This document shows positions 1 through 64,000 of a stretch of 64,000 bases of DNA, piece after piece (position 1 is the stretch's first letter; each line of letters starts with the position of its first letter). Source of the stretch: Nitrospira sp. (GTDB taxonomy: Bacteria; Nitrospirota; Nitrospiria; Nitrospirales; Nitrospiraceae); the NCBI GenBank assembly GCA_035968315.1, contig JAVYIN010000007.1, positions 1-64,000 of the forward strand, read 5' to 3'. The translations under genes and the position numbers were made by a program. The notes beneath the pieces are model-generated. The model was given only the letters and a program-made list of their open reading frames with translations. It did not search any database and was not told the DNA's origin.

Positions 1-901
1 CCAGCATCATGGTGGCGCCCAGGACGGCGGTCAGCGTGCCCACGACAAAGGCGACGTGCAGGGTCGTCGCACTCAGCCCGAAGAGCGGCGCCAGGCGGTT
101 GATCAGGAAGCCCCCCGCATTGATGATCCCGGCGTGGAGCAAGGCCGTTGCGGGCGTCGGGGCATAGAGATAGTGAGGGAGCCAGATGTGGAACGGGAAT
201 TGCGCGGACTTGCTCATGCCGCCGATGAACAGCAGCAGCGTGACCGCCGTCGGTCCGCTGATGTCCAAGCCCGGCCAGGGCGACAGCGTGACCGGCATCT
301 CGGCGGCCTTGGCGAACAGGGCCGGAAATTCCAGCGTGCCGTACAGGGCATGGGCCAGGACGACTCCCGCCAGAAACGCGATGTCCCCGGCTCGCAACAG
401 TGTGAACGTCCTGAAGGCGCCTTCCAGCGTGCCCGCATGGGTATGGTTATGGGCCAGGAGATACAGCAGGTAACTCAGCAGTTGCCAGAACAGGAACAGC
501 ATCATCAGATTCGCGCTGGAGACCATGCAGAGCAGCACGAACGTCGCGATGCCGATGAGGGCAAGATACCGGGGTTCGTGGGGGTCCTGGTACATGTAGC
601 CGAGGGAATAGGTGTAGATGACCGTGCCGATGCCCGAGATCAGCACCATCATGACGGCGCTCAGCCGGTCGATATAGAAGCCGATCGGAAACGCGAGCGA
701 CACACTGGAGGCGGGGTCATAGAAGCGGATACTGATCGGCCCCTGGGTGGCCACATAATAGAGCGTGGCGATTGCGCCGCAGAACGCCGCCCCGATCGGG
801 AAGGCGGCGAGCTGTGTGCGGGTGCGGCGCGAGCGTTCGTCACCGACTGCGACCATCAGCGCCGTCAGGAGCGGGAGCAAGGGAAGCAGGATGGCGTACA
901 C
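1..901 (-). CDS. dabB: DabB/MpsA-type NuoL-like bicarbonate transporter subunit (3' end outside window)
   Basis: About 300 N-terminal residues are present; the gene continues past position 1. The protein is almost entirely hydrophobic and carries the proton-conducting transporter signature: a helix with GGMSKSAQFPFHIWLP followed by APTPATALLHAGIINAGGFL, as in NuoL/MrpA. GTG at 901 is chosen because GGGAGG lies about 6 nt upstream. A true complex I locus is not visible. The divergent neighbours are mpsC and a beta-carbonic anhydrase, the usual company of the DAB/Mps dissolved-inorganic-carbon system, in which this subunit pairs with a DUF2309 protein (DabA/MpsB). That partner would lie beyond the left edge. 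The alternative is a NuoL of complex I. Family is secure; the DAB assignment rests on context. Confidence 0.8.
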   Translation of the reverse strand, partial: MYAILLPLLPLLTALMVAVGDERSRRTRTQLAAFPIGAAFCGAIATLYYVATQGPISIRFYDPASSVSLAFPIGFYIDRLSAVMMVLISGIGTVIYTYSLGYMYQDPHEPRYLALIGIATFVLLCMVSSANLMMLFLFWQLLSYLLYLLAHNHTHAGTLEGAFRTFTLLRAGDIAFLAGVVLAHALYGTLEFPALFAKAAEMPVTLSPWPGLDISGPTAVTLLLFIGGMSKSAQFPFHIWLPHYLYAPTPATALLHAGIINAGGFLINRLAPLFGLSATTLHVAFVVGTLTAVLGATMML

Positions 902-920
902 GGGCCCCTCCCAGTTTCGG

Positions 921-975
921 AAAAACAAAAGCCAACCGCGCTGCGCGACAGCATGTCCGCGCACCACGGTTGGCT
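921..975 (-). terminator. Terminator-like hairpin in the dabB leader (possible attenuator)
   Basis: On the minus strand, arms AGCCAACCG (975-967) and CGGTTGGCT (938-930) are perfectly complementary. An inner pair TGCGCG/CGCGCA extends the stem. The hairpin is followed at once by TTTTGTTTTT (930-921). This is the form of an intrinsic terminator, but it lies only about 20 nt upstream of the dabB start and just before its ribosome binding site, so it would act as an attenuator if the candidate upstream promoter is used. Confidence 0.6.
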
Positions 976-1101
976 TGTACTGAAACCGGCCCGAAACGTG
1001 CCGGTCACCCTACCGCCTCTGTCGTATGCATCGTGGGGGGGCCGCCTCTCCCGTGCAACCGTGGCGGACAGCCCACCCCATCAGATGAATACAGAATCTT
1101 C

Positions 1102-1130
1102 TTATCAAGGATCCGTCTCGGAGGAGTCAA
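1102..1130 (-). promoter_or_regulatory. Candidate sigma-70 promoter for dabB
   Basis: On the minus strand TTGACT (1130-1125) and TGATAA (1107-1102) are separated by 17 bp. Transcription would begin near 1095 and give a leader of about 195 nt, containing several GC-rich inverted repeats and the terminator-like hairpin at 921-975. The -10 match is only moderate. Confidence 0.4.
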
Positions 1131-1214
1131 GACATCGGGTACATTGCCCGCAGCCTTCTAGGCCTTCGGACCCACGCGGCGTGTCTTTTGGACCCCCGAG
1201 CGGCCGGTTTGCCC

Positions 1215-1243
1215 TTGTGACCCCGCAAAAGCACCTCTATACT
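1215..1243 (+). promoter_or_regulatory. Sigma-70 promoter of mpsC/carbonic anhydrase
   Basis: TTGTGA (1215-1220) and TATACT (1238-1243) are separated by exactly 17 bp. The predicted start near 1250 leaves a short leader before the ribosome binding site GGAAGGA (1263-1269) and the ATG at 1277. Confidence 0.65.
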
Positions 1244-1276
1244 TGAGCGCGACGATCTGACCGGAAGGACGGTGTC

Positions 1277-1651
1277 ATGAACAACAAAGGACTGACCAGA
1301 GGCGAAATCGAAAGCGCCATCCGCAACGCCATCATCAAGTTCGAGCAGGAATTCATGGGGCGTGGGCCGGAAGACGTAAAGGCCTTCATCGTGCGGGATC
1401 TGGTCGTGGTGCGCCTGAAAGGCGTGCTGACACCCGCGGAGCGGCAATTGGCCAAGACCGCCGAAGGCATCGACATGGTCAAGCGGGTGCGCCAGACGCT
1501 CATCGCCCAGGGACGCGAGCGGCTGGTGGAGCAAGTGAATGAAATCACCGGCGCCAAGACCGTGGCCCTCTTTACCGATATCGATGTCCAGATCGGCGAG
1601 AAAGTCCTCGTCTTTTCCATGGATCGAGAACTGGAAAGCGCCGGTCGATAA
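1277..1651 (+). CDS. mpsC: MpsC family protein (DUF2294)
   Basis: This 124-residue soluble protein matches the DUF2294/MpsC family, with a basic N-terminus starting TRGEIE, the segment GRGPEDVKAFIVRDLVVVRLKG and the tail LFTDIDVQIGEKVLVF. In Staphylococcus aureus the third gene of mpsABC encodes this family, next to the NuoL-like and DUF2309 subunits that take up inorganic carbon; its own biochemical role is not settled. GGAAGGA lies 7 nt before the ATG. It is divergent from the dabB-like gene and 17 bp upstream of carbonic anhydrase, so a role in carbon uptake is the natural inference. Confidence 0.82.
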   Translation: MNNKGLTRGEIESAIRNAIIKFEQEFMGRGPEDVKAFIVRDLVVVRLKGVLTPAERQLAKTAEGIDMVKRVRQTLIAQGRERLVEQVNEITGAKTVALFTDIDVQIGEKVLVFSMDRELESAGR

Positions 1652-1668
1652 CCTGAATCGAGGGACGC

Positions 1669-2316
1669 ATGAAAAAACTCATCGAGGGCTTCAAAAAGTT
1701 CCAACGCGAGGTGTTCAAGACGAAGCGCGATTTATTTTCAAGCCTGGCCAAGGGGCAGCAGCCGAGGGCCCTGTTCATTACCTGTTCAGACTCCCGCATC
1801 GATCCTTGTCTGGTGACCCAGACGGATCCCGGGGAACTGTTCATTCTCCGGAACGCGGGCAATCTGGTGCCGTCCTACGGGACGACGATCGGGAGCACGA
1901 TCGCCACGATTGAATATGCGGTCGGCGTGTTGGGGGTGAAAAATATCATCGTCTGCGGCCACACGGATTGCGGAGTGGTGAAGGCCATCCTCGAACCGGA
2001 GCAGGTGGGCGATTTGCCCGCGGTGAAGGCCTGGCTGCTTCAGGCGGAAGCCACCAGGCGGGTCGTGCGGGACAATTACAGCCATCTGACCGGCGACGCC
2101 CTCTATGTCGCCACGACGCAGGAAAACGTGCGGATTCAATTGGGGCACATACAGACCCATCCGCTTGTCGCGGCGCGACTGCGAAACAAGTCGCTGGAAC
2201 TCCATGGGTGGGTCTATTCCATCGAAACCGGCGATGTGTGGACCTATGATTTTGCCCAAGACACGTTCCGGTCGTTGATTCAGCCGTCCGGCAAGGCCCG
2301 CCGCAAACGGAAATAA
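1669..2316 (+). CDS. Beta-class carbonic anhydrase
   Basis: This 215-residue protein interconverts CO2 and bicarbonate. The zinc-binding and catalytic residues of the beta class are all visible: C39-x-D41-x-R43 in TCSDSR, and H98-x-x-C101 in CGHTDCG. There is no signal peptide, so the enzyme is cytoplasmic. GAGGGA precedes the ATG. It follows mpsC by 17 bp and probably shares its promoter. Beside a DabB-like gene it would supply bicarbonate or CO2 for carboxylation reactions. Length and motifs fit the family well. Confidence 0.93.
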   Translation: MKKLIEGFKKFQREVFKTKRDLFSSLAKGQQPRALFITCSDSRIDPCLVTQTDPGELFILRNAGNLVPSYGTTIGSTIATIEYAVGVLGVKNIIVCGHTDCGVVKAILEPEQVGDLPAVKAWLLQAEATRRVVRDNYSHLTGDALYVATTQENVRIQLGHIQTHPLVAARLRNKSLELHGWVYSIETGDVWTYDFAQDTFRSLIQPSGKARRKRK

Positions 2317-2324
2317 CATCCGAA

Positions 2325-3806
2325 ATGACGCACCATCTGCGCGCGCTCGAGCAACTGGCCTTCGACAATTCCTACGCCCGCTTGCCCGAATCATTTCACG
2401 CGAAACTGCACCCCACGCCGTTCTCGAGCGCGCCCTATCTCATCAGCTTCAATCCCGCCGCGGCGGCACTCATCGACCTCGATCCGGCGGAAGCGGCGCG
2501 GCCGGAATTCGCCGGCGTGTTCGGCGGGAGCCTGCTCGTGCCGGGGATGGAGCCGTTGGCCATGCTCTACGCCGGCCACCAGTTCGGCACCTATGTCCCG
2601 CAGCTGGGAGACGGGCGGGCCATTCTCCTGGGCGAGGTGCGGAACGAGCGGGGCGCGAAATGGGATTTGCAGCTCAAGGGCGCGGGGATGACGCCCTTTT
2701 CGCGTGACGGCGACGGCCGCGCGGTGCTGCGTTCCACCATCCGCGAATATCTCTGCAGCGAAGCCATGCACGGCCTCGGGATTCCGACCACGCGGGCGCT
2801 CTGCATCGTCGGCAGCGATCACCAGGTCTATCGCGAGCAGGTGGAAACCGGCGCGATCGTGCTGCGCATGGCGCCCTCGCATGTCCGGTTCGGCTCGTTC
2901 GAAATCTTCTACTATCGCAAGCAGCACGAGCAGCTGAAAGTCCTGGCCGATTATGTGATTGGCCAACACTATCCGCACCTGGTTGAGGTCGCCGACAAGT
3001 ATGCCCGCTTCTTTGACGAAGTGGTCGAACGCACGGCCAAGTTGATTGCCCAATGGCAGGCCGTCGGCTGGGCCCACGGCGTGATGAATACCGATAATAT
3101 GTCAATCCTCGGCATCACGCTCGACTACGGCCCCTTCGGCTTCATCGACGACTACGATCCCGGCTTCATCTGCAACCACTCCGATCACAACGGCCGCTAT
3201 GCCTTCAATCAACAGCCCTATATCGGTCTCTGGAATCTGAGCTGCCTTGCGCAGGCGTTGCTGCCCTTGGCCGAAAAGAACGAGCTGAAAGCCGCGCTGG
3301 ACCGCTACACGCCGCTCTGCGAAGGGCGCTACATGGAGCTGATGCGGGCCAAGGTCGGGCTGCGTGAGCCGCAGGAAGCAGACGCGGGGCTGATTCAAGA
3401 TCTGCTGGCGCTCATGGCCCAGCATCACGTCGATTACACGATCTTCTTTCGCGCGCTGGGCGAGTTTCGTTCGGCACCCGGAGACACCAACGACGGGTTG
3501 CGCGATTTCTTTCTCGATCGTGACGCCTTCGACCGCTGGGCCAGGCGCTACGCGGAACGATTGCGCGCCGAAGGAAGCCGGGATGAGGAGCGGCGCGCGC
3601 GCATGCAGCGCGTCAATCCGAAATACGTGCTGCGCAACTACCTGGCGCAGCAGGCCATCGAGAAGGCGCAGCAGAAGGACTTCTCTGAAATCGACCGCCT
3701 GCTGGTGTTATTGCAGAATCCCTACGACGACCAGCCGGGCATGGAGGCCTATGCCGCTGCGCCGCCGAACTGGGGGAAACACCTCTCCGTCAGTTGCTCG
3801 TCCTAA
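2325..3806 (+). CDS. selO: Protein adenylyltransferase SelO (YdiU/UPF0061)
   Basis: This 493-residue pseudokinase-fold enzyme transfers AMP from ATP to hydroxyl side chains of proteins. Visible family features include QLKGAGMTPFSRDGDGRAV (nucleotide binding), WAHGVMNTDNMSILG and the DYGPFGFIDDYDP segment equivalent to the kinase DFG region. The C-terminus ends in SVSCSS, with cysteine at the position that is selenocysteine in animal SelO. The ATG lies 9 nt after the carbonic anhydrase stop, so cotranscription is possible although no functional link is known. Confidence 0.93.
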   Translation: MTHHLRALEQLAFDNSYARLPESFHAKLHPTPFSSAPYLISFNPAAAALIDLDPAEAARPEFAGVFGGSLLVPGMEPLAMLYAGHQFGTYVPQLGDGRAILLGEVRNERGAKWDLQLKGAGMTPFSRDGDGRAVLRSTIREYLCSEAMHGLGIPTTRALCIVGSDHQVYREQVETGAIVLRMAPSHVRFGSFEIFYYRKQHEQLKVLADYVIGQHYPHLVEVADKYARFFDEVVERTAKLIAQWQAVGWAHGVMNTDNMSILGITLDYGPFGFIDDYDPGFICNHSDHNGRYAFNQQPYIGLWNLSCLAQALLPLAEKNELKAALDRYTPLCEGRYMELMRAKVGLREPQEADAGLIQDLLALMAQHHVDYTIFFRALGEFRSAPGDTNDGLRDFFLDRDAFDRWARRYAERLRAEGSRDEERRARMQRVNPKYVLRNYLAQQAIEKAQQKDFSEIDRLLVLLQNPYDDQPGMEAYAAAPPNWGKHLSVSCSS

Positions 3807-3921
3807 GCCTCTCCTGGTTGCGGAGCCCTCGTTTCTTGCGTCAGTATAGATCAGATGAACCGCAAGCTGAGGCGGAGCATATTTCGGAGCCCGCTTTTCA
3901 CGTCCACCCAGGAACGATCAC

Positions 3922-6900
3922 ATGGCCAAGAAGCAGGGAGATTCCAAGCTGGCGGTGGCGGGGACCATTACGCTGGGACTGGCGATTGCCGGGGTGATGC
4001 TGGTCCAGTCGCCGCTGAAGAGCACGCGTCCGCCCTCCATGGGGGGCGAACTCAAGCCGCATGTGGCCGAAGGCGTCGTGGCGGCCCGCCTGTGGGAGGA
4101 TCCCCTGGAAGCCGTGCGCCGCGTGGCGAAATTCGATGGTGAGGTCAGGTCGGCGGCCGGGGAGATAAAGGACGATGTCGATCGGGTGAGAGCCATCCGT
4201 CAGGAGCTGGACGACAAGATCGGCCAGCAACCGGGGCGGCCCATCACCGTGCTGCTGGTGACAGCCGAAGGCGGATTGTCGGGAGAAAGCCGGGAGACCC
4301 GTATCCGGGATCGCTATGCGATCGGCTCCGCCCTCGGGATTGCCTGTTATGTGCCCCACAATGAAAATCAACTGTCCTATGTCGAATGGCGGGACCGTGC
4401 CGGAGCGAGCCGGGTCTTGCCCTATGAGTGGTACGGGGACGGGCCGCGAACCTGTTCCCTCGACACAACCCGGGCCTCATCCATTCTCATTCTGTGGGTG
4501 AGCAGTGAGATCACCGGGGATCATCCCATCGGCACCCTGCAGCGGCTGACGCAGTCCATCCTGTGCGAGGAGAGCGCCATCGGGCGCCACGCCTGTCAGA
4601 CGGGACGGGATGGCACGGTGCTGCTGGACCCTCGCCGGGAACAGCATCTGCGCTTCAAGATCATCGGACCGCGCAGCTCCTCTGGGTTCCGCAATCTCCT
4701 CGAAGAAGCGGCCGGCACGGTGCAGGGGCGCGACGATCACCTGATTTGGGCGAACGCCGGCGGGCGCGTGGAACTGTACTCGCCTTGGGCCACGGCCATG
4801 CCCAAGCTGCTGACGCAAGGTCTCAACGTCGCCGCCAAGCCGGCGGAATCCTCGGAATGCGCCTCGCCCGACGCGAGCCGGGAACAACTCTGTTGGATTT
4901 TGCTGAAGGCGGGGATCGAGCTGAAACACAGCATTGGATCGGACGACCGGCTCTTCGGCGCCTTGACGCAGGAGCTCGAACGCCGCCGGGTAAAATTCGA
5001 GCGGGATGCCGTCATCCTCATCGCGGAATGGGATTCGTTCTATGGCCGGGTGCTGCCGGTGGAGTTTACCGCCGCCGTCTGCCATCGCATCGCCCATCGG
5101 ACCGACGCGGAGAACCGCGCCATCAATAAGGAACGGCTGGCGAGGATTCAATCGGAATGTGCCACGGTCAACCAGGCGGTCGAGCTTCAAGTCAACAGCC
5201 CGGCTGGAACGAGGGGCCTCGGCTTGAACGTCTGGCGATACAGCTACCTGCGCGGGCTGGACGGAGAAGTGCCTGCCGGAGAGAAGGGAGAGGCCGCCAA
5301 GGGGAATGGCGCGAAGTCGATCAAGAGCGCCCTGTTCGATAGCCAGGTGCTGGAGCGGCCCATCGGCACGAGCCAGTTCGATTATGCGCAGCGGCTGGCC
5401 AGCCGCATCGAGCGGGATATGACCGAAGTGGCCAATGCGATCTCGGACGATGAAGAGGACAGCACCAAGAATCCCGTCACCGCCATCGGCATCCTCGGCA
5501 GCGATGCCTATGATGCCCTGCTGATTCTGCAGGCCATGCGCGAGCGCTTTCCCGGCGCCGTCTTTTTCACGACGGATTTGGATACCCGGCTGGTCTACGC
5601 GGATGAATACCGGTGGACGCGGAATCTCGTGACCGCCTCCCACTACGGGTTGGAATTGTACGGCATGTTGCAGCGCGATGTGCCGCCGTTTCGCAGCAGC
5701 TATCAAACCTCCGCCTACTTTGCCACGCTCCAGGCGGTGGGGCATGTGCGGCCCTTGTCCGTCTGTCCGCCCAGCCCCGCCGGCCAGTCGCGCGGGATCG
5801 CCGACACACCGTTGTCGCCCTGCGGCTACCGGGCCAACCTGACGGCCGATCATGTGTGGTTCAGCGGGGTGGAGCCTCCCCGCCTATTCGAAGTCGGCCG
5901 GCATGGCGCGATCGATCTCTCGGTCGGCGCGGTTGAAGAGGGGCACACCCTGCACGCCCCCCGCGTGGATCTGTCGGATGATGCTCCGCAAACAACGGGC
6001 CGGCGGCCTCCGTCCGGCGTCATTTATGGGAGCGCCGGTTTGGCCTATGTGATCGGGTTCATCCTCTTATGGACCAGACCGGCCTCGCACCGGTGGATGA
6101 CGGCGCACACGGGCCTCCTGCTTTTCGGGGCACTGGGCGCCGTTGGGCTCGCGTTCTTCGTCGATCGGGTGCTTCTCGATATCGTGCTGCGGAATCACGA
6201 TCAGGGCGAACCGTTCTATTGGCTGGAAGGCGTCAGCCTCTGGCCGACGGAAATTTTGCGCGGGCTGGCCACGCTGTTGGGACTTATCTTCTTGATCAAG
6301 GCCTGGCGGGACCTCCGGTCGAATTCGGACTGGATGGAGGAGCGCTACGGGTGTGGCGCTCAGACCGGAGGGGCTCATGCAGAAGGGTGGCGGCGGTATC
6401 TCACGACCATGCAGTGGGTGTTGTCCCCTCGCGGCCGCCGGGAGGAAGCGCAGGTCGGGAATTTGTGGACGCTGTACCGGGAAGCCGGTTCAGGCCGGCA
6501 TCGTCTCCCGCGCATCCTGCTGCTGGTGACGGTGTATGCGGTGTCGTTGGGGCTGCTCTGGAAAGTCATGGGCACCGAAGATTTTTCAGGCCCCTGCCGC
6601 GGGACGTTCAGTTGCCGGCTGGATCTGGTGCTCGTGCTGGCCAGTTATGTGTGCGCGGCGGTCCTCAACCTATTCGTGTTCGACGCGGTGCTGCTGTGCC
6701 GGCGCTGGATCGGCTCGCTGACGCAGGCCACGGAGGGCTGGCCCGAGGCACTGACCGGCCGACTCAAGTTGCAGTCCGCCGAGCATGTGGCCAAGGCGCG
6801 GGAGCTGATGAAGATCGAACTGATCGCCAAGCGGACCGATGTGGTCAACCGGCTCGTGCGGTATCCCTTCATCGTGCTGCTCATCATGATGGTGGCGCGC

Positions 6901-7227
6901 AACAGTTATTTTGACAACTGGCATTTCCCCCTGACGATGGTGGTGGGGTGGGCGGTGAACGTGTTGCTGGCCATGGCGGCGGCGCTGCTCTTGTATCGGG
7001 CGGCGGAGCAGGCGCGGAATGCGAGCGTGTCCAGGCTGAACCAATTGGTGCTGCAAGGTTTGGATCGCGGCACGGCCGGCGAGCCCGACGTCAAACTGAC
7101 CCGCCAGGTCATTGAAGACATTGAAGCCGTCAGCCAAGGAGCCTTTGTGCCCTTGTGGCAGCAGCCGGTGGTCGAGTCCTCGTTCTATGGCGGCCTGGCC
7201 GTGGTGCAGTATCTCTATTTGAATTAA
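3922..7227 (+). CDS. Large membrane-anchored protein of unknown function
   Basis: I do not recognise this 1,101-residue protein. An N-terminal membrane anchor (about residues 10-28) is followed by roughly 670 residues predicted outside the membrane. About seven further hydrophobic segments follow, near 700-720, 731-752, 779-797, 864-884, 899-926, 979-994 and 1001-1030. Around residues 515-600 a stretch including GILGSDAYDALLILQAMRERF and FFTTDLDTRLV resembles the alternating strands and helices of a periplasmic-binding or receptor-ligand fold. The ATG is preceded by AGGA at 7 nt spacing. Codon use matches its neighbours. It may form a unit with the two hydrolases downstream (about 20 bp gap). 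Confidence 0.85.
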   Translation: MAKKQGDSKLAVAGTITLGLAIAGVMLVQSPLKSTRPPSMGGELKPHVAEGVVAARLWEDPLEAVRRVAKFDGEVRSAAGEIKDDVDRVRAIRQELDDKIGQQPGRPITVLLVTAEGGLSGESRETRIRDRYAIGSALGIACYVPHNENQLSYVEWRDRAGASRVLPYEWYGDGPRTCSLDTTRASSILILWVSSEITGDHPIGTLQRLTQSILCEESAIGRHACQTGRDGTVLLDPRREQHLRFKIIGPRSSSGFRNLLEEAAGTVQGRDDHLIWANAGGRVELYSPWATAMPKLLTQGLNVAAKPAESSECASPDASREQLCWILLKAGIELKHSIGSDDRLFGALTQELERRRVKFERDAVILIAEWDSFYGRVLPVEFTAAVCHRIAHRTDAENRAINKERLARIQSECATVNQAVELQVNSPAGTRGLGLNVWRYSYLRGLDGEVPAGEKGEAAKGNGAKSIKSALFDSQVLERPIGTSQFDYAQRLASRIERDMTEVANAISDDEEDSTKNPVTAIGILGSDAYDALLILQAMRERFPGAVFFTTDLDTRLVYADEYRWTRNLVTASHYGLELYGMLQRDVPPFRSSYQTSAYFATLQAVGHVRPLSVCPPSPAGQSRGIADTPLSPCGYRANLTADHVWFSGVEPPRLFEVGRHGAIDLSVGAVEEGHTLHAPRVDLSDDAPQTTGRRPPSGVIYGSAGLAYVIGFILLWTRPASHRWMTAHTGLLLFGALGAVGLAFFVDRVLLDIVLRNHDQGEPFYWLEGVSLWPTEILRGLATLLGLIFLIKAWRDLRSNSDWMEERYGCGAQTGGAHAEGWRRYLTTMQWVLSPRGRREEAQVGNLWTLYREAGSGRHRLPRILLLVTVYAVSLGLLWKVMGTEDFSGPCRGTFSCRLDLVLVLASYVCAAVLNLFVFDAVLLCRRWIGSLTQATEGWPEALTGRLKLQSAEHVAKARELMKIELIAKRTDVVNRLVRYPFIVLLIMMVARNSYFDNWHFPLTMVVGWAVNVLLAMAAALLLYRAAEQARNASVSRLNQLVLQGLDRGTAGEPDVKLTRQVIEDIEAVSQGAFVPLWQQPVVESSFYGGLAVVQYLYLN

Positions 7228-7246
7228 TCGGCGGGGAGCGTGGGTG

Positions 7247-7972
7247 ATGCAGACGATTCGTCTGGGGGATTTCACGGTGCGCCTGACCGGCGGCACCGAT
7301 GGCCACGGCGGCGGCCAGGGCCCGCTGGTGGTCCTATTGCACGGCTTCGGCGCGCCCGGAGACGATCTGGTGCCGCTGGCCGAGGTGATCGATGTCCCGG
7401 CCGGGACGCGCTGGATCTTTCCAGAAGGCCCGCTTTCGCTGAGCTTTGGACCGATCGATGCGCGCGCCTGGTGGATGATCGACATGGCCCGCATCGCCCA
7501 GGATCGAGCGGCCGGGCGGGTGCGCGATCTGTCGCAAGACATTCCGAAGGGCCTGGCGCCCATGCGTGAGCAGATGCTGGCTTTTTTGAAAGAAATCGAG
7601 CAGAAACTCGGTGCCGATCCGCGCAAGACCGTCCTCGGGGGATTCTCGCAGGGGGCCATGCTCTCCTGCGATGTCCTGCTCCACAGCGATCGTCCCTATG
7701 CCGGGCTTGTTCAGCTTTCCGGCACCTTGCTCGCGCAGCCTCTGTGGGGTCCGCTTCTTCCAAAACGAAAAGGGCTGCCGGTCTTTCAAAGCCACGGCAT
7801 GCAGGATGAGATTCTGCCCTTCACCGGGGCTGAACGCCTCCGCGATGCGCTGAGCCAGGCCGGCCTCGCCGTCGAATGGCATACGTTTCGCGGCGGGCAC
7901 GAGATTCCGGAGACGGTCGTTCAACGACTCGGTTCGTTTCTCATCAAGCGGCTGACGAGATCCTCACCATGA
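7247..7972 (+). CDS. Alpha/beta hydrolase of the phospholipase/carboxylesterase (YpfH-like) group
   Basis: This cytoplasmic serine esterase has about 241 residues. It shows the oxyanion region VVLLHGFGAPGDDL, the nucleophile elbow GFSQG, an aspartate in SHGMQDEILPF and the catalytic histidine in FRGGHEIP. This order is typical of the phospholipase/carboxylesterase family; the substrate cannot be read from sequence. GGGGAG lies 8 nt before the ATG at 7247; an in-frame GTG at 7244 is an alternative start. Its stop overlaps the next gene's start, suggesting translational coupling. Confidence 0.88.
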   Translation: MQTIRLGDFTVRLTGGTDGHGGGQGPLVVLLHGFGAPGDDLVPLAEVIDVPAGTRWIFPEGPLSLSFGPIDARAWWMIDMARIAQDRAAGRVRDLSQDIPKGLAPMREQMLAFLKEIEQKLGADPRKTVLGGFSQGAMLSCDVLLHSDRPYAGLVQLSGTLLAQPLWGPLLPKRKGLPVFQSHGMQDEILPFTGAERLRDALSQAGLAVEWHTFRGGHEIPETVVQRLGSFLIKRLTRSSP

Positions 7973-8718
7973 TGAACCGGTTTGAATTGAAGGGAGCCGA
8001 CGGCAGGCTCATCCGTGGCGATCGCGCGATGGGGAAGGATCGTCAGGTTCTTTTCATTACCGGCTTCCTCTCCAAGCGCTGGGGGAACAAGAGCAAGTCC
8101 CTGGCGCAGTGGTGTCAGGAGCAGGGCTGGGGATTCTGCTGCTACGACGTGCGCGGGTTCGGCGAGTCCGATGGAACGTTCACGGACTACACTCTGTCGG
8201 ATTGGCTGGCCGATGCGCGGCTGGTCTTGAATGCATTGAAGCAGGGTCCGTCAATTACGATCGTCGGAAATTCTCTCGGCGGCTGGATCGCCTGGCTGAT
8301 GGCACAGGAGTTTGACGTCGTCGATCGGCTGATCCTCATCGCCCCGGCCTTCAACATGATGGGGGTGCGGGCCGCGCAGATTCCGGCGGCACGGCGAGAG
8401 GAATGGCAGCGCACCGGCTGGATGCCCTGGGACGACGAGCCCCTCCACAAAGACTGGCCGCTGTCATGGAAGTGGGTGGAAGAGAGCGAGTCTTATTGGA
8501 AGACGACCTTCGACCGGCTCAGGCCGGTATGCACGACCATCCTCCACGGACAGCAAGACAGCGTGATCCTTCCGGAAGGCAGCAGGCAGTTTGCGGAAAC
8601 GCTCGTGGAACGAGCGCCTGCATTTCCGATCGCCCTCGAACTGATCCCCGGCGATCATCGATTGAGCAGTCCCGAGCATATGGAACGGTTTCGCCACGTC
8701 GTCGTCGAACAACCCTGA
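7969..8718 (+). CDS. Alpha/beta hydrolase (ABHD10-like)
   Basis: The 249-residue protein has the hydrolase fold: a strand FITGF with an oxyanion loop, CYDVRGFGESDG, the nucleophile elbow GNSLGG, the acid in HGQQDSVILP and the histidine in IPGDHRLS. The layout resembles the ABHD10 group of short-chain thioesterases/esterases. The ATGA overlap with the upstream esterase (start 7969, upstream stop 7970-7972) sets the start and implies coupled translation. Substrate unknown. Confidence 0.88.
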   Translation: MMNRFELKGADGRLIRGDRAMGKDRQVLFITGFLSKRWGNKSKSLAQWCQEQGWGFCCYDVRGFGESDGTFTDYTLSDWLADARLVLNALKQGPSITIVGNSLGGWIAWLMAQEFDVVDRLILIAPAFNMMGVRAAQIPAARREEWQRTGWMPWDDEPLHKDWPLSWKWVEESESYWKTTFDRLRPVCTTILHGQQDSVILPEGSRQFAETLVERAPAFPIALELIPGDHRLSSPEHMERFRHVVVEQP

Positions 8719-8727
8719 GGCAACACG

Positions 8728-8895
8728 ATGCTCACCTTGATTCATAAAGAGTGCGGCGGTCCGGCAATGGAAGATTCGCTCGTCGGCGAAGTCTGCGCGA
8801 TTCCCATCGACCGCTTTCCCTTCCCCTGTTTCACCTGTCTGGAAGAAATCGACGACGAGTCGGAACTCCGGCTGTCGCAAGACCTCGGCATCTAG
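8728..8895 (+). CDS. Small cysteine-containing protein, 55 residues
   Basis: The reading frame begins 9 nt after the hydrolase stop and encodes 55 residues with HKECGG near the N-terminus and PCFTCLEEID in the middle, followed by an acidic tail. The cysteines could make a small metal-binding site. Its position directly downstream in the same transcript, and its codon use, support a real gene. The family is not recognised. Confidence 0.55.
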   Translation: MLTLIHKECGGPAMEDSLVGEVCAIPIDRFPFPCFTCLEEIDDESELRLSQDLGI

Positions 8896-8965
8896 CGGAC
8901 CGTTGAAAACGCCTGCCTGCGGCGAATTCGGGACCCGTGAAACGTGAGGCGTGAAAGGTGAAACG
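8893..8965. repeat. Degenerate copy of a stop-codon-linked intergenic repeat plus short GTGAAA tandem repeat
   Basis: The sequence TAGCGGACCGTTGAAAACG begins on the stop codon of the small upstream gene and resembles the copies at 26872 and 29720. Downstream, 8936-8965 is an imperfect tandem array of GTGAAACGT/GTGAGGC/GTGAAAGG units. No gene is visible between 8896 and 8982. Confidence 0.45.
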
Positions 8966-8982
8966 AGGGGAGGCTCGGAGCG

Positions 8983-9453
8983 CTACAAGCCGGCTTGGAC
9001 GAGGTCCTTCGGCGGGTAGTGCAATCGTTGCATGGTGACCGCGATGATTTCGCCGGCGGTGGCGGCGTCCTTCTGCACCATGCCGCGCTTCACGACGACC
9101 CGCATGCGCGTCGTCTTCTGGCTGAGGGTCTCCAGATCGATTTCAATATCCATCGGGTGCGCGGTGTTGGGGCCGTGCGCGACGATGTGCACCCCGGCCA
9201 CATGGGATTCGGAGTTCTCGATGGGAAACCCCATGTCCTGGAGGGTGGTGAAGGTTTCTTTGAGCAGGGGCTCGACCGGCAGGACGAACGTCTTATAGGC
9301 GATGTTATCCATCGTGTAGGACACGCCGGTGGCCGACGCCGTTTCCGCTCCGGCCGAGAAGAGCCCCGCCGCGACCGCTCCGCAACCGGACGTCATCACG
9401 CCCAGTAACAGACACACCAGCCCGTGAAGCACGGTCACCGTTCTGCTACGCAT
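8983..9453 (-). CDS. DUF3568-type small lipoprotein
   Basis: This 156-residue protein begins with a hydrophobic signal ending in a cysteine (GVMTSGC, Cys24), consistent with a lipoprotein. A short glycine/alanine linker follows, then a compact domain with FVLPVEPLLKETFTTLQDMGF and RMRVVVKRGM, the pattern of the DUF3568 family. Its role is unknown. ATG 9453 is preferred over the longer TTG start at 9489, which would add residues before the signal peptide. It is convergent with the small gene at 8728 and stands alone. Confidence 0.75.
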   Translation of the reverse strand: MRSRTVTVLHGLVCLLLGVMTSGCGAVAAGLFSAGAETASATGVSYTMDNIAYKTFVLPVEPLLKETFTTLQDMGFPIENSESHVAGVHIVAHGPNTAHPMDIEIDLETLSQKTTRMRVVVKRGMVQKDAATAGEIIAVTMQRLHYPPKDLVQAGL

Positions 9454-9574
9454 AGGGCCTACGATACCCGGCTTTCCAGGCGGTTTCAAGCAAACCTCGG
9501 TTGTGCGGGGCGAGCTGGTCTGCTAAGTTGTTTGATTCGGCAGTATGAATTACTAGCGGAGGATTCCAAGGACC

Positions 9575-11260
9575 ATGGCTACAACCAACGATAAGCAAGT
9601 CATTTTCTCTCTCGTCAATGTCGGGAAGGTCTATCCCCCGAAGCGGCAGGTGTTGCGCGAAATTTATCTCGGGTTTTACTACGGCGCCAAGATCGGCGTG
9701 CTGGGGTTGAACGGATCAGGCAAAAGCTCGCTGCTCAAGATCATTGCGGGCGTGGATCCGAATTATACCGGCGAGATCACCCGATCGAAGGGCTACAGCG
9801 TGGGCCTGCTCGAACAGGAGCCCCAGCTCGACCCGAACAAGACTGTGAAGGAAGTGGTCGAAGAAGGCAAAGCGGAACTGGTGGCGCTGCTCAAAGAATA
9901 TGAAGCGGTGAGCAACAAGATCGGGGAAGTCGGTCCCGATGAGATGGAAAAGCTGATCGACAAGCAGGCGCAGATTCAGGAAAAGATCGAGGCGGCCAAC
10001 GGCTGGGAATTGGAAAACGAGCTGGAGATCGCCATGGACGCGCTGCGCTGTCCTCCGGCGGATGCCAAGATCAGCGTGCTCTCCGGCGGTGAAAAGCGCC
10101 GCGTGGCCCTCTGCCGCCTCATGATTCAGGAGCCTGATATCCTCTTGCTCGACGAGCCGACCAACCATCTCGACGCCGAGTCCGTCCAGTGGCTGGAGCA
10201 GCATCTGCAGCAATACAAGGGCACCGTCATCGCCGTCACGCATGACCGCTACTTCCTCGACAATGTCGCCGGCTGGATTCTGGAACTGGATCGCGGCCAC
10301 GGCATTCCCTTCCAGGGCAACTATACCTCCTGGCTGGAACAGAAGAAGGACCGGCTGGAGAAGGAAGAGAAGGCGGAGTCGAAGCGCCAGAAGACGCTCG
10401 AACATGAGTTGGAATGGATTCGCATGTCGCCGAAGGCCCGCCAGTCGAAGGGCAAGGCGCGTCTGAACCGGTATGAAGAATTGGTCAATCAGAAACAGGA
10501 TCAAGTGGCCGCCGACCTTGAAATCTACATTCCGCCGGGACCGCGCCTGGGCGACGTGGTCATTGAAGCCAACGGCATCAGCAAGGCGTTCGGCGACAAG
10601 GTGCTCTACGAAAATGTGAATTTCAGCCTGCCGAAGGGCGGGATCGTCGGCGTGATCGGACCGAACGGGGCCGGCAAGACGACCATGTTCAAGATGATTC
10701 TCGGCAAGGAGAAGCCGGATTCCGGCACGATCCGGATCGGCGAGACGGTGAAGCTGGGCTATGTCGATCAGGATCGGAGCCTCGATCCCAATAAGTCGGT
10801 GTATGACGTGATCTCAGAAGGCCAGGACACGATCAAGCTCGGGAAAGTGGAAGTCAACGCCCGGGGCTATTGCGCCCGCTTCAATTTTGCCGGGACCGAT
10901 CAGCAGAAGAAGGTGAAGGAGTTGTCCGGCGGGGAACGCAATCGCGTGCATCTCGCCCACATGCTGAAGGAAGGGGCCAATCTCCTCATCCTCGACGAAC
11001 CGACGAACGACCTCGATGTGAATACGTTGCGGGCGCTGGAAGAAGGGCTGGAAAGTTTCGCCGGTTGCGCGGTCGTGAGCAGCCACGACCGGTGGTTCCT
11101 TGACCGCCTGGCGACACATATTCTGGCGTTTGAAGGCGACAGCAAAGTCGTGTGGTTCGAAGGGAACTACAGTGATTACGAAGCGGACCGCAAGCGGCGT
11201 CTCGGCAAAGAAGCCGATCAGCCGCACCGGATCCGCTACCGGAAGCTCACCAGGAACTGA
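9575..11260 (+). CDS. ettA: Energy-dependent translational throttle protein EttA (ABC-F)
   Basis: This 561-residue ABC-F protein has two ATPase cassettes. The first has [24 protein letters not shown] and [14 protein letters not shown]. The second has [27 protein letters not shown] and [11 protein letters not shown]. No membrane segments are present. The charged linker between them (about residues 240-325) corresponds to the P-site tRNA interaction motif. EttA binds the ribosomal E site and gates entry of 70S ribosomes into elongation according to ATP/ADP level. GCGGAGG precedes the ATG. It is followed by an SDR gene after 8 bp. Confidence 0.94.
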
Positions 11261-11268
11261 CCGTATTT

Positions 11269-12180
11269 ATGGCCAACCGTCCCGGCGGCGCGCGGAAGCC
11301 CGTTGCACTGGTCACCGGCGCCGCCGGGTTGATTGGCCGGTATCTCCTCGCCACCGCCTCGCGCTGGGCGCCAGCCTGGGATGTGCGCGGGCTTACCAGA
11401 CAGGATCTTGATCTCACGGACGAGGCGGCCGTCCGCCGGCAATGGCGGGAGCATCAGCCGGCGGCCGTCATCCACTGTGCCGCGATCAGCCGCCCCGCCA
11501 TCTGCGAGCAGGATCCTGAGCTGGCCAGACGAGCGAATGTTGAGGCCACGGCGCTCCTCGCCTCGCTCGCGGGCGAGATTCCCTTTCTCTTTTGTTCCAG
11601 CGATCAGGTGTTCGACGGCCGGCAAGGCTGGTATGTCGAAACGGACCGGATCAATCCGATCAATTACTACGGAGAGACCAAGGCGGCGGCTGAACAGACT
11701 GTCCTCGCCAATCCCAGTCACACGGTGGTCCGTCTGGCCCTGACGGCCGGCACCTCGCAGACCGGCGACCGCAGTTTTGTGGAAGACATGCGTCGAAGCG
11801 CCGCGCGCGATCACCGGATCACCCTGTTTACCGATGAGTTTCGCAGTCCGATTCCGGCTGGTGTGGTCGCACGGGCGGTCTGGGAATTGATCGGCTGTGA
11901 GCGGCCCGGTCTCTACCATCTTGGCGGGACTGAACGGCTCTCGCGCATGGACATCGGTGAAGCCCTTGCGGCCTGGTATCCTGAGCTGGCGTCACGCCTC
12001 CAGCCGGGCTCTGTGGCCGGGTATCGAGGGCCCCAACGGCCGCCCGATTTGTCGATGCGCTGCGAGAAGATTCAGCGTCTCTTATCCTTCCCTCTCACAG
12101 GTTTTCGCACCTGGATCGCGTCACGCTCAGGTGACGGAGCGGATCCCTGGGACTTTGCCATGACAGAGCTCAATCCATGA
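11269..12180 (+). CDS. NAD(P)-dependent SDR of the RmlD (dTDP-4-dehydrorhamnose reductase-like) group
   Basis: This 303-residue extended short-chain dehydrogenase shows the cofactor glycine motif TGAAGLIG, HCAAISRP and the active-site pair in NYYGETK (Y and K), with FCSSDQVFDG upstream. This matches the RmlD substrate-binding family. The sugar nucleotide or other substrate cannot be inferred; no other rhamnose genes are present. The stop overlaps the next ATG, so the two are coupled and probably cotranscribed with ettA. Confidence 0.85.
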   Translation: MANRPGGARKPVALVTGAAGLIGRYLLATASRWAPAWDVRGLTRQDLDLTDEAAVRRQWREHQPAAVIHCAAISRPAICEQDPELARRANVEATALLASLAGEIPFLFCSSDQVFDGRQGWYVETDRINPINYYGETKAAAEQTVLANPSHTVVRLALTAGTSQTGDRSFVEDMRRSAARDHRITLFTDEFRSPIPAGVVARAVWELIGCERPGLYHLGGTERLSRMDIGEALAAWYPELASRLQPGSVAGYRGPQRPPDLSMRCEKIQRLLSFPLTGFRTWIASRSGDGADPWDFAMTELNP

Positions 12181-12977
12181 CCTCGTACAACCCGCTGACG
12201 CTCCTCCTCTGGGCCTGGCTGGCCATGGCCGCCTGGATGGCGGTGCTCTGGCTGGTTGAGCGGTCGCGGCGCAATGCGTCGCTCGCGGATGTCGGATGGT
12301 GTGTTGGCCTGGTCGTCGTCGTCGCAGGATATGCCTGCCTTGCGGCCGGTGAGGTGGAGCGGAAACTTCTTTTGGTTGTGATGGTGTCGGTCTATGGCCT
12401 GCGGCTGGGCGGGTACATCCTCTTTAATCGAGTGATCGGCAAGACAGAAGATCGCCGCTATCAACACATGCGTCGTGAGTGGCACTTGTCGGAGCCGATC
12501 GTGATGTTCGGCTATTTTCAGCTGCAAGCCGCTGCCGTCGTGCTCTTCTCCCTCCCCTATCTGGCGGTGATGCAGAATCCCAGGCCGCCGTTCGGCCTGT
12601 GGGAATTGGCCGGGGTGGTGGTGTGGCTCCTTGGGGTCGGAGGGGAAGCCCTCGCCGATTGGCAGCTCGCCCGGTTTCGCGCGAAGCCGTGGAATCATGA
12701 CCGTGTGTGCCGCGAGGGGCTCTGGTATGTCTCACGCCACCCCAACTATTTTTTCGAATGGGTGCATTGGTGGGCCTATGTGGTGATGGCGATCGGAAGT
12801 CCCGGCTGGCTGCTGACGTGGATTGGTCCGGCCGTCATGGGGGTGGCGCTGGTGAAGATCACCGGCATCCCCTGGGCGGAGGCCCAGGCGTTGCGCAGGC
12901 GCGGGGAGGACTATCGCCGCTATCAGGACACGACGAGCGCCTTCATTCCCTGGTGGCCGGGGTCTCGGCACAAGTAA
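12177..12977 (+). CDS. DUF1295 membrane protein (steroid 5-alpha-reductase-like fold)
   Basis: The 266-residue protein has about six hydrophobic helices and the family signature RNASLADVGW near the N-terminus, YILFNRVIGKTEDRRY in the middle and GLWYVSRHPNYFFEWVHWW near the C-terminus. DUF1295 proteins are related to membrane reductases and isoprenylcysteine methyltransferases; their substrate in bacteria is usually unknown. Translation is coupled by ATGA overlap to the SDR gene, which hints at a shared lipid or sugar-lipid substrate (inference). Confidence 0.88.
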   Translation: MTSYNPLTLLLWAWLAMAAWMAVLWLVERSRRNASLADVGWCVGLVVVVAGYACLAAGEVERKLLLVVMVSVYGLRLGGYILFNRVIGKTEDRRYQHMRREWHLSEPIVMFGYFQLQAAAVVLFSLPYLAVMQNPRPPFGLWELAGVVVWLLGVGGEALADWQLARFRAKPWNHDRVCREGLWYVSRHPNYFFEWVHWWAYVVMAIGSPGWLLTWIGPAVMGVALVKITGIPWAEAQALRRRGEDYRRYQDTTSAFIPWWPGSRHK

Positions 12978-12979
12978 CC

Positions 12980-13216
12980 TTATTGGCCGGTGTTGAGCTG
13001 AGCGAGGCGTGCGCGGGCGGTCTCCGCCTCTTTACTGCCGGGATAGAGGCGAATCACATCATCGTACAGTTGCTTGGCGTGGGGAAGGTTCATCTGGCGT
13101 TCTTCGAACTCGGCGGTGTCCAGCAGCTCCTTGGCCTTGTCGCCGCCGCAGGCGATGGTCAGACCAAGGAGCAGGAGGCACAGGCTTGTGCGGAGGGTTG
13201 TCGCTGCGCGCATCAT
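12980..13216 (-). CDS. Small TPR-like lipoprotein
   Basis: The 78-residue protein has a hydrophobic signal ending at a cysteine (LGLTIACGG), then a single helix-turn-helix repeat: KELLDTAEFEERQMNLPHAKQLYDDV and IRLYPGSKEAETARARLAQL, typical of one TPR unit as in YbgF/BamD-like proteins. It starts 10 bp after the SulP stop on the same strand and is probably cotranscribed. Role unknown. Confidence 0.75.
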   Translation of the reverse strand: MMRAATTLRTSLCLLLLGLTIACGGDKAKELLDTAEFEERQMNLPHAKQLYDDVIRLYPGSKEAETARARLAQLNTGQ

Positions 13217-13225
13217 CAGATCATC

Positions 13226-14842
13226 CTACGCGGCCTGCTTTTTCTTGTCCATCCAGAGGGAGAAGGGATAGGGCCACTGATGGGTGGACAGATTTCTATC
13301 CGGTTTTCTCGTCTGGTAGGAAAGCCCACGCAGCTTGTCCCACTCGATGTGCGCCCGCCCTCCTCCTGTCTCGTGCAGTTTCTGCCACGACTGCAGGAGG
13401 TCCAAACAGGCATGGTCGATATGGCGCAGTGATGTGATGCACACCCGTACCTCGGCCTGGGGCGGGATGTTTTCCACGGCCGCCGCGAGGCGTGGCAGGC
13501 TGACAAAAGTGGCGATGCCGGCCAGCTGCAGCGTCAAAGGCCCATGCTCATGATCCTGGTTCAGATGGGCCTCAAGATTTTGCGTCGTATAAATCAGCTT
13601 GGCGGCCGCCAGCCCGACGCCGATCATCACGCCGGTGAGCAAATTGGTGAGGACGATCAAGCCCATGGTCAGGGCATAAATCCAGACTTCGCTCTGCCCA
13701 TGCTGGCGCAGGTCTCGGATGACGCCGAAGTTCATGAGCCTGTATCCCGTATAGACCAGGACCGCGCCTAAGCTGGCGGTGGGGATCATGTTGAGCACAA
13801 AGGGCAGAGCCCCGACGAACAGAAGGAGCCAGGCTCCATGGAGAATGGCCGACGCGCGGGTTTTGGCGCCGGCCTGCACGTTGGCGGCGCTGCGGACGAT
13901 GACTCCGGTCATCGGCAATACGCCCCCGAGGCCGCACAGCGCATTGCCGACGCCTTGCGAAAACAGTTCGCGGTTGTATTTAGTGCGCGGGCCGGTATGC
14001 AATTGATCGACGGCGGTGGCGGAGAGCAATGTCTCAACACTGGCGATAAACGCTAACCCGACAGCCTCCGTCAGAATAGTGGGGTCGAGCAGGTGGCCGG
14101 CACTGTCGATGCCGGGAAAATGAAAGACCGTGAATGGATTATCGGGAAAGGCAATGTGGCTGATCGGCAGATCGAACAGAATGGTCACCACCGTCGCGGT
14201 GGATACACCGATGAGCACGGCCGGCACGGCGCGCATCTGCTTCGGCGCATAGGCGGTCCACAGGAGGATCATGGCGATGGTGAGAAGACCGATCCAGGCC
14301 GCTTCTTGATGGGGGGTTGCGATCGGTCCGTCAGGGACCACCGCTTTCATGAACGCACCCGGCAGGGAGAGGATGTTGGCGATCCCGCTTCCGTGAGGCG
14401 CGTCGTCGATCATCACATGGATCTGGCCGGTGAAGATCAGCAGACCGATACCAGCCAGCATCCCGCGGACGACGGCCGGGGAGACGGCCCGGAACCAGTG
14501 GCCGACTTGCAGCCAGGCCCAGACGATTTGGATGAGGCCGGCCAGGAGCACAATAATCCCGTATTTCTCGACGCCGTGTGTGTGAATCAATTCCCACACG
14601 ATGACGGTAAGACCGGCTGCAGGCCCGCTGACCTGGAGCGGGCAGCCGGCCAGCCAGCCGACGACCAGGCCGCCGATGATGGCGGTCATGATCCCTGAAC
14701 CGGGAGGGGCGCCGGAGGCGACGGTGATCCCCATGCAGAGGGGCAGCGCCACGAGGAACACCACGAAAGAAGAAAAGAGATCGTCTTTATACGCGCCCAC
14801 CTGCGAGGCCGCAGGGGGAACACCGCTGGTTGCTAAAGTCAT
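13226..14842 (-). CDS. SulP family inorganic anion transporter
   Basis: The 538-residue protein has about 10-12 hydrophobic segments with SulP/SLC26 landmarks: ALPLCMGITVASGAPPGSGIMTAIIGG, QVSGPAAGLTVIV and GLGGVLPMTGVIVRSAANVQAGAKTRAS. The C-terminal approximately 110 residues form a STAS-like region (SLPRLAAAVENIPPQAEVRV). Family members carry sulfate or bicarbonate. With a DabB/MpsC/carbonic anhydrase set 11 kb away in a likely autotroph, bicarbonate is attractive, but sulfate cannot be excluded. Confidence 0.9.
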   Translation of the reverse strand: MTLATSGVPPAASQVGAYKDDLFSSFVVFLVALPLCMGITVASGAPPGSGIMTAIIGGLVVGWLAGCPLQVSGPAAGLTVIVWELIHTHGVEKYGIIVLLAGLIQIVWAWLQVGHWFRAVSPAVVRGMLAGIGLLIFTGQIHVMIDDAPHGSGIANILSLPGAFMKAVVPDGPIATPHQEAAWIGLLTIAMILLWTAYAPKQMRAVPAVLIGVSTATVVTILFDLPISHIAFPDNPFTVFHFPGIDSAGHLLDPTILTEAVGLAFIASVETLLSATAVDQLHTGPRTKYNRELFSQGVGNALCGLGGVLPMTGVIVRSAANVQAGAKTRASAILHGAWLLLFVGALPFVLNMIPTASLGAVLVYTGYRLMNFGVIRDLRQHGQSEVWIYALTMGLIVLTNLLTGVMIGVGLAAAKLIYTTQNLEAHLNQDHEHGPLTLQLAGIATFVSLPRLAAAVENIPPQAEVRVCITSLRHIDHACLDLLQSWQKLHETGGGRAHIEWDKLRGLSYQTRKPDRNLSTHQWPYPFSLWMDKKKQAA

Positions 14843-14976
14843 GACCGCACCGCCTTCCGAGCCTGGCAGGGGCTATCGTCCTGCTCGCACCAGTCTATTC
14901 AAGAACAGGGCAAATGCTAATGAAAATTGAATAATCGCCGCTGTTGGCAGGCCAACGGCGTTGGTGGTGAGGGTTC

Positions 14977-15297
14977 TCAGTGGGGGGTCGGCCGCTCGGT
15001 TTCCTCGATGCCATACCGGGGTGCGGTGATATCTTCGCTCCGGCACAGAGGGCAGCGGCTGGGGCGGGTCAGACGGCGGCGGTCGCGGAAGACGAAGCCG
15101 CAATCCTGGCAGTGAGACGGTTCCAGGATGAATCGACGGGTCTTGTCACGGGCGATGGATTTCACGACATGTTCGAGGTGCTCTTCGACCTGCCGCTCGG
15201 GAATCCCGAGCATCTGCGCCAGCTGGTGCGTGGCCAGACGGGTGCCGGTCAACAGGTCGATCATGCGCTGGCGGGGAGTCCGGCCGGGGCTCAGCAT
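14977..15297 (-). CDS. Small HTH/zinc-ribbon transcriptional regulator (COG3357-like)
   Basis: The 106-residue protein has an N-terminal helix-turn-helix (RMIDLLTGTRLATHQLAQMLGIPERQVEEHLEHV, written here as one element) and a C-terminal four-cysteine ribbon: SHCQDCGF and SRCPLCRSEDI. This matches predicted ArsR-like regulators with a zinc ribbon. ATG 15297 is chosen because upstream in-frame sequence lacks coding character. It is divergent from tldD across about 95 bp and could regulate it; that is inference. Confidence 0.75.
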   Translation of the reverse strand: MLSPGRTPRQRMIDLLTGTRLATHQLAQMLGIPERQVEEHLEHVVKSIARDKTRRFILEPSHCQDCGFVFRDRRRLTRPSRCPLCRSEDITAPRYGIEETERPTPH

Positions 15298-15391
15298 GCC
15301 GCATCGTAAGCCACCATCGACGAAAAGCCAAGGCGGGCCTAGCAAGACCGGCCATCTTGCACCGCGGCCAATAGTTTGACAGGATGAGCGC

Positions 15392-16849
15392 ATGCCGACT
15401 CCCAGCTGGGATGATTTCGCCGACCTCGCGCTGAAACGTCTGGCAAGCTCGGGCGCCGAGTACGGCGACATCCGGATACAACGGGCCACGACGCAAGCCA
15501 TTCGCGGTGAAGATCGCCGCATCGCCTCGATTCGCGACCAGGACGACATCGGATTCGGGGTGCGCGTCCTGTATCACGGGGCCTGGGGGTTCGCGGCCAG
15601 CTCCATTCTCTCGCTTGAAGAAGTGCCGCGCGTCACCGACCTGGCGGTCGAGATCGCCAAAGGCTCCGCCTCCATCGCCGTCGAGAAGGTCGTCCTGGCC
15701 AGAGAGCCGGTCCATCGCGACCGGATTATCACGCCGGTCCGCATCGACCCGTTCACCGTGCCGCTTGAACAGAAAACCGGCCTGCTCCTGGCGACGATGG
15801 ATCGGTTGCAGCAAGAAGCCGGCGTGGTGCGCAGCAGCGCCGGGCTCTGGACTCGGCGAGACCGCAAGCTCTTCGCCTCGACGGAACGGACCAGAGTGGA
15901 ATTCGACCTGCTCGCCTCCAGCGGCGACTGCACCGCGACGGCCCTCCACGACGGGCGGTTCGCCAGCCGGTCGTTCAATACGCCGCAACTCCGGCGCGGC
16001 TATGAACTGGTCGAAGAAGCCGATTTTCTGCGGCAGGCTCCGCTGGTGGCGCGGCAGGCGGTTGAGAAGGTGCGGTCGCCCGCCGTCGAGGCGGGCCGCT
16101 ATGATCTGGTGCTCGATCCCGAGCATCTGTCTCTCACCATGCACGAATCTTGCGGCCATCCCAGCGAGTTGGACCGTGCGCTGGGGTACGAGGCGAACTA
16201 CGCAGGCACCAGTTTCCTCACCACTGACAAGCGTGGCACGTTCCGGTATGGGTCGCCGCAGGTGAATCTGGTGGCGGATAACACGGAACCGGACACGCTG
16301 GCGGCCACCGGCTATGACGATGACGGGGTGGCCTGCCAGAAGTGGGACATCGTGCGCGAGGGGATCTTCGTCGGGTATTGCACGAATCGCGAAGTGGCGC
16401 CGAAGATCGGCGAGGCCCGCTCACGCGGGTCCAACCGCGCCGATGGGTGGGGGAGCGTCCCCATCGTCCGCATTGCGAACATCGGTCTGGAGCCGGGATC
16501 GGCCACGCTCGATCAGCTCATCGCCGATGTGAAGCGCGGGATCTACATCGAAGGCCACGGTTCCTACAGCATCGATCAACGGCGCTACAACTTCCAGTTC
16601 GGCGGCGACGCGTTCTGGCTGATCGAGAACGGGAAGCGCACCCACATGCTGCGCGACGTGATCTACCACGGCATCACGCCGGAGTTCTGGAATAGTTGCG
16701 ACGGCGTGGCCGACCGGTCGCATCGCCGGCGCTATGGGTTCATTACCTGCGGCAAGGGCCAGCCGGGGCAATCAGGTTGGATGAGCCATCCTGCGTCGCA
16801 CGCCCGCTTTCGGAACATCCAGGTGATACGGGGGGAGGGGCGTTCATGA
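15392..16849 (+). CDS. tldD: TldD/PmbA family metalloprotease, TldD-type subunit
   Basis: This 485-residue protein is the catalytic type of subunit of the TldD/TldE (PmbA) heterodimer, which degrades or trims peptides. The modified zinc motif H251-E-S-C-G-H256 is present in LTMHESCGHPSELDRAL, followed by GTFRYGSPQVNLVADNT and a C-terminal GVADRSHRRRYGF. ATG 15392 fits conservation. The ATGA overlap with the next gene shows the pair is translated together, as expected for heterodimer partners. Confidence 0.9.
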   Translation: MPTPSWDDFADLALKRLASSGAEYGDIRIQRATTQAIRGEDRRIASIRDQDDIGFGVRVLYHGAWGFAASSILSLEEVPRVTDLAVEIAKGSASIAVEKVVLAREPVHRDRIITPVRIDPFTVPLEQKTGLLLATMDRLQQEAGVVRSSAGLWTRRDRKLFASTERTRVEFDLLASSGDCTATALHDGRFASRSFNTPQLRRGYELVEEADFLRQAPLVARQAVEKVRSPAVEAGRYDLVLDPEHLSLTMHESCGHPSELDRALGYEANYAGTSFLTTDKRGTFRYGSPQVNLVADNTEPDTLAATGYDDDGVACQKWDIVREGIFVGYCTNREVAPKIGEARSRGSNRADGWGSVPIVRIANIGLEPGSATLDQLIADVKRGIYIEGHGSYSIDQRRYNFQFGGDAFWLIENGKRTHMLRDVIYHGITPEFWNSCDGVADRSHRRRYGFITCGKGQPGQSGWMSHPASHARFRNIQVIRGEGRS

Positions 16850-18189
16850 CGACCACTAACGCCAAACCCTGGCCCAAGATGACCAGCCGTGAGGAGTTTC
16901 AGTTCCTCGCCGAGCTGGTCCTCAAGTGTTCGACGGCGGACCACACGCTGGTGACGCTGCAGGATCAGGATGGCGGGACCACCCGCTTCGCCAACAATCA
17001 GATCGTGCAAAATGTGAACACCCGCCGGGGAAACGTCGCCGTCTCCGTCGCATTCGGGGCGCGTCAGGGCACTGCCACGACGACGGACTTCACCGCCGGA
17101 TCGTTGCGCGAGACGGTGAAGCGGGCCGAAGCCCTCGCGCGGGTCTCTCCCGAAGACTCGGAATTTCTGCCGCCGGCCGGCCCTCAAGAATACGGTGCCT
17201 GTCCGGCTGCGCGCGGCGAAACGATCAAAGCAGGTCCGGTTGTGCGTCTGGAATATGCCAATGAAGCGATCGGGCAATGCCGCATGGAAAATCTGTCGGC
17301 GGCGGGGATTGTCTCCTCAGCCCGCGCCTCGGTCGGCGTGGCGGCGGGGACAGGGCTCCTGGCGTTTGAGGAGCGGACGGAAGCACGGTTCAGCATCACG
17401 GTGCAATCCGGCGATGCCACCGGCTGGGCCTCATCGGCGCATCGGTCCATCGACCGGTTGAAGGTGCAGGAGCGCACACTCTCCGCGATCCACAAGGCGA
17501 TTCAGGGGGCTGATCCGCAGGAATTGGCGCCCGGCCGCTATCGGGTGATCCTCGAACCGGCGGCGGTGGCCGGCCTCTGGTCCTGGATCATCTGGATGCT
17601 GGAGGCCAAGTCCTACCTGAAAGGCACCAGTCCCTTCGCCGGCAAGCTGAAGCGGCGGATCCTCGACAAGCGGATTTCGCTGGACAATGCGCCGGGACAT
17701 CCTGATCTGCTCGGCGTTGGTTTTACCTCCGACGGATTGCCCTCTTCCGCGTCACGCTGGATTCACCACGGAGCCTTGCAACAGCTCCTTTATGACCGGT
17801 TCACCGCGCAGGCGCAGCAGATCGGTGTCATTCCGACGATCGAGGCGCCCTGTCTCTCCCTCGACGGCACGCCGGCCGGCTCACTGGCCCAGCTGATCAA
17901 ATCGACGGATCGGGCGATCCTGGTCACGAATTTCTGGTATCTCCGGACCGTGAACCCGACCGACCTCACGCTGACGGGGATGACGCGCGATGGAACCTTC
18001 TTGGTGGAGAACGGGGAGATCGTGTCGGCGGTGAAGAATTTCCGCTTTCACGAGAGCCCGCTGCGGGCCTTTCAACAGGTCGAAGCCTGGACCGCGCCCA
18101 TGGAAGCGGTCACATCCGAGACCGGCAAAATGCTGGTCCCCGCCGTCGTCCTGCCGGAGTTCCATTTCTCCAGCGTGACGCGGTTCTAG
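16846..18189 (+). CDS. TldD/PmbA family protein, TldE/PmbA-type partner
   Basis: This 447-residue partner subunit lacks a HExxxH motif. It keeps the family core: RFANNQIVQNVNTRRGNVAV near the N-terminus, GRYRVILEPAAVAGLW in the centre, and the C-terminal GTFLVENGEIVSAVKNFRFHESPL. ATG 16846 overlaps the tldD stop by four bases. Known TldD/E pairs process modified peptides such as microcin B17 and degrade CcdA; no peptide precursor is visible here. Confidence 0.88.
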   Translation: MTTTNAKPWPKMTSREEFQFLAELVLKCSTADHTLVTLQDQDGGTTRFANNQIVQNVNTRRGNVAVSVAFGARQGTATTTDFTAGSLRETVKRAEALARVSPEDSEFLPPAGPQEYGACPAARGETIKAGPVVRLEYANEAIGQCRMENLSAAGIVSSARASVGVAAGTGLLAFEERTEARFSITVQSGDATGWASSAHRSIDRLKVQERTLSAIHKAIQGADPQELAPGRYRVILEPAAVAGLWSWIIWMLEAKSYLKGTSPFAGKLKRRILDKRISLDNAPGHPDLLGVGFTSDGLPSSASRWIHHGALQQLLYDRFTAQAQQIGVIPTIEAPCLSLDGTPAGSLAQLIKSTDRAILVTNFWYLRTVNPTDLTLTGMTRDGTFLVENGEIVSAVKNFRFHESPLRAFQQVEAWTAPMEAVTSETGKMLVPAVVLPEFHFSSVTRF

Positions 18190-18270
18190 GAAGTGGCGGA
18201 AACCCCCGTGAGGGTGGTTGCACCTATATACGATTGCAGGACTTGACCAGTTGTTGTCACATTGAGAGCC

Positions 18271-18750
18271 ATGATGGATATCAATAAGGTTATAGAATCA
18301 CGAAGAAAAGAATTGGGTTTGTCGGTTCAGCAGGTTGCCGATTCTATCGGAGTCAATCTTAATTCTTACTACGATATTGAATGGCATGCAGATGAATTAA
18401 TAAAGGCAGTTGAACTACGGAGCATCAAGCTGCTTTCACAAACGCTTGGCTTAGGGATGTTTAAGTTACTTTCTATGCAATGCGCCTTTTGTGATGCAAA
18501 CGCAGCATATTTGGAGGAGTATCGCTTGCCACGCCATGAGTTGATCAAGGCTCTTCGACAGAAAATGGGATTAAGTCAGCAAGAGTTAGCGGATCAATCA
18601 GAGTTTTATGATTATGCAATTCAAGCAATGGAGCGTGATCCCGATTACTTGGAGCGATCCCGCGTCGAAAGTGTTCTGGATCTTGTCGCACCGCTAAAGG
18701 TTCCCTTGCAGGTACTACTGGGCGTGAAATGCCCAAAATGTGGGCTTTGA
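18271..18750 (+). CDS. Double XRE-type helix-turn-helix protein, AT-rich
   Basis: About 159 residues. Two Cro/C1-type helix-turn-helix domains are visible: RRKELGLSVQQVADSIGVNL near the start and RQKMGLSQQELADQSEF near residue 95. Cysteine pairs sit between (CAFC) and at the C-terminus (CPKCGL), suggesting a small zinc site. The gene is clearly richer in A+T than its neighbours and uses codons such as AAT, TTA and ATA that are rare nearby, which points to recent acquisition. In-frame ATGs at 18271 and 18274 are equivalent starts. Target unknown. Confidence 0.78.
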   Translation: MMDINKVIESRRKELGLSVQQVADSIGVNLNSYYDIEWHADELIKAVELRSIKLLSQTLGLGMFKLLSMQCAFCDANAAYLEEYRLPRHELIKALRQKMGLSQQELADQSEFYDYAIQAMERDPDYLERSRVESVLDLVAPLKVPLQVLLGVKCPKCGL

Positions 18751-18889
18751 TTAGAACTGCAGCGAGAAAGAATTTAAAAAATGGGGATTCGGTCTGGCGG
18801 GCTGACTGGTCGCGATCCGCCACAGGGTCCCACTCTTCAGTATGGCAGTGAGAATCGTTAGCAACCAATTGGGGGCGCGCAGGCTTGGC

Positions 18890-19020
18890 CCATCTGGAGC
18901 GCCTTTCTCCAGTATGGGTATTGGTTTGCCGAGAGTGCGGCGTATCTCAGGTTGCATCCCGCCACGGTCAGTCGACGCTTGACGCAGGCGGCAGATGGGC
19001 CATGTGGATCCGGTCCAACC
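18890..19020 (+). pseudogene. Possible remnant of a RAYT/IS200-type transposase C-terminus
   Basis: In the frame through 18952 the translation reads ESAAYLRLHPATVSRRLTQA. This resembles the C-terminal helix-turn-helix found in many REP-associated tyrosine transposases (LGVHYSTVSR type). There is no start or catalytic domain. The flanking 18751-18890 region has no other recognisable gene. Confidence 0.3.
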
Positions 19021-19035
19021 TCTTTGCGTAGATTT

Positions 19036-19392
19036 CTAGAGATACAGGAGTTGGTTGGCGACTTCTTCGGCGGTGAATGTATTGAGCAGGGTCATGATCC
19101 GTCTCGCAAGTTCGAAGTCCGAAGCGCGGCGGTTTGCGATGAGGATACCTGCATGCTGGCGGTGGTCGCGAAGGGCGGCTTGGTGTAATTGTTCAAAATC
19201 GACTCGATTGTGGGTGAGGATCGCGTGCCGGTGGGCTGCCGCAAAGTGCAGTTGATCAGCATCGGAGCCTCCAAGATTGTTCGCCTCACGCGTGGTCAGC
19301 ACCTCGAAGCCGTGCGGACGCAGAAGTTGCGCAATGAAGACCGACACGTCTTCGTCGAGGTAAAGCCGGACGAAGAGCGAGGACTCGGTCAC
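19036..19392 (-). CDS. DUF5615 PIN-like protein (toxin-type partner)
   Basis: The 118-residue protein starts with the acidic motif LYLDEDV and has an ILTHNRVDFEQLH segment, as in DUF5615/Mut7-C PIN-like nucleases, with further acidic residues spaced as in the family. It overlaps the upstream DUF433 gene by 4 bp, the standard arrangement of this toxin-antitoxin-type pair. Nuclease activity is inferred from the family, not shown. Confidence 0.82.
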   Translation of the reverse strand: MTESSLFVRLYLDEDVSVFIAQLLRPHGFEVLTTREANNLGGSDADQLHFAAAHRHAILTHNRVDFEQLHQAALRDHRQHAGILIANRRASDFELARRIMTLLNTFTAEEVANQLLYL

Positions 19393-19664
19393 TGGAGACG
19401 GGGATGAATCTTTTCGGTTGGGACGCGATTGCAGCGGATGTCTTCGTCAATCGCGTCACGGTGCTCCTGATAATAGCTGAGCGCGTCGAAGACCTGGGCC
19501 AGCGTGAGGTGAGGCAGCCGTCCGATGATTTCTTCCGGCGCGACGCCGAACTTCCATAATTCAGCGATCGCTCGCACGGGGGTGCGGGTTCCGCTCACAA
19601 TGGGAGCCCCCCGAAGAATGTCTTCAGTACAGACAATGTAGGGATGGCTTGTCGCGGTTGTCAT
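19389..19664 (-). CDS. DUF433 antitoxin-type DNA-binding protein
   Basis: The 91-residue protein carries the DUF433 pattern: GAPIVSGTRTPVRAIAELWKFG followed by EEIIGRLPHLTLAQVFDALSYY, a winged-helix-like domain found upstream of DUF5615 genes. Its stop overlaps the DUF5615 start. It probably represses its own operon and neutralises the partner. It sits beside the AT-rich HTH gene and the transposase relic, consistent with a small accessory patch. Confidence 0.85.
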   Translation of the reverse strand: MTTATSHPYIVCTEDILRGAPIVSGTRTPVRAIAELWKFGVAPEEIIGRLPHLTLAQVFDALSYYQEHRDAIDEDIRCNRVPTEKIHPRLQ

Positions 19665-19847
19665 GACTCGACCATACTCGTGGAAATTCTAAAATCCAAG
19701 CCTACTGGAGGTGTCCTGAGAAGTCAATTTGAACGCTGAGCCGCCGCTTGGCGTGCTTGATGATCGGAACGCGCCCGTCTCTCCCGTTCAAACCCGTCGC
19801 ATGTCACCGTATCAGATCTGCTGCTGACAGCTATTGAGGACCGCCTG

Positions 19848-20693
19848 CTAGATCGCCTTCCGGCCGGCTGGCGGTTTGAGAATGTCGATCATCGCTCGGC
19901 TGATCCGTGTGACACTGATGTCGAGCGCGTCCTTGATCGCAAGGTTGGCCTGTGTGTAGAAACCGAGCCCTTCCTCCGTTTCAAGGAATTCGACATAGCG
20001 GCGCAGGTCTTCCTGTAGAAGTGTGCGGTAGGTAAGGAGCAGACTGACCCATACATGGGCTTGTATTTGCTGCCGCCGAGCTTCGCGGCTGCGGGCGAGC
20101 TGGCCGCGGAGATGGTCCAGGCCTGATCGCTGGGCGGCGGGCAAGGTTTCCTCATAGGCCGCCGCGACCCCCAGTCCGAGCGACTCTGAAATGTCCAAGA
20201 GCAGTTCCGTACCGTTGGCTGCCCGATCGATCCGGCGAATCAGTTGGAGGCGGTCGTTGTCCGGCGGGGCTTTTTCCAGCTGTTTGGCGAAGGAGGGTAA
20301 TTCCTGCTGGAACCGGGGCTCGCTGGCCACGTTTTCCAGTGTCGTCACTTTTCGGCCGAGATCCGACTTCAGCCAGTTGAGGGTTGCGGTGAGCACGTTC
20401 GGGCGCAAGGAGGTTTCCAGATTGTGCGAGATGGCCTGTTCGAGCATGGGGGCATCGAACGAGGTTGCCAGCGCGTGACGGAGGGCGGCCTGTTGTTCGC
20501 CCGGCAGTTTCCGCTGTTGTTGATCGAATCCGGCCAGGACTTGTTGCGGAATCTGCTGAATCTGCTGTTGCAGGCCTGATAAGGCCATGACCTCTTGGAC
20601 GAGGAGCTTCTGGCTCTCTGCTCCGGCCCACGCGGGGAGAGACCAGCAAGAGAGTATGAGTCCCAGTACAACGTGCACAACGGTGACGATCAT
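19848..20693 (-). CDS. Exported DUF2059-like helical protein
   Basis: The 281-residue protein has a signal peptide (hydrophobic residues 4-18, then AWA cleavage before GAE). The rest is strongly helical and glutamine-rich, including GLQQQIQQIPQQVLAGF and an MIDILKP C-terminus. The layout resembles the DUF2059 family of periplasmic helical proteins, with two repeats of roughly 110 residues. Function unknown. It stands alone; the 183 bp downstream to the DUF433 gene hold nothing recognisable. Confidence 0.7.
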   Translation of the reverse strand: MIVTVVHVVLGLILSCWSLPAWAGAESQKLLVQEVMALSGLQQQIQQIPQQVLAGFDQQQRKLPGEQQAALRHALATSFDAPMLEQAISHNLETSLRPNVLTATLNWLKSDLGRKVTTLENVASEPRFQQELPSFAKQLEKAPPDNDRLQLIRRIDRAANGTELLLDISESLGLGVAAAYEETLPAAQRSGLDHLRGQLARSREARRQQIQAHVWVSLLLTYRTLLQEDLRRYVEFLETEEGLGFYTQANLAIKDALDISVTRISRAMIDILKPPAGRKAI

Positions 20694-21167
20694 AACAAGC
20701 TCCTTGGGCGGTCGTTCGAGATGAAAGAACCCAACAGGCTTCAGTCTAGCAGATGCCTCTAACCCATTGATGTACTTGTAATTTACATGGGGTAAACAGG
20801 CAACAAGAAACGGCCTTTCAGCTCAGGGCCACCTCTCGTTTCCCTATTCACATTTCGCGGTTCCTAAACATACTGCTGGGAGTCTTTTTCAACCACCGGC
20901 TGGGTATGAGCGTAAGGGGAGCGACCGGATTTAAAAATTCGGCTTCCGGCCTTGGCAGGATATTATCCGGTTTTCTTCGTTTCTATTGGAAAAATCATTG
21001 ACTCACCTGCGGGTCAGGAGTAGAGAAGTACCTAGTGAGCCGGTGGATTCGTTTCCGCAGCCCCGGGCTTACAGAATGGTTCGCGTCCCTCCAGTCAGAT
21101 CGTTGCTCCCAGCTTCACGGTGCTCCGGCGTTCTGGATGGTCCGCCGCTCAGCAAGGAGATGTTGCC
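20694..21167. other. Intergenic region with inverted repeat copy
   Basis: No convincing gene is present. At 20877-20906 the minus strand reads CCGGTGGTTGAAAAAGACTC, an inverted relative of the repeat at 26872 and 29720. A separate inverted repeat (GAAACG at about 20809 and CGTTTC near 20836, with inner GGCC pairs) could form a hairpin. A strong ribosome binding site AAGGAGA (21154-21160) belongs to the gene at 21168. Confidence 0.5.
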
Positions 21168-21881
21168 ATGTCCCGCCGGTATAGCGATGCCCCCATCAAT
21201 CTTATCGCGCGCATTCCCACGCCGGAACAGCTGTCTGCCGCGCGGAATCACAAGCGATCGTTTGGCGAGCAGGTCAAAGAATCGGCGGCGGCATCTCTTC
21301 GTCGGATGGCCGAGCGGGTGCAGCAGGCGGGTGAGACGGTGGCGGCATTTTTCAACGGCAAGAAAACGGAAGAAGCCGGCATTCCCCAAACCGACGAACC
21401 GATGCGTGATGATGAGATAGTGTCTGGAGAACATCCGAGTGCCGTGTCTTCCGAATCCCTCGACCTCGTGCTCAGCGGAATGGATGATAGACAAGCCGTG
21501 GGTCCGCTCGATGCGCCGGCAGCTCCGGCGCCGCAACCGCCAGTGACGGTGGCATTCACGGTTCCGGAACCGGGAGAGCCTGTTCCCGAACCGGTGTCTT
21601 TGGAAGAAGTGGCGGCGTTGCGCACCGAACTTATCGCGCAACGGCTGGAAGTGGCGCGGTTGTCGTCGCAATTGCAAGAATTGAAATCGATGGTGGGTTC
21701 ACAGCAACAGGTGCTGATGTATTTGGGCCAGGAAATGGAAACCCAGCAGATGCCGATTCTTGGGGCAGCGGCGCTGGGACCTTCCCGTCCGAAGAAACCC
21801 AGAGTCGCCCGCGCCAAGTCGACTACGACGGCCGCGTCTGGCTCACGGAAGACGGCTCAGAAGCCGGCGCTCAATCTGTAA
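21168..21881 (+). CDS. Hypothetical protein with amphipathic helices and coiled coil
   Basis: The 237-residue protein is not recognised. Residues 25-60 (FGEQVKESAAASLRRMAERV) form a long amphipathic helix. A proline-rich linker follows, then a coiled coil around residues 140-185 (EVAALRTELIAQRLEVARLS). The C-terminus is basic and rich in lysine, threonine and alanine. AAGGAGA at 7 nt spacing fixes the ATG at 21168. The overall plan is phasin-like or DNA-associated, but neither can be claimed. Confidence 0.72.
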   Translation: MSRRYSDAPINLIARIPTPEQLSAARNHKRSFGEQVKESAAASLRRMAERVQQAGETVAAFFNGKKTEEAGIPQTDEPMRDDEIVSGEHPSAVSSESLDLVLSGMDDRQAVGPLDAPAAPAPQPPVTVAFTVPEPGEPVPEPVSLEEVAALRTELIAQRLEVARLSSQLQELKSMVGSQQQVLMYLGQEMETQQMPILGAAALGPSRPKKPRVARAKSTTTAASGSRKTAQKPALNL

Positions 21882-22033
21882 CGCGGCGGACAAGGGTGTG
21901 TGCGCCGCCTCCTCTGCCATTGCCCTGTAAGACGCCATCCTCTGCCGCATTGGCCTGCCCCTGTGGGCGACAACCCCCAACGTTTTGTGGACGAATCGTG
22001 AACGAGCGGTTTTCATTTGCAATAGTGACCACT

Positions 22034-23734
22034 ATGCCGGTTGACTCCCGGCAGATCGCGGCCGGATTCAGGCTCCGCCTGCGCGGCTTCGCGCGCCGGG
22101 TGAGTCGAGCCAGCCGTCTGGTGTTCAGTGCGCTGCTGTGTGTGGCGGTCCTCTGTTCCGGAGCCATCGCCGGCGATTTGTCCGATGTGGTGCCGCGCTA
22201 TGCCAATCTCGGGTCCCTCCACCATCCGATCACGACGACGTCGGAGCCGGCGCAACAGTATTTCGATCAGGGCCTCCGCTGGCTCTATGCCTTCAATCAC
22301 GAAGAGGCGATTCGGTCTTTTGAGGAAGCAGCCCGCCGCGATTCGACCGCCGCGATGGCCTATTGGGGCATCGCCCTGGCCTTGGGGCCCAATATCAATG
22401 CGACGATGGCCAAGGCCGATGAGCGGCGCGCCTGGGCAGCGTTGCAGCAGGCGCGGGCGCAGGCCGGGCATGTCAGCCTGGCGGAGCAGCGGTATATCGA
22501 GGCTCTGAGCGCACGCTACAGTGCGAGGGGCGGATCCCGCGCGGCGCTCGATAAGGCCTATGCGGGCGCCATGCGGAGGCTCTGGCAGCAGTCGCCCGAC
22601 GATCCGGATGCCGGGACGCTCTTTGCCGAAGCGCTGATGGATCTGCGTCCCTGGGATTTGTGGACCGCCGACGGCCGTCCGCATCCGGGAACGGAGGAAC
22701 TCGTCTCGACGCTGGAAACGGTGCTCGCCCGCGCGCCTGACCATCCGGGAGCCTGCCACTATTACATTCACGCCGTGGAAGCGTCGACGAAACCCGAGCG
22801 TGCGCTTGCCTGTGCCGAGCGCTTGCCTGGTTTGATGCCGGGCGCCGGCCACCTCGTGCACATGCCGTCGCATATCTATATCCGTCTCGGAAAGTATCAT
22901 GAGGCGGCGGAGCGGAACGTTCATGCGGTGCAGGTGGACCAGACGTATCTGTTGGGGCGCGAGCCGGCCGGAGACTACGCCGATGGCTACTACGCGCACA
23001 ATCTGCATTTTCTCTGGGCGTCGCTCGCCATGGAAGGCCGCCAGGCCGAGGCGCTCAAAGTGGCGAAGGACTTGGCAAGGACGATTACCGAATCCGAAGC
23101 GCGGAAAGATACGTGGAAGCAATTCTATCTTCCGGCGCCGCTGTTCTCGCTCATCCGGTTCGGCCGGTGGGACGACGTGCTGCGGGAGCCGGTTCCGGCC
23201 AAAGGATTGCGGTATCACGAGGGCATGTGGCGGCTGGGGCGCGGGTTAGCCAACGCGGCGATCGGCCGGATTCCCGGGGCAGAGGGCGAGCATGCCGTGC
23301 TGGCCGGTCTGGTCAAACAATTCCGGCGCGACCGGAATCCGGAGGACAAGACGGAGCGGACGCTGCTGAAAATCGCGGAACGGGTGCTGGCGGGTGAGAT
23401 CGCCGCCCGTAAAAAGCAGTATGAGGACGCGATCACGATGCTGCACGACGGGGTGCAGCTGGAAGACACGCTCCCCTATATGGAGCCTCCCTACTGGCCT
23501 ATTCCCGTGCGCCACTATCTTGGTGCGATTCTCTTGATGGCCGGCCGGCCTGGAGAGGCCGAGCAGGTCTATCGGGCGGATCTAAAGCGCAATCCGGCCA
23601 ACGGGTGGAGCTTGTTCGGGTTGATGCAGAGCCTGCGCGCGCAACAGAAAGCCGGCGAGGCCGATACCGTCGAACAGCAATTCAAGTCGGTCTGGACCTC
23701 TGCCGATGTCATATTGACGGCATCACGATTTTGA
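22034..23734 (+). CDS. Exported TPR-repeat protein
   Basis: About 566 residues. A signal peptide (RRVSRASRLVFSALLCVAVLCSG) is followed by TPR repeats starting with FDQGLRWLYAFNHEEAIRSFEEAARRD and including MAYWGIALALGPN, HYYIHAVEA and HMPSHIYIRLGKYHEAAERN. The family is common in environmental genomes and has no assigned function; a periplasmic scaffold is likely. ATG 22034 is chosen because it gives a normal signal peptide; GTG 21998 is an alternative. Confidence 0.82.
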   Translation: MPVDSRQIAAGFRLRLRGFARRVSRASRLVFSALLCVAVLCSGAIAGDLSDVVPRYANLGSLHHPITTTSEPAQQYFDQGLRWLYAFNHEEAIRSFEEAARRDSTAAMAYWGIALALGPNINATMAKADERRAWAALQQARAQAGHVSLAEQRYIEALSARYSARGGSRAALDKAYAGAMRRLWQQSPDDPDAGTLFAEALMDLRPWDLWTADGRPHPGTEELVSTLETVLARAPDHPGACHYYIHAVEASTKPERALACAERLPGLMPGAGHLVHMPSHIYIRLGKYHEAAERNVHAVQVDQTYLLGREPAGDYADGYYAHNLHFLWASLAMEGRQAEALKVAKDLARTITESEARKDTWKQFYLPAPLFSLIRFGRWDDVLREPVPAKGLRYHEGMWRLGRGLANAAIGRIPGAEGEHAVLAGLVKQFRRDRNPEDKTERTLLKIAERVLAGEIAARKKQYEDAITMLHDGVQLEDTLPYMEPPYWPIPVRHYLGAILLMAGRPGEAEQVYRADLKRNPANGWSLFGLMQSLRAQQKAGEADTVEQQFKSVWTSADVILTASRF

Positions 23735-23760
23735 TCGAATCGGTTAGGAGTAGGAGGAGC

Positions 23761-24303
23761 ATGCAATTTATCGTCGGAGTGATGGGGCCGGCCAAGGCCA
23801 AGAAGAAAGATTTGGACAACGCACGGGTGCTGGGGGAATTTATCGCCCGGCGCGGCTGGGTCGTTCTGACCGGTGGGCGCGATGTGGGGGTGATGGATGC
23901 CGCTTGCGAGGGAGCCAAGCGGGTTGGGGGAAGCCTGACCGTCGGGATCTTGCCCACGGCAAAGGACAAAGTCTCCCGGCACGTCGATGTGCCGATCATC
24001 ACGGAAATGGGCAGCGGCCGCAACAATATCAATGTGCTGACGAGTCATGTCGTGGTGGCCTGCGGGCTGAGCGGGTCGGGAACGGTGTCCGAGGTGGCGC
24101 TGGCGGTGAAGGCGGGGAAGCCCGTCATCCTCGTGGATGCGTCTCCCGCCGATGTGGCCTTCTTCCGAAAACTCGGCAAGCGGCTGGTCTCCGCCGCCTC
24201 TTCTCCGGAGGAAGCGATCGAGCTTATTATGAAACAGATGGGGGTCGGGAAACGGCGATCACGTTCGGAAGACCTTCCCGCATATGACGAACTCTCGATG
24301 TAA
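23761..24303 (+). CDS. SLOG/LOG-like Rossmann protein (TIGR00725 type)
   Basis: The 180-residue protein has a Rossmann-type fold with FIVGVMGPAKA, LTGGRDVGVMDAACEGAKRVGG and SGSGTVSEVALAVKAGKPVI, the positions where LOG proteins have PGGxGT-x-x-E. It belongs to the SLOG superfamily that binds nucleotides; activity as a nucleotide phosphoribohydrolase is possible but unproven. AGGAGTAGGAGG immediately upstream fixes the start. It follows the TPR gene by 26 bp. Confidence 0.85.
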   Translation: MQFIVGVMGPAKAKKKDLDNARVLGEFIARRGWVVLTGGRDVGVMDAACEGAKRVGGSLTVGILPTAKDKVSRHVDVPIITEMGSGRNNINVLTSHVVVACGLSGSGTVSEVALAVKAGKPVILVDASPADVAFFRKLGKRLVSAASSPEEAIELIMKQMGVGKRRSRSEDLPAYDELSM

Positions 24304-24392
24304 GTTCCGCCTGGAAGGTGCGTCTCCCATCGCAATTCCTCTCCGCCCATTGCCAGGCCACATCCACCTCACCGTGCCGGCCGTAGTCCGTG

Positions 24393-24419
24393 GTAAGATT
24401 TCTGAGGCTGGGCCGATCA
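24393..24419 (+). promoter_or_regulatory. Weak sigma-28-like sequence upstream of msrA
   Basis: GTAAG (24393-24397) and CCGATC (24413-24418) are separated by 15 bp, the spacing of the sigma-28-like promoters found elsewhere in the window (TTAAG-N15-CCGATA), with one mismatch in each block. Start would be near 24426, 17 nt before the msrA ATG. Confidence 0.25.
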
Positions 24420-24442
24420 ATGACCCAAGAGGGGGATAGCGT

Positions 24443-25060
24443 ATGACTCTGCGGAACGCTGTTATCGGTCTGTGTGTGGCGCTCATGATGGTCATGGCCG
24501 GAGGGATGGGTTGGGACTCATCCCTGGCGGCCACCGCCCAGTCCAAAGCCTATTTTGCCGGCGGATGTTTTTGGTGCATGGAGGAGGCCTTTGAAAAAGT
24601 CGAGGGGGTGATGTCAGCCGTCTCGGGGTATATGGGCGGGACCGTGGCGAATCCAACCTACGAGCAAGTCTCAGCGGGAAAGACCGGCCACGCGGAATCG
24701 GTCGAGGTGACGTACGATCCGGCCAAGGTCAGCTACCAGACACTTCTGGACGTCTTCTGGCATAACGTGGATCCGCTCACAGCCAACGCGCAATTTTGCG
24801 ATCACGGCACTCAATATCGCGCGGAAATTTTCCCCGGTACGGCCGACGAGCAGAAATCCGCCGAGGACTCAAAGAAGGCCCTCGAACAGTCGCAGCGTTT
24901 CACCGCGCCGATCGTCACCCGCATCAGCCCCGCGTCGACGTTCTACCCCGCCGAGGACTATCATCAGGACTTCTACAAGAAGAATCCGGTGCGCTATAAA
25001 TTCTACAAGTATAATTGCGGCCGAGCCCAACGGCTGGAAGAGCTGTGGGGGAAGCCGTAA
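24443..25060 (+). CDS. msrA: Exported peptide-methionine (S)-S-oxide reductase MsrA
   Basis: The 205-residue enzyme reduces methionine-S-sulfoxide in proteins. The catalytic motif GCFWCMEEAF is present, as are GYMGGTVANPTYEQVS, GHAESVEV and the recycling C-terminal cysteine in YNCGR. An N-terminal hydrophobic stretch ending in LAATA precedes the domain, so the protein is predicted to be exported or membrane-anchored, as in MsrA variants that protect envelope proteins. GAGGGGG precedes the ATG. Confidence 0.93.
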   Translation: MTLRNAVIGLCVALMMVMAGGMGWDSSLAATAQSKAYFAGGCFWCMEEAFEKVEGVMSAVSGYMGGTVANPTYEQVSAGKTGHAESVEVTYDPAKVSYQTLLDVFWHNVDPLTANAQFCDHGTQYRAEIFPGTADEQKSAEDSKKALEQSQRFTAPIVTRISPASTFYPAEDYHQDFYKKNPVRYKFYKYNCGRAQRLEELWGKP

Positions 25061-25228
25061 GGCCGGTTCGCTCCAATTGTCGTACCGCTCTGTTGTCATG
25101 GCCCCGCGTCATCGCCGTTCCCGCTGATCAATCTTGAAGAGGGCCGGATCGGCATATACAAATAGTTGACCTTCGGCGGGTGCTCTGCGAAAAATGAGCC
25201 CAATGAGTTTGTCTTGGGAGACACAAGG

Positions 25229-26383
25229 ATGAAGCGCACAGGAAATCGACGGATGGCGCAGCTGGGCCCGTCAGAAATTCGGGCCATGACGCAGGCCTGC
25301 ACCAAAGCCAAGGGATTGAACCTGGCGCAAGGGGTCTGCGATACGCCGGTGCCACCGCCGGTGATCGACGGCGCCAAGCGGGCGATGGATCGCGGGATCA
25401 ATACCTATACGAGGTTTGACGGACTGGCGGAACTGCGGCAGGCCCTGGCGGACAAGCTGGCCCGATACAACGGGCTTCGGGCCAATCCTGAAACGGACAT
25501 CACGGTCAGCGCGGGGGCCACGGGCGCCTTCCACTGCGCCTGCGCGGCGCTGTTGAATCCGGGCGATGAAGTGATTCTATTCGAGCCCTACTATCAGTAC
25601 CATGCGACGGCGCTCTTCTCCGTCGAAGCGGTCCCGGTGCCGGTGCGGATGCACGCGCCGGACTGGACGTTCGCCCTCGCCGACGTCGAGCGGGCGGTGA
25701 CTGAGCGGACCAGAGCGATCGTCGTGAACAGTCCGGGCAACCCTTCCGGCAAAGTCTTCTCGCGCGCGGAGCTGGAAGGAATAGCGGCGGTCGCAAAGGC
25801 CCACGATCTCTTTGTCTTCACCGACGACATTTATGAGTATTTCCTCTATGACGGCCGCCAACACATCAGTCTTGCGACGCTGCCGGACATGGCTGAGCGG
25901 ACGATCACGATCGGCGGTTATTCCAAGACCTTCAGCATCACCGGCTGGCGGATCGGCTATAGCGTGGCGGCCGAGCGCTGGGCGCATCTCATCGGCGCCA
26001 TGAACGACTTGCTCTATGTCTGCGCGCCGGCGCCGTTACAGATGGGGGTGGCGGCCGGCATCACCGCATTGCCGGAATCGTTCTATCGCCAGATGGCGCA
26101 GGAGTTTCAGCAGAAACGGGATCGGTTTTGCGCGGCGCTGACGCGTGCGGGGTTGACGCCGTCGATTCCGCAGGGCGCGTATTACGTGCTGGCCGATGTG
26201 TCGAGCCTGCCGGGACAGACGGGAAAAGAGCGGGCCATGTATCTGCTGGATAAAATCGGCGTGGCTGGCGTTCCCGGCGAAGCCTTTTTCTCAGGCCCGG
26301 AAGGATCGCGTTTCCTTCGGTTTAGTTATGCCAAGACCGACGCCGATCTCGACGAAGCCTGCCGGCGGTTCGGGACACTGTGA
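25229..26383 (+). CDS. Pyridoxal-phosphate aminotransferase class I/II
   Basis: The 384-residue cytoplasmic enzyme shows the fold type I landmarks: NLAQGVCDTPVPP, YTRFDGLAELRQALA, NSPGNPSGKVFSR, FTDDIYEYFLYDG and the PLP lysine in GGYSKTFSITGWRIGY. It falls in the aspartate/aromatic aminotransferase group; the amino donor cannot be decided. GGGAG lies 8 nt before ATG 25229. A longer in-frame extension to 25166 lacks a ribosome binding site. Confidence 0.9.
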   Translation: MKRTGNRRMAQLGPSEIRAMTQACTKAKGLNLAQGVCDTPVPPPVIDGAKRAMDRGINTYTRFDGLAELRQALADKLARYNGLRANPETDITVSAGATGAFHCACAALLNPGDEVILFEPYYQYHATALFSVEAVPVPVRMHAPDWTFALADVERAVTERTRAIVVNSPGNPSGKVFSRAELEGIAAVAKAHDLFVFTDDIYEYFLYDGRQHISLATLPDMAERTITIGGYSKTFSITGWRIGYSVAAERWAHLIGAMNDLLYVCAPAPLQMGVAAGITALPESFYRQMAQEFQQKRDRFCAALTRAGLTPSIPQGAYYVLADVSSLPGQTGKERAMYLLDKIGVAGVPGEAFFSGPEGSRFLRFSYAKTDADLDEACRRFGTL

Positions 26384-26412
26384 TAGCCGGAATCGTGAAA
26401 GGGAGGTGTGAC

Positions 26413-26874
26413 ATGCGAATACCTACGATCCCGGTGATTCTTGTGGCCGCTCTTTTGTCGGCTTGCGCGGCGGCCGATGGGCGTCACCCATTGCCGGTGC
26501 CGGCTGTGTCAGCCCCGCTGGCCGGCCACGTGGGCGATCGCAGCCTGCTGGCCGGGGAATGGGAATATGAAGATGGCGCCATTCTCACCCTGCGGCTGGA
26601 TGAGCAGGGGAATGGGACCTACGCCTGGAAGGATGGCCATTTTGAGACGCAGGTCCTCGATGGGCATCGCTGGCAGGGGCTGTGGATGCAGCGTGAAAAC
26701 GATCGCGAGGGTGGATTTACCGTGGAACTCTCACCGGACTATACCGAGGGGGAGGGCCGATGGTGGTATACCAGGATCGGCGCCAACCAGGCGCCCACCG
26801 AAAAGGGGGGCACGTTTCACCTCACGCGAAAGTCTACTCACGCCAGTTTGAGCGACACCCCTCCCGCCCCCTAG
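26413..26874 (+). CDS. Small lipoprotein, unknown function
   Basis: The 153-residue protein has a good lipobox (LLSAC) and then a compact beta-rich domain (LLAGEWEYEDGAILTLRLDEQGNGTYAWKDG), which resembles lipocalin-like or avidin-like small barrels seen in uncharacterised lipoproteins. GGGAGGTG (26401-26408) fixes the ATG at 26413. It lies 29 bp after the aminotransferase. Its TAG stop is also the first triplet of the repeat at 26872. Confidence 0.75.
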   Translation: MRIPTIPVILVAALLSACAAADGRHPLPVPAVSAPLAGHVGDRSLLAGEWEYEDGAILTLRLDEQGNGTYAWKDGHFETQVLDGHRWQGLWMQRENDREGGFTVELSPDYTEGEGRWWYTRIGANQAPTEKGGTFHLTRKSTHASLSDTPPAP

Positions 26875-26894
26875 CAGGTTGTTGAAAAAGTCTA
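26872..26894 (+). repeat. Stop-codon-linked intergenic repeat copy
   Basis: TAGCAGGTTGTTGAAAAAG begins exactly at the TAG stop of the lipoprotein gene. It matches the copy at 29720 (TAGCAGGCCGTTGAAAAAG) at 17 of 19 positions. Confidence 0.7.
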
Positions 26895-26898
26895 AGTG

Positions 26899-27762
26899 TT
26901 AGTCTTTCGGATTCATCGTTTCAAACAAGGCCGAATAATCCGCTTCTCCGTATCCGCGCGCGATGGTTTCCTTCAGGACGTCGCGAAGACTCTCCACGCT
27001 GGTCACAGGAAGCCCCCGACGCCGAGCCTCTCCGGTAAACAGGTTCACATCCTTTAAGAGATGGGTTGTGGGGAAATTCGGATTGTCGTACTGGCGTGTC
27101 AGTAAGCGGGGCAGCTTCTTCTCGAAGGCGGGCGCAAACAAGGCGCTGGACTTGAGAATCGCCATGAAGTGCTCCACAGAGATCCCCGATCGCTGGATGA
27201 GCCCAAGGCTGGCGGCAAAGGCGGTCAGTTCCGCGGCGATCAAGTGATTCAACGCTAGCTTGAGGGTGGCCGCTTGCCCCACGGGACCGATCAAGGTGGG
27301 CGCAGGAGAGAGTGAACGAAAGACGGGGCTCCAGTGGTCGAGCTGGTCCTGAGTGCCGCCGACCATGACAATGAGGCTCCCGGCTTTGGCTTCGGCAAGG
27401 CTCCCCAAGACGGGCGCTTCGAAGTACGCCCCCCCGGCTGCTGTCACGGACGAGAACAGCGCCAGGCTTTCGTCAGCGCTGATCGTGCCCATCTGGATCA
27501 GGGTGCGGTTGCGAAGCGCCTCACGCGGCGTGGAATCGAAGAGAACGGATCGAATGGCCGTTGCATCGGTAAGGAACAACAAGGCGCAGTCTGAGGCGGC
27601 CAAGGCGGCTGACGGCGAGGCGGCGACCGCGAGGCCTCGCGCACGCAATGGATCCGTTTTCGCGGCAGTGCGGTTGTAGATGGTAACCGCATGCCCCATC
27701 TCGTGCAGCCGTTCCGCGACCGCCCGTCCCAGCAATCCCATTCCTATGACGGCAACACGCAT
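26899..27762 (-). CDS. NAD(P)-dependent beta-hydroxyacid dehydrogenase family protein
   Basis: The 287-residue protein has an N-terminal Rossmann domain (VAVIGMGLLGRAVAERL, VTIYNRTAAK), the substrate segment FEAPVLGSLAEAKAGSLIVMVGG and the catalytic lysine in LKLALNHLIAAELTAFA, typical of the 3-hydroxyisobutyrate dehydrogenase/glyoxylate reductase group. The substrate is not known. It lies 15 bp after cysQ on the same strand and is probably cotranscribed. Confidence 0.88.
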   Translation of the reverse strand: MRVAVIGMGLLGRAVAERLHEMGHAVTIYNRTAAKTDPLRARGLAVAASPSAALAASDCALLFLTDATAIRSVLFDSTPREALRNRTLIQMGTISADESLALFSSVTAAGGAYFEAPVLGSLAEAKAGSLIVMVGGTQDQLDHWSPVFRSLSPAPTLIGPVGQAATLKLALNHLIAAELTAFAASLGLIQRSGISVEHFMAILKSSALFAPAFEKKLPRLLTRQYDNPNFPTTHLLKDVNLFTGEARRRGLPVTSVESLRDVLKETIARGYGEADYSALFETMNPKD

Positions 27763-27777
27763 GGCAGTGTATCCAGT

Positions 27778-28575
27778 TCAGATCAATGAGGTCTGTGGCA
27801 AGTTGAGGATTTGGGAGATGAGCCTGCCGGGAAACCCGCTCGCGGTGGCGAAAAATCCCTGGAAGCGGGGAGTCGGCCGATTGAATTGCAAGGGCTGTCC
27901 CGTGCTGTCGCAGGCCGAGCCGCCGGCTTCTTCGAGCATCAGGACGCCGGCGGCCACATCCCATTCGTGTGGCAGTTCAAAGGTCATTACGCCGTGAATG
28001 GCGCCGCTTGCGGCGCGGGCGATGGCCCAGGCAATCGAGTGCATGGTGCGGGCGTCAAACTGTTCCGCCACCAGCTTGAAGCGGCCGCTGTGAATCTCTG
28101 CCTGGCCCAGGGCCACGATCGGCTGCGGGGGTGTGAGGCCGTTTGGCTTGCGCACCGGCGCTCCGTTGAGATGGAGCCCTTGTCCGCGCCGGGCGGTGTA
28201 CAGCTCGCCGGTGGAGGGATTGAAAATGGCGGCGAGGACCGGCCGGGATTGTTCGACCAGTGCCACTGAGATGCAGAATTCCGATTCCCGGCGGATAAAC
28301 GCTTTGGTGCCATCGATCGGATCGATCACCCAGACGCGTGAGGCGCTCAGCCGGGCCTCGGTGTCCGGGGATTCTTCCGACAGCCAGCCGTCGGCGGGAA
28401 ATTGCCCAAGCAGGCGGTCTTGCAGGATGGCGTTCACCGTCAGGTCGGCGGAGGTGACGGGCGACTGGTCCGGTTTGGTAAACACCTCAAATCCATCCGT
28501 GGCGCACCGCAAGGCTTCCACGCCGGCTTCCCGTATGGCCGAGGTGAGCACGCGATATTCATGATCCCATGGCAT
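27778..28575 (-). CDS. cysQ: 3'(2'),5'-bisphosphate nucleotidase CysQ (inositol monophosphatase family)
   Basis: The 265-residue enzyme dephosphorylates PAP, the by-product of sulfate assimilation and PAPS-dependent transfer. The metal-binding motifs are all present: LSEESPD, VWVIDPIDGTKAFI and EWDVAAGVLMLEEAGG. CysQ is preferred over a plain inositol monophosphatase because of SPVTSADLTVN near the N-terminus and the EFCISVALVE segment. ATG 28575 gives the usual family length. Confidence 0.88.
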   Translation of the reverse strand: MPWDHEYRVLTSAIREAGVEALRCATDGFEVFTKPDQSPVTSADLTVNAILQDRLLGQFPADGWLSEESPDTEARLSASRVWVIDPIDGTKAFIRRESEFCISVALVEQSRPVLAAIFNPSTGELYTARRGQGLHLNGAPVRKPNGLTPPQPIVALGQAEIHSGRFKLVAEQFDARTMHSIAWAIARAASGAIHGVMTFELPHEWDVAAGVLMLEEAGGSACDSTGQPLQFNRPTPRFQGFFATASGFPGRLISQILNLPQTSLI

Positions 28576-28666
28576 GGTCTCAGGGTAGCAAGGTCACGGG
28601 CGGATTGAAAGCCGCAGGGGCCGTCGCTTGACCTCCTGAGAGAATCTGCGTACAAGCAGAGCCACG

Positions 28667-29722
28667 ATGAAACTGGTGCAAAAGCGGTCCCGAAAAAGCG
28701 GCCTGCCTCCGGGCACCCTCGTCCATATCGGCGAGAAGAGGGCCGAGACCGTCGCGATGACGGCGTTCAATTATTCCGGCGCCCGCTGCGACGAGCGGAC
28801 GGTTACGAAGCCCGAGGAACTGCAGCCGCCGTCCGATGAATCGGTCACCTGGGTGGATATCGGCGGCGTGCACAAGCTCGACCTGCTCGAAGCCTTCGGC
28901 AAACAGTTTTCATTGCACCCGTTGCTGCTCGAAGATATTGCCAATACGGATCAGCGGCCCAAGCTGGACGATTACGACACCTATTTATTCCTCGTGATGA
29001 AGGTGCTCTCGCTGACCGACCGGCAGGACATTCTGGTCGAGCAGGTGAGCTTCGTCATCGGGAGAAATGTCGTCTTGTCGTTTCAAGAGAACGGGACCGA
29101 TGTCTTCAAGCCGGTGCGGGACCGATTGCGGGGGGGGAAAGGCCGCATGCGCCAGAACGGCGCCGACTATCTGCTCTACGCGCTGGTGGATGCGATCGTG
29201 GACCAGTATTTTCTGGTGCTGGAATCGCTCGGGGAGAAAATCGAGTCGCTCCAGGAAAAAGTGATGGCGGATCCAAAGCCGGACACGCTGAAAGAGATTC
29301 ATGCGCTGAAGCGGCAGCTGTTGTTCTTGCGCCGCGCCGTCTGGCCGCTCCGCGAAGCGACGAACGGCCTGTCGCGGTCGGACTGCCTCTTCCTGCATGA
29401 GCCGACGAAGGTCTTTTTCCGCGACGTGTACGATCATGTCGTGCAAATCATCGATACGATCGAAACCCTGCGCGAGATGGTCTCGGCCAGCCTGGATATT
29501 TATCTCTCGAGCGTCAGTTACCGGTTGAACGCCGTCATGCGCGTGCTGACGGTCATTACGACCATCTTCATGCCCCTGAGTTTCATTGCCAGTATCTATG
29601 GGATGAACTTCGAATATATGCCGGAGCTGAAGTCCCAGTGGGGCTATCCGGCGGTGCTGGGATCGATGGGAGTGATTGCCGCGGGGATGTTGATCGCGTT
29701 TCGCCAGCGGCGCTGGTTGTAG
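28667..29722 (+). CDS. corA: CorA family magnesium/cobalt transporter
   Basis: The 351-residue protein has a long soluble, helical N-terminal domain and two C-terminal membrane helices. The signature GMN (YGMNFEYMPE, about residues 312-314) lies at the end of the first helix, preceded by PLSFIASI. This is the ion pore of CorA, which works as a homopentamer in the inner membrane. It is divergent from cysQ and its stop codon begins a copy of the intergenic repeat. Confidence 0.93.
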   Translation: MKLVQKRSRKSGLPPGTLVHIGEKRAETVAMTAFNYSGARCDERTVTKPEELQPPSDESVTWVDIGGVHKLDLLEAFGKQFSLHPLLLEDIANTDQRPKLDDYDTYLFLVMKVLSLTDRQDILVEQVSFVIGRNVVLSFQENGTDVFKPVRDRLRGGKGRMRQNGADYLLYALVDAIVDQYFLVLESLGEKIESLQEKVMADPKPDTLKEIHALKRQLLFLRRAVWPLREATNGLSRSDCLFLHEPTKVFFRDVYDHVVQIIDTIETLREMVSASLDIYLSSVSYRLNAVMRVLTVITTIFMPLSFIASIYGMNFEYMPELKSQWGYPAVLGSMGVIAAGMLIAFRQRRWL

Positions 29723-29750
29723 CAGGCCGTTGAAAAAGCCTGCCAGCGTC
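29720..29750 (+). repeat. Stop-codon-linked intergenic repeat copy
   Basis: TAGCAGGCCGTTGAAAAAG starts at the corA stop codon and continues with CCTGCCAGCGTCG. The inverted relative at 20877-20906 shares the same core (GTTGAAAAAG followed by CCAGC). Confidence 0.7.
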
Positions 29751-29771
29751 GTATTGAGGACCCGGAACGGC

Positions 29772-30158
29772 CTATTCCTGGACTTCCACCCGGTCCACGA
29801 AATAGTCCGTGTCTCCGAAGCAGGTGCCGGGGAGGTAGCGGTATTCCTTGTAGTGCAGGATCACCCGTTTGCCCATGACTTTTGACAGCTCATCGGCCAC
29901 GCGCTGGTCCCACACGCTGAAGCTCCAGAGCACCGGTGCCACGCCGGGAACGGTCGTCATGGCCAGCTCGCCCTCGTAGGTTTTACAGATCCAGCCTTTG
30001 TGGGAAAATTTCTGAATGTACCCGGCCCGATTCCCGTCCGAGTAGCTCCAATTGAACGCGATGAGCAGATAGGCGGAGAGGCCGAAGACTGCGAGGGTGA
30101 AGAGCACGCGCGGCCGGACGATCCAGAGGACTGGTGCCAGCACGGCCATCGGGTTCAT
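29772..30158 (-). CDS. Small single-pass membrane protein, unknown function
   Basis: The 128-residue protein has one N-terminal membrane helix (VLFTLAVFGLSAYLLIAF) and a C-terminal soluble part with two cysteines (WICKTYEGE and PGTCFGDTDYF). A conserved-looking stretch is VLWSFSVWDQRVADELSK. It begins 17 bp after leuD and is likely part of that transcript. Similar small proteins occur in many bacteria without a known role. Confidence 0.75.
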   Translation of the reverse strand: MNPMAVLAPVLWIVRPRVLFTLAVFGLSAYLLIAFNWSYSDGNRAGYIQKFSHKGWICKTYEGELAMTTVPGVAPVLWSFSVWDQRVADELSKVMGKRVILHYKEYRYLPGTCFGDTDYFVDRVEVQE

Positions 30159-30174
30159 CGCGTGCTCCGTGCCA

Positions 30175-30798
30175 TTACGATGGCAAGTCGGCGAAGAGCC
30201 AGGGCGCGTCGCTCTTCCGCTTCTGTTCGTAGGCGGTGATGGCCGCCTCGTGTTGCAGGGTCAAGCCGATCGAGTCGAGCCCGCGGTACAGGCAATCCTT
30301 GCGGAAAGGATCGATGTCGAACCGGTAGGTGTTGCCGCCTGGCGCCGTGACGGTTTGGGTGCTGAGATCCACGGTCAGCCGGTAGCCCGGCGTGGCGAGG
30401 ACGTCCCGCATGAGCGTTTGCACCTCCTCGGCCTTGAGCACGACCGGGAGGATGCCGTTCTGGAAACAGTTGTTATAGAAAATGTCCGCGAAGCTTGGGG
30501 CGATGACGCAGCGAAAGCCTTGATCGAGCAAGGCCCAGGGGGCGTGTTCGCGCGAAGAGCCGCAGCCGAAATTGTCGCGGGTCAAGAGAATCGTCGCGTC
30601 CTGATAGCGGGGCTGGTTCAGAAAAAAGTTCGGGTCCGGCGATCCGTCCTTTTGCTTCTTCCAGTCAAAGAACAAGCCTTCGCGCAGCCCCGTGCGCTTG
30701 ATCGTCTTCAAGTACTGCTTCGGGATGATCTGGTCCGTATCGACGTTGACCCGGTCCAGGGCGGCGACGAGGCCGGTGAGTGTCGTAAATGCCTGCAT
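30175..30798 (-). CDS. leuD: 3-isopropylmalate dehydratase small subunit LeuD
   Basis: The 207-residue swivel-domain subunit has [16 protein letters not shown] near the start and the signature [15 protein letters not shown]. With LeuC it isomerises 2- to 3-isopropylmalate in leucine biosynthesis. It starts 6 bp after leuC and is of normal length for bacterial LeuD. Confidence 0.96.
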
Positions 30799-30804
30799 GA
30801 TGTC

Positions 30805-32208
30805 CTAACTCCAATGACGAATATCGGTGAAATGTCCCTCGACGGCGGCGGCGACGGCCATGGCCGGCGACACCAGATGCGTGCGCCCGCCTGCGCCCTG
30901 CCGGCCTTCGAAGTTGCGATTGCTCGTGGAGGCGCAGCGCTCGCCGGGCTTCAACACATCGGCATTCATGGCCAGACACATGCTGCAGCCCGCTTCCCGC
31001 CATTCGAATCCGGCGTCGCGGAAGATCTGGTCGAGCCCTTCCCGCTCCGCCTGCTGCTTGACGAGGCCGGAGCCCGGCACCACCATCGCGCGCACGCCCT
31101 TTGCCACCTTTTTCCCTTTGGCGAGGGTGGCGGCGAGACGCAGGTCTTCGATGCGTGAGTTCGTGCAGGAGCCGATGAAGACCGTGTCGATGGTGATGTC
31201 GGTGATCGGCATATTAGGGGCAAGACCCATGTATTCCAAGGCCCGTTCGGTGGCCTTGCGTGTTTTTTCATCGGTCATCGTCGCGGGGTCTGGCACGCGC
31301 TGATCGACACCCAGCACCATGCCGGGGCTGGTGCCCCAGCTGACCTGCGGGGCGATGTCTTCGGCCCGCAGCACCAGCGTGGCGTCGTATCGGGCATTGG
31401 AATCCGTCTTTAAGGATTCCCACGCGCGCACCGCTTGCGTGAACAGCTCGCCCTTCGGGGCGAGCGGGCGCCCCTTGATGTAGGCGACGGTCTTGTCGTC
31501 GGGTGCGACCATGCCGGCACGGGCGCCGCCTTCGATCGACATGTTGCAGAGCGTCATGCGGCCTTCCATGCTCAAGGCGCGAATGGCCGAACCCGTATAT
31601 TCGATCACATAGCCGGTGCCGCCGGCCGTGCCGATTTTGCCGATGATGGCCAGAATGATGTCTTTGGCCGAGCAGCGATCGGAGAGGACGCCGTCGACCC
31701 GGATTTCCATTGTCTTGGGGCGCTTTTGCACCAAACATTGCGTCGCGAGCACATGCTCCACTTCACTCGTCCCGATGCCGAAGGCGAGCGCGCCGAACGC
31801 GCCATGAGTCGAGGTGTGGGAATCGCCGCAGACGATGGTCGTGCCGGGGAGCGTGAACCCTTGCTCGGGGCCGATCACGTGGACGACGCCCTGGCGGATG
31901 TCGTTCATGCCGAACAGGGTGATGCCGAAGTCCCGGCAATTTTCTTCCAGCGTCTGGATTTGTTTCGCGCTGATGGCGTCGGCAATGCCGAGCGTGCGGT
32001 CCGTCGTCGGCACATTGTGGTCGGGCACGGCGAGCGTCGCCGCCGGGCGGCGGGGGCGACGGCCGGCCAGCTTCAGGCCCTCAAAGGCTTGCGGCGAGGT
32101 GACTTCATGCACCAGCTGCCGGTCGATATACAACAGCGTCGTCCCGTCCGGCTCTTCACGGACGAGATGCGAATCCCAAATCTTGTCAAATAAGGTCTTG
32201 CCTGCCAT
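30805..32208 (-). CDS. leuC: 3-isopropylmalate dehydratase large subunit LeuC
   Basis: The 467-residue aconitase-family subunit carries [19 protein letters not shown] and the 4Fe-4S cysteines in [14 protein letters not shown] and [13 protein letters not shown] 32208 is favoured over GTG 32211 because AGGA then lies 7 nt upstream. It is the first gene of a leuC-leuD-small membrane protein operon with a good promoter upstream. Confidence 0.96.
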
Positions 32209-32254
32209 CACTCATTCCTCACTAACGATCAACAGTGGAGTTCAAAGAACGCCT

Positions 32255-32284
32255 ATTATACATCGGGCTCTTGCGGCATGCCAG
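32255..32284 (-). promoter_or_regulatory. Sigma-70 promoter of leuCD
   Basis: The minus strand has a perfect -10 TATAAT (32260-32255), an 18 bp spacer and CTGGCA (32284-32279) as a partial -35. Transcription would start near 32248, about 40 nt before leuC. No leader peptide with a leucine run or T-box-like element is seen in this short leader. Confidence 0.55.
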
Positions 32285-32344
32285 GGCGGTTTGTCGTGAA
32301 AGAAACGCGCTTCAGAATTTTTCGCCGGTGCCGATAAAGGGGGC

Positions 32345-32557
32345 ATGGACGAACACAGACTGAACCCCGACAACATTTCCATTCCCCGCTGGACCATTGC
32401 CCGCGATACCCGGTCGTCGGAATGCGCGTTTTGTCACTCGATCATTGTGCGGGTCACGACCGACGCCCGTCAGATCGCCTTCTGCAGTTGCCGCCTTGTC
32501 GAGTACCGCCTGCTGCCAAGGCCGAATATCCGCAAAGTCAAATCAGCCCAGCCCTGA
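32345..32557 (+). CDS. Small cysteine-rich protein, 70 residues
   Basis: The reading frame encodes SECAFCHSIIVRV and IAFCSCRLVEY, giving a CxxC and a CxC spaced like a small zinc ribbon. It is divergent from leuC and followed 73 bp later by the MEKHLA gene. The ATG is preceded by AAAGGGGG but with almost no spacing. Alternative: a spurious frame. The paired cysteines favour a real gene. Confidence 0.5.
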   Translation: MDEHRLNPDNISIPRWTIARDTRSSECAFCHSIIVRVTTDARQIAFCSCRLVEYRLLPRPNIRKVKSAQP

Positions 32558-32630
32558 CCCTTCCGCTTGCCTTGCCTCATCGGACGTGGTAGCAGAGCAT
32601 CGCTTTGCACGCCTGAAATGAGGAGAGGTC

Positions 32631-33101
32631 ATGTCCAGTATGCTGTGGACTCAGCCGGAAACGATAGCCTGGTCGCACTGTCTCCTCGACAGCTTTCATC
32701 GCTGGACGGGCCGGGAGTTGCTGCCGCGCGCCGGGTCGCCGGGTGAACAGGCGCGGGCGTTGTTCAGTGCCCCGTGTGTGGTGGTGTCGCATGGCACGGA
32801 AGCCGATCCGATCTTGAATTACGGCAATCAGGCGGCGCTGGATCTCTGGGAGATGACCTGGGAACAATTGACACGCACACCGTCCCGCCTCACGGCGGAA
32901 CCGATGAACCGCGAGGAGCGCGCCCGCATGCTGGCCGTGGCGGCGGCAGAGGGCTATTTCACGGGCTATCGGGGAGTGCGGATTTCGGCTACCGGGAAGC
33001 GATTTCTGGTCGAGGACGCGACGGTGTGGAACGTGGTTGATGGGTCAGGCGTCCTGGTCGGCCAGGCGGCCACCTTTGTCCGCTGGACGCCGATCGGGTG
33101 A
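32631..33101 (+). CDS. MEKHLA domain protein (PAS-like)
   Basis: The 156-residue protein consists of one MEKHLA domain, a PAS-like module: VVVSHGTEADPILNYGNQAALDLWEMTWEQL followed by SRLTAEPMNREERARML and a terminal beta hairpin. Stand-alone bacterial members are thought to be sensory but have no defined ligand. GAGGAGAGGTC lies just before ATG 32631. Its 3' end converges with the FNR-like regulator, 46 bp apart. Confidence 0.88.
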   Translation: MSSMLWTQPETIAWSHCLLDSFHRWTGRELLPRAGSPGEQARALFSAPCVVVSHGTEADPILNYGNQAALDLWEMTWEQLTRTPSRLTAEPMNREERARMLAVAAAEGYFTGYRGVRISATGKRFLVEDATVWNVVDGSGVLVGQAATFVRWTPIG

Positions 33102-33147
33102 CGGCGGCATGGCAACCGAATACGATGAGGCGGGCAGCGCATCGACC

Positions 33148-33900
33148 TTAGTCGAGATGCTCGAACAGGAAGCTGGAGTATTGGCGGATGCCATGCCCCA
33201 GTTTATGAAAGTCTGGGATTGCCAGACGGCCATCCCGACGGGCAATCAGGCCTTCATGCTGCAATCGGCTCAAGATCCGGCTGACCGTTTCCGGCCGCAG
33301 TCCCGTGTAAGCCGAAAAAAACCACCGGGGAATTTTGTGCGGGATGATCACCGGACGGTTCCGTTTCAGCCGGAGCAGCCGGGTCAGTTCATGAATGGCG
33401 AGCAGCATGTGCGCGCGGGCATTGTGCCCGCGCAGGCCGATCATGGCGCGCTGCGCGGTGGTGATGTGCGTCCGTGTTTGTTCCAGCAGCGCGGTCCGCG
33501 CCTCGTCGTTTTTCCGCAGAAGGGTTAAAGGATCGTCGACGGTCACCGATCGTATGGTCACGTCCGTGACGGCTTTTGCGGCGAGCGAATCGGTGCGGGT
33601 GCGTTGGAGCCAATCGGAGAATCCGACGAGGTGGCCGGGGCCCAGAGCTTCGAGCAGGATTTCTTCGCCGTCCGCCGTAAAGACCACCATCGCGACAACC
33701 CCGCGGCAGATCATCAGCGCGTGCGAGGCGCGGGTATTCTGGCGCGAGAGAAACTCTCCGCTCCGATAGGTCGTGACCAAGCCACAGTGAGTGCCGACAG
33801 CTGTTTGATGGAGGGGAGGGAGGCTGTCGGCCTTCACCAGCGCACAATTGCCCTCTACGGGACAATCGAGGCATAAATCAATCGGAGGGAGCAGTTTCAT
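33148..33900 (-). CDS. Crp/Fnr family regulator with FNR-like N-terminal cysteine cluster
   Basis: The 250-residue protein has a cyclic-nucleotide-type beta-roll (GEFLSRQNTRASHALMICRGVV), a long dimer helix and a C-terminal winged helix (LRPETVSRILSRLQHEGLI). N-terminal cysteines C10, C13 and C19 have the C-x2-C-x5-C spacing that binds 4Fe-4S in FNR; C39 or C65 could be the fourth ligand. The recognition helix has E-x-x-S-R as in FNR. Oxygen or NO sensing is therefore plausible. It is divergent from a hybrid histidine kinase. Confidence 0.87.
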   Translation of the reverse strand: MKLLPPIDLCLDCPVEGNCALVKADSLPPLHQTAVGTHCGLVTTYRSGEFLSRQNTRASHALMICRGVVAMVVFTADGEEILLEALGPGHLVGFSDWLQRTRTDSLAAKAVTDVTIRSVTVDDPLTLLRKNDEARTALLEQTRTHITTAQRAMIGLRGHNARAHMLLAIHELTRLLRLKRNRPVIIPHKIPRWFFSAYTGLRPETVSRILSRLQHEGLIARRDGRLAIPDFHKLGHGIRQYSSFLFEHLD

Positions 33901-34003
33901 GGATATCCCGGCCTTCTGTGCCTGTCGTGCGGTTGCGGGGGCGCCACGTGTGAGGCGGCCCGCCTTCCTCCCGAAAATTTTATTATAGAAGAAATAAGGG
34001 TTT

Positions 34004-34019
34004 TGTGACGCAGGTCACT
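34004..34019. promoter_or_regulatory. CRP-type palindromic operator between the regulator and the histidine kinase
   Basis: TGTGACGCAGGTCACT matches TGTGA-N6-TCACA with one mismatch. On the minus strand it overlaps the -35 position of a TATAAT (33987-33982) that would drive the Crp/Fnr gene. On the plus strand its centre lies about 40-41 bp before the start expected from TACAAT (34040-34045), the class II activator position. Confidence 0.6.
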
Positions 34020-34153
34020 TCCTCCCATGGGGAATCAGATACAATGCCTCGCCGCTACTCTGCCGTGTCATGGCGTTTGCGACGAGAACATTCAAGGCCG
34101 GCGATCGTGTCCTCTGTATCGGTGCGTTGGCCTTCTATCTGAAGAGATTGCAA

Positions 34154-37100
34154 ATGCCGCTCAGCGATTTCCCCCGTCTGCTTGCGCAACAGTGGTCCCA
34201 TCGTCTGGCGTTTCGCCTGCAAGTCTGGGTACTTATGGCGGGGCTCCCGTCATTGGCGGTCGGGGCGGCGCTGGCCGGAGTCCTCTACCACATGACTATC
34301 GTCTCGACGGAACGGAGCGTCGAATTGGCCGCTCGCCAGGCAATGGAAACGCTGGATCGCCTGATGTTCGAGCGCTATGGCGATGTGGAAGTCTTTGCCA
34401 GCTTGCCCGCCGTGCGCACGCTCGACCGGGACAATCTCCAGGCGGTCGCCAATCTCTACGTGTCTACCTATGCGCCGTATTATGCTCTGGCGGCCATCGC
34501 CGATCGATCCGGAGCGGTGCTGGCAGTCAGCGATGCCGGTTCCACGGGTCCGACGCCCGCCTCGGCCCGGGAGATCGGCCTTTCCGTTTCGGCGGAGCCC
34601 TGGTTTCTGGAGGCCCTGGCCCATCCCCAGCAGGTCGTGTTCGACGATGGTCCCCGCGATCGCTTGACTCAGGCGGTGGCGCACGATGGAAAGGCCATCA
34701 TCGTGCTCGCACGGGCGATCAGCAACGCGGCCGGGACCGTTGTCGGTGTGTGGTCGGCGCACATTGTCGTCGAGTCGCTCGTCCATGTGTTTCAGCCGAT
34801 GGGCCGAGGGGCAGACAAGAGTGTGCCCTACCCGATGGTCTTAAAAGCCGCATCCGGCGAGCGGCTGCTCGCGATCGGGGTTTCGGAGAATGCCCCTCCG
34901 GATGCCATTGTCCGTTCCTCAGGATTTTCCCGCTGGCCCGGCGGCCGGTGGACGCTCGAAGCCTATATGCCGTCGCAATTCCGCCGCCAGCAATGGATGC
35001 TCGCCGGCTGGGGGGGCATGGCGATCATGCTGTTCACGGCCACCGGCACGGCGGTGCTGGCGTGGATTTTTCGGCGTGAAGTGATCCGGCCGCTGGCCGA
35101 TCTGGAGTCTCAGGTGTTGATGCTGGAGGTGCCGCCGCACCGCGCAGCCGATGACCTGATGACAGAGGTCCTGGCGCACGATCAGTCTGGTGCGTCCTCT
35201 CAGGAGCGGTTGCTGCGGCGGGACGACGAGCTGGGCGATCTTGCGCGCAAGCTCCACGCGCAGACCAGAGAGATTCATGTGCATCTGAGCCAGCTGTCCC
35301 TGTTGAACCACAGCAGCCGCGGCATTCAGGAACATGTTGTATCGCTTCCTGCCCTCCTGGAGCGGATTCTTCACACGGCCAAACTGCTGACCGGCGCCCG
35401 CTATGCAGCCTTGGGCGTCTTCGATGAGACCGGGGAGCGGCTCATACAGTTTTTAACGGCGGGGATTGATGACGAGACCAGGCGGGCGATCGGACCGTTG
35501 CCGACCGGCCGCGGGCTCTTGGGCGCGGTTATCAAGAAGGACGGCGTGCTGCGGCTCAAGGATTTGACGCGGCATGCGGAATCGGTCGGCTTTCCGGCCC
35601 ATCATCCGGCGATGCAGTCGTTTCTTGGCGTGTCCATTCGCGCGCGCGGCACCCTGTTCGGCCGGCTCTACTTGACGGACAAGCTCTGCGCGCCCGCCGA
35701 TGGGTTTGCGGAGCGCACCGGTGAGCCTGCGACCGGCGAATTCACGGAACTCGACGAACAATTGGTTGCGGCGCTGGCGTTTCAAGCGGGCACCGCGATC
35801 GAGACGGCCAGGTTAATCGAGGAAATCCGGGCGACGCAAAGCCGGGATCGCGCCTTGCTCGACTCGGTGGATGAAGGCATCTACGGCGTCGATCTGGCGG
35901 GCCGCTGTCTGTTCATCAATCGGGCCGGAGCTGCGATGCTCGGGCATGCCCCAAGCGACCTCGTCGGACGGGACATGCATGCGGCGGTGCATCATACGCG
36001 GGAGGATGGAACGCCCTGCCCGGACACCGCCTGCCCGATTCTCGGCGCGTTGCGCGCCCAGCATGGGTGCCGGCTCGAACAGGAGCGCTTCTGGCGGCAG
36101 GATGGCACCTCGTTTCCCGCGATATGCGCGGTGACGCTGTTGCGGGGCGAGGACGATGCGGTGACCGGCGCGGTCGTCTGTTTTTCGGATCTCACCGAGC
36201 GCCGTGCGATGGAGACGCGCGTCCGGCAGGGACAGAAGATGGAGACGCTCGGCCAGCTTGCGGCCGGGGTGGCGCACGACTTCAACAATCTGCTGACGGT
36301 GATGGCGGGCTACAGCGAGCTGGCGCTGCTGCAGGCTGACGCGCCGGCCTCGGTGCGGGCGAAGGTCGAGGAAATCAAGAAAGCAGCCGATCGCGCGGCG
36401 GTGCTGACCGGCCAATTGCTGGCGTTTGGACGGAAGAAGCCGGTTGAACGCAAAGTCGTGAGCGTCACCGATGCCATTCGCGGCGTAGAGTCGCTCATCC
36501 GGCGGCTGGCCGGCGAGGGCATCACCGTGGATATCGCATTGCCCGATGGGCGGTGGTTTATCAAGGCAGACGTGGGCGGGTTCGAGCAGATTCTGATCAA
36601 TCTGGTCGTCAATGCCCGGGATGCGATGCCAAACGGCGGGCGGCTGGAGATTCGCGGCGCGATTCTCGACCCCGCTGCGGCGAGCCCGGCTTTGATGCAG
36701 GCCGCGCACGGGTCTTCGATCATGCTGACGGTGCGCGATACCGGAGTGGGCATGGACAAAGCCACGCAGGCGCGCATTTTCGAGCCGTTTTTCACCACGA
36801 AATCGGTGGGCCGGGGCACCGGGCTGGGACTGGCGACGGTCTACCGCATCGTCATGGAACATGATGGGGGCATCTATGTGGCGAGCGAGCCGGGAGCCGG
36901 GACGACCTTTACGGTGGTGTTTCCGTTGGTCGAGGCGCCGGTGGAACAGGCGCCGGCTGCGGGCGGCGAGGGGCCGGTTCGTGGTGGTGATGAAACCGTT
37001 CTGTTAGTCGAAGACGAGGCGTCGGTTCAAGCACTGGCCACATCGATGCTGGAGAGCCGGGGGTATCGGGTGCTGACCGCCCAAGACGGGCAGGAAGGCG

Positions 37101-37771
37101 TCGCGGTGGCACAGCAGTATGAGGGCCCCATTCATCTGCTGGTGTCCGATGCGAGGATGCCGCGCGTGAGCGGCCCGGCGATGGCCAGGCGCCTGCGGAG
37201 CCAGCGCCCTGCCCTCAAGGTGTTGTTCATCACCGGAAGCCTCGATGCCGGGAGAAGCGGGTACGGCGCGCTATCGAAGCAGGGCCACGTCCTTCGGAAA
37301 CCGTTCACGATGCAGGCCTTGTTGGAAGCGGTCAGACAGGTGTTGGATCTTCCAGCCAGCCGGCGGGAGGTTCCGAATGAGGCCGGCGAGCCGGCCCGGG
37401 TGCTCATTATCGACGACGATGCGCAGATCAATGCGCTATTGCAGGAGATGCTCCGCAGCGAATCCTTCCCCGTGCTTGCCGCCGCCAGCGGGGCTGAGGG
37501 CATCGAGCGATTGCAGCAGGAGCCGGTGGATGTGGCACTCGTCGATTTGTCGCTGCCGGATATGGACGGCGTGCTGGTGATTCAGGCCGTGCAACAGCGC
37601 TGGCCGTTGGTGAAGATTCTCGCGATGTCCGGCGGGGGCATTGGCGTCACGCCGGACGTGTATCTGGCCCGTGCGCGCCAAGCTGGGGCGGCCGGCACGC
37701 TGGTGAAACCCTTTTCCCGCGAGCAATTGATCGAGGCCGTGCACGAGGTCATCGCGGACCCATTCTTGTAG
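34154..37771 (+). CDS. Hybrid histidine kinase with GAF, PAS and two receiver domains
   Basis: About 1,205 residues. Two membrane helices (near 16-38 and 281-306) flank an extracytoplasmic sensor of about 240 residues resembling double-Cache. Inside are a GAF domain (about 395-550), a PAS domain (567-682), a phospho-acceptor in GVAHDFNNLL (about 706), an ATPase domain with NLVVNARDAMPNGG and FEPFFTTKSVGRGTGLGL, then receivers REC1 (VEDE, SDARMP) and REC2 (IDDD, VDLSLPD). AAGAG before ATG 34154 supports this start; an upstream in-frame ATG at 34070 has none but gives 28 more residues. No output domain or partner regulator is adjacent. Confidence 0.9.
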   Translation: MPLSDFPRLLAQQWSHRLAFRLQVWVLMAGLPSLAVGAALAGVLYHMTIVSTERSVELAARQAMETLDRLMFERYGDVEVFASLPAVRTLDRDNLQAVANLYVSTYAPYYALAAIADRSGAVLAVSDAGSTGPTPASAREIGLSVSAEPWFLEALAHPQQVVFDDGPRDRLTQAVAHDGKAIIVLARAISNAAGTVVGVWSAHIVVESLVHVFQPMGRGADKSVPYPMVLKAASGERLLAIGVSENAPPDAIVRSSGFSRWPGGRWTLEAYMPSQFRRQQWMLAGWGGMAIMLFTATGTAVLAWIFRREVIRPLADLESQVLMLEVPPHRAADDLMTEVLAHDQSGASSQERLLRRDDELGDLARKLHAQTREIHVHLSQLSLLNHSSRGIQEHVVSLPALLERILHTAKLLTGARYAALGVFDETGERLIQFLTAGIDDETRRAIGPLPTGRGLLGAVIKKDGVLRLKDLTRHAESVGFPAHHPAMQSFLGVSIRARGTLFGRLYLTDKLCAPADGFAERTGEPATGEFTELDEQLVAALAFQAGTAIETARLIEEIRATQSRDRALLDSVDEGIYGVDLAGRCLFINRAGAAMLGHAPSDLVGRDMHAAVHHTREDGTPCPDTACPILGALRAQHGCRLEQERFWRQDGTSFPAICAVTLLRGEDDAVTGAVVCFSDLTERRAMETRVRQGQKMETLGQLAAGVAHDFNNLLTVMAGYSELALLQADAPASVRAKVEEIKKAADRAAVLTGQLLAFGRKKPVERKVVSVTDAIRGVESLIRRLAGEGITVDIALPDGRWFIKADVGGFEQILINLVVNARDAMPNGGRLEIRGAILDPAAASPALMQAAHGSSIMLTVRDTGVGMDKATQARIFEPFFTTKSVGRGTGLGLATVYRIVMEHDGGIYVASEPGAGTTFTVVFPLVEAPVEQAPAAGGEGPVRGGDETVLLVEDEASVQALATSMLESRGYRVLTAQDGQEGVAVAQQYEGPIHLLVSDARMPRVSGPAMARRLRSQRPALKVLFITGSLDAGRSGYGALSKQGHVLRKPFTMQALLEAVRQVLDLPASRREVPNEAGEPARVLIIDDDAQINALLQEMLRSESFPVLAAASGAEGIERLQQEPVDVALVDLSLPDMDGVLVIQAVQQRWPLVKILAMSGGGIGVTPDVYLARARQAGAAGTLVKPFSREQLIEAVHEVIADPFL

Positions 37772-37820
37772 CTGGCGGTGAGGGGCAGGTTGCACATGGG
37801 TTGGTTCAGAGACGAAGGGG

Positions 37821-38522
37821 TCAGAAGGGAAAGTAGATCTCAAAGCCTCCATACGCGCCGCTGTGGAAGGAACTGCTGTTCTGATAGCCGCCTTTGGCGA
37901 GCAGAAAGACCTTCCCGATCGGCACTTCGACGAGCGGGCCGGTCTGCACGGCCTTGAAATCGGCATTGCCCATCGCGGCAACGTCCCATCCCACGTAGGT
38001 CTTACAACAACCCTTGTCCGTCTGGTAGGCCAGCAGTTTGCCTCTGAGGCGGCTCCAGAAAAAATTGTCGAGGTCGGCGTAGGACGCGATGGCGTGGAGG
38101 CTGCCTTTTTCGTGCCAATACAGCGCTTCGAGTTGCCCGTACGCGCCGGCTTGGTGATCGATCGACGCGCTGGCGTTGAATCGTTGTTCTTCGATGCGGC
38201 GCAATTGCGGTCCGGCAAGGGCGGAGAGGGTCCAACCCCCGATGGTCTGGCTGATGCCTAGGGAAGGCACGACGAACTGCACGTTGGAGTCCAGCACCTG
38301 TCCGTTCACTTTTGAGCTATAGCCCAGCCCGGCGGTCATGATCTGAACAAACAGCGTGGTCTCTCCGGACATCTGGAGAAGAGGCGTGCGCACACCGAGG
38401 TAGCCCATATATTGGTTTTTGTTGTCGATCTGAAACCCCGTAAACACATCTCCCGCCTGGCTGGTCGCCGGACCGGCGATCAGGATCAGTACGGCCGATA
38501 GGAGTAGTGCCGCTCGTGTCAT
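37821..38522 (-). CDS. bcsS: Cellulose biosynthesis protein BcsS-like outer-envelope protein
   Basis: The 233-residue protein has a signal peptide (ALLLSAVLILIAGPATSQA) followed by a beta-rich domain with alternating hydrophobic strands: DVFTGFQIDNKNQYMGYLGV near the start and an aromatic C-terminus (FEIYFPF) typical of outer-membrane barrels. This is the BcsS family found with BcsA in some cellulose loci. AAGGAG with 6 nt spacing fixes ATG 38522. It follows bcsA by 85 bp on the same strand. Confidence 0.75.
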   Translation of the reverse strand: MTRAALLLSAVLILIAGPATSQAGDVFTGFQIDNKNQYMGYLGVRTPLLQMSGETTLFVQIMTAGLGYSSKVNGQVLDSNVQFVVPSLGISQTIGGWTLSALAGPQLRRIEEQRFNASASIDHQAGAYGQLEALYWHEKGSLHAIASYADLDNFFWSRLRGKLLAYQTDKGCCKTYVGWDVAAMGNADFKAVQTGPLVEVPIGKVFLLAKGGYQNSSSFHSGAYGGFEIYFPF

Positions 38523-38607
38523 CGCTTGCTCCTTCATAGGTATCCCTTGCAGAAAATGATGTATAGCACAGATACTCCTGAGGGATGGGAGTGCCGAGGA
38601 TTCTTCC

Positions 38608-40920
38608 TCAGGCCTGCGCGGGTCTCTCTTCCTGACGACGTTGCTGCCATTCCCTCTCATGCCACTCGCGCCAGTGCGATTCCCCTCGTTCGATGCTGTC
38701 GACGCGGAATCGGACCAACGTCGTCGTCCAACGGCGGACGATCGCGACGGGGCTGACCTTCAGCGTGATGTGCGGCAATTCCAGTAGGCTGCCTGCCAGC
38801 GAGCCGGTTGGAGTCCGGCCGAATACGGCGCTGACTCCCGAAAAAGACATATCTGCCAGGTATCCGGTGAGGAGCTGGTTATGGGTGTTCAGGCGGCAGG
38901 GGGCCTGGTGTTGGATCCGGAGCATGCGCCGCTGGTTCCACGCATAGGTGCGCCAGGGGACGGACAGGGCTTGTAGCAGGGACCGCACGCTGCTGGCTAT
39001 GCCAGGGCGGAACCGGTCGCCTTCCTGCCATGGAGCCGGGTCACCGAACATTTTTTCGGTCAAGGCGCGTGCGGAGAGCGGGGTTACATCCGTGAAGAGG
39101 AGGCCGATGTCGATCTGTCCCGACGGCATGGGCGCCTGCCGAACGATGCGGCCGCTCAAACGGATGATGGCGCCGTCGGGGCCGGTGAGTAACAGCGTGA
39201 TGAAGGCCTGCGCGGAATAGAGCGGACGGTCCAGCACGAGGGCGGCGCCGCGTTCGTTGATGTTGGCCACGCGGGCCGGGACCGTGTCCCCATGGATCAG
39301 GATTTCCCCAGCGAAATCGCGATTGAGCCGGAACATGTGCCGGCCCTGGGTTTGTTCGCTCGCCACGAAGAGCGCAATGGTTAATAGGAACAGATTCACC
39401 GAGCCCCAGAACAAACTGACCGGCAGCCCCGGGTCGCCGGTTCCCTCCCGCCAGTGCTGAATGCCCCACACAAGTCCGACGATCAAGAGAGCAAAGGTCA
39501 GGAGCAGGGGCCAGGCCAGCGAGAGTTCCGAGGCGGTGTTTTTCTTCACCCGTTGCCCTTTGGGCGTCACTTCGAACGGCCGTTCTTTTCGCGGCGTGGC
39601 CAGCGTCTTGAGCGCGACGGCACTGAGCGAAAAGCACATCGCGATTTCGTAGATGTCCGACCAGAAGGGATTGCGGGATCCGCGGCTCACCGGGCTCATG
39701 ACCATGGCGGAGGCGATATAGAAGGAGAAGAAATAGGCGGAGAGGGCCCACACATCGGCTTTGAGCGGAGGCGTCTGAAAGAGGAGGCTGGCTAAGGGTG
39801 CGACAAGACAAATCAGACGGGGGGTGCCGAAGAAGAAATAGAAAATGGATCCGAAATAGTCGAGCCGTTGAGCCAGAGTGAGGCCGCGTTTGGTGAGGGG
39901 GTTGTCTTGTTGGAGGACTTGAATGCAGCCCATGGCCCAGCGTTTGCGCTGCTTGAGATAGCCTTCGAAGGTTTCGGGCATCAATCCGGCCGACAGCACG
40001 CGGTTGAGGTAGCAGGACGTATAGCCTTTCGCATGCAGTTGCATGCTGGTATGGATGTCTTCCGTGATCGTGGCGGTTTGAAATCCGCCGATTTCCTCCA
40101 GCGGTGTCCGCCGGAAGAGCCCGCCGCTGCCGGCGAAGAAGGCACTGTTGTGCCCATCGCGTCCCACTTGCAGCGCTCTGAAGAAGAGCGCTTGTTCGTT
40201 CTTCACCTGGTCCCCGACGCGCAGGTTTCGCTGAAAGATATCCGGATTGTAAAAATGGTGGGGCGTCTGGACGATAGCCACTTTCGGATCCGTGAAGAAG
40301 CCGACGGTGTCCTGCAAGAACGCGCGGGTCGGGACATGATCGACGTCAAATACGGCAATAAGGTCGCCGTCGGTCAGCCGCAATGCGTGATTCAGATTTC
40401 CGGCCTTGGCATGGCGAGGCCGATCAGAGCGACGGAGGTAGCCGCAGCCGAGGGACTCGGCCAGCGTCTTGACCTCCGGCCGGTGGCCGTCGTCCAAGAC
40501 GTACACTCGGAACCGGTCCTTCGGATAGTCCTGAGCCAGGCAGCCCACCAGTGTTTGGGACAGGATCTCCAAGGGCTCGTCCACTACGGTGACCATCATA
40601 TCCACGGTGGGAACGATTGGATAGGCCGTCAACGGAACCGGTTGGCGTTCCAGCGGCGACCAGGATTGATAGGTGAAAAAGGCAAATTGGCAAAATCCGT
40701 AGAGCTCGGCCAGATAGACGATCCAGCCGATGGACAGGCTCGCCAAATCGTCGGAAGGGATGGTGTAGAGCCCGCGCCATACGAGGTACCGGAGGTACAA
40801 GAACAGGCTGAGGCCCAGCACCCAGCGTTGCCTGTGAGGCTGGGTTAGCAAGAGGCCGATCACCGCCAGCACGAGACCGGAGATTCCGAAGGCTATGGGT
40901 GTACTGAAAAATGAATCCAT
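38608..40920 (-). CDS. bcsA: Cellulose synthase catalytic subunit BcsA with two PilZ-like domains
   Basis: The 770-residue GT2 enzyme polymerises UDP-glucose at the inner membrane. Visible are YVLDDGHRPE (about 142), FDVDHVP (193), ITEDIH (286), QRKRWAMG (324) and the gating-loop FEVTPKG (449), among about eight membrane helices. A first PilZ-like domain (about 527-625) has RHMFR but a degenerate NINERG. A second (about 664-745) has both RRMLR and DMSFSG, the c-di-GMP-binding pair. No bcsB, bcsC or bcsZ is adjacent. ATG 40920 is preferred to GTG 40923. Confidence 0.92.
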   Translation of the reverse strand: MDSFFSTPIAFGISGLVLAVIGLLLTQPHRQRWVLGLSLFLYLRYLVWRGLYTIPSDDLASLSIGWIVYLAELYGFCQFAFFTYQSWSPLERQPVPLTAYPIVPTVDMMVTVVDEPLEILSQTLVGCLAQDYPKDRFRVYVLDDGHRPEVKTLAESLGCGYLRRSDRPRHAKAGNLNHALRLTDGDLIAVFDVDHVPTRAFLQDTVGFFTDPKVAIVQTPHHFYNPDIFQRNLRVGDQVKNEQALFFRALQVGRDGHNSAFFAGSGGLFRRTPLEEIGGFQTATITEDIHTSMQLHAKGYTSCYLNRVLSAGLMPETFEGYLKQRKRWAMGCIQVLQQDNPLTKRGLTLAQRLDYFGSIFYFFFGTPRLICLVAPLASLLFQTPPLKADVWALSAYFFSFYIASAMVMSPVSRGSRNPFWSDIYEIAMCFSLSAVALKTLATPRKERPFEVTPKGQRVKKNTASELSLAWPLLLTFALLIVGLVWGIQHWREGTGDPGLPVSLFWGSVNLFLLTIALFVASEQTQGRHMFRLNRDFAGEILIHGDTVPARVANINERGAALVLDRPLYSAQAFITLLLTGPDGAIIRLSGRIVRQAPMPSGQIDIGLLFTDVTPLSARALTEKMFGDPAPWQEGDRFRPGIASSVRSLLQALSVPWRTYAWNQRRMLRIQHQAPCRLNTHNQLLTGYLADMSFSGVSAVFGRTPTGSLAGSLLELPHITLKVSPVAIVRRWTTTLVRFRVDSIERGESHWREWHEREWQQRRQEERPAQA

Positions 40921-41138
40921 CACAGACGTTGCGTGAATCTCCTCAATGCAAGCCAGTAGAGGGGGGCGCTGATCGTTCCCGTGTGGAGCCGCCTCGTGTA
41001 GCCAGACTAATCCTGAACGGAATAGAAGCCTATCCTACGAAGGCAGGCGACCTTTTGAGGGGTGTGAGAGATAACTAGTTGAATATAAGTGTGTAATTTG
41101 AATGGGCAGGATTCGGATTCATGCACAAAAGCGGGGGA

Positions 41139-41753
41139 TCAGGTCCAGAGTTCGAGCGGGCCGTGATTGGCGAGGCCGCGGAGCAAATCTTGTTTGGAGA
41201 CGATTCCGATCGGCCGCCGTTCTGGATCGAGGATCGGCAGAGCCCCTACCCGTTCCTCCATCATCACCCGGGCGATGTCACGAATGTCGGTGGTCGGAGT
41301 AGCCGAAAAGACACGAGGGCTCATGATTTCCGCCAGCTTTCGGCTGGCTGCCTGGGTGGAGACGCCGTTGGTCACCAGTTCGGGGACATGGCGGATCAGA
41401 TCCCGGTCCGACACCATTCCGACCAAGGCGCCATGGAGCGATGTGATGGGCAGATGACGGAAGGATCGGCGTGTCATGATGGCCCAGGCTTCGGCTAAGG
41501 TGCTGTCGGAGGGAAGCGTGAGCACCGGCGCGGTCATCAGATCTCGCGCGAGCATCGCCGGTTTTGAGGGACGGGTGTTCCTGGTGTGTTCCTCATAGGC
41601 TTGCTGGGCTGCCAGCACGGCCCGGTCGGCCGGCGGCTGGCGCTGGTCTGTATTCCCCTCCGTATCCACGGCGTTGACCAGTGGCTCCCGAGGGGTCACG
41701 GGTTTCACCGGATACGGTTCGGCGATTCCATGAACAGCCTGCACGATGGACAT
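41139..41753 (-). CDS. CBS-domain pair protein
   Basis: The 204-residue cytoplasmic protein has a variable charged N-terminus (about 70 residues) and two CBS motifs: ARDLMTAPVLTLPSDSTLAEAW with RHLPITSLHGALVGMVSDRDL, and LAEIMSPRVFSATPTTDIRDI with GALPILDPERRPIGIVSKQDL. CBS pairs bind adenine nucleotides and act as energy or ligand sensors. A sigma-28-type promoter lies just upstream, suggesting expression with motility genes. It follows, on the same strand, no visible operon partner. Confidence 0.9.
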   Translation of the reverse strand: MSIVQAVHGIAEPYPVKPVTPREPLVNAVDTEGNTDQRQPPADRAVLAAQQAYEEHTRNTRPSKPAMLARDLMTAPVLTLPSDSTLAEAWAIMTRRSFRHLPITSLHGALVGMVSDRDLIRHVPELVTNGVSTQAASRKLAEIMSPRVFSATPTTDIRDIARVMMEERVGALPILDPERRPIGIVSKQDLLRGLANHGPLELWT

Positions 41754-41774
41754 CGAAATGTCTCCTCGCGCTCT

Positions 41775-41802
41775 CTATCGGAAGACTGCGGGCAATACTT
41801 AA
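41775..41802 (-). promoter_or_regulatory. Sigma-28 (FliA)-type promoter of the CBS gene
   Basis: On the minus strand TTAAGTAT (41802-41795) and TCCGATAG (41782-41775) are separated by 12 bp. The consensus is TAAAGTTT-N11-GCCGATAA. The same two blocks with the same 12 bp spacer occur before the second HDOD gene. Confidence 0.65.
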
Positions 41803-41858
41803 GCAGTGACCATGAGGATATCGTCACAGCAGAGCAATAATTCCTGGTAATAATGCGA

Positions 41859-42086
41859 CTAGTCGGGCGAAGTGGGGCATTCTGCGACGAATTGGAAGCG
41901 GGGGCAGGGAGTTCCTTGTACGAGGACGGTTTCCTGAAACATGGCTGCCGGCCTGATCCAGAGTCCGTGCTCGCCGTACAGCGCGCGGTAGACGACGAAC
42001 TCCTCTTCCGTTTCCGAATGCCGGGCCACGCCGAGCACCTGGTAGTCGTGGCCCTTATAGTGACGATAGCGGCCTGGTTGAATCAT
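41859..42086 (-). CDS. DUF1653 small protein
   Basis: The 75-residue protein matches DUF1653: GRYRHYKGHDYQVLGVARHSETEEEFVVYRALYGEHGLWIRPA, here in one contiguous domain, with the typical aromatic and histidine pattern. Function is unknown for the family. The stop lies 105 bp after the CBS gene start region. ATG 42086 is divergent from the flavoprotein at 42137. Confidence 0.9.
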   Translation of the reverse strand: MIQPGRYRHYKGHDYQVLGVARHSETEEEFVVYRALYGEHGLWIRPAAMFQETVLVQGTPCPRFQFVAECPTSPD

Positions 42087-42136
42087 GGTGTATCCTTTCT
42101 GACTCCCACTAACTCCCCACTATAAAAGGAAGGCTT

Positions 42137-43528
42137 GTGGCAACTCAACGGGTGCATGATGTCGTGGTGATTGGCGGCGGGTCGGCCGGCTACGCGGCCG
42201 CCAGAACGGCCCGCGAGGCGGGCGCCGACGTGGCCATCGTGGATCCCGGTCCGCTCGGCGGGCTCTGTATTTTACGGGGCTGCATGCCGACGAAGGCCGT
42301 CTTGCGCTCGGCAGAAATTGCCGCGCTCATGCGGCGCGCGCCGGAGTTCGGTCTGGCTCCTGTTGATGTACGCGCGGCCCTCCCGGCCATCGTTGATCGG
42401 AAAGATCGGCTGGTCCGCGAATTCGCCGACTATCGCATTCAGCAACTGCGCGATCCGGCCTATACATTATATGAGGCTCCGGCCTCTTTTCTCTCACCGC
42501 AGCTGATCCAAGTGGGCACCGGCCAGGTCGCTGCCAAGGCGTTTATTATCGCGACAGGGTCAATCCCGCGCGAGGACGTCGTCCCAGGCTTGGATACCGG
42601 CGCCTGCGTCACCAGCGACACGTTGCTGGAGAGGCGGGAGCAGCCGGAGTCGCTCGTGGTGCTCGGAGCCGGGCCTGTTGGGCTGGAGTTCGCCCAGTTC
42701 TTTGCGCGGATTGGCACCAAGGTGACGATCATTCAGCGCTCCGCACACGTGCTGTCGCACCTTGATGCGGATGTCGGGGGTGCCCTCGGCGCCGCGCTGG
42801 AGCGGGAAGGCCTCTCGGTGATGAGTGGCACACAGCTGCATCGCGTCGCCATGGCCGGGGGGAGGCCGGTGGTGGAGGTGTCGCGCCAGGGTCAGGACCA
42901 GACGGTCTCGGGAGAGGTGGTGCTCAACGCGCTGGGCCGTGTGCCCAACATAGCCGGGTTGAATCTGTCCGCTGCCGGGGTGGCGGTGGACGAGGGGCGT
43001 GTGGTCGTGGACGGAGCCATGCGCACGTCGCAGCCCCATATTTTTGCGGCCGGCGATGTCACGAATCTCTATGACGTCGTGCATATTGCCATACAACAGG
43101 GCGAGCTCGCCGGGTGGAATGCCTGTCATCCTGAACAGGCGCCGAAATGTTTCGAGGAGCGGCTGGCGACCGAAGTCATCTTTACCGATCCGCAGGTCGC
43201 CGCGGTGGGGCTGACGGAGAAGGCCTGTCAGCGGCGCGGGATTCGCTATCTCACCGGTTCCTATCCCTTTGCCGATCATGGGAAGGCGATGTGCCTGGGC
43301 GCGACGGAGGGGTTTGTGAAGCTGGTGGCGGAGCCATCAACGGGCCTGGTGCTGGGCGCCCAGATCGTGGGGCCGGAAGCCGGCGAGCTGATTCATGAAC
43401 TGATCGCCGTGATGTACTATCGCGGCACGGTGCATGACTTGCTCCGTATGCCGCACTACCACCCGACCTTGGCGGAGATCATCACCTATCCGGCCGAGTC
43501 CATTGCGGAGCAACTGAACGTATCATGA
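42137..43528 (+). CDS. FAD/NAD(P) disulfide oxidoreductase (dihydrolipoamide dehydrogenase/mercuric reductase-like)
   Basis: The 463-residue flavoprotein has the FAD motif VIGGGSAGYAAA, the redox disulfide in GGLCILRGCMPTKA (C-x4-C), the NAD motif VLGAGPVGLEFAQFFARIG, the second FAD site IFAAGDVTNLYDVVHIA and the C-terminal dimer domain with the catalytic histidine-glutamate pair in HYHPTLAEI. Physiological substrate unknown; no lipoyl or mercury genes are adjacent. GTG 42137 follows AAGGAAGG. The next gene overlaps by four bases. Confidence 0.9.
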   Translation: MATQRVHDVVVIGGGSAGYAAARTAREAGADVAIVDPGPLGGLCILRGCMPTKAVLRSAEIAALMRRAPEFGLAPVDVRAALPAIVDRKDRLVREFADYRIQQLRDPAYTLYEAPASFLSPQLIQVGTGQVAAKAFIIATGSIPREDVVPGLDTGACVTSDTLLERREQPESLVVLGAGPVGLEFAQFFARIGTKVTIIQRSAHVLSHLDADVGGALGAALEREGLSVMSGTQLHRVAMAGGRPVVEVSRQGQDQTVSGEVVLNALGRVPNIAGLNLSAAGVAVDEGRVVVDGAMRTSQPHIFAAGDVTNLYDVVHIAIQQGELAGWNACHPEQAPKCFEERLATEVIFTDPQVAAVGLTEKACQRRGIRYLTGSYPFADHGKAMCLGATEGFVKLVAEPSTGLVLGAQIVGPEAGELIHELIAVMYYRGTVHDLLRMPHYHPTLAEIITYPAESIAEQLNVS

Positions 43529-44208
43529 ACAGGACTGTTTCACCGATGCTGGCCGTCGTGCTGGTGGCCTTGTGCCTCTCCTGTGAACAGCAGACCTGGG
43601 AGTCGGCGATGGCCGCCGGCCAGCGTGCGATGCAGCAGGGGCAGTATGAAGAGGCGGAACGGATCTTTGCCGTGGCGGTGCGGAAGGCCGAACAGCGGGA
43701 TGGGCTGCATCACCGGCATGTCGGGGTGGCGCTGTCGAGCGAAGCGCAGGCCCTTGCCGCGCAGGGGAAGTATGTCGAGGCCGAACCGGTCTATTCGCAG
43801 GCCTTGAAGATTTATCAGGATGCGCACGGAGAGAATCACCCCGATGTGGCCGCCACGTTGAACAATCTTGGGGTGCTCCACCGGATGCACGGGCAATATA
43901 CCCAAGCGGAGCCCTTGCTGGTTCGCGCGCTGGCGATCAAAGAGCGGGTGCACGGGCCGGATCATCCGGATGTGGCGCTGTCTCTGCATAACTTGGGGCT
44001 TCTCTATGCCGCCCAAGGCCAACTGGAGAAAGCGGAGCCGTTGTATCGGCGGGCGCTGACGATCAGGGAACAGGTATTGGGACCAACTCACGCCGAGGTG
44101 GCGAAAAGCTTGGAAGACCTGGCCGGGCTGTTGCGCAAAATGCATCGCGATACTGACGCGGCGGGATACGAGGCGCGGCTTGCCGTCCTTCGCAAACCGC
44201 AGAGTTGA
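43525..44208 (+). CDS. TPR lipoprotein (kinesin-light-chain-type repeats)
   Basis: The 227-residue protein has a hydrophobic signal ending at a cysteine (VALCLSCEQ), then about four TPR units of the 42-residue class with the repeated signature HPDVAATLNNLGVLHRMHGQYTQAEPLLVRAL. These repeats are usually protein-binding scaffolds. ATG 43525 overlaps the flavoprotein stop, implying coupled translation, so the two may work together at the envelope (inference). Confidence 0.85.
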   Translation: MNRTVSPMLAVVLVALCLSCEQQTWESAMAAGQRAMQQGQYEEAERIFAVAVRKAEQRDGLHHRHVGVALSSEAQALAAQGKYVEAEPVYSQALKIYQDAHGENHPDVAATLNNLGVLHRMHGQYTQAEPLLVRALAIKERVHGPDHPDVALSLHNLGLLYAAQGQLEKAEPLYRRALTIREQVLGPTHAEVAKSLEDLAGLLRKMHRDTDAAGYEARLAVLRKPQS

Positions 44209-44240
44209 AGTCGAGTTCCCGTCCGGTGTAGCGTACGCGT

Positions 44241-44477
44241 ATGATGTCCGAACACGATGCGGCTCTCAAGCAATGGCGCACGAATGCGATGATCGCCCGG
44301 GCGGTGGGGATTGTGGCGATCGCGCTGGGTTTTGTCTGCGGCATGCAGGGGCTCGATCATCCGGAGACGAGTTGGATGCCGACGGCGCTCGGGTTGCTGG
44401 TAACCGGCATGCTGGCGCAAGGCTACGCGTTGTATTGCTCGATCAAGCGCATGCAGCAGATCAATTCCCAATCATGA
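44241..44477 (+). CDS. Small two-helix membrane protein
   Basis: The 78-residue protein has two hydrophobic helices (IARAVGIVAIALGFVCGM and PTALGLLVTGMLAQGYAL) with charged ends. Alternative ATGs at 44241 and 44244 are equivalent. Its stop overlaps the next ATG by four bases. No family is recognised; the small size is well supported by the coupling. Confidence 0.65.
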   Translation: MMSEHDAALKQWRTNAMIARAVGIVAIALGFVCGMQGLDHPETSWMPTALGLLVTGMLAQGYALYCSIKRMQQINSQS

Positions 44478-44896
44478 CGCGGCATGGTAGCTGGATCAGG
44501 CGCGGGCTCTGCGGAGTGGTCGTCGTGCTGGCGCTCGGCCTTGCCGCCTGTGGCGCGCCGTGGCGGGACACCTACTTCAAGAAGGGGGTGGACCGGCTAA
44601 CCCAGGAGGAGATTCGTGAACAGTTCGGGGCGCCGCACACGGCGAAGGCTCCGGCGTTGGGCGGGGATACGGTCTGGACCTACCGGGTTCCCATGAGCGA
44701 CAAGGAGCTTGATCCCTCGATGTTCGGCGAGGCGTCACAGTCTGTCAGCGCCTTGATGACGAAGGCCGGCGAGGCGCCGAAACCCACGCTGTATTGTTAC
44801 CGCTATACGCTTATTTTCAACGAGCAGAAAATCTTAAAGTCCTGGAAGCGGGACGAATGTGTGCCCGGTACCCGCGACACGCTCCTGCCTCACTAG
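44474..44896 (+). CDS. Small lipoprotein, unknown function
   Basis: The 140-residue protein has a good lipobox (LGLAACGAP, Cys near residue 26). The mature part begins WRDTYFKKGVDRLTQEEIREQFGAP, a pattern like SmpA/BamE-type lipoproteins where a helix precedes a three-stranded sheet, and contains cysteines at YCYRYT and ECVPG. ATG 44474 overlaps the upstream stop. Function unknown; BamE-like fold is only suggested. Confidence 0.72.
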   Translation: MTRHGSWIRRGLCGVVVVLALGLAACGAPWRDTYFKKGVDRLTQEEIREQFGAPHTAKAPALGGDTVWTYRVPMSDKELDPSMFGEASQSVSALMTKAGEAPKPTLYCYRYTLIFNEQKILKSWKRDECVPGTRDTLLPH

Positions 44897-44919
44897 TCCC
44901 TGCGCTCTCTTTTTCCCTA

Positions 44920-46455
44920 TCAGAGGACTTCCGCCAGCCGGTTCAGGCAGGCGATGGTCGGTTGGTAGAACAATTGAAATGTCCGAAGATCGTTCGGGTC
45001 CACTTTGTGGGGGACAGGCCCGTGGTCACACAACACCAGGCCGATTGGGCGCGCGCCGAGATGCAGCGGCGCCATGATCGCTGATCCGGGGTTCCAGACG
45101 TGCAGGAAGGCGGGATTGATCGGCTTGCCCAACGGGGTGGTGAAATCATCGACCAGCACGGCTTCCATTCCTTCTATCACAGGCCGGAAAAAGGGGTGAT
45201 CCTGTTCAAGCGATCCCGAGAAGGTTGAGAGGTAGGGAATCGGGTCCTTCACGCCCAGGATGAGCCGTCCCGTCAATTCATCGCGGTTTTTCTCCTGCAC
45301 GAGCGCCAAGGCGACCCGTCCGAATCCCCCGTCGCGATGGAGCCGTCTTACCAGCATGTCAAGCAATGCGATCGGATCCTTGGCCTCGTCGAGTGCAAGG
45401 TGCAAGGCCTGGAGCGTGTCCTGAGGATTGGTTGTGATGGCTGCGGGCGCGCGCTCGGCGGATGGGGCTGCGAAAAAATGGGACGATTCCGCAGATCGGG
45501 AGGGGGCGGCCATTTCGATTCCGTCAAGCCCCTCCAGGGACAAACCGGAGGTGTGGGCGACGAATTGGCAGCTGCGGTGCAACGCATGGGCGATCAAATC
45601 GGCAAACGGCTCGTCGAGTAATCCGAGGCCGAATTGGAGACGCTGCTTGAGATTGTCCATATCTGCAGCTCGGGCAGGACCGGTCGAGGCTTCGATCAGG
45701 GCCGACGCTCCTTCCGCGATCCCTCGCAATTTCTGGTGATCCGTATGCCAGCGTAGGGGCAGCCGTTCCGGCGCGGCGGCGAAGAGTTCCACGAGGTCCG
45801 GCGGTAAAGACCACATCTGGGCCAGGGCTTGAGCCAAGCGCAGTTTGGGCATGCCGAGAAGGGCCTGTTCTTTGGCCACGCGGGCCGCCGGTGAGTCGGA
45901 TTCAAAAGCCAGTTGTCGAAGAGACTGGAAAATCTCCGGACTCTGATTCGCAATGGCCAGATCCCCGACCGTATAGAGCAAGGTGCAGGTAAAGATTTGG
46001 TTTTGATTGGCATAGCGAATCGCCATGCCGAGCTCCATGGCACAGGCAGACGCGGCCAGGGCCCTGGCCAGGACGCCGTTGACAATCTGCCTGTGGGCCG
46101 GCCGGTGGTGAAGGTGCTCAACGAGATGAGCCCCGTCGACCAGGCGGCGCACAGTGTTATGCCCAAGCCAGGTGACGGCATGGGGAATCGAGGTAATCGG
46201 TTGTTGCGGGCTGTAGGCGATGCTGTTTGCCACCTGGAGCACTTTGCAGGTGAGGGCGGGGTCACGGCTGATCAATTGGCTCAGGCGATCGGCGGTTGCC
46301 GATCCGACGGTGAGGCTGAGAACCTTTTGGCAGGTCTGTTCCAGAGCCGGCAAGTCCGGACTCGCCTGGCTGCAGAGCGGCTGGAGCACGCGCGGCAGGC
46401 GAGGCTGGAGGGATGTCGCCAGCGCTGAAACCGAAAATGCAGAGGACAGGGACAT
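44920..46455 (-). CDS. HDOD-GAF signalling protein, paralogue 1
   Basis: The 511-residue protein has an N-terminal HDOD domain (about 35-235), with RDPALTCKVLQVANSIAYS and the helix PHAVTWLGHNTVRRLV, and a C-terminal GAF-like domain (about 345-505) ending in PTIACLNRLAEVL. HDOD proteins lack the HD metal ligands and act as regulatory outputs. AGGAG before ATG 46455 sets the start. It is the first of three tandem paralogues, each with its own sigma-28-type promoter. Confidence 0.88.
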   Translation of the reverse strand: MSLSSAFSVSALATSLQPRLPRVLQPLCSQASPDLPALEQTCQKVLSLTVGSATADRLSQLISRDPALTCKVLQVANSIAYSPQQPITSIPHAVTWLGHNTVRRLVDGAHLVEHLHHRPAHRQIVNGVLARALAASACAMELGMAIRYANQNQIFTCTLLYTVGDLAIANQSPEIFQSLRQLAFESDSPAARVAKEQALLGMPKLRLAQALAQMWSLPPDLVELFAAAPERLPLRWHTDHQKLRGIAEGASALIEASTGPARAADMDNLKQRLQFGLGLLDEPFADLIAHALHRSCQFVAHTSGLSLEGLDGIEMAAPSRSAESSHFFAAPSAERAPAAITTNPQDTLQALHLALDEAKDPIALLDMLVRRLHRDGGFGRVALALVQEKNRDELTGRLILGVKDPIPYLSTFSGSLEQDHPFFRPVIEGMEAVLVDDFTTPLGKPINPAFLHVWNPGSAIMAPLHLGARPIGLVLCDHGPVPHKVDPNDLRTFQLFYQPTIACLNRLAEVL

Positions 46456-46487
46456 AGCACTCCTGATGGATAAGGCCGCCGTTAATT

Positions 46488-46514
46488 GTATCGGAGGAAC
46501 CGCACGAATCTTAA
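46488..46514 (-). promoter_or_regulatory. Sigma-28 (FliA)-type promoter of HDOD paralogue 1
   Basis: On the minus strand TTAAGATT (46514-46507), an 11 bp spacer and TCCGATAC (46495-46488) match TAAAGTTT-N11-GCCGATAA at 12 of 16 consensus positions with the canonical spacer. Start would be near 46481, about 26 nt before the ATG. Confidence 0.7.
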
Positions 46515-46540
46515 CGGGCGGGCCTACCCGCCGCCCTGCG

Positions 46541-48082
46541 CTACAGCACTCCGGCCAAGCGGTTCATGCTGAGGGTGGTCTGACTGAAGAACAGTTGAAA
46601 GGCCTGAAGGTCTTTGGACAGCACCCGTCCCGGCGCAGGACCGTTATCCCCATAAATCATGCCGATCGGCCTGGTTCCGACCCGGAGAGGGGCAATGATG
46701 GCAGAGCTGGGAGCCCAAACGCGAAGAAAATCTGGGCTGACGGCGTGGCTCATCGGTTTGGAGAAATCTTCGACCAGGGAGGGTTCGGCGCGTTTCACTA
46801 AACTCAAGAAATACGGATGCTCTTTGGTCAATGACCCGGAGAGGCTCCCGAGGTACGGGGCCGGTTGTTCCACGCCCAGGAGCAGCCGGCCAATCAGCTG
46901 ATCGCTGTCATTCGGGTTGAGCAGGGCGAGGGCGACACGCGCAAACCCTCCGTCCCGGTGCAGTGCGCGCACCAGCGTGCCCAGCAAGGTATTGAGATCT
47001 TTCGTCTCCCGCAACGCCGCTTGAAGCGCCTGCAGCGTTTCCATGGGGTTGGTTTCGATCGCGGAGGGTCCCCGGTGCGGCGTGTTGTCCGTGCCGGCGG
47101 TTGCCGAGGATGGGGTCTGAGCGGAACGGTCGGCCATCGGTTCCGTGGCGTCGCTCCACAGATCGAACGACAGTCCGGCGGACAGGACCAATTGCTTTCC
47201 CCGGTCGAGCGCACGCACCAGCAGATCTCCAAACAGTTGAGGTGGCAATCCGGTGCCGGATAGCAGGGCGCGTTTTGCCGATTCTACCGCTAGGGGGCCG
47301 GCGGGGCCGGTCATGGCCTCAATCAATGCCGCTGATCCCGTCACGAGTCCCTTGAATATCTGATTGCTGGTTTGCCAGCGGCCCTCGGGCTTTTCCGCTT
47401 CTGTGGAGAACAGGTCGATTACGAATGGAGGGAGGCCCCACAGTTGTGCGAGTGCTTGTGACAGCCGGAGGCGGGGAACGCCGAGGAGGGTGGTTTCTTC
47501 GAGATCTCGAGCGGCTGGTGTCCGGTGTGTCTGGGCAAGGTTGCGGAGCGACACATAGAGGTCCGGCGCTTGATTGGACACGGCCAGATCGCCGACCGAA
47601 TAGAGCAACGCCGCACTAAAGAGCTGGCTGGGTGAGTGGTACTCAATGGCGGTTCCTAATTCGGATGCGTGAACGGCGGCGACCAGCGCGCGCGCGATCA
47701 CCCCGCTGACGATGTGCTGGCGAGCCGGCCATTGGTTCAGTTGTTCAACCAGCTGGGCGGCCGTCACGATCGACCGGACCGTATCCAGTCCCAGCCAGCT
47801 GACGGCATGGGGAACGGAGGTGATGACTTGTTGCGGGCTATAGGCGATGCTGTTGGCGATCTGGAGCACTTTGCAGGTGAGGGCGGGATCGCGGCTGATC
47901 AAGCGGCCCAGTTGATCCGCGCCCGTGAGCTCGCCCGTGAGCGTCAGGATTTTCTGGCAGGTTTTCTCCAGCGCCGGCAGACAAGGGGTGGATTCATCGC
48001 AGAGGGGTTGCAAGGCCTGATGGAGCCGGGGTTTCAGTGTTGTGGCAATGCCGACTTCCGATGACAGGGAGGATGAGGACAT
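46541..48082 (-). CDS. HDOD-GAF signalling protein, paralogue 2
   Basis: About 513 residues with the same plan as its neighbours: HDOD domain with RDPALTCKVLQIANSIAYS and PHAVSWLGLDTVRS, then a GAF-like domain closing in TTLSMNRLAGVL. AAGGAG 5 nt before ATG 48082 is preferred to a longer start at 48106. The divergence of the middle linker among the three copies, against strong conservation of the HDOD helices, suggests old duplications with separate inputs. Confidence 0.88.
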   Translation of the reverse strand: MSSSSLSSEVGIATTLKPRLHQALQPLCDESTPCLPALEKTCQKILTLTGELTGADQLGRLISRDPALTCKVLQIANSIAYSPQQVITSVPHAVSWLGLDTVRSIVTAAQLVEQLNQWPARQHIVSGVIARALVAAVHASELGTAIEYHSPSQLFSAALLYSVGDLAVSNQAPDLYVSLRNLAQTHRTPAARDLEETTLLGVPRLRLSQALAQLWGLPPFVIDLFSTEAEKPEGRWQTSNQIFKGLVTGSAALIEAMTGPAGPLAVESAKRALLSGTGLPPQLFGDLLVRALDRGKQLVLSAGLSFDLWSDATEPMADRSAQTPSSATAGTDNTPHRGPSAIETNPMETLQALQAALRETKDLNTLLGTLVRALHRDGGFARVALALLNPNDSDQLIGRLLLGVEQPAPYLGSLSGSLTKEHPYFLSLVKRAEPSLVEDFSKPMSHAVSPDFLRVWAPSSAIIAPLRVGTRPIGMIYGDNGPAPGRVLSKDLQAFQLFFSQTTLSMNRLAGVL

Positions 48083-48111
48083 GCGAACTCCTTGAGAGAA
48101 TGTCACGGACT

Positions 48112-48139
48112 GTATCGGACGGTAGGGAATAAACCTTAA
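48112..48139 (-). promoter_or_regulatory. Sigma-28 (FliA)-type promoter of HDOD paralogue 2
   Basis: On the minus strand TTAAGGTT (48139-48132), a 12 bp spacer and TCCGATAC (48119-48112). The -10 block is identical to that of paralogue 1. Confidence 0.65.
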
Positions 48140-48228
48140 CGGACAACAAGCAGAACACCGCTGTTTTCGCTTGCCATCGGCGTGCAGGGGGGGCTGTTCA
48201 TCGGACGGTCAGCTCGGGTTGTGTGCGG

Positions 48229-49770
48229 CTACATCAGACCGGCCAGGCGATTGATCCCGAGCGTCGTCTGTGTAAAGTACAGCAGGAACGCTTGATAGTC
48301 CTGGGGCAGCGGGGGCGGCGCCTGGGCGCCGTGATCGCAATAGATCAACCCGATGGGTTTTGTCCCGACACGGAGCGGAGCCAGAATCGCGGCGGTGGGC
48401 GCCCAGGTATCGAGAAACGATTTCGCAAGCGAGTTGCCGGCCTCCCGCGCCATGTCTTCGGCAAGCAGAGGGTCAAATCGTTTGAGGATGCTGAGAAAAA
48501 AAGCGTGTTCCTGGCTGAGCGAACCGGACAGCGCTTGAAGATAGGGCGCCAGCGGAGAGACTCCCAATGCCAGCCGTCCGACGAGCTGATCGCTGTCGTG
48601 AGGATTGAGGAGGGCCAAGCCGACACGCGTGAACCCGACGTCACGCTGGAGCGCTTGAGAGAGGGTTCCCAAGAGCTTGTTCAAATCCTTGATCTCTTGC
48701 AGCGATTCCTGAAAGGCCTGCAGCGATTTGAGCGGATTGGCGTGGATGGGCAGGGCGCTTCTTGCACTCACGGACGCGGCATCCGGCGAACCGGGGTCGG
48801 TCTGGATAGACTGGCGATTAGCCGGCCGGTCGCTATTCTCCGGGAGTCCCGTGGCGAGCCCCATGGAGCGGGTCAATTGGCGTCCGCGGTCGGCGGCCAG
48901 GGTCAAGACTTCTGCGAAGCGGCCGGGGGGAAGGCCGCTGCCCTCGAGCAGTGTGCGCTTGGCTTCGTCGATGGCTGTCCGGGAACCCGGGCTGGTCATG
49001 GCTTCAACCAGCCTGGTGGAACCCAGCACCATTCCTTGATAGGTTTGCGGGCTGCTGAGCCATCGGCCGCGCGGCATCTCGTGGGTGGTGAGGCTGAAGA
49101 GCCCGACTACTTGTTCCGGCAGGTTCCACAGACTGGCGAGCGCCCGCGCCAAGGTGAGACGCGGGACTCCGATCACGCGCCGTTCGGCCGTCGCGCGTTC
49201 CTCCGGCGATGTGTTGACCAGTGGAATGGCGCGCAAGGCCTGATGGAGGTCTGGCGCTTGATAGGCGATGGCCAAATCGCCGATGGAATGCAGCAAGGCG
49301 CCGGTGAACAATTGTCCGGGAGAGGGATACGCCAGTGCGGCTCCCAATTCTCCGGCGTAGGTGGCGGCGAGGAGCGATCGGGCAATGATGGTTTCCAATG
49401 TGCGCTGGCTGTTCGGCAGGTGCTTCAATTGATCCACTAAATGGGCGGCCACCACCAGGGACCGGACGGTGTCGAGGCCGAGCCAGCTGACGGCGTGCGA
49501 AACGGACTCGATCGTCTGTTGCGGGCTATAGGCGATGCTGTTCGAAATTTGGAGCACTTTGCAGGTGAGTCCAGGGTCCCGGCGGATCTGCTGCGCAAAG
49601 GTTTCCGCGCTGGAGGTGGTTTCCATGAGCTCCAGAATCTTGCGGCACGTCGCTTGAAGAGCGGGTAAACAGGGGTTTTTCTGCTCAAATAACGGCTGAA
49701 GCTGTTCGTGAAGCTGCGGCCGGATCGAATCGATCAAGGCGGAGTCGCCCATGATAACTGGTGCGGACAT
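48229..49770 (-). CDS. HDOD-GAF signalling protein, paralogue 3
   Basis: About 513 residues: HDOD with RRDPGLTCKVLQISNSIAYS and SHAVSWLGLDTVRSL, a linker that differs from the other two copies, and a GAF-like domain ending TTLGINRLAGLM. GGAGATGCC precedes ATG 49770, preferred over the longer start at 49812, which would extend into the predicted promoter. This is the most upstream gene of the set and is divergent from an MscS channel. Confidence 0.88.
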   Translation of the reverse strand: MSAPVIMGDSALIDSIRPQLHEQLQPLFEQKNPCLPALQATCRKILELMETTSSAETFAQQIRRDPGLTCKVLQISNSIAYSPQQTIESVSHAVSWLGLDTVRSLVVAAHLVDQLKHLPNSQRTLETIIARSLLAATYAGELGAALAYPSPGQLFTGALLHSIGDLAIAYQAPDLHQALRAIPLVNTSPEERATAERRVIGVPRLTLARALASLWNLPEQVVGLFSLTTHEMPRGRWLSSPQTYQGMVLGSTRLVEAMTSPGSRTAIDEAKRTLLEGSGLPPGRFAEVLTLAADRGRQLTRSMGLATGLPENSDRPANRQSIQTDPGSPDAASVSARSALPIHANPLKSLQAFQESLQEIKDLNKLLGTLSQALQRDVGFTRVGLALLNPHDSDQLVGRLALGVSPLAPYLQALSGSLSQEHAFFLSILKRFDPLLAEDMAREAGNSLAKSFLDTWAPTAAILAPLRVGTKPIGLIYCDHGAQAPPPLPQDYQAFLLYFTQTTLGINRLAGLM

Positions 49771-49801
49771 GGCATCTCCCATAGAATGTGAACCAGTTTC
49801 T

Positions 49802-49828
49802 CTATCGGTCAATTATGGATAGACTTAA
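49802..49828 (-). promoter_or_regulatory. Sigma-28 (FliA)-type promoter of HDOD paralogue 3
   Basis: On the minus strand TTAAGTCT (49828-49821), an 11 bp spacer and ACCGATAG (49809-49802), matching 12 of 16 consensus positions with canonical spacing. Predicted start near 49795, about 25 nt before ATG 49770. Confidence 0.7.
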
Positions 49829-49885
49829 GATGAAACGATAGACTCATGGTCGTGGGGCGGATCGGCTGGTTCAAAGGAGGTGGAG

Positions 49886-50713
49886 ATGCAAAGCGGCTGG
49901 ATGAGTGTCGATAGCTCTGTGATTTTGGACGGGCTCAAGTCCCTCATCCTTCTGGTCTCGATCGTGCTGACGCGGACGCTGGTGGTGCGATGGCTGTCGC
50001 GCAATCCGGCCTTGTCGATGGAGGCGAAGCGCCGCTGGGTGGTGACGACCAGAAACTCGATGGTCTTCGTGTTTCTGCTCGGACTGGTGGTCATTTGGGC
50101 GCATGAACTGCAGGCCTTTGCCGTGTCATTGGTGGCGCTCGCGGCCGCCTTGGTCCTGGCGACGAAGGAGTTGATTCTTTGCTGGAGCGGCGCGGCCCTG
50201 CGTGTCGGGAGCAAGCTCTATGCGGTTGGCGACCGGATTCAGATTGCCGGGTGCCGGGGTGTGGTGCTGGACCATGATGTCTTTGCGACCAAACTGTTGG
50301 AGATCGGCCCCGGCCAGGCGACCCATTTGTATACGGGACGCGTGACCAGCTTTCCCAACAGCCTGCTGCTCACGAACGCGCTGGTCAAAGAAAATCCGGA
50401 ACAAGAGTATGGTTTATATACCCTGATCGTGCCGCTCAAGGCGGAGGACGATTGGCGGAAAGCGGAACGGACGTTGCTGGCGGTGGCTAAGATGGAATGC
50501 GGACCGTTTATGGAGGAGGCGGCCCGGCAGATGAAATTGCTCGAACAAACGAATCTGCTGGAAGCGCCCTCGCCGGAGCCGCGCATTACGATTCAGCTGG
50601 ATGAGCCTGGCCGCATCCATCTGGTGCTTCGGTTTCCCGCGCCCGATCGGGGCCGGTCCCGCGTGGAGCAGGCGATTCTCCGGCGGTATCTCCTGGACAT
50701 GGCCACGCCGTAG
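49886..50713 (+). CDS. MscS-family mechanosensitive channel
   Basis: The 275-residue protein has three N-terminal membrane helices (LKSLILLVSIVLTRTLVV, MVFVFLLGLVVIWAHEL, FAVSLVALAAALVLATKELI) followed by the MscS beta domain (YAVGDRIQIAGCRGVVLDHDVFATKLLEIG and RVTSFPNSLLLTNALV). It gates under membrane tension to release solutes. AAAGGAGG with 6 nt spacing fixes ATG 49886. It is divergent from HDOD paralogue 3. Confidence 0.88.
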   Translation: MQSGWMSVDSSVILDGLKSLILLVSIVLTRTLVVRWLSRNPALSMEAKRRWVVTTRNSMVFVFLLGLVVIWAHELQAFAVSLVALAAALVLATKELILCWSGAALRVGSKLYAVGDRIQIAGCRGVVLDHDVFATKLLEIGPGQATHLYTGRVTSFPNSLLLTNALVKENPEQEYGLYTLIVPLKAEDDWRKAERTLLAVAKMECGPFMEEAARQMKLLEQTNLLEAPSPEPRITIQLDEPGRIHLVLRFPAPDRGRSRVEQAILRRYLLDMATP

Positions 50714-50788
50714 ATCGGAAATGGAGAGCGGGCCCCGTGCAACTCCCGCGCGAGACCCGTTGATCGGTCGCCGCCACCGACTGAACCC

Positions 50789-51865
50789 TTACTTCGGAAA
50801 GGATTTGGGCGCGGTTACGTGCTGCCAGCCTTCTCCGTTGAGTGACTTGAGCATGGCGACGACGTCTTGTTGCTCTTGCTCGGTGAGTTCGAGCGGGATG
50901 ATCGTGTTGTCCTGATGGGGATTCTTGATCCCGCCCTGGTTGTAGAACCGCACCACTTCTTCGAGCGTGTTGAATCGCCCGTCGTGCATATAGGGCGCGG
51001 TGCGGGCGATCTCCCGCAAGGTCGGTGTTTTAAAGGCTCCGATGTCCTCCGGATTCTTTGTCACCATGTAGCGGCCGAGATCGACCGTGTTGGTATCCCA
51101 CCCGATGCCGAGATTGTGAAACTTCTCATCGGTAAAATTGAATCCTGAATGGCAGCGTGTGCAGCGGGCTTTTCCTCGGAATAATTCAAGACCGCGGCGT
51201 GCCGATTCGGACAAGGCCTTCTCGTCTCCGCCGAGGTCGAATTTGTCCACGGCACTGTTGCCTGACAAGACCGTCCGTTGGAAGGTCGCAATGGCGTTGC
51301 CGACGTCTTCGATGACGATGTCGTGCCCGAACACCTCCTGGAACAATGTCCGGTAGCCGGCGATCTTCTTCATCTTGGCCACCATGTCATCGTGATTGAT
51401 GAATCCGTGCTCCACCGGGCTCACAAATGGCCCGATGGATTGGGCTTCCAGAGTGTCTGCCCGCCCGTCCCAAAACTGGCCCTTGCTGAAGACGCGGTTC
51501 AGCGACGGCGGCGCGCTCCGGCCGCCTTTTAGTCCGTTGATGCCGGTCGAGACGGGTTTGCCGTCTGTGAATCCTTTGCTCGGCAAGTGGCAGCTCGCGC
51601 AGGCGATGGTGTCGTTTTTCGACAGGCGCTTGTCGAAAAATAGCAGCCGGCCGAGTTCGACTTTTCGAGCGGTGAGCGGGTTCTCGGCCGGGACAAATCC
51701 GTTTGGATCCTCCAAGCCTTGGATTTGCGGCAGGAGGTAGGGCGAATCTGAGGCGGAACCCGGTGCGGCGTCGGCTTGCGTCGAATCAAGCGAGAGCAGG
51801 AGGCTTGCGCCCATGAACAGGAGTCCCCCTGCGAGTATCGTGAGGGATTGCGTATGTGCGCGCAT
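50789..51865 (-). CDS. Di-heme cytochrome c peroxidase (MauG/CcpA family)
   Basis: The 358-residue periplasmic enzyme reduces hydrogen peroxide with electrons from c-type cytochromes. After a signal peptide it has two heme sites, ACASCHLPSKGFTDG and CTRCHSGFNFTD, and the conserved SLNRVFSKGQFWDGRADTLEAQ and FKTPTLREIARTAPYMHDGRF segments. AAGGAG upstream of ATG 51865 rules out the longer start at 51931. Normal length for the family. Confidence 0.94.
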   Translation of the reverse strand: MRAHTQSLTILAGGLLFMGASLLLSLDSTQADAAPGSASDSPYLLPQIQGLEDPNGFVPAENPLTARKVELGRLLFFDKRLSKNDTIACASCHLPSKGFTDGKPVSTGINGLKGGRSAPPSLNRVFSKGQFWDGRADTLEAQSIGPFVSPVEHGFINHDDMVAKMKKIAGYRTLFQEVFGHDIVIEDVGNAIATFQRTVLSGNSAVDKFDLGGDEKALSESARRGLELFRGKARCTRCHSGFNFTDEKFHNLGIGWDTNTVDLGRYMVTKNPEDIGAFKTPTLREIARTAPYMHDGRFNTLEEVVRFYNQGGIKNPHQDNTIIPLELTEQEQQDVVAMLKSLNGEGWQHVTAPKSFPK

Positions 51866-52043
51866 TGGATATCTCCTTTCGAGCGTGAATCCCAGGATCG
51901 TAATGTAGCGAGATCGATGTGAGCAGTTCAATGGATTATCATAATAGAGGAATTTGACTCTAGTCTCATTCCAAGGCAGGATATGCGGATCTGCGCCTAG
52001 GGAACATTCTTTTGTTGATCAACTCGGTATTCAGGAGGGTGTC

Positions 52044-52424
52044 ATGCGAAACATACTGATCGCGACCGTGGCGGCATTGTCTCTGGTGGGGACGGCGTCC
52101 TTTGTGCTGGCGGATGATCCAGTGAAGAGTGAACTCGGGGCCATGAAAGATCAGATGAAAAGTGATCTGAAGGCTGAGGGGGATAAGATCAAGGCGGATA
52201 AAGAACAGATGAAAGCCGATATCAAGGCGAAGAAAGACGAAGTGAAAGGGAAGGCGAAGGCCCGCCGTGATGAGGTAAAGGGTAAGGCAGATGCCGCAAA
52301 GGACCAGGCCAAGGCAAAGCACGACGCGGTGAAGGCTCAGGGAGAAGAGATGAAGGCCGCCGGCCAGGAGATGAAAGCGACCGGTCAGGAATTGAAGGAC
52401 GCGTTCGGCGGCCTGGGTAAGTAA
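52044..52424 (+). CDS. Exported lysine/alanine-rich helical repeat protein
   Basis: The 126-residue protein has a signal peptide (IATVAALSLVGTASFVLA) and then an almost continuous charged helix of about 100 residues built from imperfect 11-residue units such as MKADIKAKKDE and VKGKAKARRDE. The pattern recalls LEA-type or apolipoprotein-like helices that coat surfaces or protect under stress. GGAGGG fixes ATG 52044. It ends in a strong hairpin terminator. Function unknown. Confidence 0.75.
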   Translation: MRNILIATVAALSLVGTASFVLADDPVKSELGAMKDQMKSDLKAEGDKIKADKEQMKADIKAKKDEVKGKAKARRDEVKGKADAAKDQAKAKHDAVKAQGEEMKAAGQEMKATGQELKDAFGGLGK

Positions 52425-52447
52425 CGGACTCGCTCCGAATGGTTCTC

Positions 52448-52478
52448 AACGGCCTCCGGCTTTCCGCCGGCGGCCGTT
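52448..52478 (+). terminator. Intrinsic terminator after the helical repeat gene
   Basis: AACGGCCTCCGGC and GCCGGCGGCCGTT form a 13 bp stem with one mismatch and a 5 nt loop, followed by GTTAT. It lies 24 nt after the stop at 52424. Confidence 0.6.
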
Positions 52479-52568
52479 GTTATGTGAGGCCCACGCAAGA
52501 TGAGTCCGCCGGGCGCGCTTGTTCCGTCGGCACACATCTGGTAGCATCCCCGCCCGGCAAGACCGCTC

Positions 52569-53348
52569 ATGCCTATGAAAATTGCAACCTTCAACGTCAA
52601 TTCCCTGCGCAAGCGCCTCCCGATCGTGCTGGACTGGCTCGACCAGCAGAAGCCCGACGTGCTCTGCCTTCAGGAAACGAAAGTGCAGGACAGCGAGTTT
52701 CCACTCCTGGCGCTGGCCCCGTCAGGTTATGAGATCACGTTTCGCGGCATGAAATCATACAACGGTGTGGCAATCCTGAGCCGGAAGAAGCCGGAGGCCG
52801 TGTTCCACGGATTCGACGACGGAGGAGAGGTGGAGGATGCGCGGCTGCTGCGCGTGGTGATCGACGGGATTCCAATCATCAACACCTATGTGCCGCAGGG
52901 GTATGAGATCGATTCACCCAAGTATCAATACAAATTGGGATGGTATGACCGGCTGCGAACGTATTTCGCGCAACATCTCTCTCCCTCGCAGCCCGCGATC
53001 TGGTGCGGCGACATGAATGTGGCGCCGCGGCCGATCGACGTCCACAGCCCGGAGAAGCACCTCAAGCACGTCTGTTATCACGAAGATGCCAGAAAAGCCT
53101 ACGAGAAGACTCTGGCGTGGGGATTCGAGGATGTATTTGTGAAGCTCTATCCGGACCGGCGGCAGTATACGTTTTGGGATTACCGGGCGCCGAGTTCACT
53201 GGAGGCGAATAAGGGGTGGCGCATCGATCATATTCTGGCGACGGCGCCGCTGGCGGAGAAATGTGTGAGGGTTGACGTGGACGTCGAGCCGCGGCGAGCG
53301 AAAGACCCTTCAGACCATACGTTTCTCTGGGCAGAGTTTTCGATCTAA
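52569..53348 (+). CDS. xthA: Exodeoxyribonuclease III (XthA)
   Basis: The 259-residue AP endonuclease/3' exonuclease acts in base excision repair. The metal and catalytic residues are visible: TFNVNSLRKRL, CLQETKVQD (Glu), NTYVPQGYEI, CGDMNVAPRPIDV (Asp/Asn) and the C-terminal DPSDHTFLWAEF (Asp-His). In-frame ATGs at 52569 and 52575 are both possible. No membrane segment. Confidence 0.95.
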   Translation: MPMKIATFNVNSLRKRLPIVLDWLDQQKPDVLCLQETKVQDSEFPLLALAPSGYEITFRGMKSYNGVAILSRKKPEAVFHGFDDGGEVEDARLLRVVIDGIPIINTYVPQGYEIDSPKYQYKLGWYDRLRTYFAQHLSPSQPAIWCGDMNVAPRPIDVHSPEKHLKHVCYHEDARKAYEKTLAWGFEDVFVKLYPDRRQYTFWDYRAPSSLEANKGWRIDHILATAPLAEKCVRVDVDVEPRRAKDPSDHTFLWAEFSI

Positions 53349-53434
53349 CCGCACGCGCGACGCCCACACCCGCCCGATCCGGGGCTACGGAAGTCGTCCG
53401 TACCACCGGATGGGATCAGATCAGACTTCCTCCC

Positions 53435-53605
53435 TTATGCCGCATGCACGAAAGTTTCTTTTCCACGCCGGGCGCCGAGTCGATTCTTCTGAATCAACGG
53501 ATCGAGGACGAGTCCACAGTTGATGCACCGATGGATGACCGCCGTGGGCGCCAATTCCGGCTGCTCTTCTTCTATCATCAGGCCTTTACATTTTTGACAG
53601 GTCAT
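53435..53605 (-). CDS. Small zinc-ribbon protein
   Basis: The 56-residue protein has two cysteine pairs in TCQKCKGLM and HRCINCGLVLD, a classic small zinc ribbon resembling TFIIB or RPB9 ribbons in miniature. AGGAGG 7 nt before ATG 53605 is strong evidence for the start. It may bind RNA polymerase or nucleic acid, but nothing specific can be said. Confidence 0.75.
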   Translation of the reverse strand: MTCQKCKGLMIEEEQPELAPTAVIHRCINCGLVLDPLIQKNRLGARRGKETFVHAA

Positions 53606-53702
53606 GGGATCTACCTCCTGCTGCAATCAGTCGCGGGAATTGCGACATACGGGAAGGAACGTAACATCGCCAGATTAATTCCATGTTAACGGGTAGTTAA
53701 AA

Positions 53703-54980
53703 GTGTCTAATCTCGAACATTTTCAACAGTGCGATGTCGCGATCGTCGGGGCCGGTGCCGCCGGTTTGGCTGCGGCCATTTTCGCCGGGGAGGCTGCGCC
53801 ACGTTCTGATCCACGCCGCATCGTACTGCTGGATGGCGCGAAGACCCTCGGGGCCAAGATCTTGGTCTCCGGAGGCGGCCGCTGTAACGTCACGCACGAT
53901 GAAGTGTCGCCAAACGACTTCTTTGGGAATCGGCGCATCATCAAGAACGTTCTCGCCGCGTGTTCTGTCGAGGAGACGATCCAGTGGTTTGCCTCCATGG
54001 GCGTCGAACTCAAGCGTGAAGAGACCGGCAAGCTCTTTCCCGTGACCGATAAAGCCAGAACCGTTCTCCATGCGCTGGTCGAGCAGTGCCGCGCGCTCGG
54101 TGTGAGCATGTGTCCGAACCATCGAGTCGAGCGCATTGAGCGCAGGTCGGGAGCGGACGAGGGGTTTGCGATTCATCATGGGCAGGGAACCCTCTTTGCG
54201 AAGAAGGTGATTCTGGCCACCGGAGGCCGGTCTATCCCGAAGTCGGGGAGCGATGGATTTGGCTACGAACTCGCCCGACAGCTAGGACATCATGTCACGC
54301 CGACCGTTCCTGCGCTGGTTCCACTTGTGCTGGATGACCGCATGTTTCAGAAAAACCTTTCCGGCCTCTCCCAGGAGGTCGAGCTAACAACAATGGTGAA
54401 CGGGAAACTCGTTGATGCACGAACGGGGAGCTTGCTCTGGACGCACTTCGGCATCAGCGGGCCGGTCGTGATGGATGCCAGCCGCTTCTGGTGTCTGGCT
54501 CGCGAGCAGAAAGATCCAGTGGCGGTCTACGGCAACTTTTTCCCGGGTCACACACAAGAGGATGTGCGGGAATGGTTCATCGAGCAGACGCGGGAGCACC
54601 CCCGACGCTCACTGGTCAAGACGCTGGCCCAACGGCTTCCCCAACGATTTGCCGAATCCCTCATCCAGTACGCGGGCTGCGACGGCCAGATCGCTAGCGC
54701 TCAATTGCCACGGAAAGATCGAGACCATCTTCTCCCTCTGCTGACGAAGTTTCCCTTTCCCATCGTGCAGGATCGCGGATGGAACTATGCCGAAGTCACG
54801 GCCGGCGGAGTGCCGCTCGAAGAGGTCAACTTTCGGACGATGGAATCCAAGCTGGTGCCGGGACTCTATTTTGTCGGAGAGATTCTCGACTGCGACGGCC
54901 GCATCGGGGGCTTCAACTTTCAATGGGCCTGGACGACGGGCCGGCTGGCGGGACAGGCTGCCATGAGCGAGCGGTCATGA
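53703..54980 (+). CDS. HI0933/YhiN-type flavoprotein (aminoacetone oxidase family)
   Basis: The 425-residue FAD protein begins with the dinucleotide motif VAIVGAGAAGLAAAIFA and has the family signature GAKILVSGGGRCNVTHDE. Further marks are VILATGGRSIPKSGSDGFGYELA and the C-terminal FVGEILDCDGRIGGFNFQWAWTTGRLAG. The physiological substrate is unknown. GTG 53703 is the likely start; the ribosome binding site is weak. Its 3' end overlaps the convergent TPR-peptidase gene by 6 bp. Confidence 0.9.
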   Translation: MSNLEHFQQCDVAIVGAGAAGLAAAIFAGEAAPRSDPRRIVLLDGAKTLGAKILVSGGGRCNVTHDEVSPNDFFGNRRIIKNVLAACSVEETIQWFASMGVELKREETGKLFPVTDKARTVLHALVEQCRALGVSMCPNHRVERIERRSGADEGFAIHHGQGTLFAKKVILATGGRSIPKSGSDGFGYELARQLGHHVTPTVPALVPLVLDDRMFQKNLSGLSQEVELTTMVNGKLVDARTGSLLWTHFGISGPVVMDASRFWCLAREQKDPVAVYGNFFPGHTQEDVREWFIEQTREHPRRSLVKTLAQRLPQRFAESLIQYAGCDGQIASAQLPRKDRDHLLPLLTKFPFPIVQDRGWNYAEVTAGGVPLEEVNFRTMESKLVPGLYFVGEILDCDGRIGGFNFQWAWTTGRLAGQAAMSERS

Positions 54981-56555
54981 GCGGCTCGGCGTCATCGATG
55001 AGCGGTAGGTCTGTTCCCATTGGCGTTGAAACTGGTCATAGGACACTGAGAGCTTCTGCTGCATCGCGGCGTCGATCGCCTGTCCGGTTGCCAGCACATT
55101 GATGACCTGGCGTACTCCATACATGCTGTAGCGGTCGAGAAGATGCTGTGTGGCTGATCGGGCTTCACGATAGGCGCTCTGACGAGCGTCGTCCGTCAGC
55201 TGGATCCACTCTCCTTGTAATGACGGTAAGGGAACGAACGCGCCGGCTTGCTGTCCGCCTTCGTCGAGGTCTGGCCACGGGTCTTCCGTGAGTTGCAGGG
55301 CCAGGCCTTCGAGGAGCCAATGGGGCACGGCGGCAACGGCACCTTTGACATGCTCGAAGAGCAAGGCATGGACAAATTCGTGACGGGCGATGCGGCTAAG
55401 GATGGCCAAATCTTCAAGGGCTCCCTGCGTGGGAAGGTGAATGGTTCCCGATGAGCGGTCGAAGAGGGTATCGGCCCATGCCGGAGTGCCTGCCGTGCTG
55501 GCAAATTTTTGAGCGGTATGGAGCACGACGGTGATGGGTTTCGATGGGACATGTCCGAATTTCTGTGTCAGTTCGTCGTGGGCATATTCCAGAATCGCGC
55601 GCATCTGTGTCCCGATGGTCTGGTCCGCAGGTCCATCGAATTGAATGATGAAATGAGCCGTGCTTGACCGGGGAGGCTGGGGTGGTGGTGTCGCAGGAGA
55701 CGGTACCGTGGCGGTGGGTGTGCGGCTGGCTGTGTTCGAAGCCATGACGGGAACGGACGAAGCCGCAGTCGTTCGAGCGTTGTCCGGCTGTGTGGAGGGC
55801 GGGGGCTGGACGGTTTGTGCCGCCGCAGTGGTTACTAGTTCACTCTTGGGAATCTTGGCGAGCAACTTTCGCAAGTACGACTGATTGTTGGGATCGCGTT
55901 CCGCTCGTGTACGAACCAGATCCAGGTGTTTCGCCGCCAGACTGGCATTTCCCTTAGCCAGCAGAAGGTCGGCGAGCGCAAGATGGGGAAACGGGTCTTG
56001 TGGGGCGAGGCGAATGACGGTTTCCAAGAACTGCGGCGTCATGGCCGGATCACGCAGCTCCCAGTAGGCCTGGGTGAGGTTGAGGTGCGCCAGGGGATTG
56101 GAGGGATCCCAGGAAACCGCCTGCTTAAAGGCCTTGACGGAGAGGGCGGTGCCGCCGAACTTTTCCTGCTGGATGCCGAGATTGTTCCAGAGGCCTGCAA
56201 TGTATTGCCGCGTTGGCACGTGTGTGAGTTTCTTGTGGGAGAGGGCTTTCAGCTGCGGCTCGACGCCACCGTAATTGCCCCTGTCGAGTTCGTCGCGAAT
56301 CTTCTCGAGCGTCGAATCCGGCGCCGGACCAAGTTCGACCAATCGGGATGCCGGTACATCCCAGGTCGGATTCTTCTGCTGGCCTGGGAAGGTCAGCGCT
56401 GACGTTGGTGATGCGGATGTTGTCGTTGACGCAGGGTCTGCAGCCGGTTTGGGATCGAGGTAGGCGGGCTTCAGCCAGACCTGGTATCCGACAAAGAGCA
56501 GCAACGCCACGGCAAGAAGGGTGAGCGTAGAAGTGATATTGCGTTGATACCTCAC
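54975..56555 (-). CDS. Membrane-anchored TPR protein with a gluzincin (peptidase MA-like) domain
   Basis: The 526-residue protein has one N-terminal membrane helix, a proline/serine/threonine-rich linker, a TPR region (about 75-240) and, after another low-complexity linker, a metallopeptidase-like domain. The zinc motif HEFVH (about residue 392) is followed by LLEGLALQL, giving the HExxH...E pattern of gluzincins. It is the last gene of the three-gene operon with the 27-heme cytochrome. It could mature or assemble cytochromes (inference). Confidence 0.8.
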   Translation of the reverse strand: MRYQRNITSTLTLLAVALLLFVGYQVWLKPAYLDPKPAADPASTTTSASPTSALTFPGQQKNPTWDVPASRLVELGPAPDSTLEKIRDELDRGNYGGVEPQLKALSHKKLTHVPTRQYIAGLWNNLGIQQEKFGGTALSVKAFKQAVSWDPSNPLAHLNLTQAYWELRDPAMTPQFLETVIRLAPQDPFPHLALADLLLAKGNASLAAKHLDLVRTRAERDPNNQSYLRKLLAKIPKSELVTTAAAQTVQPPPSTQPDNARTTAASSVPVMASNTASRTPTATVPSPATPPPQPPRSSTAHFIIQFDGPADQTIGTQMRAILEYAHDELTQKFGHVPSKPITVVLHTAQKFASTAGTPAWADTLFDRSSGTIHLPTQGALEDLAILSRIARHEFVHALLFEHVKGAVAAVPHWLLEGLALQLTEDPWPDLDEGGQQAGAFVPLPSLQGEWIQLTDDARQSAYREARSATQHLLDRYSMYGVRQVINVLATGQAIDAAMQQKLSVSYDQFQRQWEQTYRSSMTPSRS

Positions 56556-56593
56556 GTGATCGTTCCTTCAGTTCCGTCACAGGTCGCGCGTCA

Positions 56594-58585
56594 TCACGGC
56601 CGGCCGCGAAAGACTCCGGTGCCCGGTTTCATCGTTTTCCACAACGTTGTTTCATGGCAGCGCTCACATTGCGAGCCAAAACTGCCTTCGTGTTTGTCGT
56701 CCTTCTTGTGACAGCTGACACAGGCCGACGAGGATTTCACTTTCTTATCCATGCGCTCCGTATGGCAGGCATAACAGTCGAGCCCTTTGTGTCCGCCATC
56801 CAGTTTGAAGGTCGTCCTGCGATTGTGGTCGAAGTCCCACAATTTCCAGTCCCGCAGGCTGTGGCAGTCCTGGCATTCTGTCCCCAATTTGCGCCGGTGG
56901 ACATCTTCGCTCTTGTGGCAGGCATAGCAGGCGGCCGGTGTCTTGTCCTTATAGAGGCGGCCGGTGTGGCAACTCTCGCAGGCTGTTGTGCGGTGCCTGC
57001 CGAGGAGGGGGTATGTGGTGTCGCGGTCATGGTCGAAGGCGATCGCTTTCCAAGTCTGCTCACCATGGCACTTGTCGCATGTCTCGCCGAAGTTCGACCG
57101 GTGGACGTCGTCTTTCTTATGGCAGGCCGCGCAATTGGTCGGGGTCTTGTCTTTGTAGAGCATGCCGGTATGGCACCGGTCACATTTCGTCTTACGATGA
57201 TAGCCTTTCAGGAGATATGCGGTATCCCGATCGTGCGTAAAGAGCAGGATGTTCCACTCGCGTTCCGTGTGACAGCGCTCACAGCGGTCGCCATACCGCC
57301 CTTTGTGTGGGTCGTCTTTCTTGTGGCAGGTCGCGCAATCGGTCGGGGTCTTGTCTTTGTACAGGTGCCCCTTATGACAGGACTCGCATTTCGTAGCGAG
57401 ATGTCGTCCACGCAGAGGATAGCGTGTGTGTAAGTCGTGGTCGAAGGTGATGGTCTTCCAGTCACTCTCCGCATGACAGGCGGCACATTTCTCTCCGTAG
57501 GCTCCTTTGTGTGTGTCGTCTTTCTTGTGACAAGCGTAACAATCAAGCGGGGTATCTTTAAACGCCGGCGTCAGGTGGCACTCCTTGCATTCCACGGCCG
57601 CATGCTTTCCCATCAAGGGGAAGCGCGATTTATTGTGGTCAAACGGAGCTTTCTTCCACGACCGGTCGTTGTGGCACTCCTCGCATTTGGTGCCTTCCTG
57701 CCCTTTGTGCTTGTCGTCCTTCTTATGGCACGAATAGCAGTCTAGCGGGGTGTTTTGATAGCGGTCGTTCGCATGGCAGTCTTTGCAGGCGACCTCCGCG
57801 TGCTTGTTACGGAGTTTATACCGGGTTGTGTCGTGATCGAACCGAATCTCTTTCCAATTCCGATCGGCATGACAATCGGCACATCCCGGTCCCGCCTTCC
57901 CTTTATGCTTGTCGTCCTTCTTATGGCAGGAGTAACAGTCTAAGGGCGTGTCTTTATAGCGGTTGTTGGCATGGCAGTCCTTGCAGGCGACTTCCGCATG
58001 TTTGTTGCGAAGTTTGTAGCGGGTCTTGTCGTGGTCGAACCGGATGTCTTTCCATTGCAGGTCCGTGTGGCAGTTGTTGCACGCCGTTCCGGCTTTCCCG
58101 TTGTGCTGGTCGTCCTTCTTATGGCAGCCGAAGCAGTCTGATGGGGCCTCGCGATACTTGGTCTTGGATTTGTGGCAGGACTTGCATTCGACTTTCTTGG
58201 CATTGGCATGGGCGCCTCTGAGCCGGAAATCCGTCCGCTCATGATCGAACGTCTGTTCGGTCATCGGGGCGATATTCTCCGTCCGGCCTTTGTGCTCTGT
58301 ATGGCAGTCTTTGCAGGCCCGTTGTTCTTGGAATCGCCCGTGCAATCCTTGTTTGGCGTCGACATCCTTCCGCACGTCTTTGTGGCACTCGAGGCAGAGC
58401 GTGGTTTGAGCCGCTTTATCGAACCGCTTGTGGCATTTAGTGCAGTCTTCTTCCCATTTGGCATGGCCCTCGATCACCTGGCCCGGCATGAGGGCAGTTT
58501 CGACCGTATCGGCCCATGCGTCACCGCAGAGGACCGCCCAGAGTCCCAGGGTCAGAATGAGAATGTGGCGAATGCAAGCCTGCAC
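56594..58585 (-). CDS. 27-heme c-type cytochrome
   Basis: The 663-residue exported protein has a signal peptide (LILTLGLWAVLCGDAWA) and 27 CXXCH heme sites by direct count. From about residue 150 it repeats a 66-residue unit with three hemes, centred on CYSCHKKDDKHKG, a tryptophan and FDH, and extra histidines placed to serve as distal ligands (bis-His coordination). It starts at GTG 58585, 15 bp after the upstream membrane gene. Very long heme chains of this kind carry electrons over nanometres in the periplasm or outside the cell. Confidence 0.93.
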   Translation of the reverse strand: MQACIRHILILTLGLWAVLCGDAWADTVETALMPGQVIEGHAKWEEDCTKCHKRFDKAAQTTLCLECHKDVRKDVDAKQGLHGRFQEQRACKDCHTEHKGRTENIAPMTEQTFDHERTDFRLRGAHANAKKVECKSCHKSKTKYREAPSDCFGCHKKDDQHNGKAGTACNNCHTDLQWKDIRFDHDKTRYKLRNKHAEVACKDCHANNRYKDTPLDCYSCHKKDDKHKGKAGPGCADCHADRNWKEIRFDHDTTRYKLRNKHAEVACKDCHANDRYQNTPLDCYSCHKKDDKHKGQEGTKCEECHNDRSWKKAPFDHNKSRFPLMGKHAAVECKECHLTPAFKDTPLDCYACHKKDDTHKGAYGEKCAACHAESDWKTITFDHDLHTRYPLRGRHLATKCESCHKGHLYKDKTPTDCATCHKKDDPHKGRYGDRCERCHTEREWNILLFTHDRDTAYLLKGYHRKTKCDRCHTGMLYKDKTPTNCAACHKKDDVHRSNFGETCDKCHGEQTWKAIAFDHDRDTTYPLLGRHRTTACESCHTGRLYKDKTPAACYACHKSEDVHRRKLGTECQDCHSLRDWKLWDFDHNRRTTFKLDGGHKGLDCYACHTERMDKKVKSSSACVSCHKKDDKHEGSFGSQCERCHETTLWKTMKPGTGVFRGRP

Positions 58586-58600
58586 GGGTAATGGTCCGGG

Positions 58601-59527
58601 TCAATACATGTACACGGCGATGATATGAAAGATCGTGCTCGCCGCGAGGAGATAAATCAGTGGAATGTGGAGGATATGCCAGAGCGAGAAAATGCGCTCG
58701 TAGGTGGTGAACTCAGCGACTCGCTCGGCTTCCCGGAGATAGCGGTTGGCGAGGTGCAGCGCGTCCTGCGCGCCTCCAGGAAATTCGGCCGATCGTTCAC
58801 GTCCTAAAATCGATCGCAACTCTTTCCCGCAGCGGAAGGAGCACAGACGCCGTTTCCACCCGAGCGCGGCCACAGACCACCACATCGTGATGGCGGACCG
58901 TTCCACATGATTGGCCTCGCGCTCAAAGGCCGTGAGCCATTGTTCCACCCGTGGAGCCCTATGAAAACGAGACCGCATGTCATCGGCCTGGCAGGCGAAT
59001 TCCTGCTGCACTCGTTCCAGCGTCGCGCGACGGCCATACAAGCCATAGTGGATCTTGGTATACACAAAGCGCCCGATCACCCCGCTGGCAACCATGATGA
59101 GCATGCTGATGAGCGCGATGGTGGCATTCAGCGACCGCAAATGAAACGTGGAGTGAAAGAGAATGAGCGCAGGGCCCGCGATGCCCATGATCATATGCCA
59201 GCGAAACCAATTCTTCAGCGCCCCCCATCGATGCAGGGCTCGCACATGCTTCCGCAAAGGATACAAAAGCATGGCCAGCATCGTGACGGATCCGCCGACG
59301 CCCAAGTAAAAACCGAAAGCGGAGCGCGGGGTGTAATACTTGCCGGTGGCGACTTTATAAGCGAGCCAGGCCAAGAGGCTCAACACGACCAAGGCCAGCA
59401 GCGGGTTGAGAAGGGAGAGGCCATCAGGTGTCGAGTTTCTGTCAGGCCTGGATTCAGGCTCTGTTGGCGGGCGAGAGGAGTCAATCGATCGTGGCAGTGG
59501 TTTTCTGATGGGTTCGGCAACGGCCAT
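58601..59527 (-). CDS. Multi-pass membrane protein with paired histidines, candidate b-type cytochrome/quinol partner
   Basis: The 308-residue protein has about five membrane helices after a proline-rich N-terminus. Helix 3 contains RWHMIMGIAGPALILFHSTFH and the last helix LWHILHIPLIYLLAASTIFH, so several histidines lie at heme-ligand distances, as in ferric-reductase-like or NarI-like proteins. A soluble insert (about 160-270) has two cysteines (CSFRCGKEL). It heads the operon with the 27-heme cytochrome and could feed it electrons from quinol. No exact family is recognised. Confidence 0.78.
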   Translation of the reverse strand: MAVAEPIRKPLPRSIDSSRPPTEPESRPDRNSTPDGLSLLNPLLALVVLSLLAWLAYKVATGKYYTPRSAFGFYLGVGGSVTMLAMLLYPLRKHVRALHRWGALKNWFRWHMIMGIAGPALILFHSTFHLRSLNATIALISMLIMVASGVIGRFVYTKIHYGLYGRRATLERVQQEFACQADDMRSRFHRAPRVEQWLTAFEREANHVERSAITMWWSVAALGWKRRLCSFRCGKELRSILGRERSAEFPGGAQDALHLANRYLREAERVAEFTTYERIFSLWHILHIPLIYLLAASTIFHIIAVYMY

Positions 59528-59600
59528 GCTCTGTCATTCCTCGTGCAGGGTGCCTATCACAGGCTGTGAAGTAGAAGGGACACGGGTTCCCCCGTAAGCA

Positions 59601-59616
59601 AGCAACTCTCGCGCCG
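59601..59616 (-). promoter_or_regulatory. Candidate sigma-54 promoter for the membrane protein/27-heme operon
   Basis: The minus strand reads CGGCGCGAGAGTTGCT: GG and GC separated by exactly 10 bp, with TTGCT perfect at -12 and two mismatches to TGGCACG at -24. Predicted start 59590, about 63 nt before ATG 59527. Confidence 0.45.
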
Positions 59617-59634
59617 TCCCTCCACCGATTCCCG

Positions 59635-59701
59635 TTTCTGAGCAAGGAAAGAGACTCTCTCGCCGCATGGTGTAGGGGCGAGGGAACATCTTGTTCAGAA
59701 A
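59635..59701. promoter_or_regulatory. Inverted repeat between the divergent sigma-54 promoters (possible activator sites)
   Basis: TTTCTGAGCAAG (59635-59646) and CTTGTTCAGAAA (59690-59701) are inverted copies matching at 11 of 12 positions, centres 55 bp apart. Relative to the two predicted starts the arms fall at about -50 and -105 (minus) and -168 and -113 (plus), a range compatible with enhancer-binding-protein sites. Confidence 0.45.
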
Positions 59702-59782
59702 TCGTATAGCTTCACCTGCTTGTCGTACCGGGTGTAGTCGCGTCTCGTGCATCAATTCAATGTTTTAGAGGATCGATTGGAA

Positions 59783-59797
59783 TGGTACGCCCTTTGC
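59783..59797 (+). promoter_or_regulatory. Sigma-54 promoter of the 21-heme cytochrome gene
   Basis: TGGTACGCCCTTTGC matches TGGCACG-N4-TTGC with one mismatch; GG and GC are separated by exactly 10 bp. Predicted start 59809, giving a leader of about 105 nt. Confidence 0.6.
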
Positions 59798-59808
59798 GTA
59801 AGCACATT

Positions 59809-59864
59809 TGGGATTGATTTCCCATTCATTTATCTTGCTGCGCGCTAGTGGGATAATATTCCCA
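59809..59864. promoter_or_regulatory. Pair of TGGGA-N6-TCCCA palindromes
   Basis: TGGGATTGATTTCCCA (59809-59824) and TGGGATAATATTCCCA (59849-59864) share identical 5 bp arms and AT-rich cores; their centres are 40 bp apart, close to four helical turns. The first begins on the predicted sigma-54 start, so a bound protein could block transcription. The cognate regulator is unknown. Confidence 0.6.
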
Positions 59865-59913
59865 ACATAGTAAATCGGCAAGCATTCTCAATCGTTCAGC
59901 CTCATTGGCCTGT

Positions 59914-61761
59914 ATGGAGCTTATGAACGGACAGCAACAAAGCCCCAAGGAAGCCAGAAAATGGCCCGGAATTGTCCTGGTTCTGGGCGCGTTTCTCTTA
60001 TTGGCGGGCCTTATGCAGCCGGGCGGGGCAGAGGCACAGGGGAGCAACCGTACGGATGTAGAAATCGATCATGGCGCAACGGGATTTCCCCTGACCGGCG
60101 GCCATGCGCAGGTCCAGTGTCAGCGCTGTCACCTGCAAGGCATCTTTCGTGGAACGCCGACACAGTGTATGCAATGCCATTCACCTGGTGGACGAGTCAC
60201 GTCCACATTTAAGCCCGCGAACCACCTGCCCACCACGGTGAATTGTAATAGCTGTCACAGGACCACGAACTGGAAACCAGCGTTCTTTACCCATAATGGC
60301 ATTGCGCCGGGCACCTGCTCGAAGTGTCATAACAACAGTATTGTTCAAGGAAAGCCTGCGACCCATATTCCGACAGCCATGTCGTGCGACAGCTGCCATC
60401 GAATGGTGGGATGGATCGGCGCGGCCTTTAAGCATCTCGGGGTGGTGCCAGGCAGTTGCGCCACCTGTCATAACGGAGTGCAGGCTCGTGGGAAGCCGGC
60501 CACACACATGTCCACGACGGCTTCGTGCGACAGCTGTCACAGACTGGGTGGAGCGAATTGGGTGCTGGTATCGAGCGGTTACAATCACTCCGGTGTTGTT
60601 CCGGGCACCTGTGCCACCTGTCACGGAAGAAATGCGACCGGCATTCCTGTTACCCACAAAGGTGGGACGAATGTAGCCATTGCCTGCGACAGCTGCCACC
60701 GGACAACCGGGTGGCGGCCGGCGACGATGAACCACACGGTGGTGGCGGCAACGCCCTGCTCAACCTGCCACAACAATACGCTGGCCCGTGGGATTCCTGC
60801 CGGCCATAGGGCGGGGATGACGCCGGGGACCTGCAACAGTTGTCACTCGACCGTGGCGTGGATTCCGGCGACGATGAACCATGTGGGCGTGGTGCCAGGC
60901 ACCTGTGCGACGTGTCATGGCAGAACAGCGACGGGCATACCCGTTTCCCACAAAGGCGGCACTAATACGGCATTGACCTGCGACAGCTGCCACCGGACAA
61001 CCGGGTGGCGGCCGGCGACGATGAACCACACGGTGGTGACGGCGACGCCCTGCTCAACCTGCCACAACAATACGCTGGCGCGGGGCATCCCGGCCGGGCA
61101 CAAGGGCGGGATGACCCCGGGCGCCTGCAATACCTGTCACACGACGACAGCGTGGATTCCGGCAACGTTCAATCATACGGGGGTGACGCCGGGCACCTGT
61201 AATACCTGTCATGGCGTGACCTCGACGGGGATCCCGGCGAATCACAAAGGGGGGACCAATCTAGGGATCTCCTGCGACAGCTGCCACCGGACAACCGGCT
61301 GGCGGCCGGCGACGATGAACCACACGGTGGTGACGGCGACGCCCTGCGCCAACTGTCACAACGGAACGTTAGCGACAGGCAAATCCGGCAGCCATTTTAT
61401 CACGACGCAAGCGTGCAACAAGTGTCATGGGAATACCACGGCGTGGACGCCGGTCACGGCCTACACGCATCTCTCTCCCTATTACAAGGCGCATCGGTCT
61501 GGCGTACTCTGCAGCGCCTGTCATACGACGAATAACGAAGCGATTGCATGGAAATATGCCGCCTACAAACCAGACTGCGCGGGATGTCACGCCGGTGATT
61601 TTAAGCCGACGGCTCATAAGAAGGTTGACTCACCCGTTATCTACTACACGGTCACGGAGCTCAAAGATTGTTCGGGCAGTTGTCATTTATATACGGACTC
61701 GACCTTTACCAAAATCAAGACGAGCCGTACGGGACAACATCGACCTACCGGTAGCTTCTAA
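59914..61761 (+). CDS. Multiheme c-type cytochrome with 21 CXXCH sites and one CX3CH
   Basis: About 615 residues. A hydrophobic signal (IVLVLGAFLLLAGL) is followed by a chain of 21 CXXCH sites and, near the C-terminus, one CSGSCH (CX3CH). The core is built from 98-residue, four-heme units containing CDSCHRTTGWRPATMNHT, CSTCHNNTLARGIPAGH, CNSCH and CATCH. The tryptophan after each CDSCHRTTGW and the NH histidines are conserved, as in octaheme-like cytochromes. ATG 59914 or 59923 is the likely start. It precedes an outer-membrane barrel gene, suggesting a porin-cytochrome conduit. Confidence 0.92.
   Translation: MELMNGQQQSPKEARKWPGIVLVLGAFLLLAGLMQPGGAEAQGSNRTDVEIDHGATGFPLTGGHAQVQCQRCHLQGIFRGTPTQCMQCHSPGGRVTSTFKPANHLPTTVNCNSCHRTTNWKPAFFTHNGIAPGTCSKCHNNSIVQGKPATHIPTAMSCDSCHRMVGWIGAAFKHLGVVPGSCATCHNGVQARGKPATHMSTTASCDSCHRLGGANWVLVSSGYNHSGVVPGTCATCHGRNATGIPVTHKGGTNVAIACDSCHRTTGWRPATMNHTVVAATPCSTCHNNTLARGIPAGHRAGMTPGTCNSCHSTVAWIPATMNHVGVVPGTCATCHGRTATGIPVSHKGGTNTALTCDSCHRTTGWRPATMNHTVVTATPCSTCHNNTLARGIPAGHKGGMTPGACNTCHTTTAWIPATFNHTGVTPGTCNTCHGVTSTGIPANHKGGTNLGISCDSCHRTTGWRPATMNHTVVTATPCANCHNGTLATGKSGSHFITTQACNKCHGNTTAWTPVTAYTHLSPYYKAHRSGVLCSACHTTNNEAIAWKYAAYKPDCAGCHAGDFKPTAHKKVDSPVIYYTVTELKDCSGSCHLYTDSTFTKIKTSRTGQHRPTGSF
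60685..61360 (+). repeat. 294-bp intragenic tandem repeat encoding four-heme units
   Basis: Near-identical blocks begin at 60685, 60979 and 61273 with TGCGACAGCTGCCACCGG, an exact 294 bp period (98 codons). The third copy is complete only for its first part and then diverges. Nucleotide-level similarity, including third codon positions, points to recent duplication or gene conversion. Confidence 0.8.
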
Positions 61762-61765
61762 ATTT

Positions 61766-61802
61766 CCAGGGAGAGGCTTCCAGAGAGGGAGCCTCTCCCT
61801 GG
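61766..61802 (+). terminator. Perfect 13-bp stem-loop between cytochrome and barrel genes
   Basis: CCAGGGAGAGGCT (61766-61778) and AGCCTCTCCCTGG (61790-61802) are perfectly complementary around an 11 nt loop, starting 4 nt after the cytochrome stop. No T-run follows, so partial termination, RNA processing or mRNA stabilisation are all possible. Confidence 0.55.
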
Positions 61803-61829
61803 CCCATCGTTCACACTCTAGGGGAGCGT

Positions 61830-64000
61830 GTGTTGCGGGTCAGCTATTCCAGCGGGTGGCGTCTTGTGGTGTGGGGGCTGTTCCTCGTGGGACTGCTGGC
61901 CGTCTCATGTGTCGCGGCGCCTGATTCTGCTTCTGCCCAGGTCCTTGATCGCATCGAGATCGTCGAGACACCCGGGGTGGCCGAGATTCACATTGTGTTC
62001 AATACCCGCGCGCTGTATTTGCGTCACACTCCGTCTGAAAAGGGCGATCTCATCAGGATCTTCCTCGACTTTCCAGATCTTGATCGATCCAGAAGGTTTG
62101 CGCGGGAACTGGCGGCCTCGCCTCCAAGCGATCTCGTGCCGAAGTTCTCGGTCACCTTTCCCGATCAGGCCACGAACGGCCTCTCGATTCGATTCGACAA
62201 GCCGGTTCGGTTTCGAATCAGCCAGCGGGATATGAGGAGCGCCAGCCGCATCGTCATCGCGGTCAAGTTGGATCGGCCGGTTCTCCCGCCGCCGGCTCCA
62301 CCGGAAGTGAACAGGCCGCCGGCCATCGCGCCGGCAGCCAAGGGGCCGAAGCAGACTTTCGATATTCCACCGTTTCAGGCGGGGACAGATATTGAAACAT
62401 ATGCCGAGGATCTCATGGCCTTGGGGCGTGCCGCACAGGCGGCCGAAGAATATGAGAAGGCGGTCATGATTTATAATGCCGCGCTTAATCTTCCGCCAAA
62501 CCGGCAATCCCGCGAGGCGCAAGAAATGATCGGAGTGGCTCGGGAGCAGACCGGGGATATCGGCAAGGCCAAGGCCGAGTATGAACATTATTTGAAAATC
62601 TATCCCGACGGGGAAGGCGCCGTGCGGGTGCGGCAACGAGTTGCGGCGCTGGCGGATCTTCAGCAGGCCATTGCCCAGGGCAAGGTGAAGAAGCCGGCGA
62701 AGAAGATCGACGAAATGCGCGTCTATGGCAGCATATACGAATATTATTATGGCGGCTATTCGCAGACGAAGATTACGGACAAGACCGCCAATACGACCAC
62801 GAAATTCAATCAGCAGGATCAGTCGATGCTGCAGTCCGCATTTGACGTCACCGGCCGGTATCGGAAGGACGAATACGATACCAAAATCGTCGTGCGGGGC
62901 ACCCAAACCTACGACCTCTTAGCGGACACAGAGGTGCGGCGCAATGTCAACCGTCTTCGTGCCATGTATCTAGAGCATTCCAGCCAAGATTCGTATTTCT
63001 TCCGTGTGGGCCGCCAGCCTGGTAACACGGGTGGGGTGCTCGATTTTCGATTCGATGGAGTGTGGGCACGCTATACGGCGGTTCCGCAGTTCCTGAATCT
63101 CAATCTGATCGCGGGCCAGCCAAGGCAATTCAGTCTTAGCTCGAACTATGTGCCCGACGATCCGCGAAATTTCCGCGCGGATGTAAAACGCTATTTTTAC
63201 GGTGCCAATGTCGATATCGGGCCTTTGGGGCAGGCCTGGAGCGGAAATGTCTACTATATCAATCAGATGGTGAACGGCGTGGTCGATCGCCGTGCGGTGG
63301 GGACCGAGGTGCGCTATGCTTCGAACGGCAAGAATGCGTTTGGCCTGGTCGACTACGATGTGTCCTATGGGGTGCTCAATGTGGCGATGCTCAATGGCAG
63401 CTGGGTGACTGAAGGCACCACCGTCACGGTCCTGGCTGACCATCGCAAAACGCCCTATCTGCAGACGACCAATGCGCTCTACAGTGTGCCGGGCGCCTCC
63501 CTGGATCATATCAATTCCACCAACGCGGATTTGTTGCGGGCACAAGCCGCCGCCGTGACGGCGACCAGCGATCTGTTCATGCTCGGCATGCTCCGCGCGG
63601 TCACGACGCAATGGCAAGTGGGCGGAGATGTCCGTCTCAACCGCATATCCGGAACCGGACAGTCGAATTGTTTGGTCATTTTGCCGGGGACGAGCACCCT
63701 CTTCCTCAATCCGAATGCGACGACGGATGCGCCCTGCACCTTGCAAGCTCTTCCCGGGACTGGCAATATCTGGACCTATACCGCACAGGCGATTGGCGCG
63801 AATTTTCCGTTCGAGAGCACGACGTTCGTGGCCAATGCCAGTTACATCGCAAGCCCGGCCTACCGCGGCCAGTCGCTGACGCTCAATACCTTGGCTCGGT
63901 TGGGGCCGCAGTGGCAGTTCGACACGTTCGTGATTTTGTATCACCAAAAGGATGACCTTCACGTTGAGTTGTATCGTGTCACGCCGACGATCCGGATGGA
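61830..64000 (+). CDS. AMIN-TPR-beta-barrel outer-membrane protein (3' end outside window)
   Basis: An open frame runs from GTG 61830 (or TTG 61833; GGGGAG at 61821) to the window end, at least 723 residues. A signal segment (LVVWGLFLVGLLAVSCVA) precedes an AMIN-like domain (about 38-145, IEIVETPGVAEIHIVF), a proline-rich linker, a TPR region (about 188-285) and then alternating hydrophobic strands rich in tyrosine and aspartate (from about 300), typical of a large outer-membrane barrel. No heme motif is present. It follows the cytochrome by 69 bp and is likely its outer-membrane partner. Confidence 0.75.
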   Translation, partial: MLRVSYSSGWRLVVWGLFLVGLLAVSCVAAPDSASAQVLDRIEIVETPGVAEIHIVFNTRALYLRHTPSEKGDLIRIFLDFPDLDRSRRFARELAASPPSDLVPKFSVTFPDQATNGLSIRFDKPVRFRISQRDMRSASRIVIAVKLDRPVLPPPAPPEVNRPPAIAPAAKGPKQTFDIPPFQAGTDIETYAEDLMALGRAAQAAEEYEKAVMIYNAALNLPPNRQSREAQEMIGVAREQTGDIGKAKAEYEHYLKIYPDGEGAVRVRQRVAALADLQQAIAQGKVKKPAKKIDEMRVYGSIYEYYYGGYSQTKITDKTANTTTKFNQQDQSMLQSAFDVTGRYRKDEYDTKIVVRGTQTYDLLADTEVRRNVNRLRAMYLEHSSQDSYFFRVGRQPGNTGGVLDFRFDGVWARYTAVPQFLNLNLIAGQPRQFSLSSNYVPDDPRNFRADVKRYFYGANVDIGPLGQAWSGNVYYINQMVNGVVDRRAVGTEVRYASNGKNAFGLVDYDVSYGVLNVAMLNGSWVTEGTTVTVLADHRKTPYLQTTNALYSVPGASLDHINSTNADLLRAQAAAVTATSDLFMLGMLRAVTTQWQVGGDVRLNRISGTGQSNCLVILPGTSTLFLNPNATTDAPCTLQALPGTGNIWTYTAQAIGANFPFESTTFVANASYIASPAYRGQSLTLNTLARLGPQWQFDTFVILYHQKDDLHVELYRVTPTIRM

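Follow-up and report, generated by a model that had tools for sequence, protein, structure and literature searches.

PCC3, a predicted porin-cytochrome cluster known by bioinformatics, consists, according to the passages that define it (He et al., 2017; PMC5566968), of a porin, a periplasmic multiheme cytochrome (MHC) with 21, 24 or 27 hemes, a second, extracellular MHC that is rich in Ser, Thr, Ala and Gly and variable in heme number, and an inner membrane protein (IMP) of ~300 aa carrying two WX3HX13H motifs and an SGXXG motif. Its descriptions so far come from iron oxidisers and further Proteobacteria (PMC5566968; PMC10734462), many Gallionellaceae among them (PMC10734462), and authors have termed it functionally unverified (PMC12442390). 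On Fe(II), Sideroxydans ES-1 down-regulates both its PCC3 clusters (PMC8788666). In the proteome of this strain, the score of one extracellular PCC3 cytochrome is 0 throughout (PMC12016527).

The locus considered here lies at the end of a 64,000-nt stretch of DNA from a Nitrospira sp. (contig JAVYIN010000007.1, positions 1-64,000; the window), for which a preliminary description had proposed five genes in two divergent operons. All five ORFs are found in place. On the minus strand, a TPR protein with a peptidase-MA-like C-terminus (54975-56555), a periplasmic-type cytochrome with 27 CxxCH motifs (56594-58585) and an inner membrane protein of 308 aa, termed memb (58601-59527), share an operon, ORFs and motif counts agreeing with that description. 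Beyond an intergenic region of 377 bp (59528-59904), the plus strand encodes a second multiheme cytochrome (59905-61761) and an outer-membrane barrel protein (61830-64000), whose gene crosses the window end and stops at contig position 64133. A simple promoter scan gave fewer sites than shuffled sequence did.

The preliminary description did not recognise this set as a described system. We reject an undescribed system, since the set agrees feature by feature with PCC3, a cluster already in the literature (He et al., 2017; PMC5566968; PMC10734462): here too there is a porin, an S/T/A/G-rich second MHC, a periplasmic MHC of the 21/24/27 type and an IMP with two motifs. Every PCC3 feature tested is found, and by its sequence the locus would fall into this class, as assigned from the described features rather than from comparison with the Sideroxydans proteins. 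It differs in that the host belongs to the Nitrospiraceae, the cytochrome and barrel genes diverge from those of memb and the 27-heme wire, ccm genes and a TPR/peptidase-like gene are adjacent, the barrel protein carries beta and TPR domains, and there is a ferredoxin-flavoprotein partner that the passages defining PCC3 do not name (He et al., 2017; PMC5566968). The kind of system is known, and its presence in a nitrifier family, or in Nitrospira at all, is without a report in the open-licence literature that we searched, hence the absence of such a report is unproven. The feature-by-feature match supports the reading as an electron conduit, and the locus probably encodes a Nitrospira porin-cytochrome system of the PCC3 type, whose path would lead from the quinone pool through memb, the 27-heme wire and the barrel with the second cytochrome to the outside.

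Other systems are less similar. MtrCAB, MtoAB and PioAB also combine a barrel with multiheme cytochromes across the outer membrane, but theirs are decaheme cytochromes of another family, MtoB and PioB have 24-32 predicted strands as opposed to 22 here, and the quinol module is a different one (CymA in ES-1, PMC12016527). Indeed, the proteins P0004 and P0002 score 81 and 21 bits against the DmsE/MtrA-family decaheme model TIGR03508, the cut-off of which is 192. The PCC_1 of Ca. Manganitrophus likewise pairs a porin with a multiheme cytochrome in a member of the Nitrospirota, but it is of a porin-dodecaheme type reported only from Manganitrophaceae (PMC9040806) and is set apart here by its description.

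The cytochromes, the membrane protein and the barrel

The 27-heme cytochrome, which has a signal-peptide-like N-terminus, is built of nine triheme c7-type modules of ~67 aa each; it matches the Pfam family Cytochrome_C7 (E 1e-37), and its sole PDB sequence match is 3ouq (E 2e-4). Triheme c7-like modules in tandem also make up GSU1996, the dodecaheme c7 nanowire of Geobacter, which has 12 rather than 27 hemes and is not known to belong to such a cluster. The second cytochrome, again with a signal-peptide-like N-terminus, carries 21 CxxCH motifs and one CX3CH motif, which bears out the 21-22 hemes counted before, with one heme per ~24.5 residues within its repeats. The two proteins contain 57 and 45 His, respectively, sufficient for proximal and distal ligands, and 27 and 21 CxxCH in regular repeats together with these His are not due to chance. 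The residue-to-heme ratios, 24.6 for the 27-heme protein and 29.4 for the second cytochrome, lie within the range of 22-39 reported for PCC3 (PMC5566968). Likewise, the 27 CxxCH motifs of the first agree with the ~21-27 hemes of a periplasmic PCC3 MHC, and the second, with its many hemes, low ratio and a content of Ser, Thr, Ala and Gly of 41%, fits the 'extracellular' PCC3 MHC.

Across the named loci, the heme number of the periplasmic wire is quantised by three, and that of the second cytochrome is not. For the former, 58 of the 60 frames that look complete have a heme count that is a multiple of three, in most cases 21, 24 or 27. L080, one of the two exceptions, is probably a frameshift, as its 7 and 14 hemes add up to 21, and L019, entered among the 58 with 9 hemes, also appears split (9 + 15). 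For the second cytochrome, any heme number up to 54 occurs.

The motifs described for the ~300-aa IMP of PCC3 are all present in memb (W107-x3-H111-x13-H125, S148-G-x2-G152 and W283-x3-H287-x13-H301), their residues are invariant in an alignment of eight sequences from four families, and the whole signature recurs in 61 of 65 homologues. An AF2 model (pLDDT 85.8) has membrane-type helices at 40-60, 70-86, 104-125, 133-160 and the end of 253-307. Read from these helices, there are five transmembrane segments with the WX3HX13H motifs in the third and the fifth, as in PCC3. No known fold could be assigned: Foldseek gave no PDB hit at E < 0.001, and in VIA-align helical bundles dominate (cytochrome b561 with Z 7.4 and an rmsd of 3.3 over 108 residues), so that the structure searches yield no clear relative and it is the motif that underlies the assignment as a b-type diheme protein. 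On this basis memb is predicted to be a quinone-linked diheme b-type inner-membrane protein. In one Nitrospirota family other than that of Nitrospira (frames L017 and L018), memb has an apparent N-terminal extension that is long, repetitive and rich in Ala and Pro.

Since the window cuts the barrel gene, the barrel was modelled from an orthologue with 80% identity to the window protein (L021; pLDDT 79.6). The model comprises a beta domain (38-145), TPR helices (188-283) and 22 strands (294-766), and its PDB neighbours are outer-membrane barrels (E ~1e-10), so the outer-membrane beta-barrel of a PCC3 cluster has its counterpart in this orthologue. Of the AMIN-TPR-barrel proposed earlier, the TPRs, which Pfam detects, and the barrel hold; an AMIN domain was dropped for lack of a Pfam match, the N-terminus being modelled as a beta domain nonetheless. 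It is conceivable that such a protein is a pore for polysaccharide or protein export, as are BcsC or AlgK/AlgE, and that its cytochrome neighbours are accidental, for the TPR-plus-barrel architecture is that of such pores and the structural neighbours of the model include BcsC, AlgE and FimD. However, no glycosyltransferase or usher partner gene occurs at the loci examined, and the genes conserved next to the barrel encode cytochromes and a redox membrane protein, which makes an export pore highly improbable.

Synteny and distribution

A search of 148 Nitrospirota genomes located the barrel in nine, the window genome included. The preliminary description would have been undermined by barrels standing elsewhere without cytochromes, but all eight with enough flank adjoin memb and both cytochromes, and the ninth begins at a contig end. 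Scanning with the memb alignment yielded 80 loci, of which 65 were treated as true homologues and L084-L098 were set aside as distant paralogues next to small cytochromes. The 65 loci span Nitrospira, other Nitrospirota, Nitrospinaceae (Nitrospinota), Myxococcota, Omnitrophota and Alpha-, Beta- and Gammaproteobacteria. They comprise a barrel in 41 cases, a ferredoxin-flavoprotein in 49 and two or more cytochromes in 54, many of the absent genes falling beyond contig ends. The recurrent set is memb, a cytochrome with 18-33 hemes, a second multiheme cytochrome, the barrel and the ferredoxin-flavoprotein, and part of the same layout is seen in the betaproteobacterial homologues L042, L048 and L059. 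Outside Nitrospira these genes usually follow one another in the same direction as memb, wire, second cytochrome and barrel; in Nitrospira they are split into two divergent operons and the TPR protein is added. Synteny across at least five phyla strengthens the reading as a quinone-linked trans-envelope conduit. It is possible that the multiheme proteins instead store electrons, as a capacitor or periplasmic redox buffer, and that the outer membrane is not crossed. The very large number of hemes would suit such a store, and one Nitrospira genome (L028) is a real exception in that it keeps memb and cytochromes with 24 and 10 hemes without a barrel within 8 kb. Yet 41 of the 65 loci have the barrel in synteny, as do all eight informative Nitrospirota barrel loci, and contig ends cut several of the remaining loci; we regard an electron store as quite improbable.

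Among the loci examined, the TPR/HExxH gene is an accessory of Nitrospira only. Close full-length copies (E < 1e-100) occur in 19 genomes of the family, namely the 17 that carry memb and two in which the copies sit at contig starts; paralogues of ~40-50% identity are present in most of the family. The HExxH motif noted before is indeed there in the window protein (HEFVH), which matches Pfam TPR and, below the cut-off, Peptidase_MA_2 (E 0.0033), but it is not conserved, as HQxxH replaces it in 9 of 17 orthologues (L019-L037) with both His retained. We therefore discarded an active metalloprotease, and a scaffold or metal-binding role would be more likely than proteolysis.

Within the 117 genomes of the family that were sampled, memb is found in 17, amoA in 26 and both in seven, so that comammox Nitrospira are among the carriers, and most PCC3 carriers of the family have nxrA. 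A link between PCC3 and comammox as a rule was rejected, given that amoA is present in only 7 of the 17 carriers and absent from the window genome. The 11-contig assembly of that genome, at 99.97% completeness, contains no amoA, nxrA or nxrB, and its molybdopterin oxidoreductases (PF00384) are one formate dehydrogenase and two NuoG-like proteins only. Possibly, the absence of amo and nxr is an assembly gap, since two loci with identical memb (L020 and L024) differ in nxrB content. A more radical scenario is that the window lineage, in which UBA6493 and perhaps S2bin.15 would be included, lacks NXR and AMO through loss and lives mainly on extracellular donors via PCC3, as a non-nitrifying, electron-eating Nitrospira; we consider this unlikely. 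All 20 Nitrospira rows group in a single clade of a memb tree, with Betaproteobacteria as the nearest relatives (100/97) and other Nitrospirota lying elsewhere. This position would fit lateral transfer of the PCC3 memb, the midpoint root leaving donor and direction unshown. Plasmid carriage was discounted, with one remote hit only.

Proposed electron path, direction of flow and neighbouring genes

A trans-envelope conduit, as put forward in the preliminary description, remains the best reading, supported by the PCC3 match and the synteny, while its 'complete path' comes from architecture, from which we infer every electron-transfer step, the protein locations and the direction of flow. The diheme b-type inner-membrane protein would exchange electrons with the quinone pool and pass them to, or take them from, the 27-heme wire, whose nine triheme modules could cross the periplasm. 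There the wire would meet the outer-membrane barrel, the TPR and beta domains of which may face the periplasm, and the small-residue-rich cytochrome with 21-22 hemes would take the path on to the cell surface.

Just past the window end (C7:64118-71088), out of view of the preliminary description, the barrel gene is directly followed by ccmABCDEFG, a ccmH-like reading frame and ccmI, and the products of these adjacent genes may attach the hemes. Next comes a gene whose product combines a pyridine-nucleotide flavoprotein domain with two 4Fe-4S motifs, the ferredoxin-flavoprotein that accompanies 49 of the 65 named loci (L019-L083) and that probably connects NAD(P)H or ferredoxin in the cytoplasm to the same redox pool. 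It is also seen with PCC3 in L016-L018. The clusters of two other families have something else in its place, a Rieske-type protein in L014 and another FAD oxidoreductase in L015.

Electron uptake from an extracellular donor, such as a reduced metal, humics or another cell, appears slightly more likely than outward flow. Perhaps, however, the conduit runs outward and Nitrospira dumps surplus electrons on Fe(III), Mn(IV), humics or partner cells at low oxygen. The same hardware works both ways, the conserved cytoplasmic ferredoxin-flavoprotein could supply the electrons, and the PCC3 carriers of the family, most of which encode NXR and 7 of 17 AMO, thus have other donors and possibly a need for an extra sink. 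The sequence holds nothing that sets the direction, and PCC3 is best known from iron oxidisers, which speaks against outward flow; we view it as a tentative alternative. Nitrospira drive nitrite oxidation and complete nitrification, and if the conduit reading is true, some nitrifiers, comammox included, could exchange electrons with minerals, humics and other cells. Two features offer concrete handles on the predicted function of PCC3, namely the conserved ferredoxin-flavoprotein and the quantisation by triheme units.

For the ccm genes, the comparison covered the window genome and the loci L012, L013, L019-L037 and L136-L137. They adjoin the barrel in the amoA-negative Nitrospira tested (the window genome, L019, L021, L024, L031 and L034), and ccmA-H are absent or a remnant at PCC3 in three amoA-positive Nitrospira (L025, L029 and L037). 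A comammox genome without PCC3 (G145) encodes, near its amoA, a CcmF that is 86% identical to that of the window genome. Finally, in L053, a betaproteobacterial locus, ccm genes likewise lie within 10 kb.
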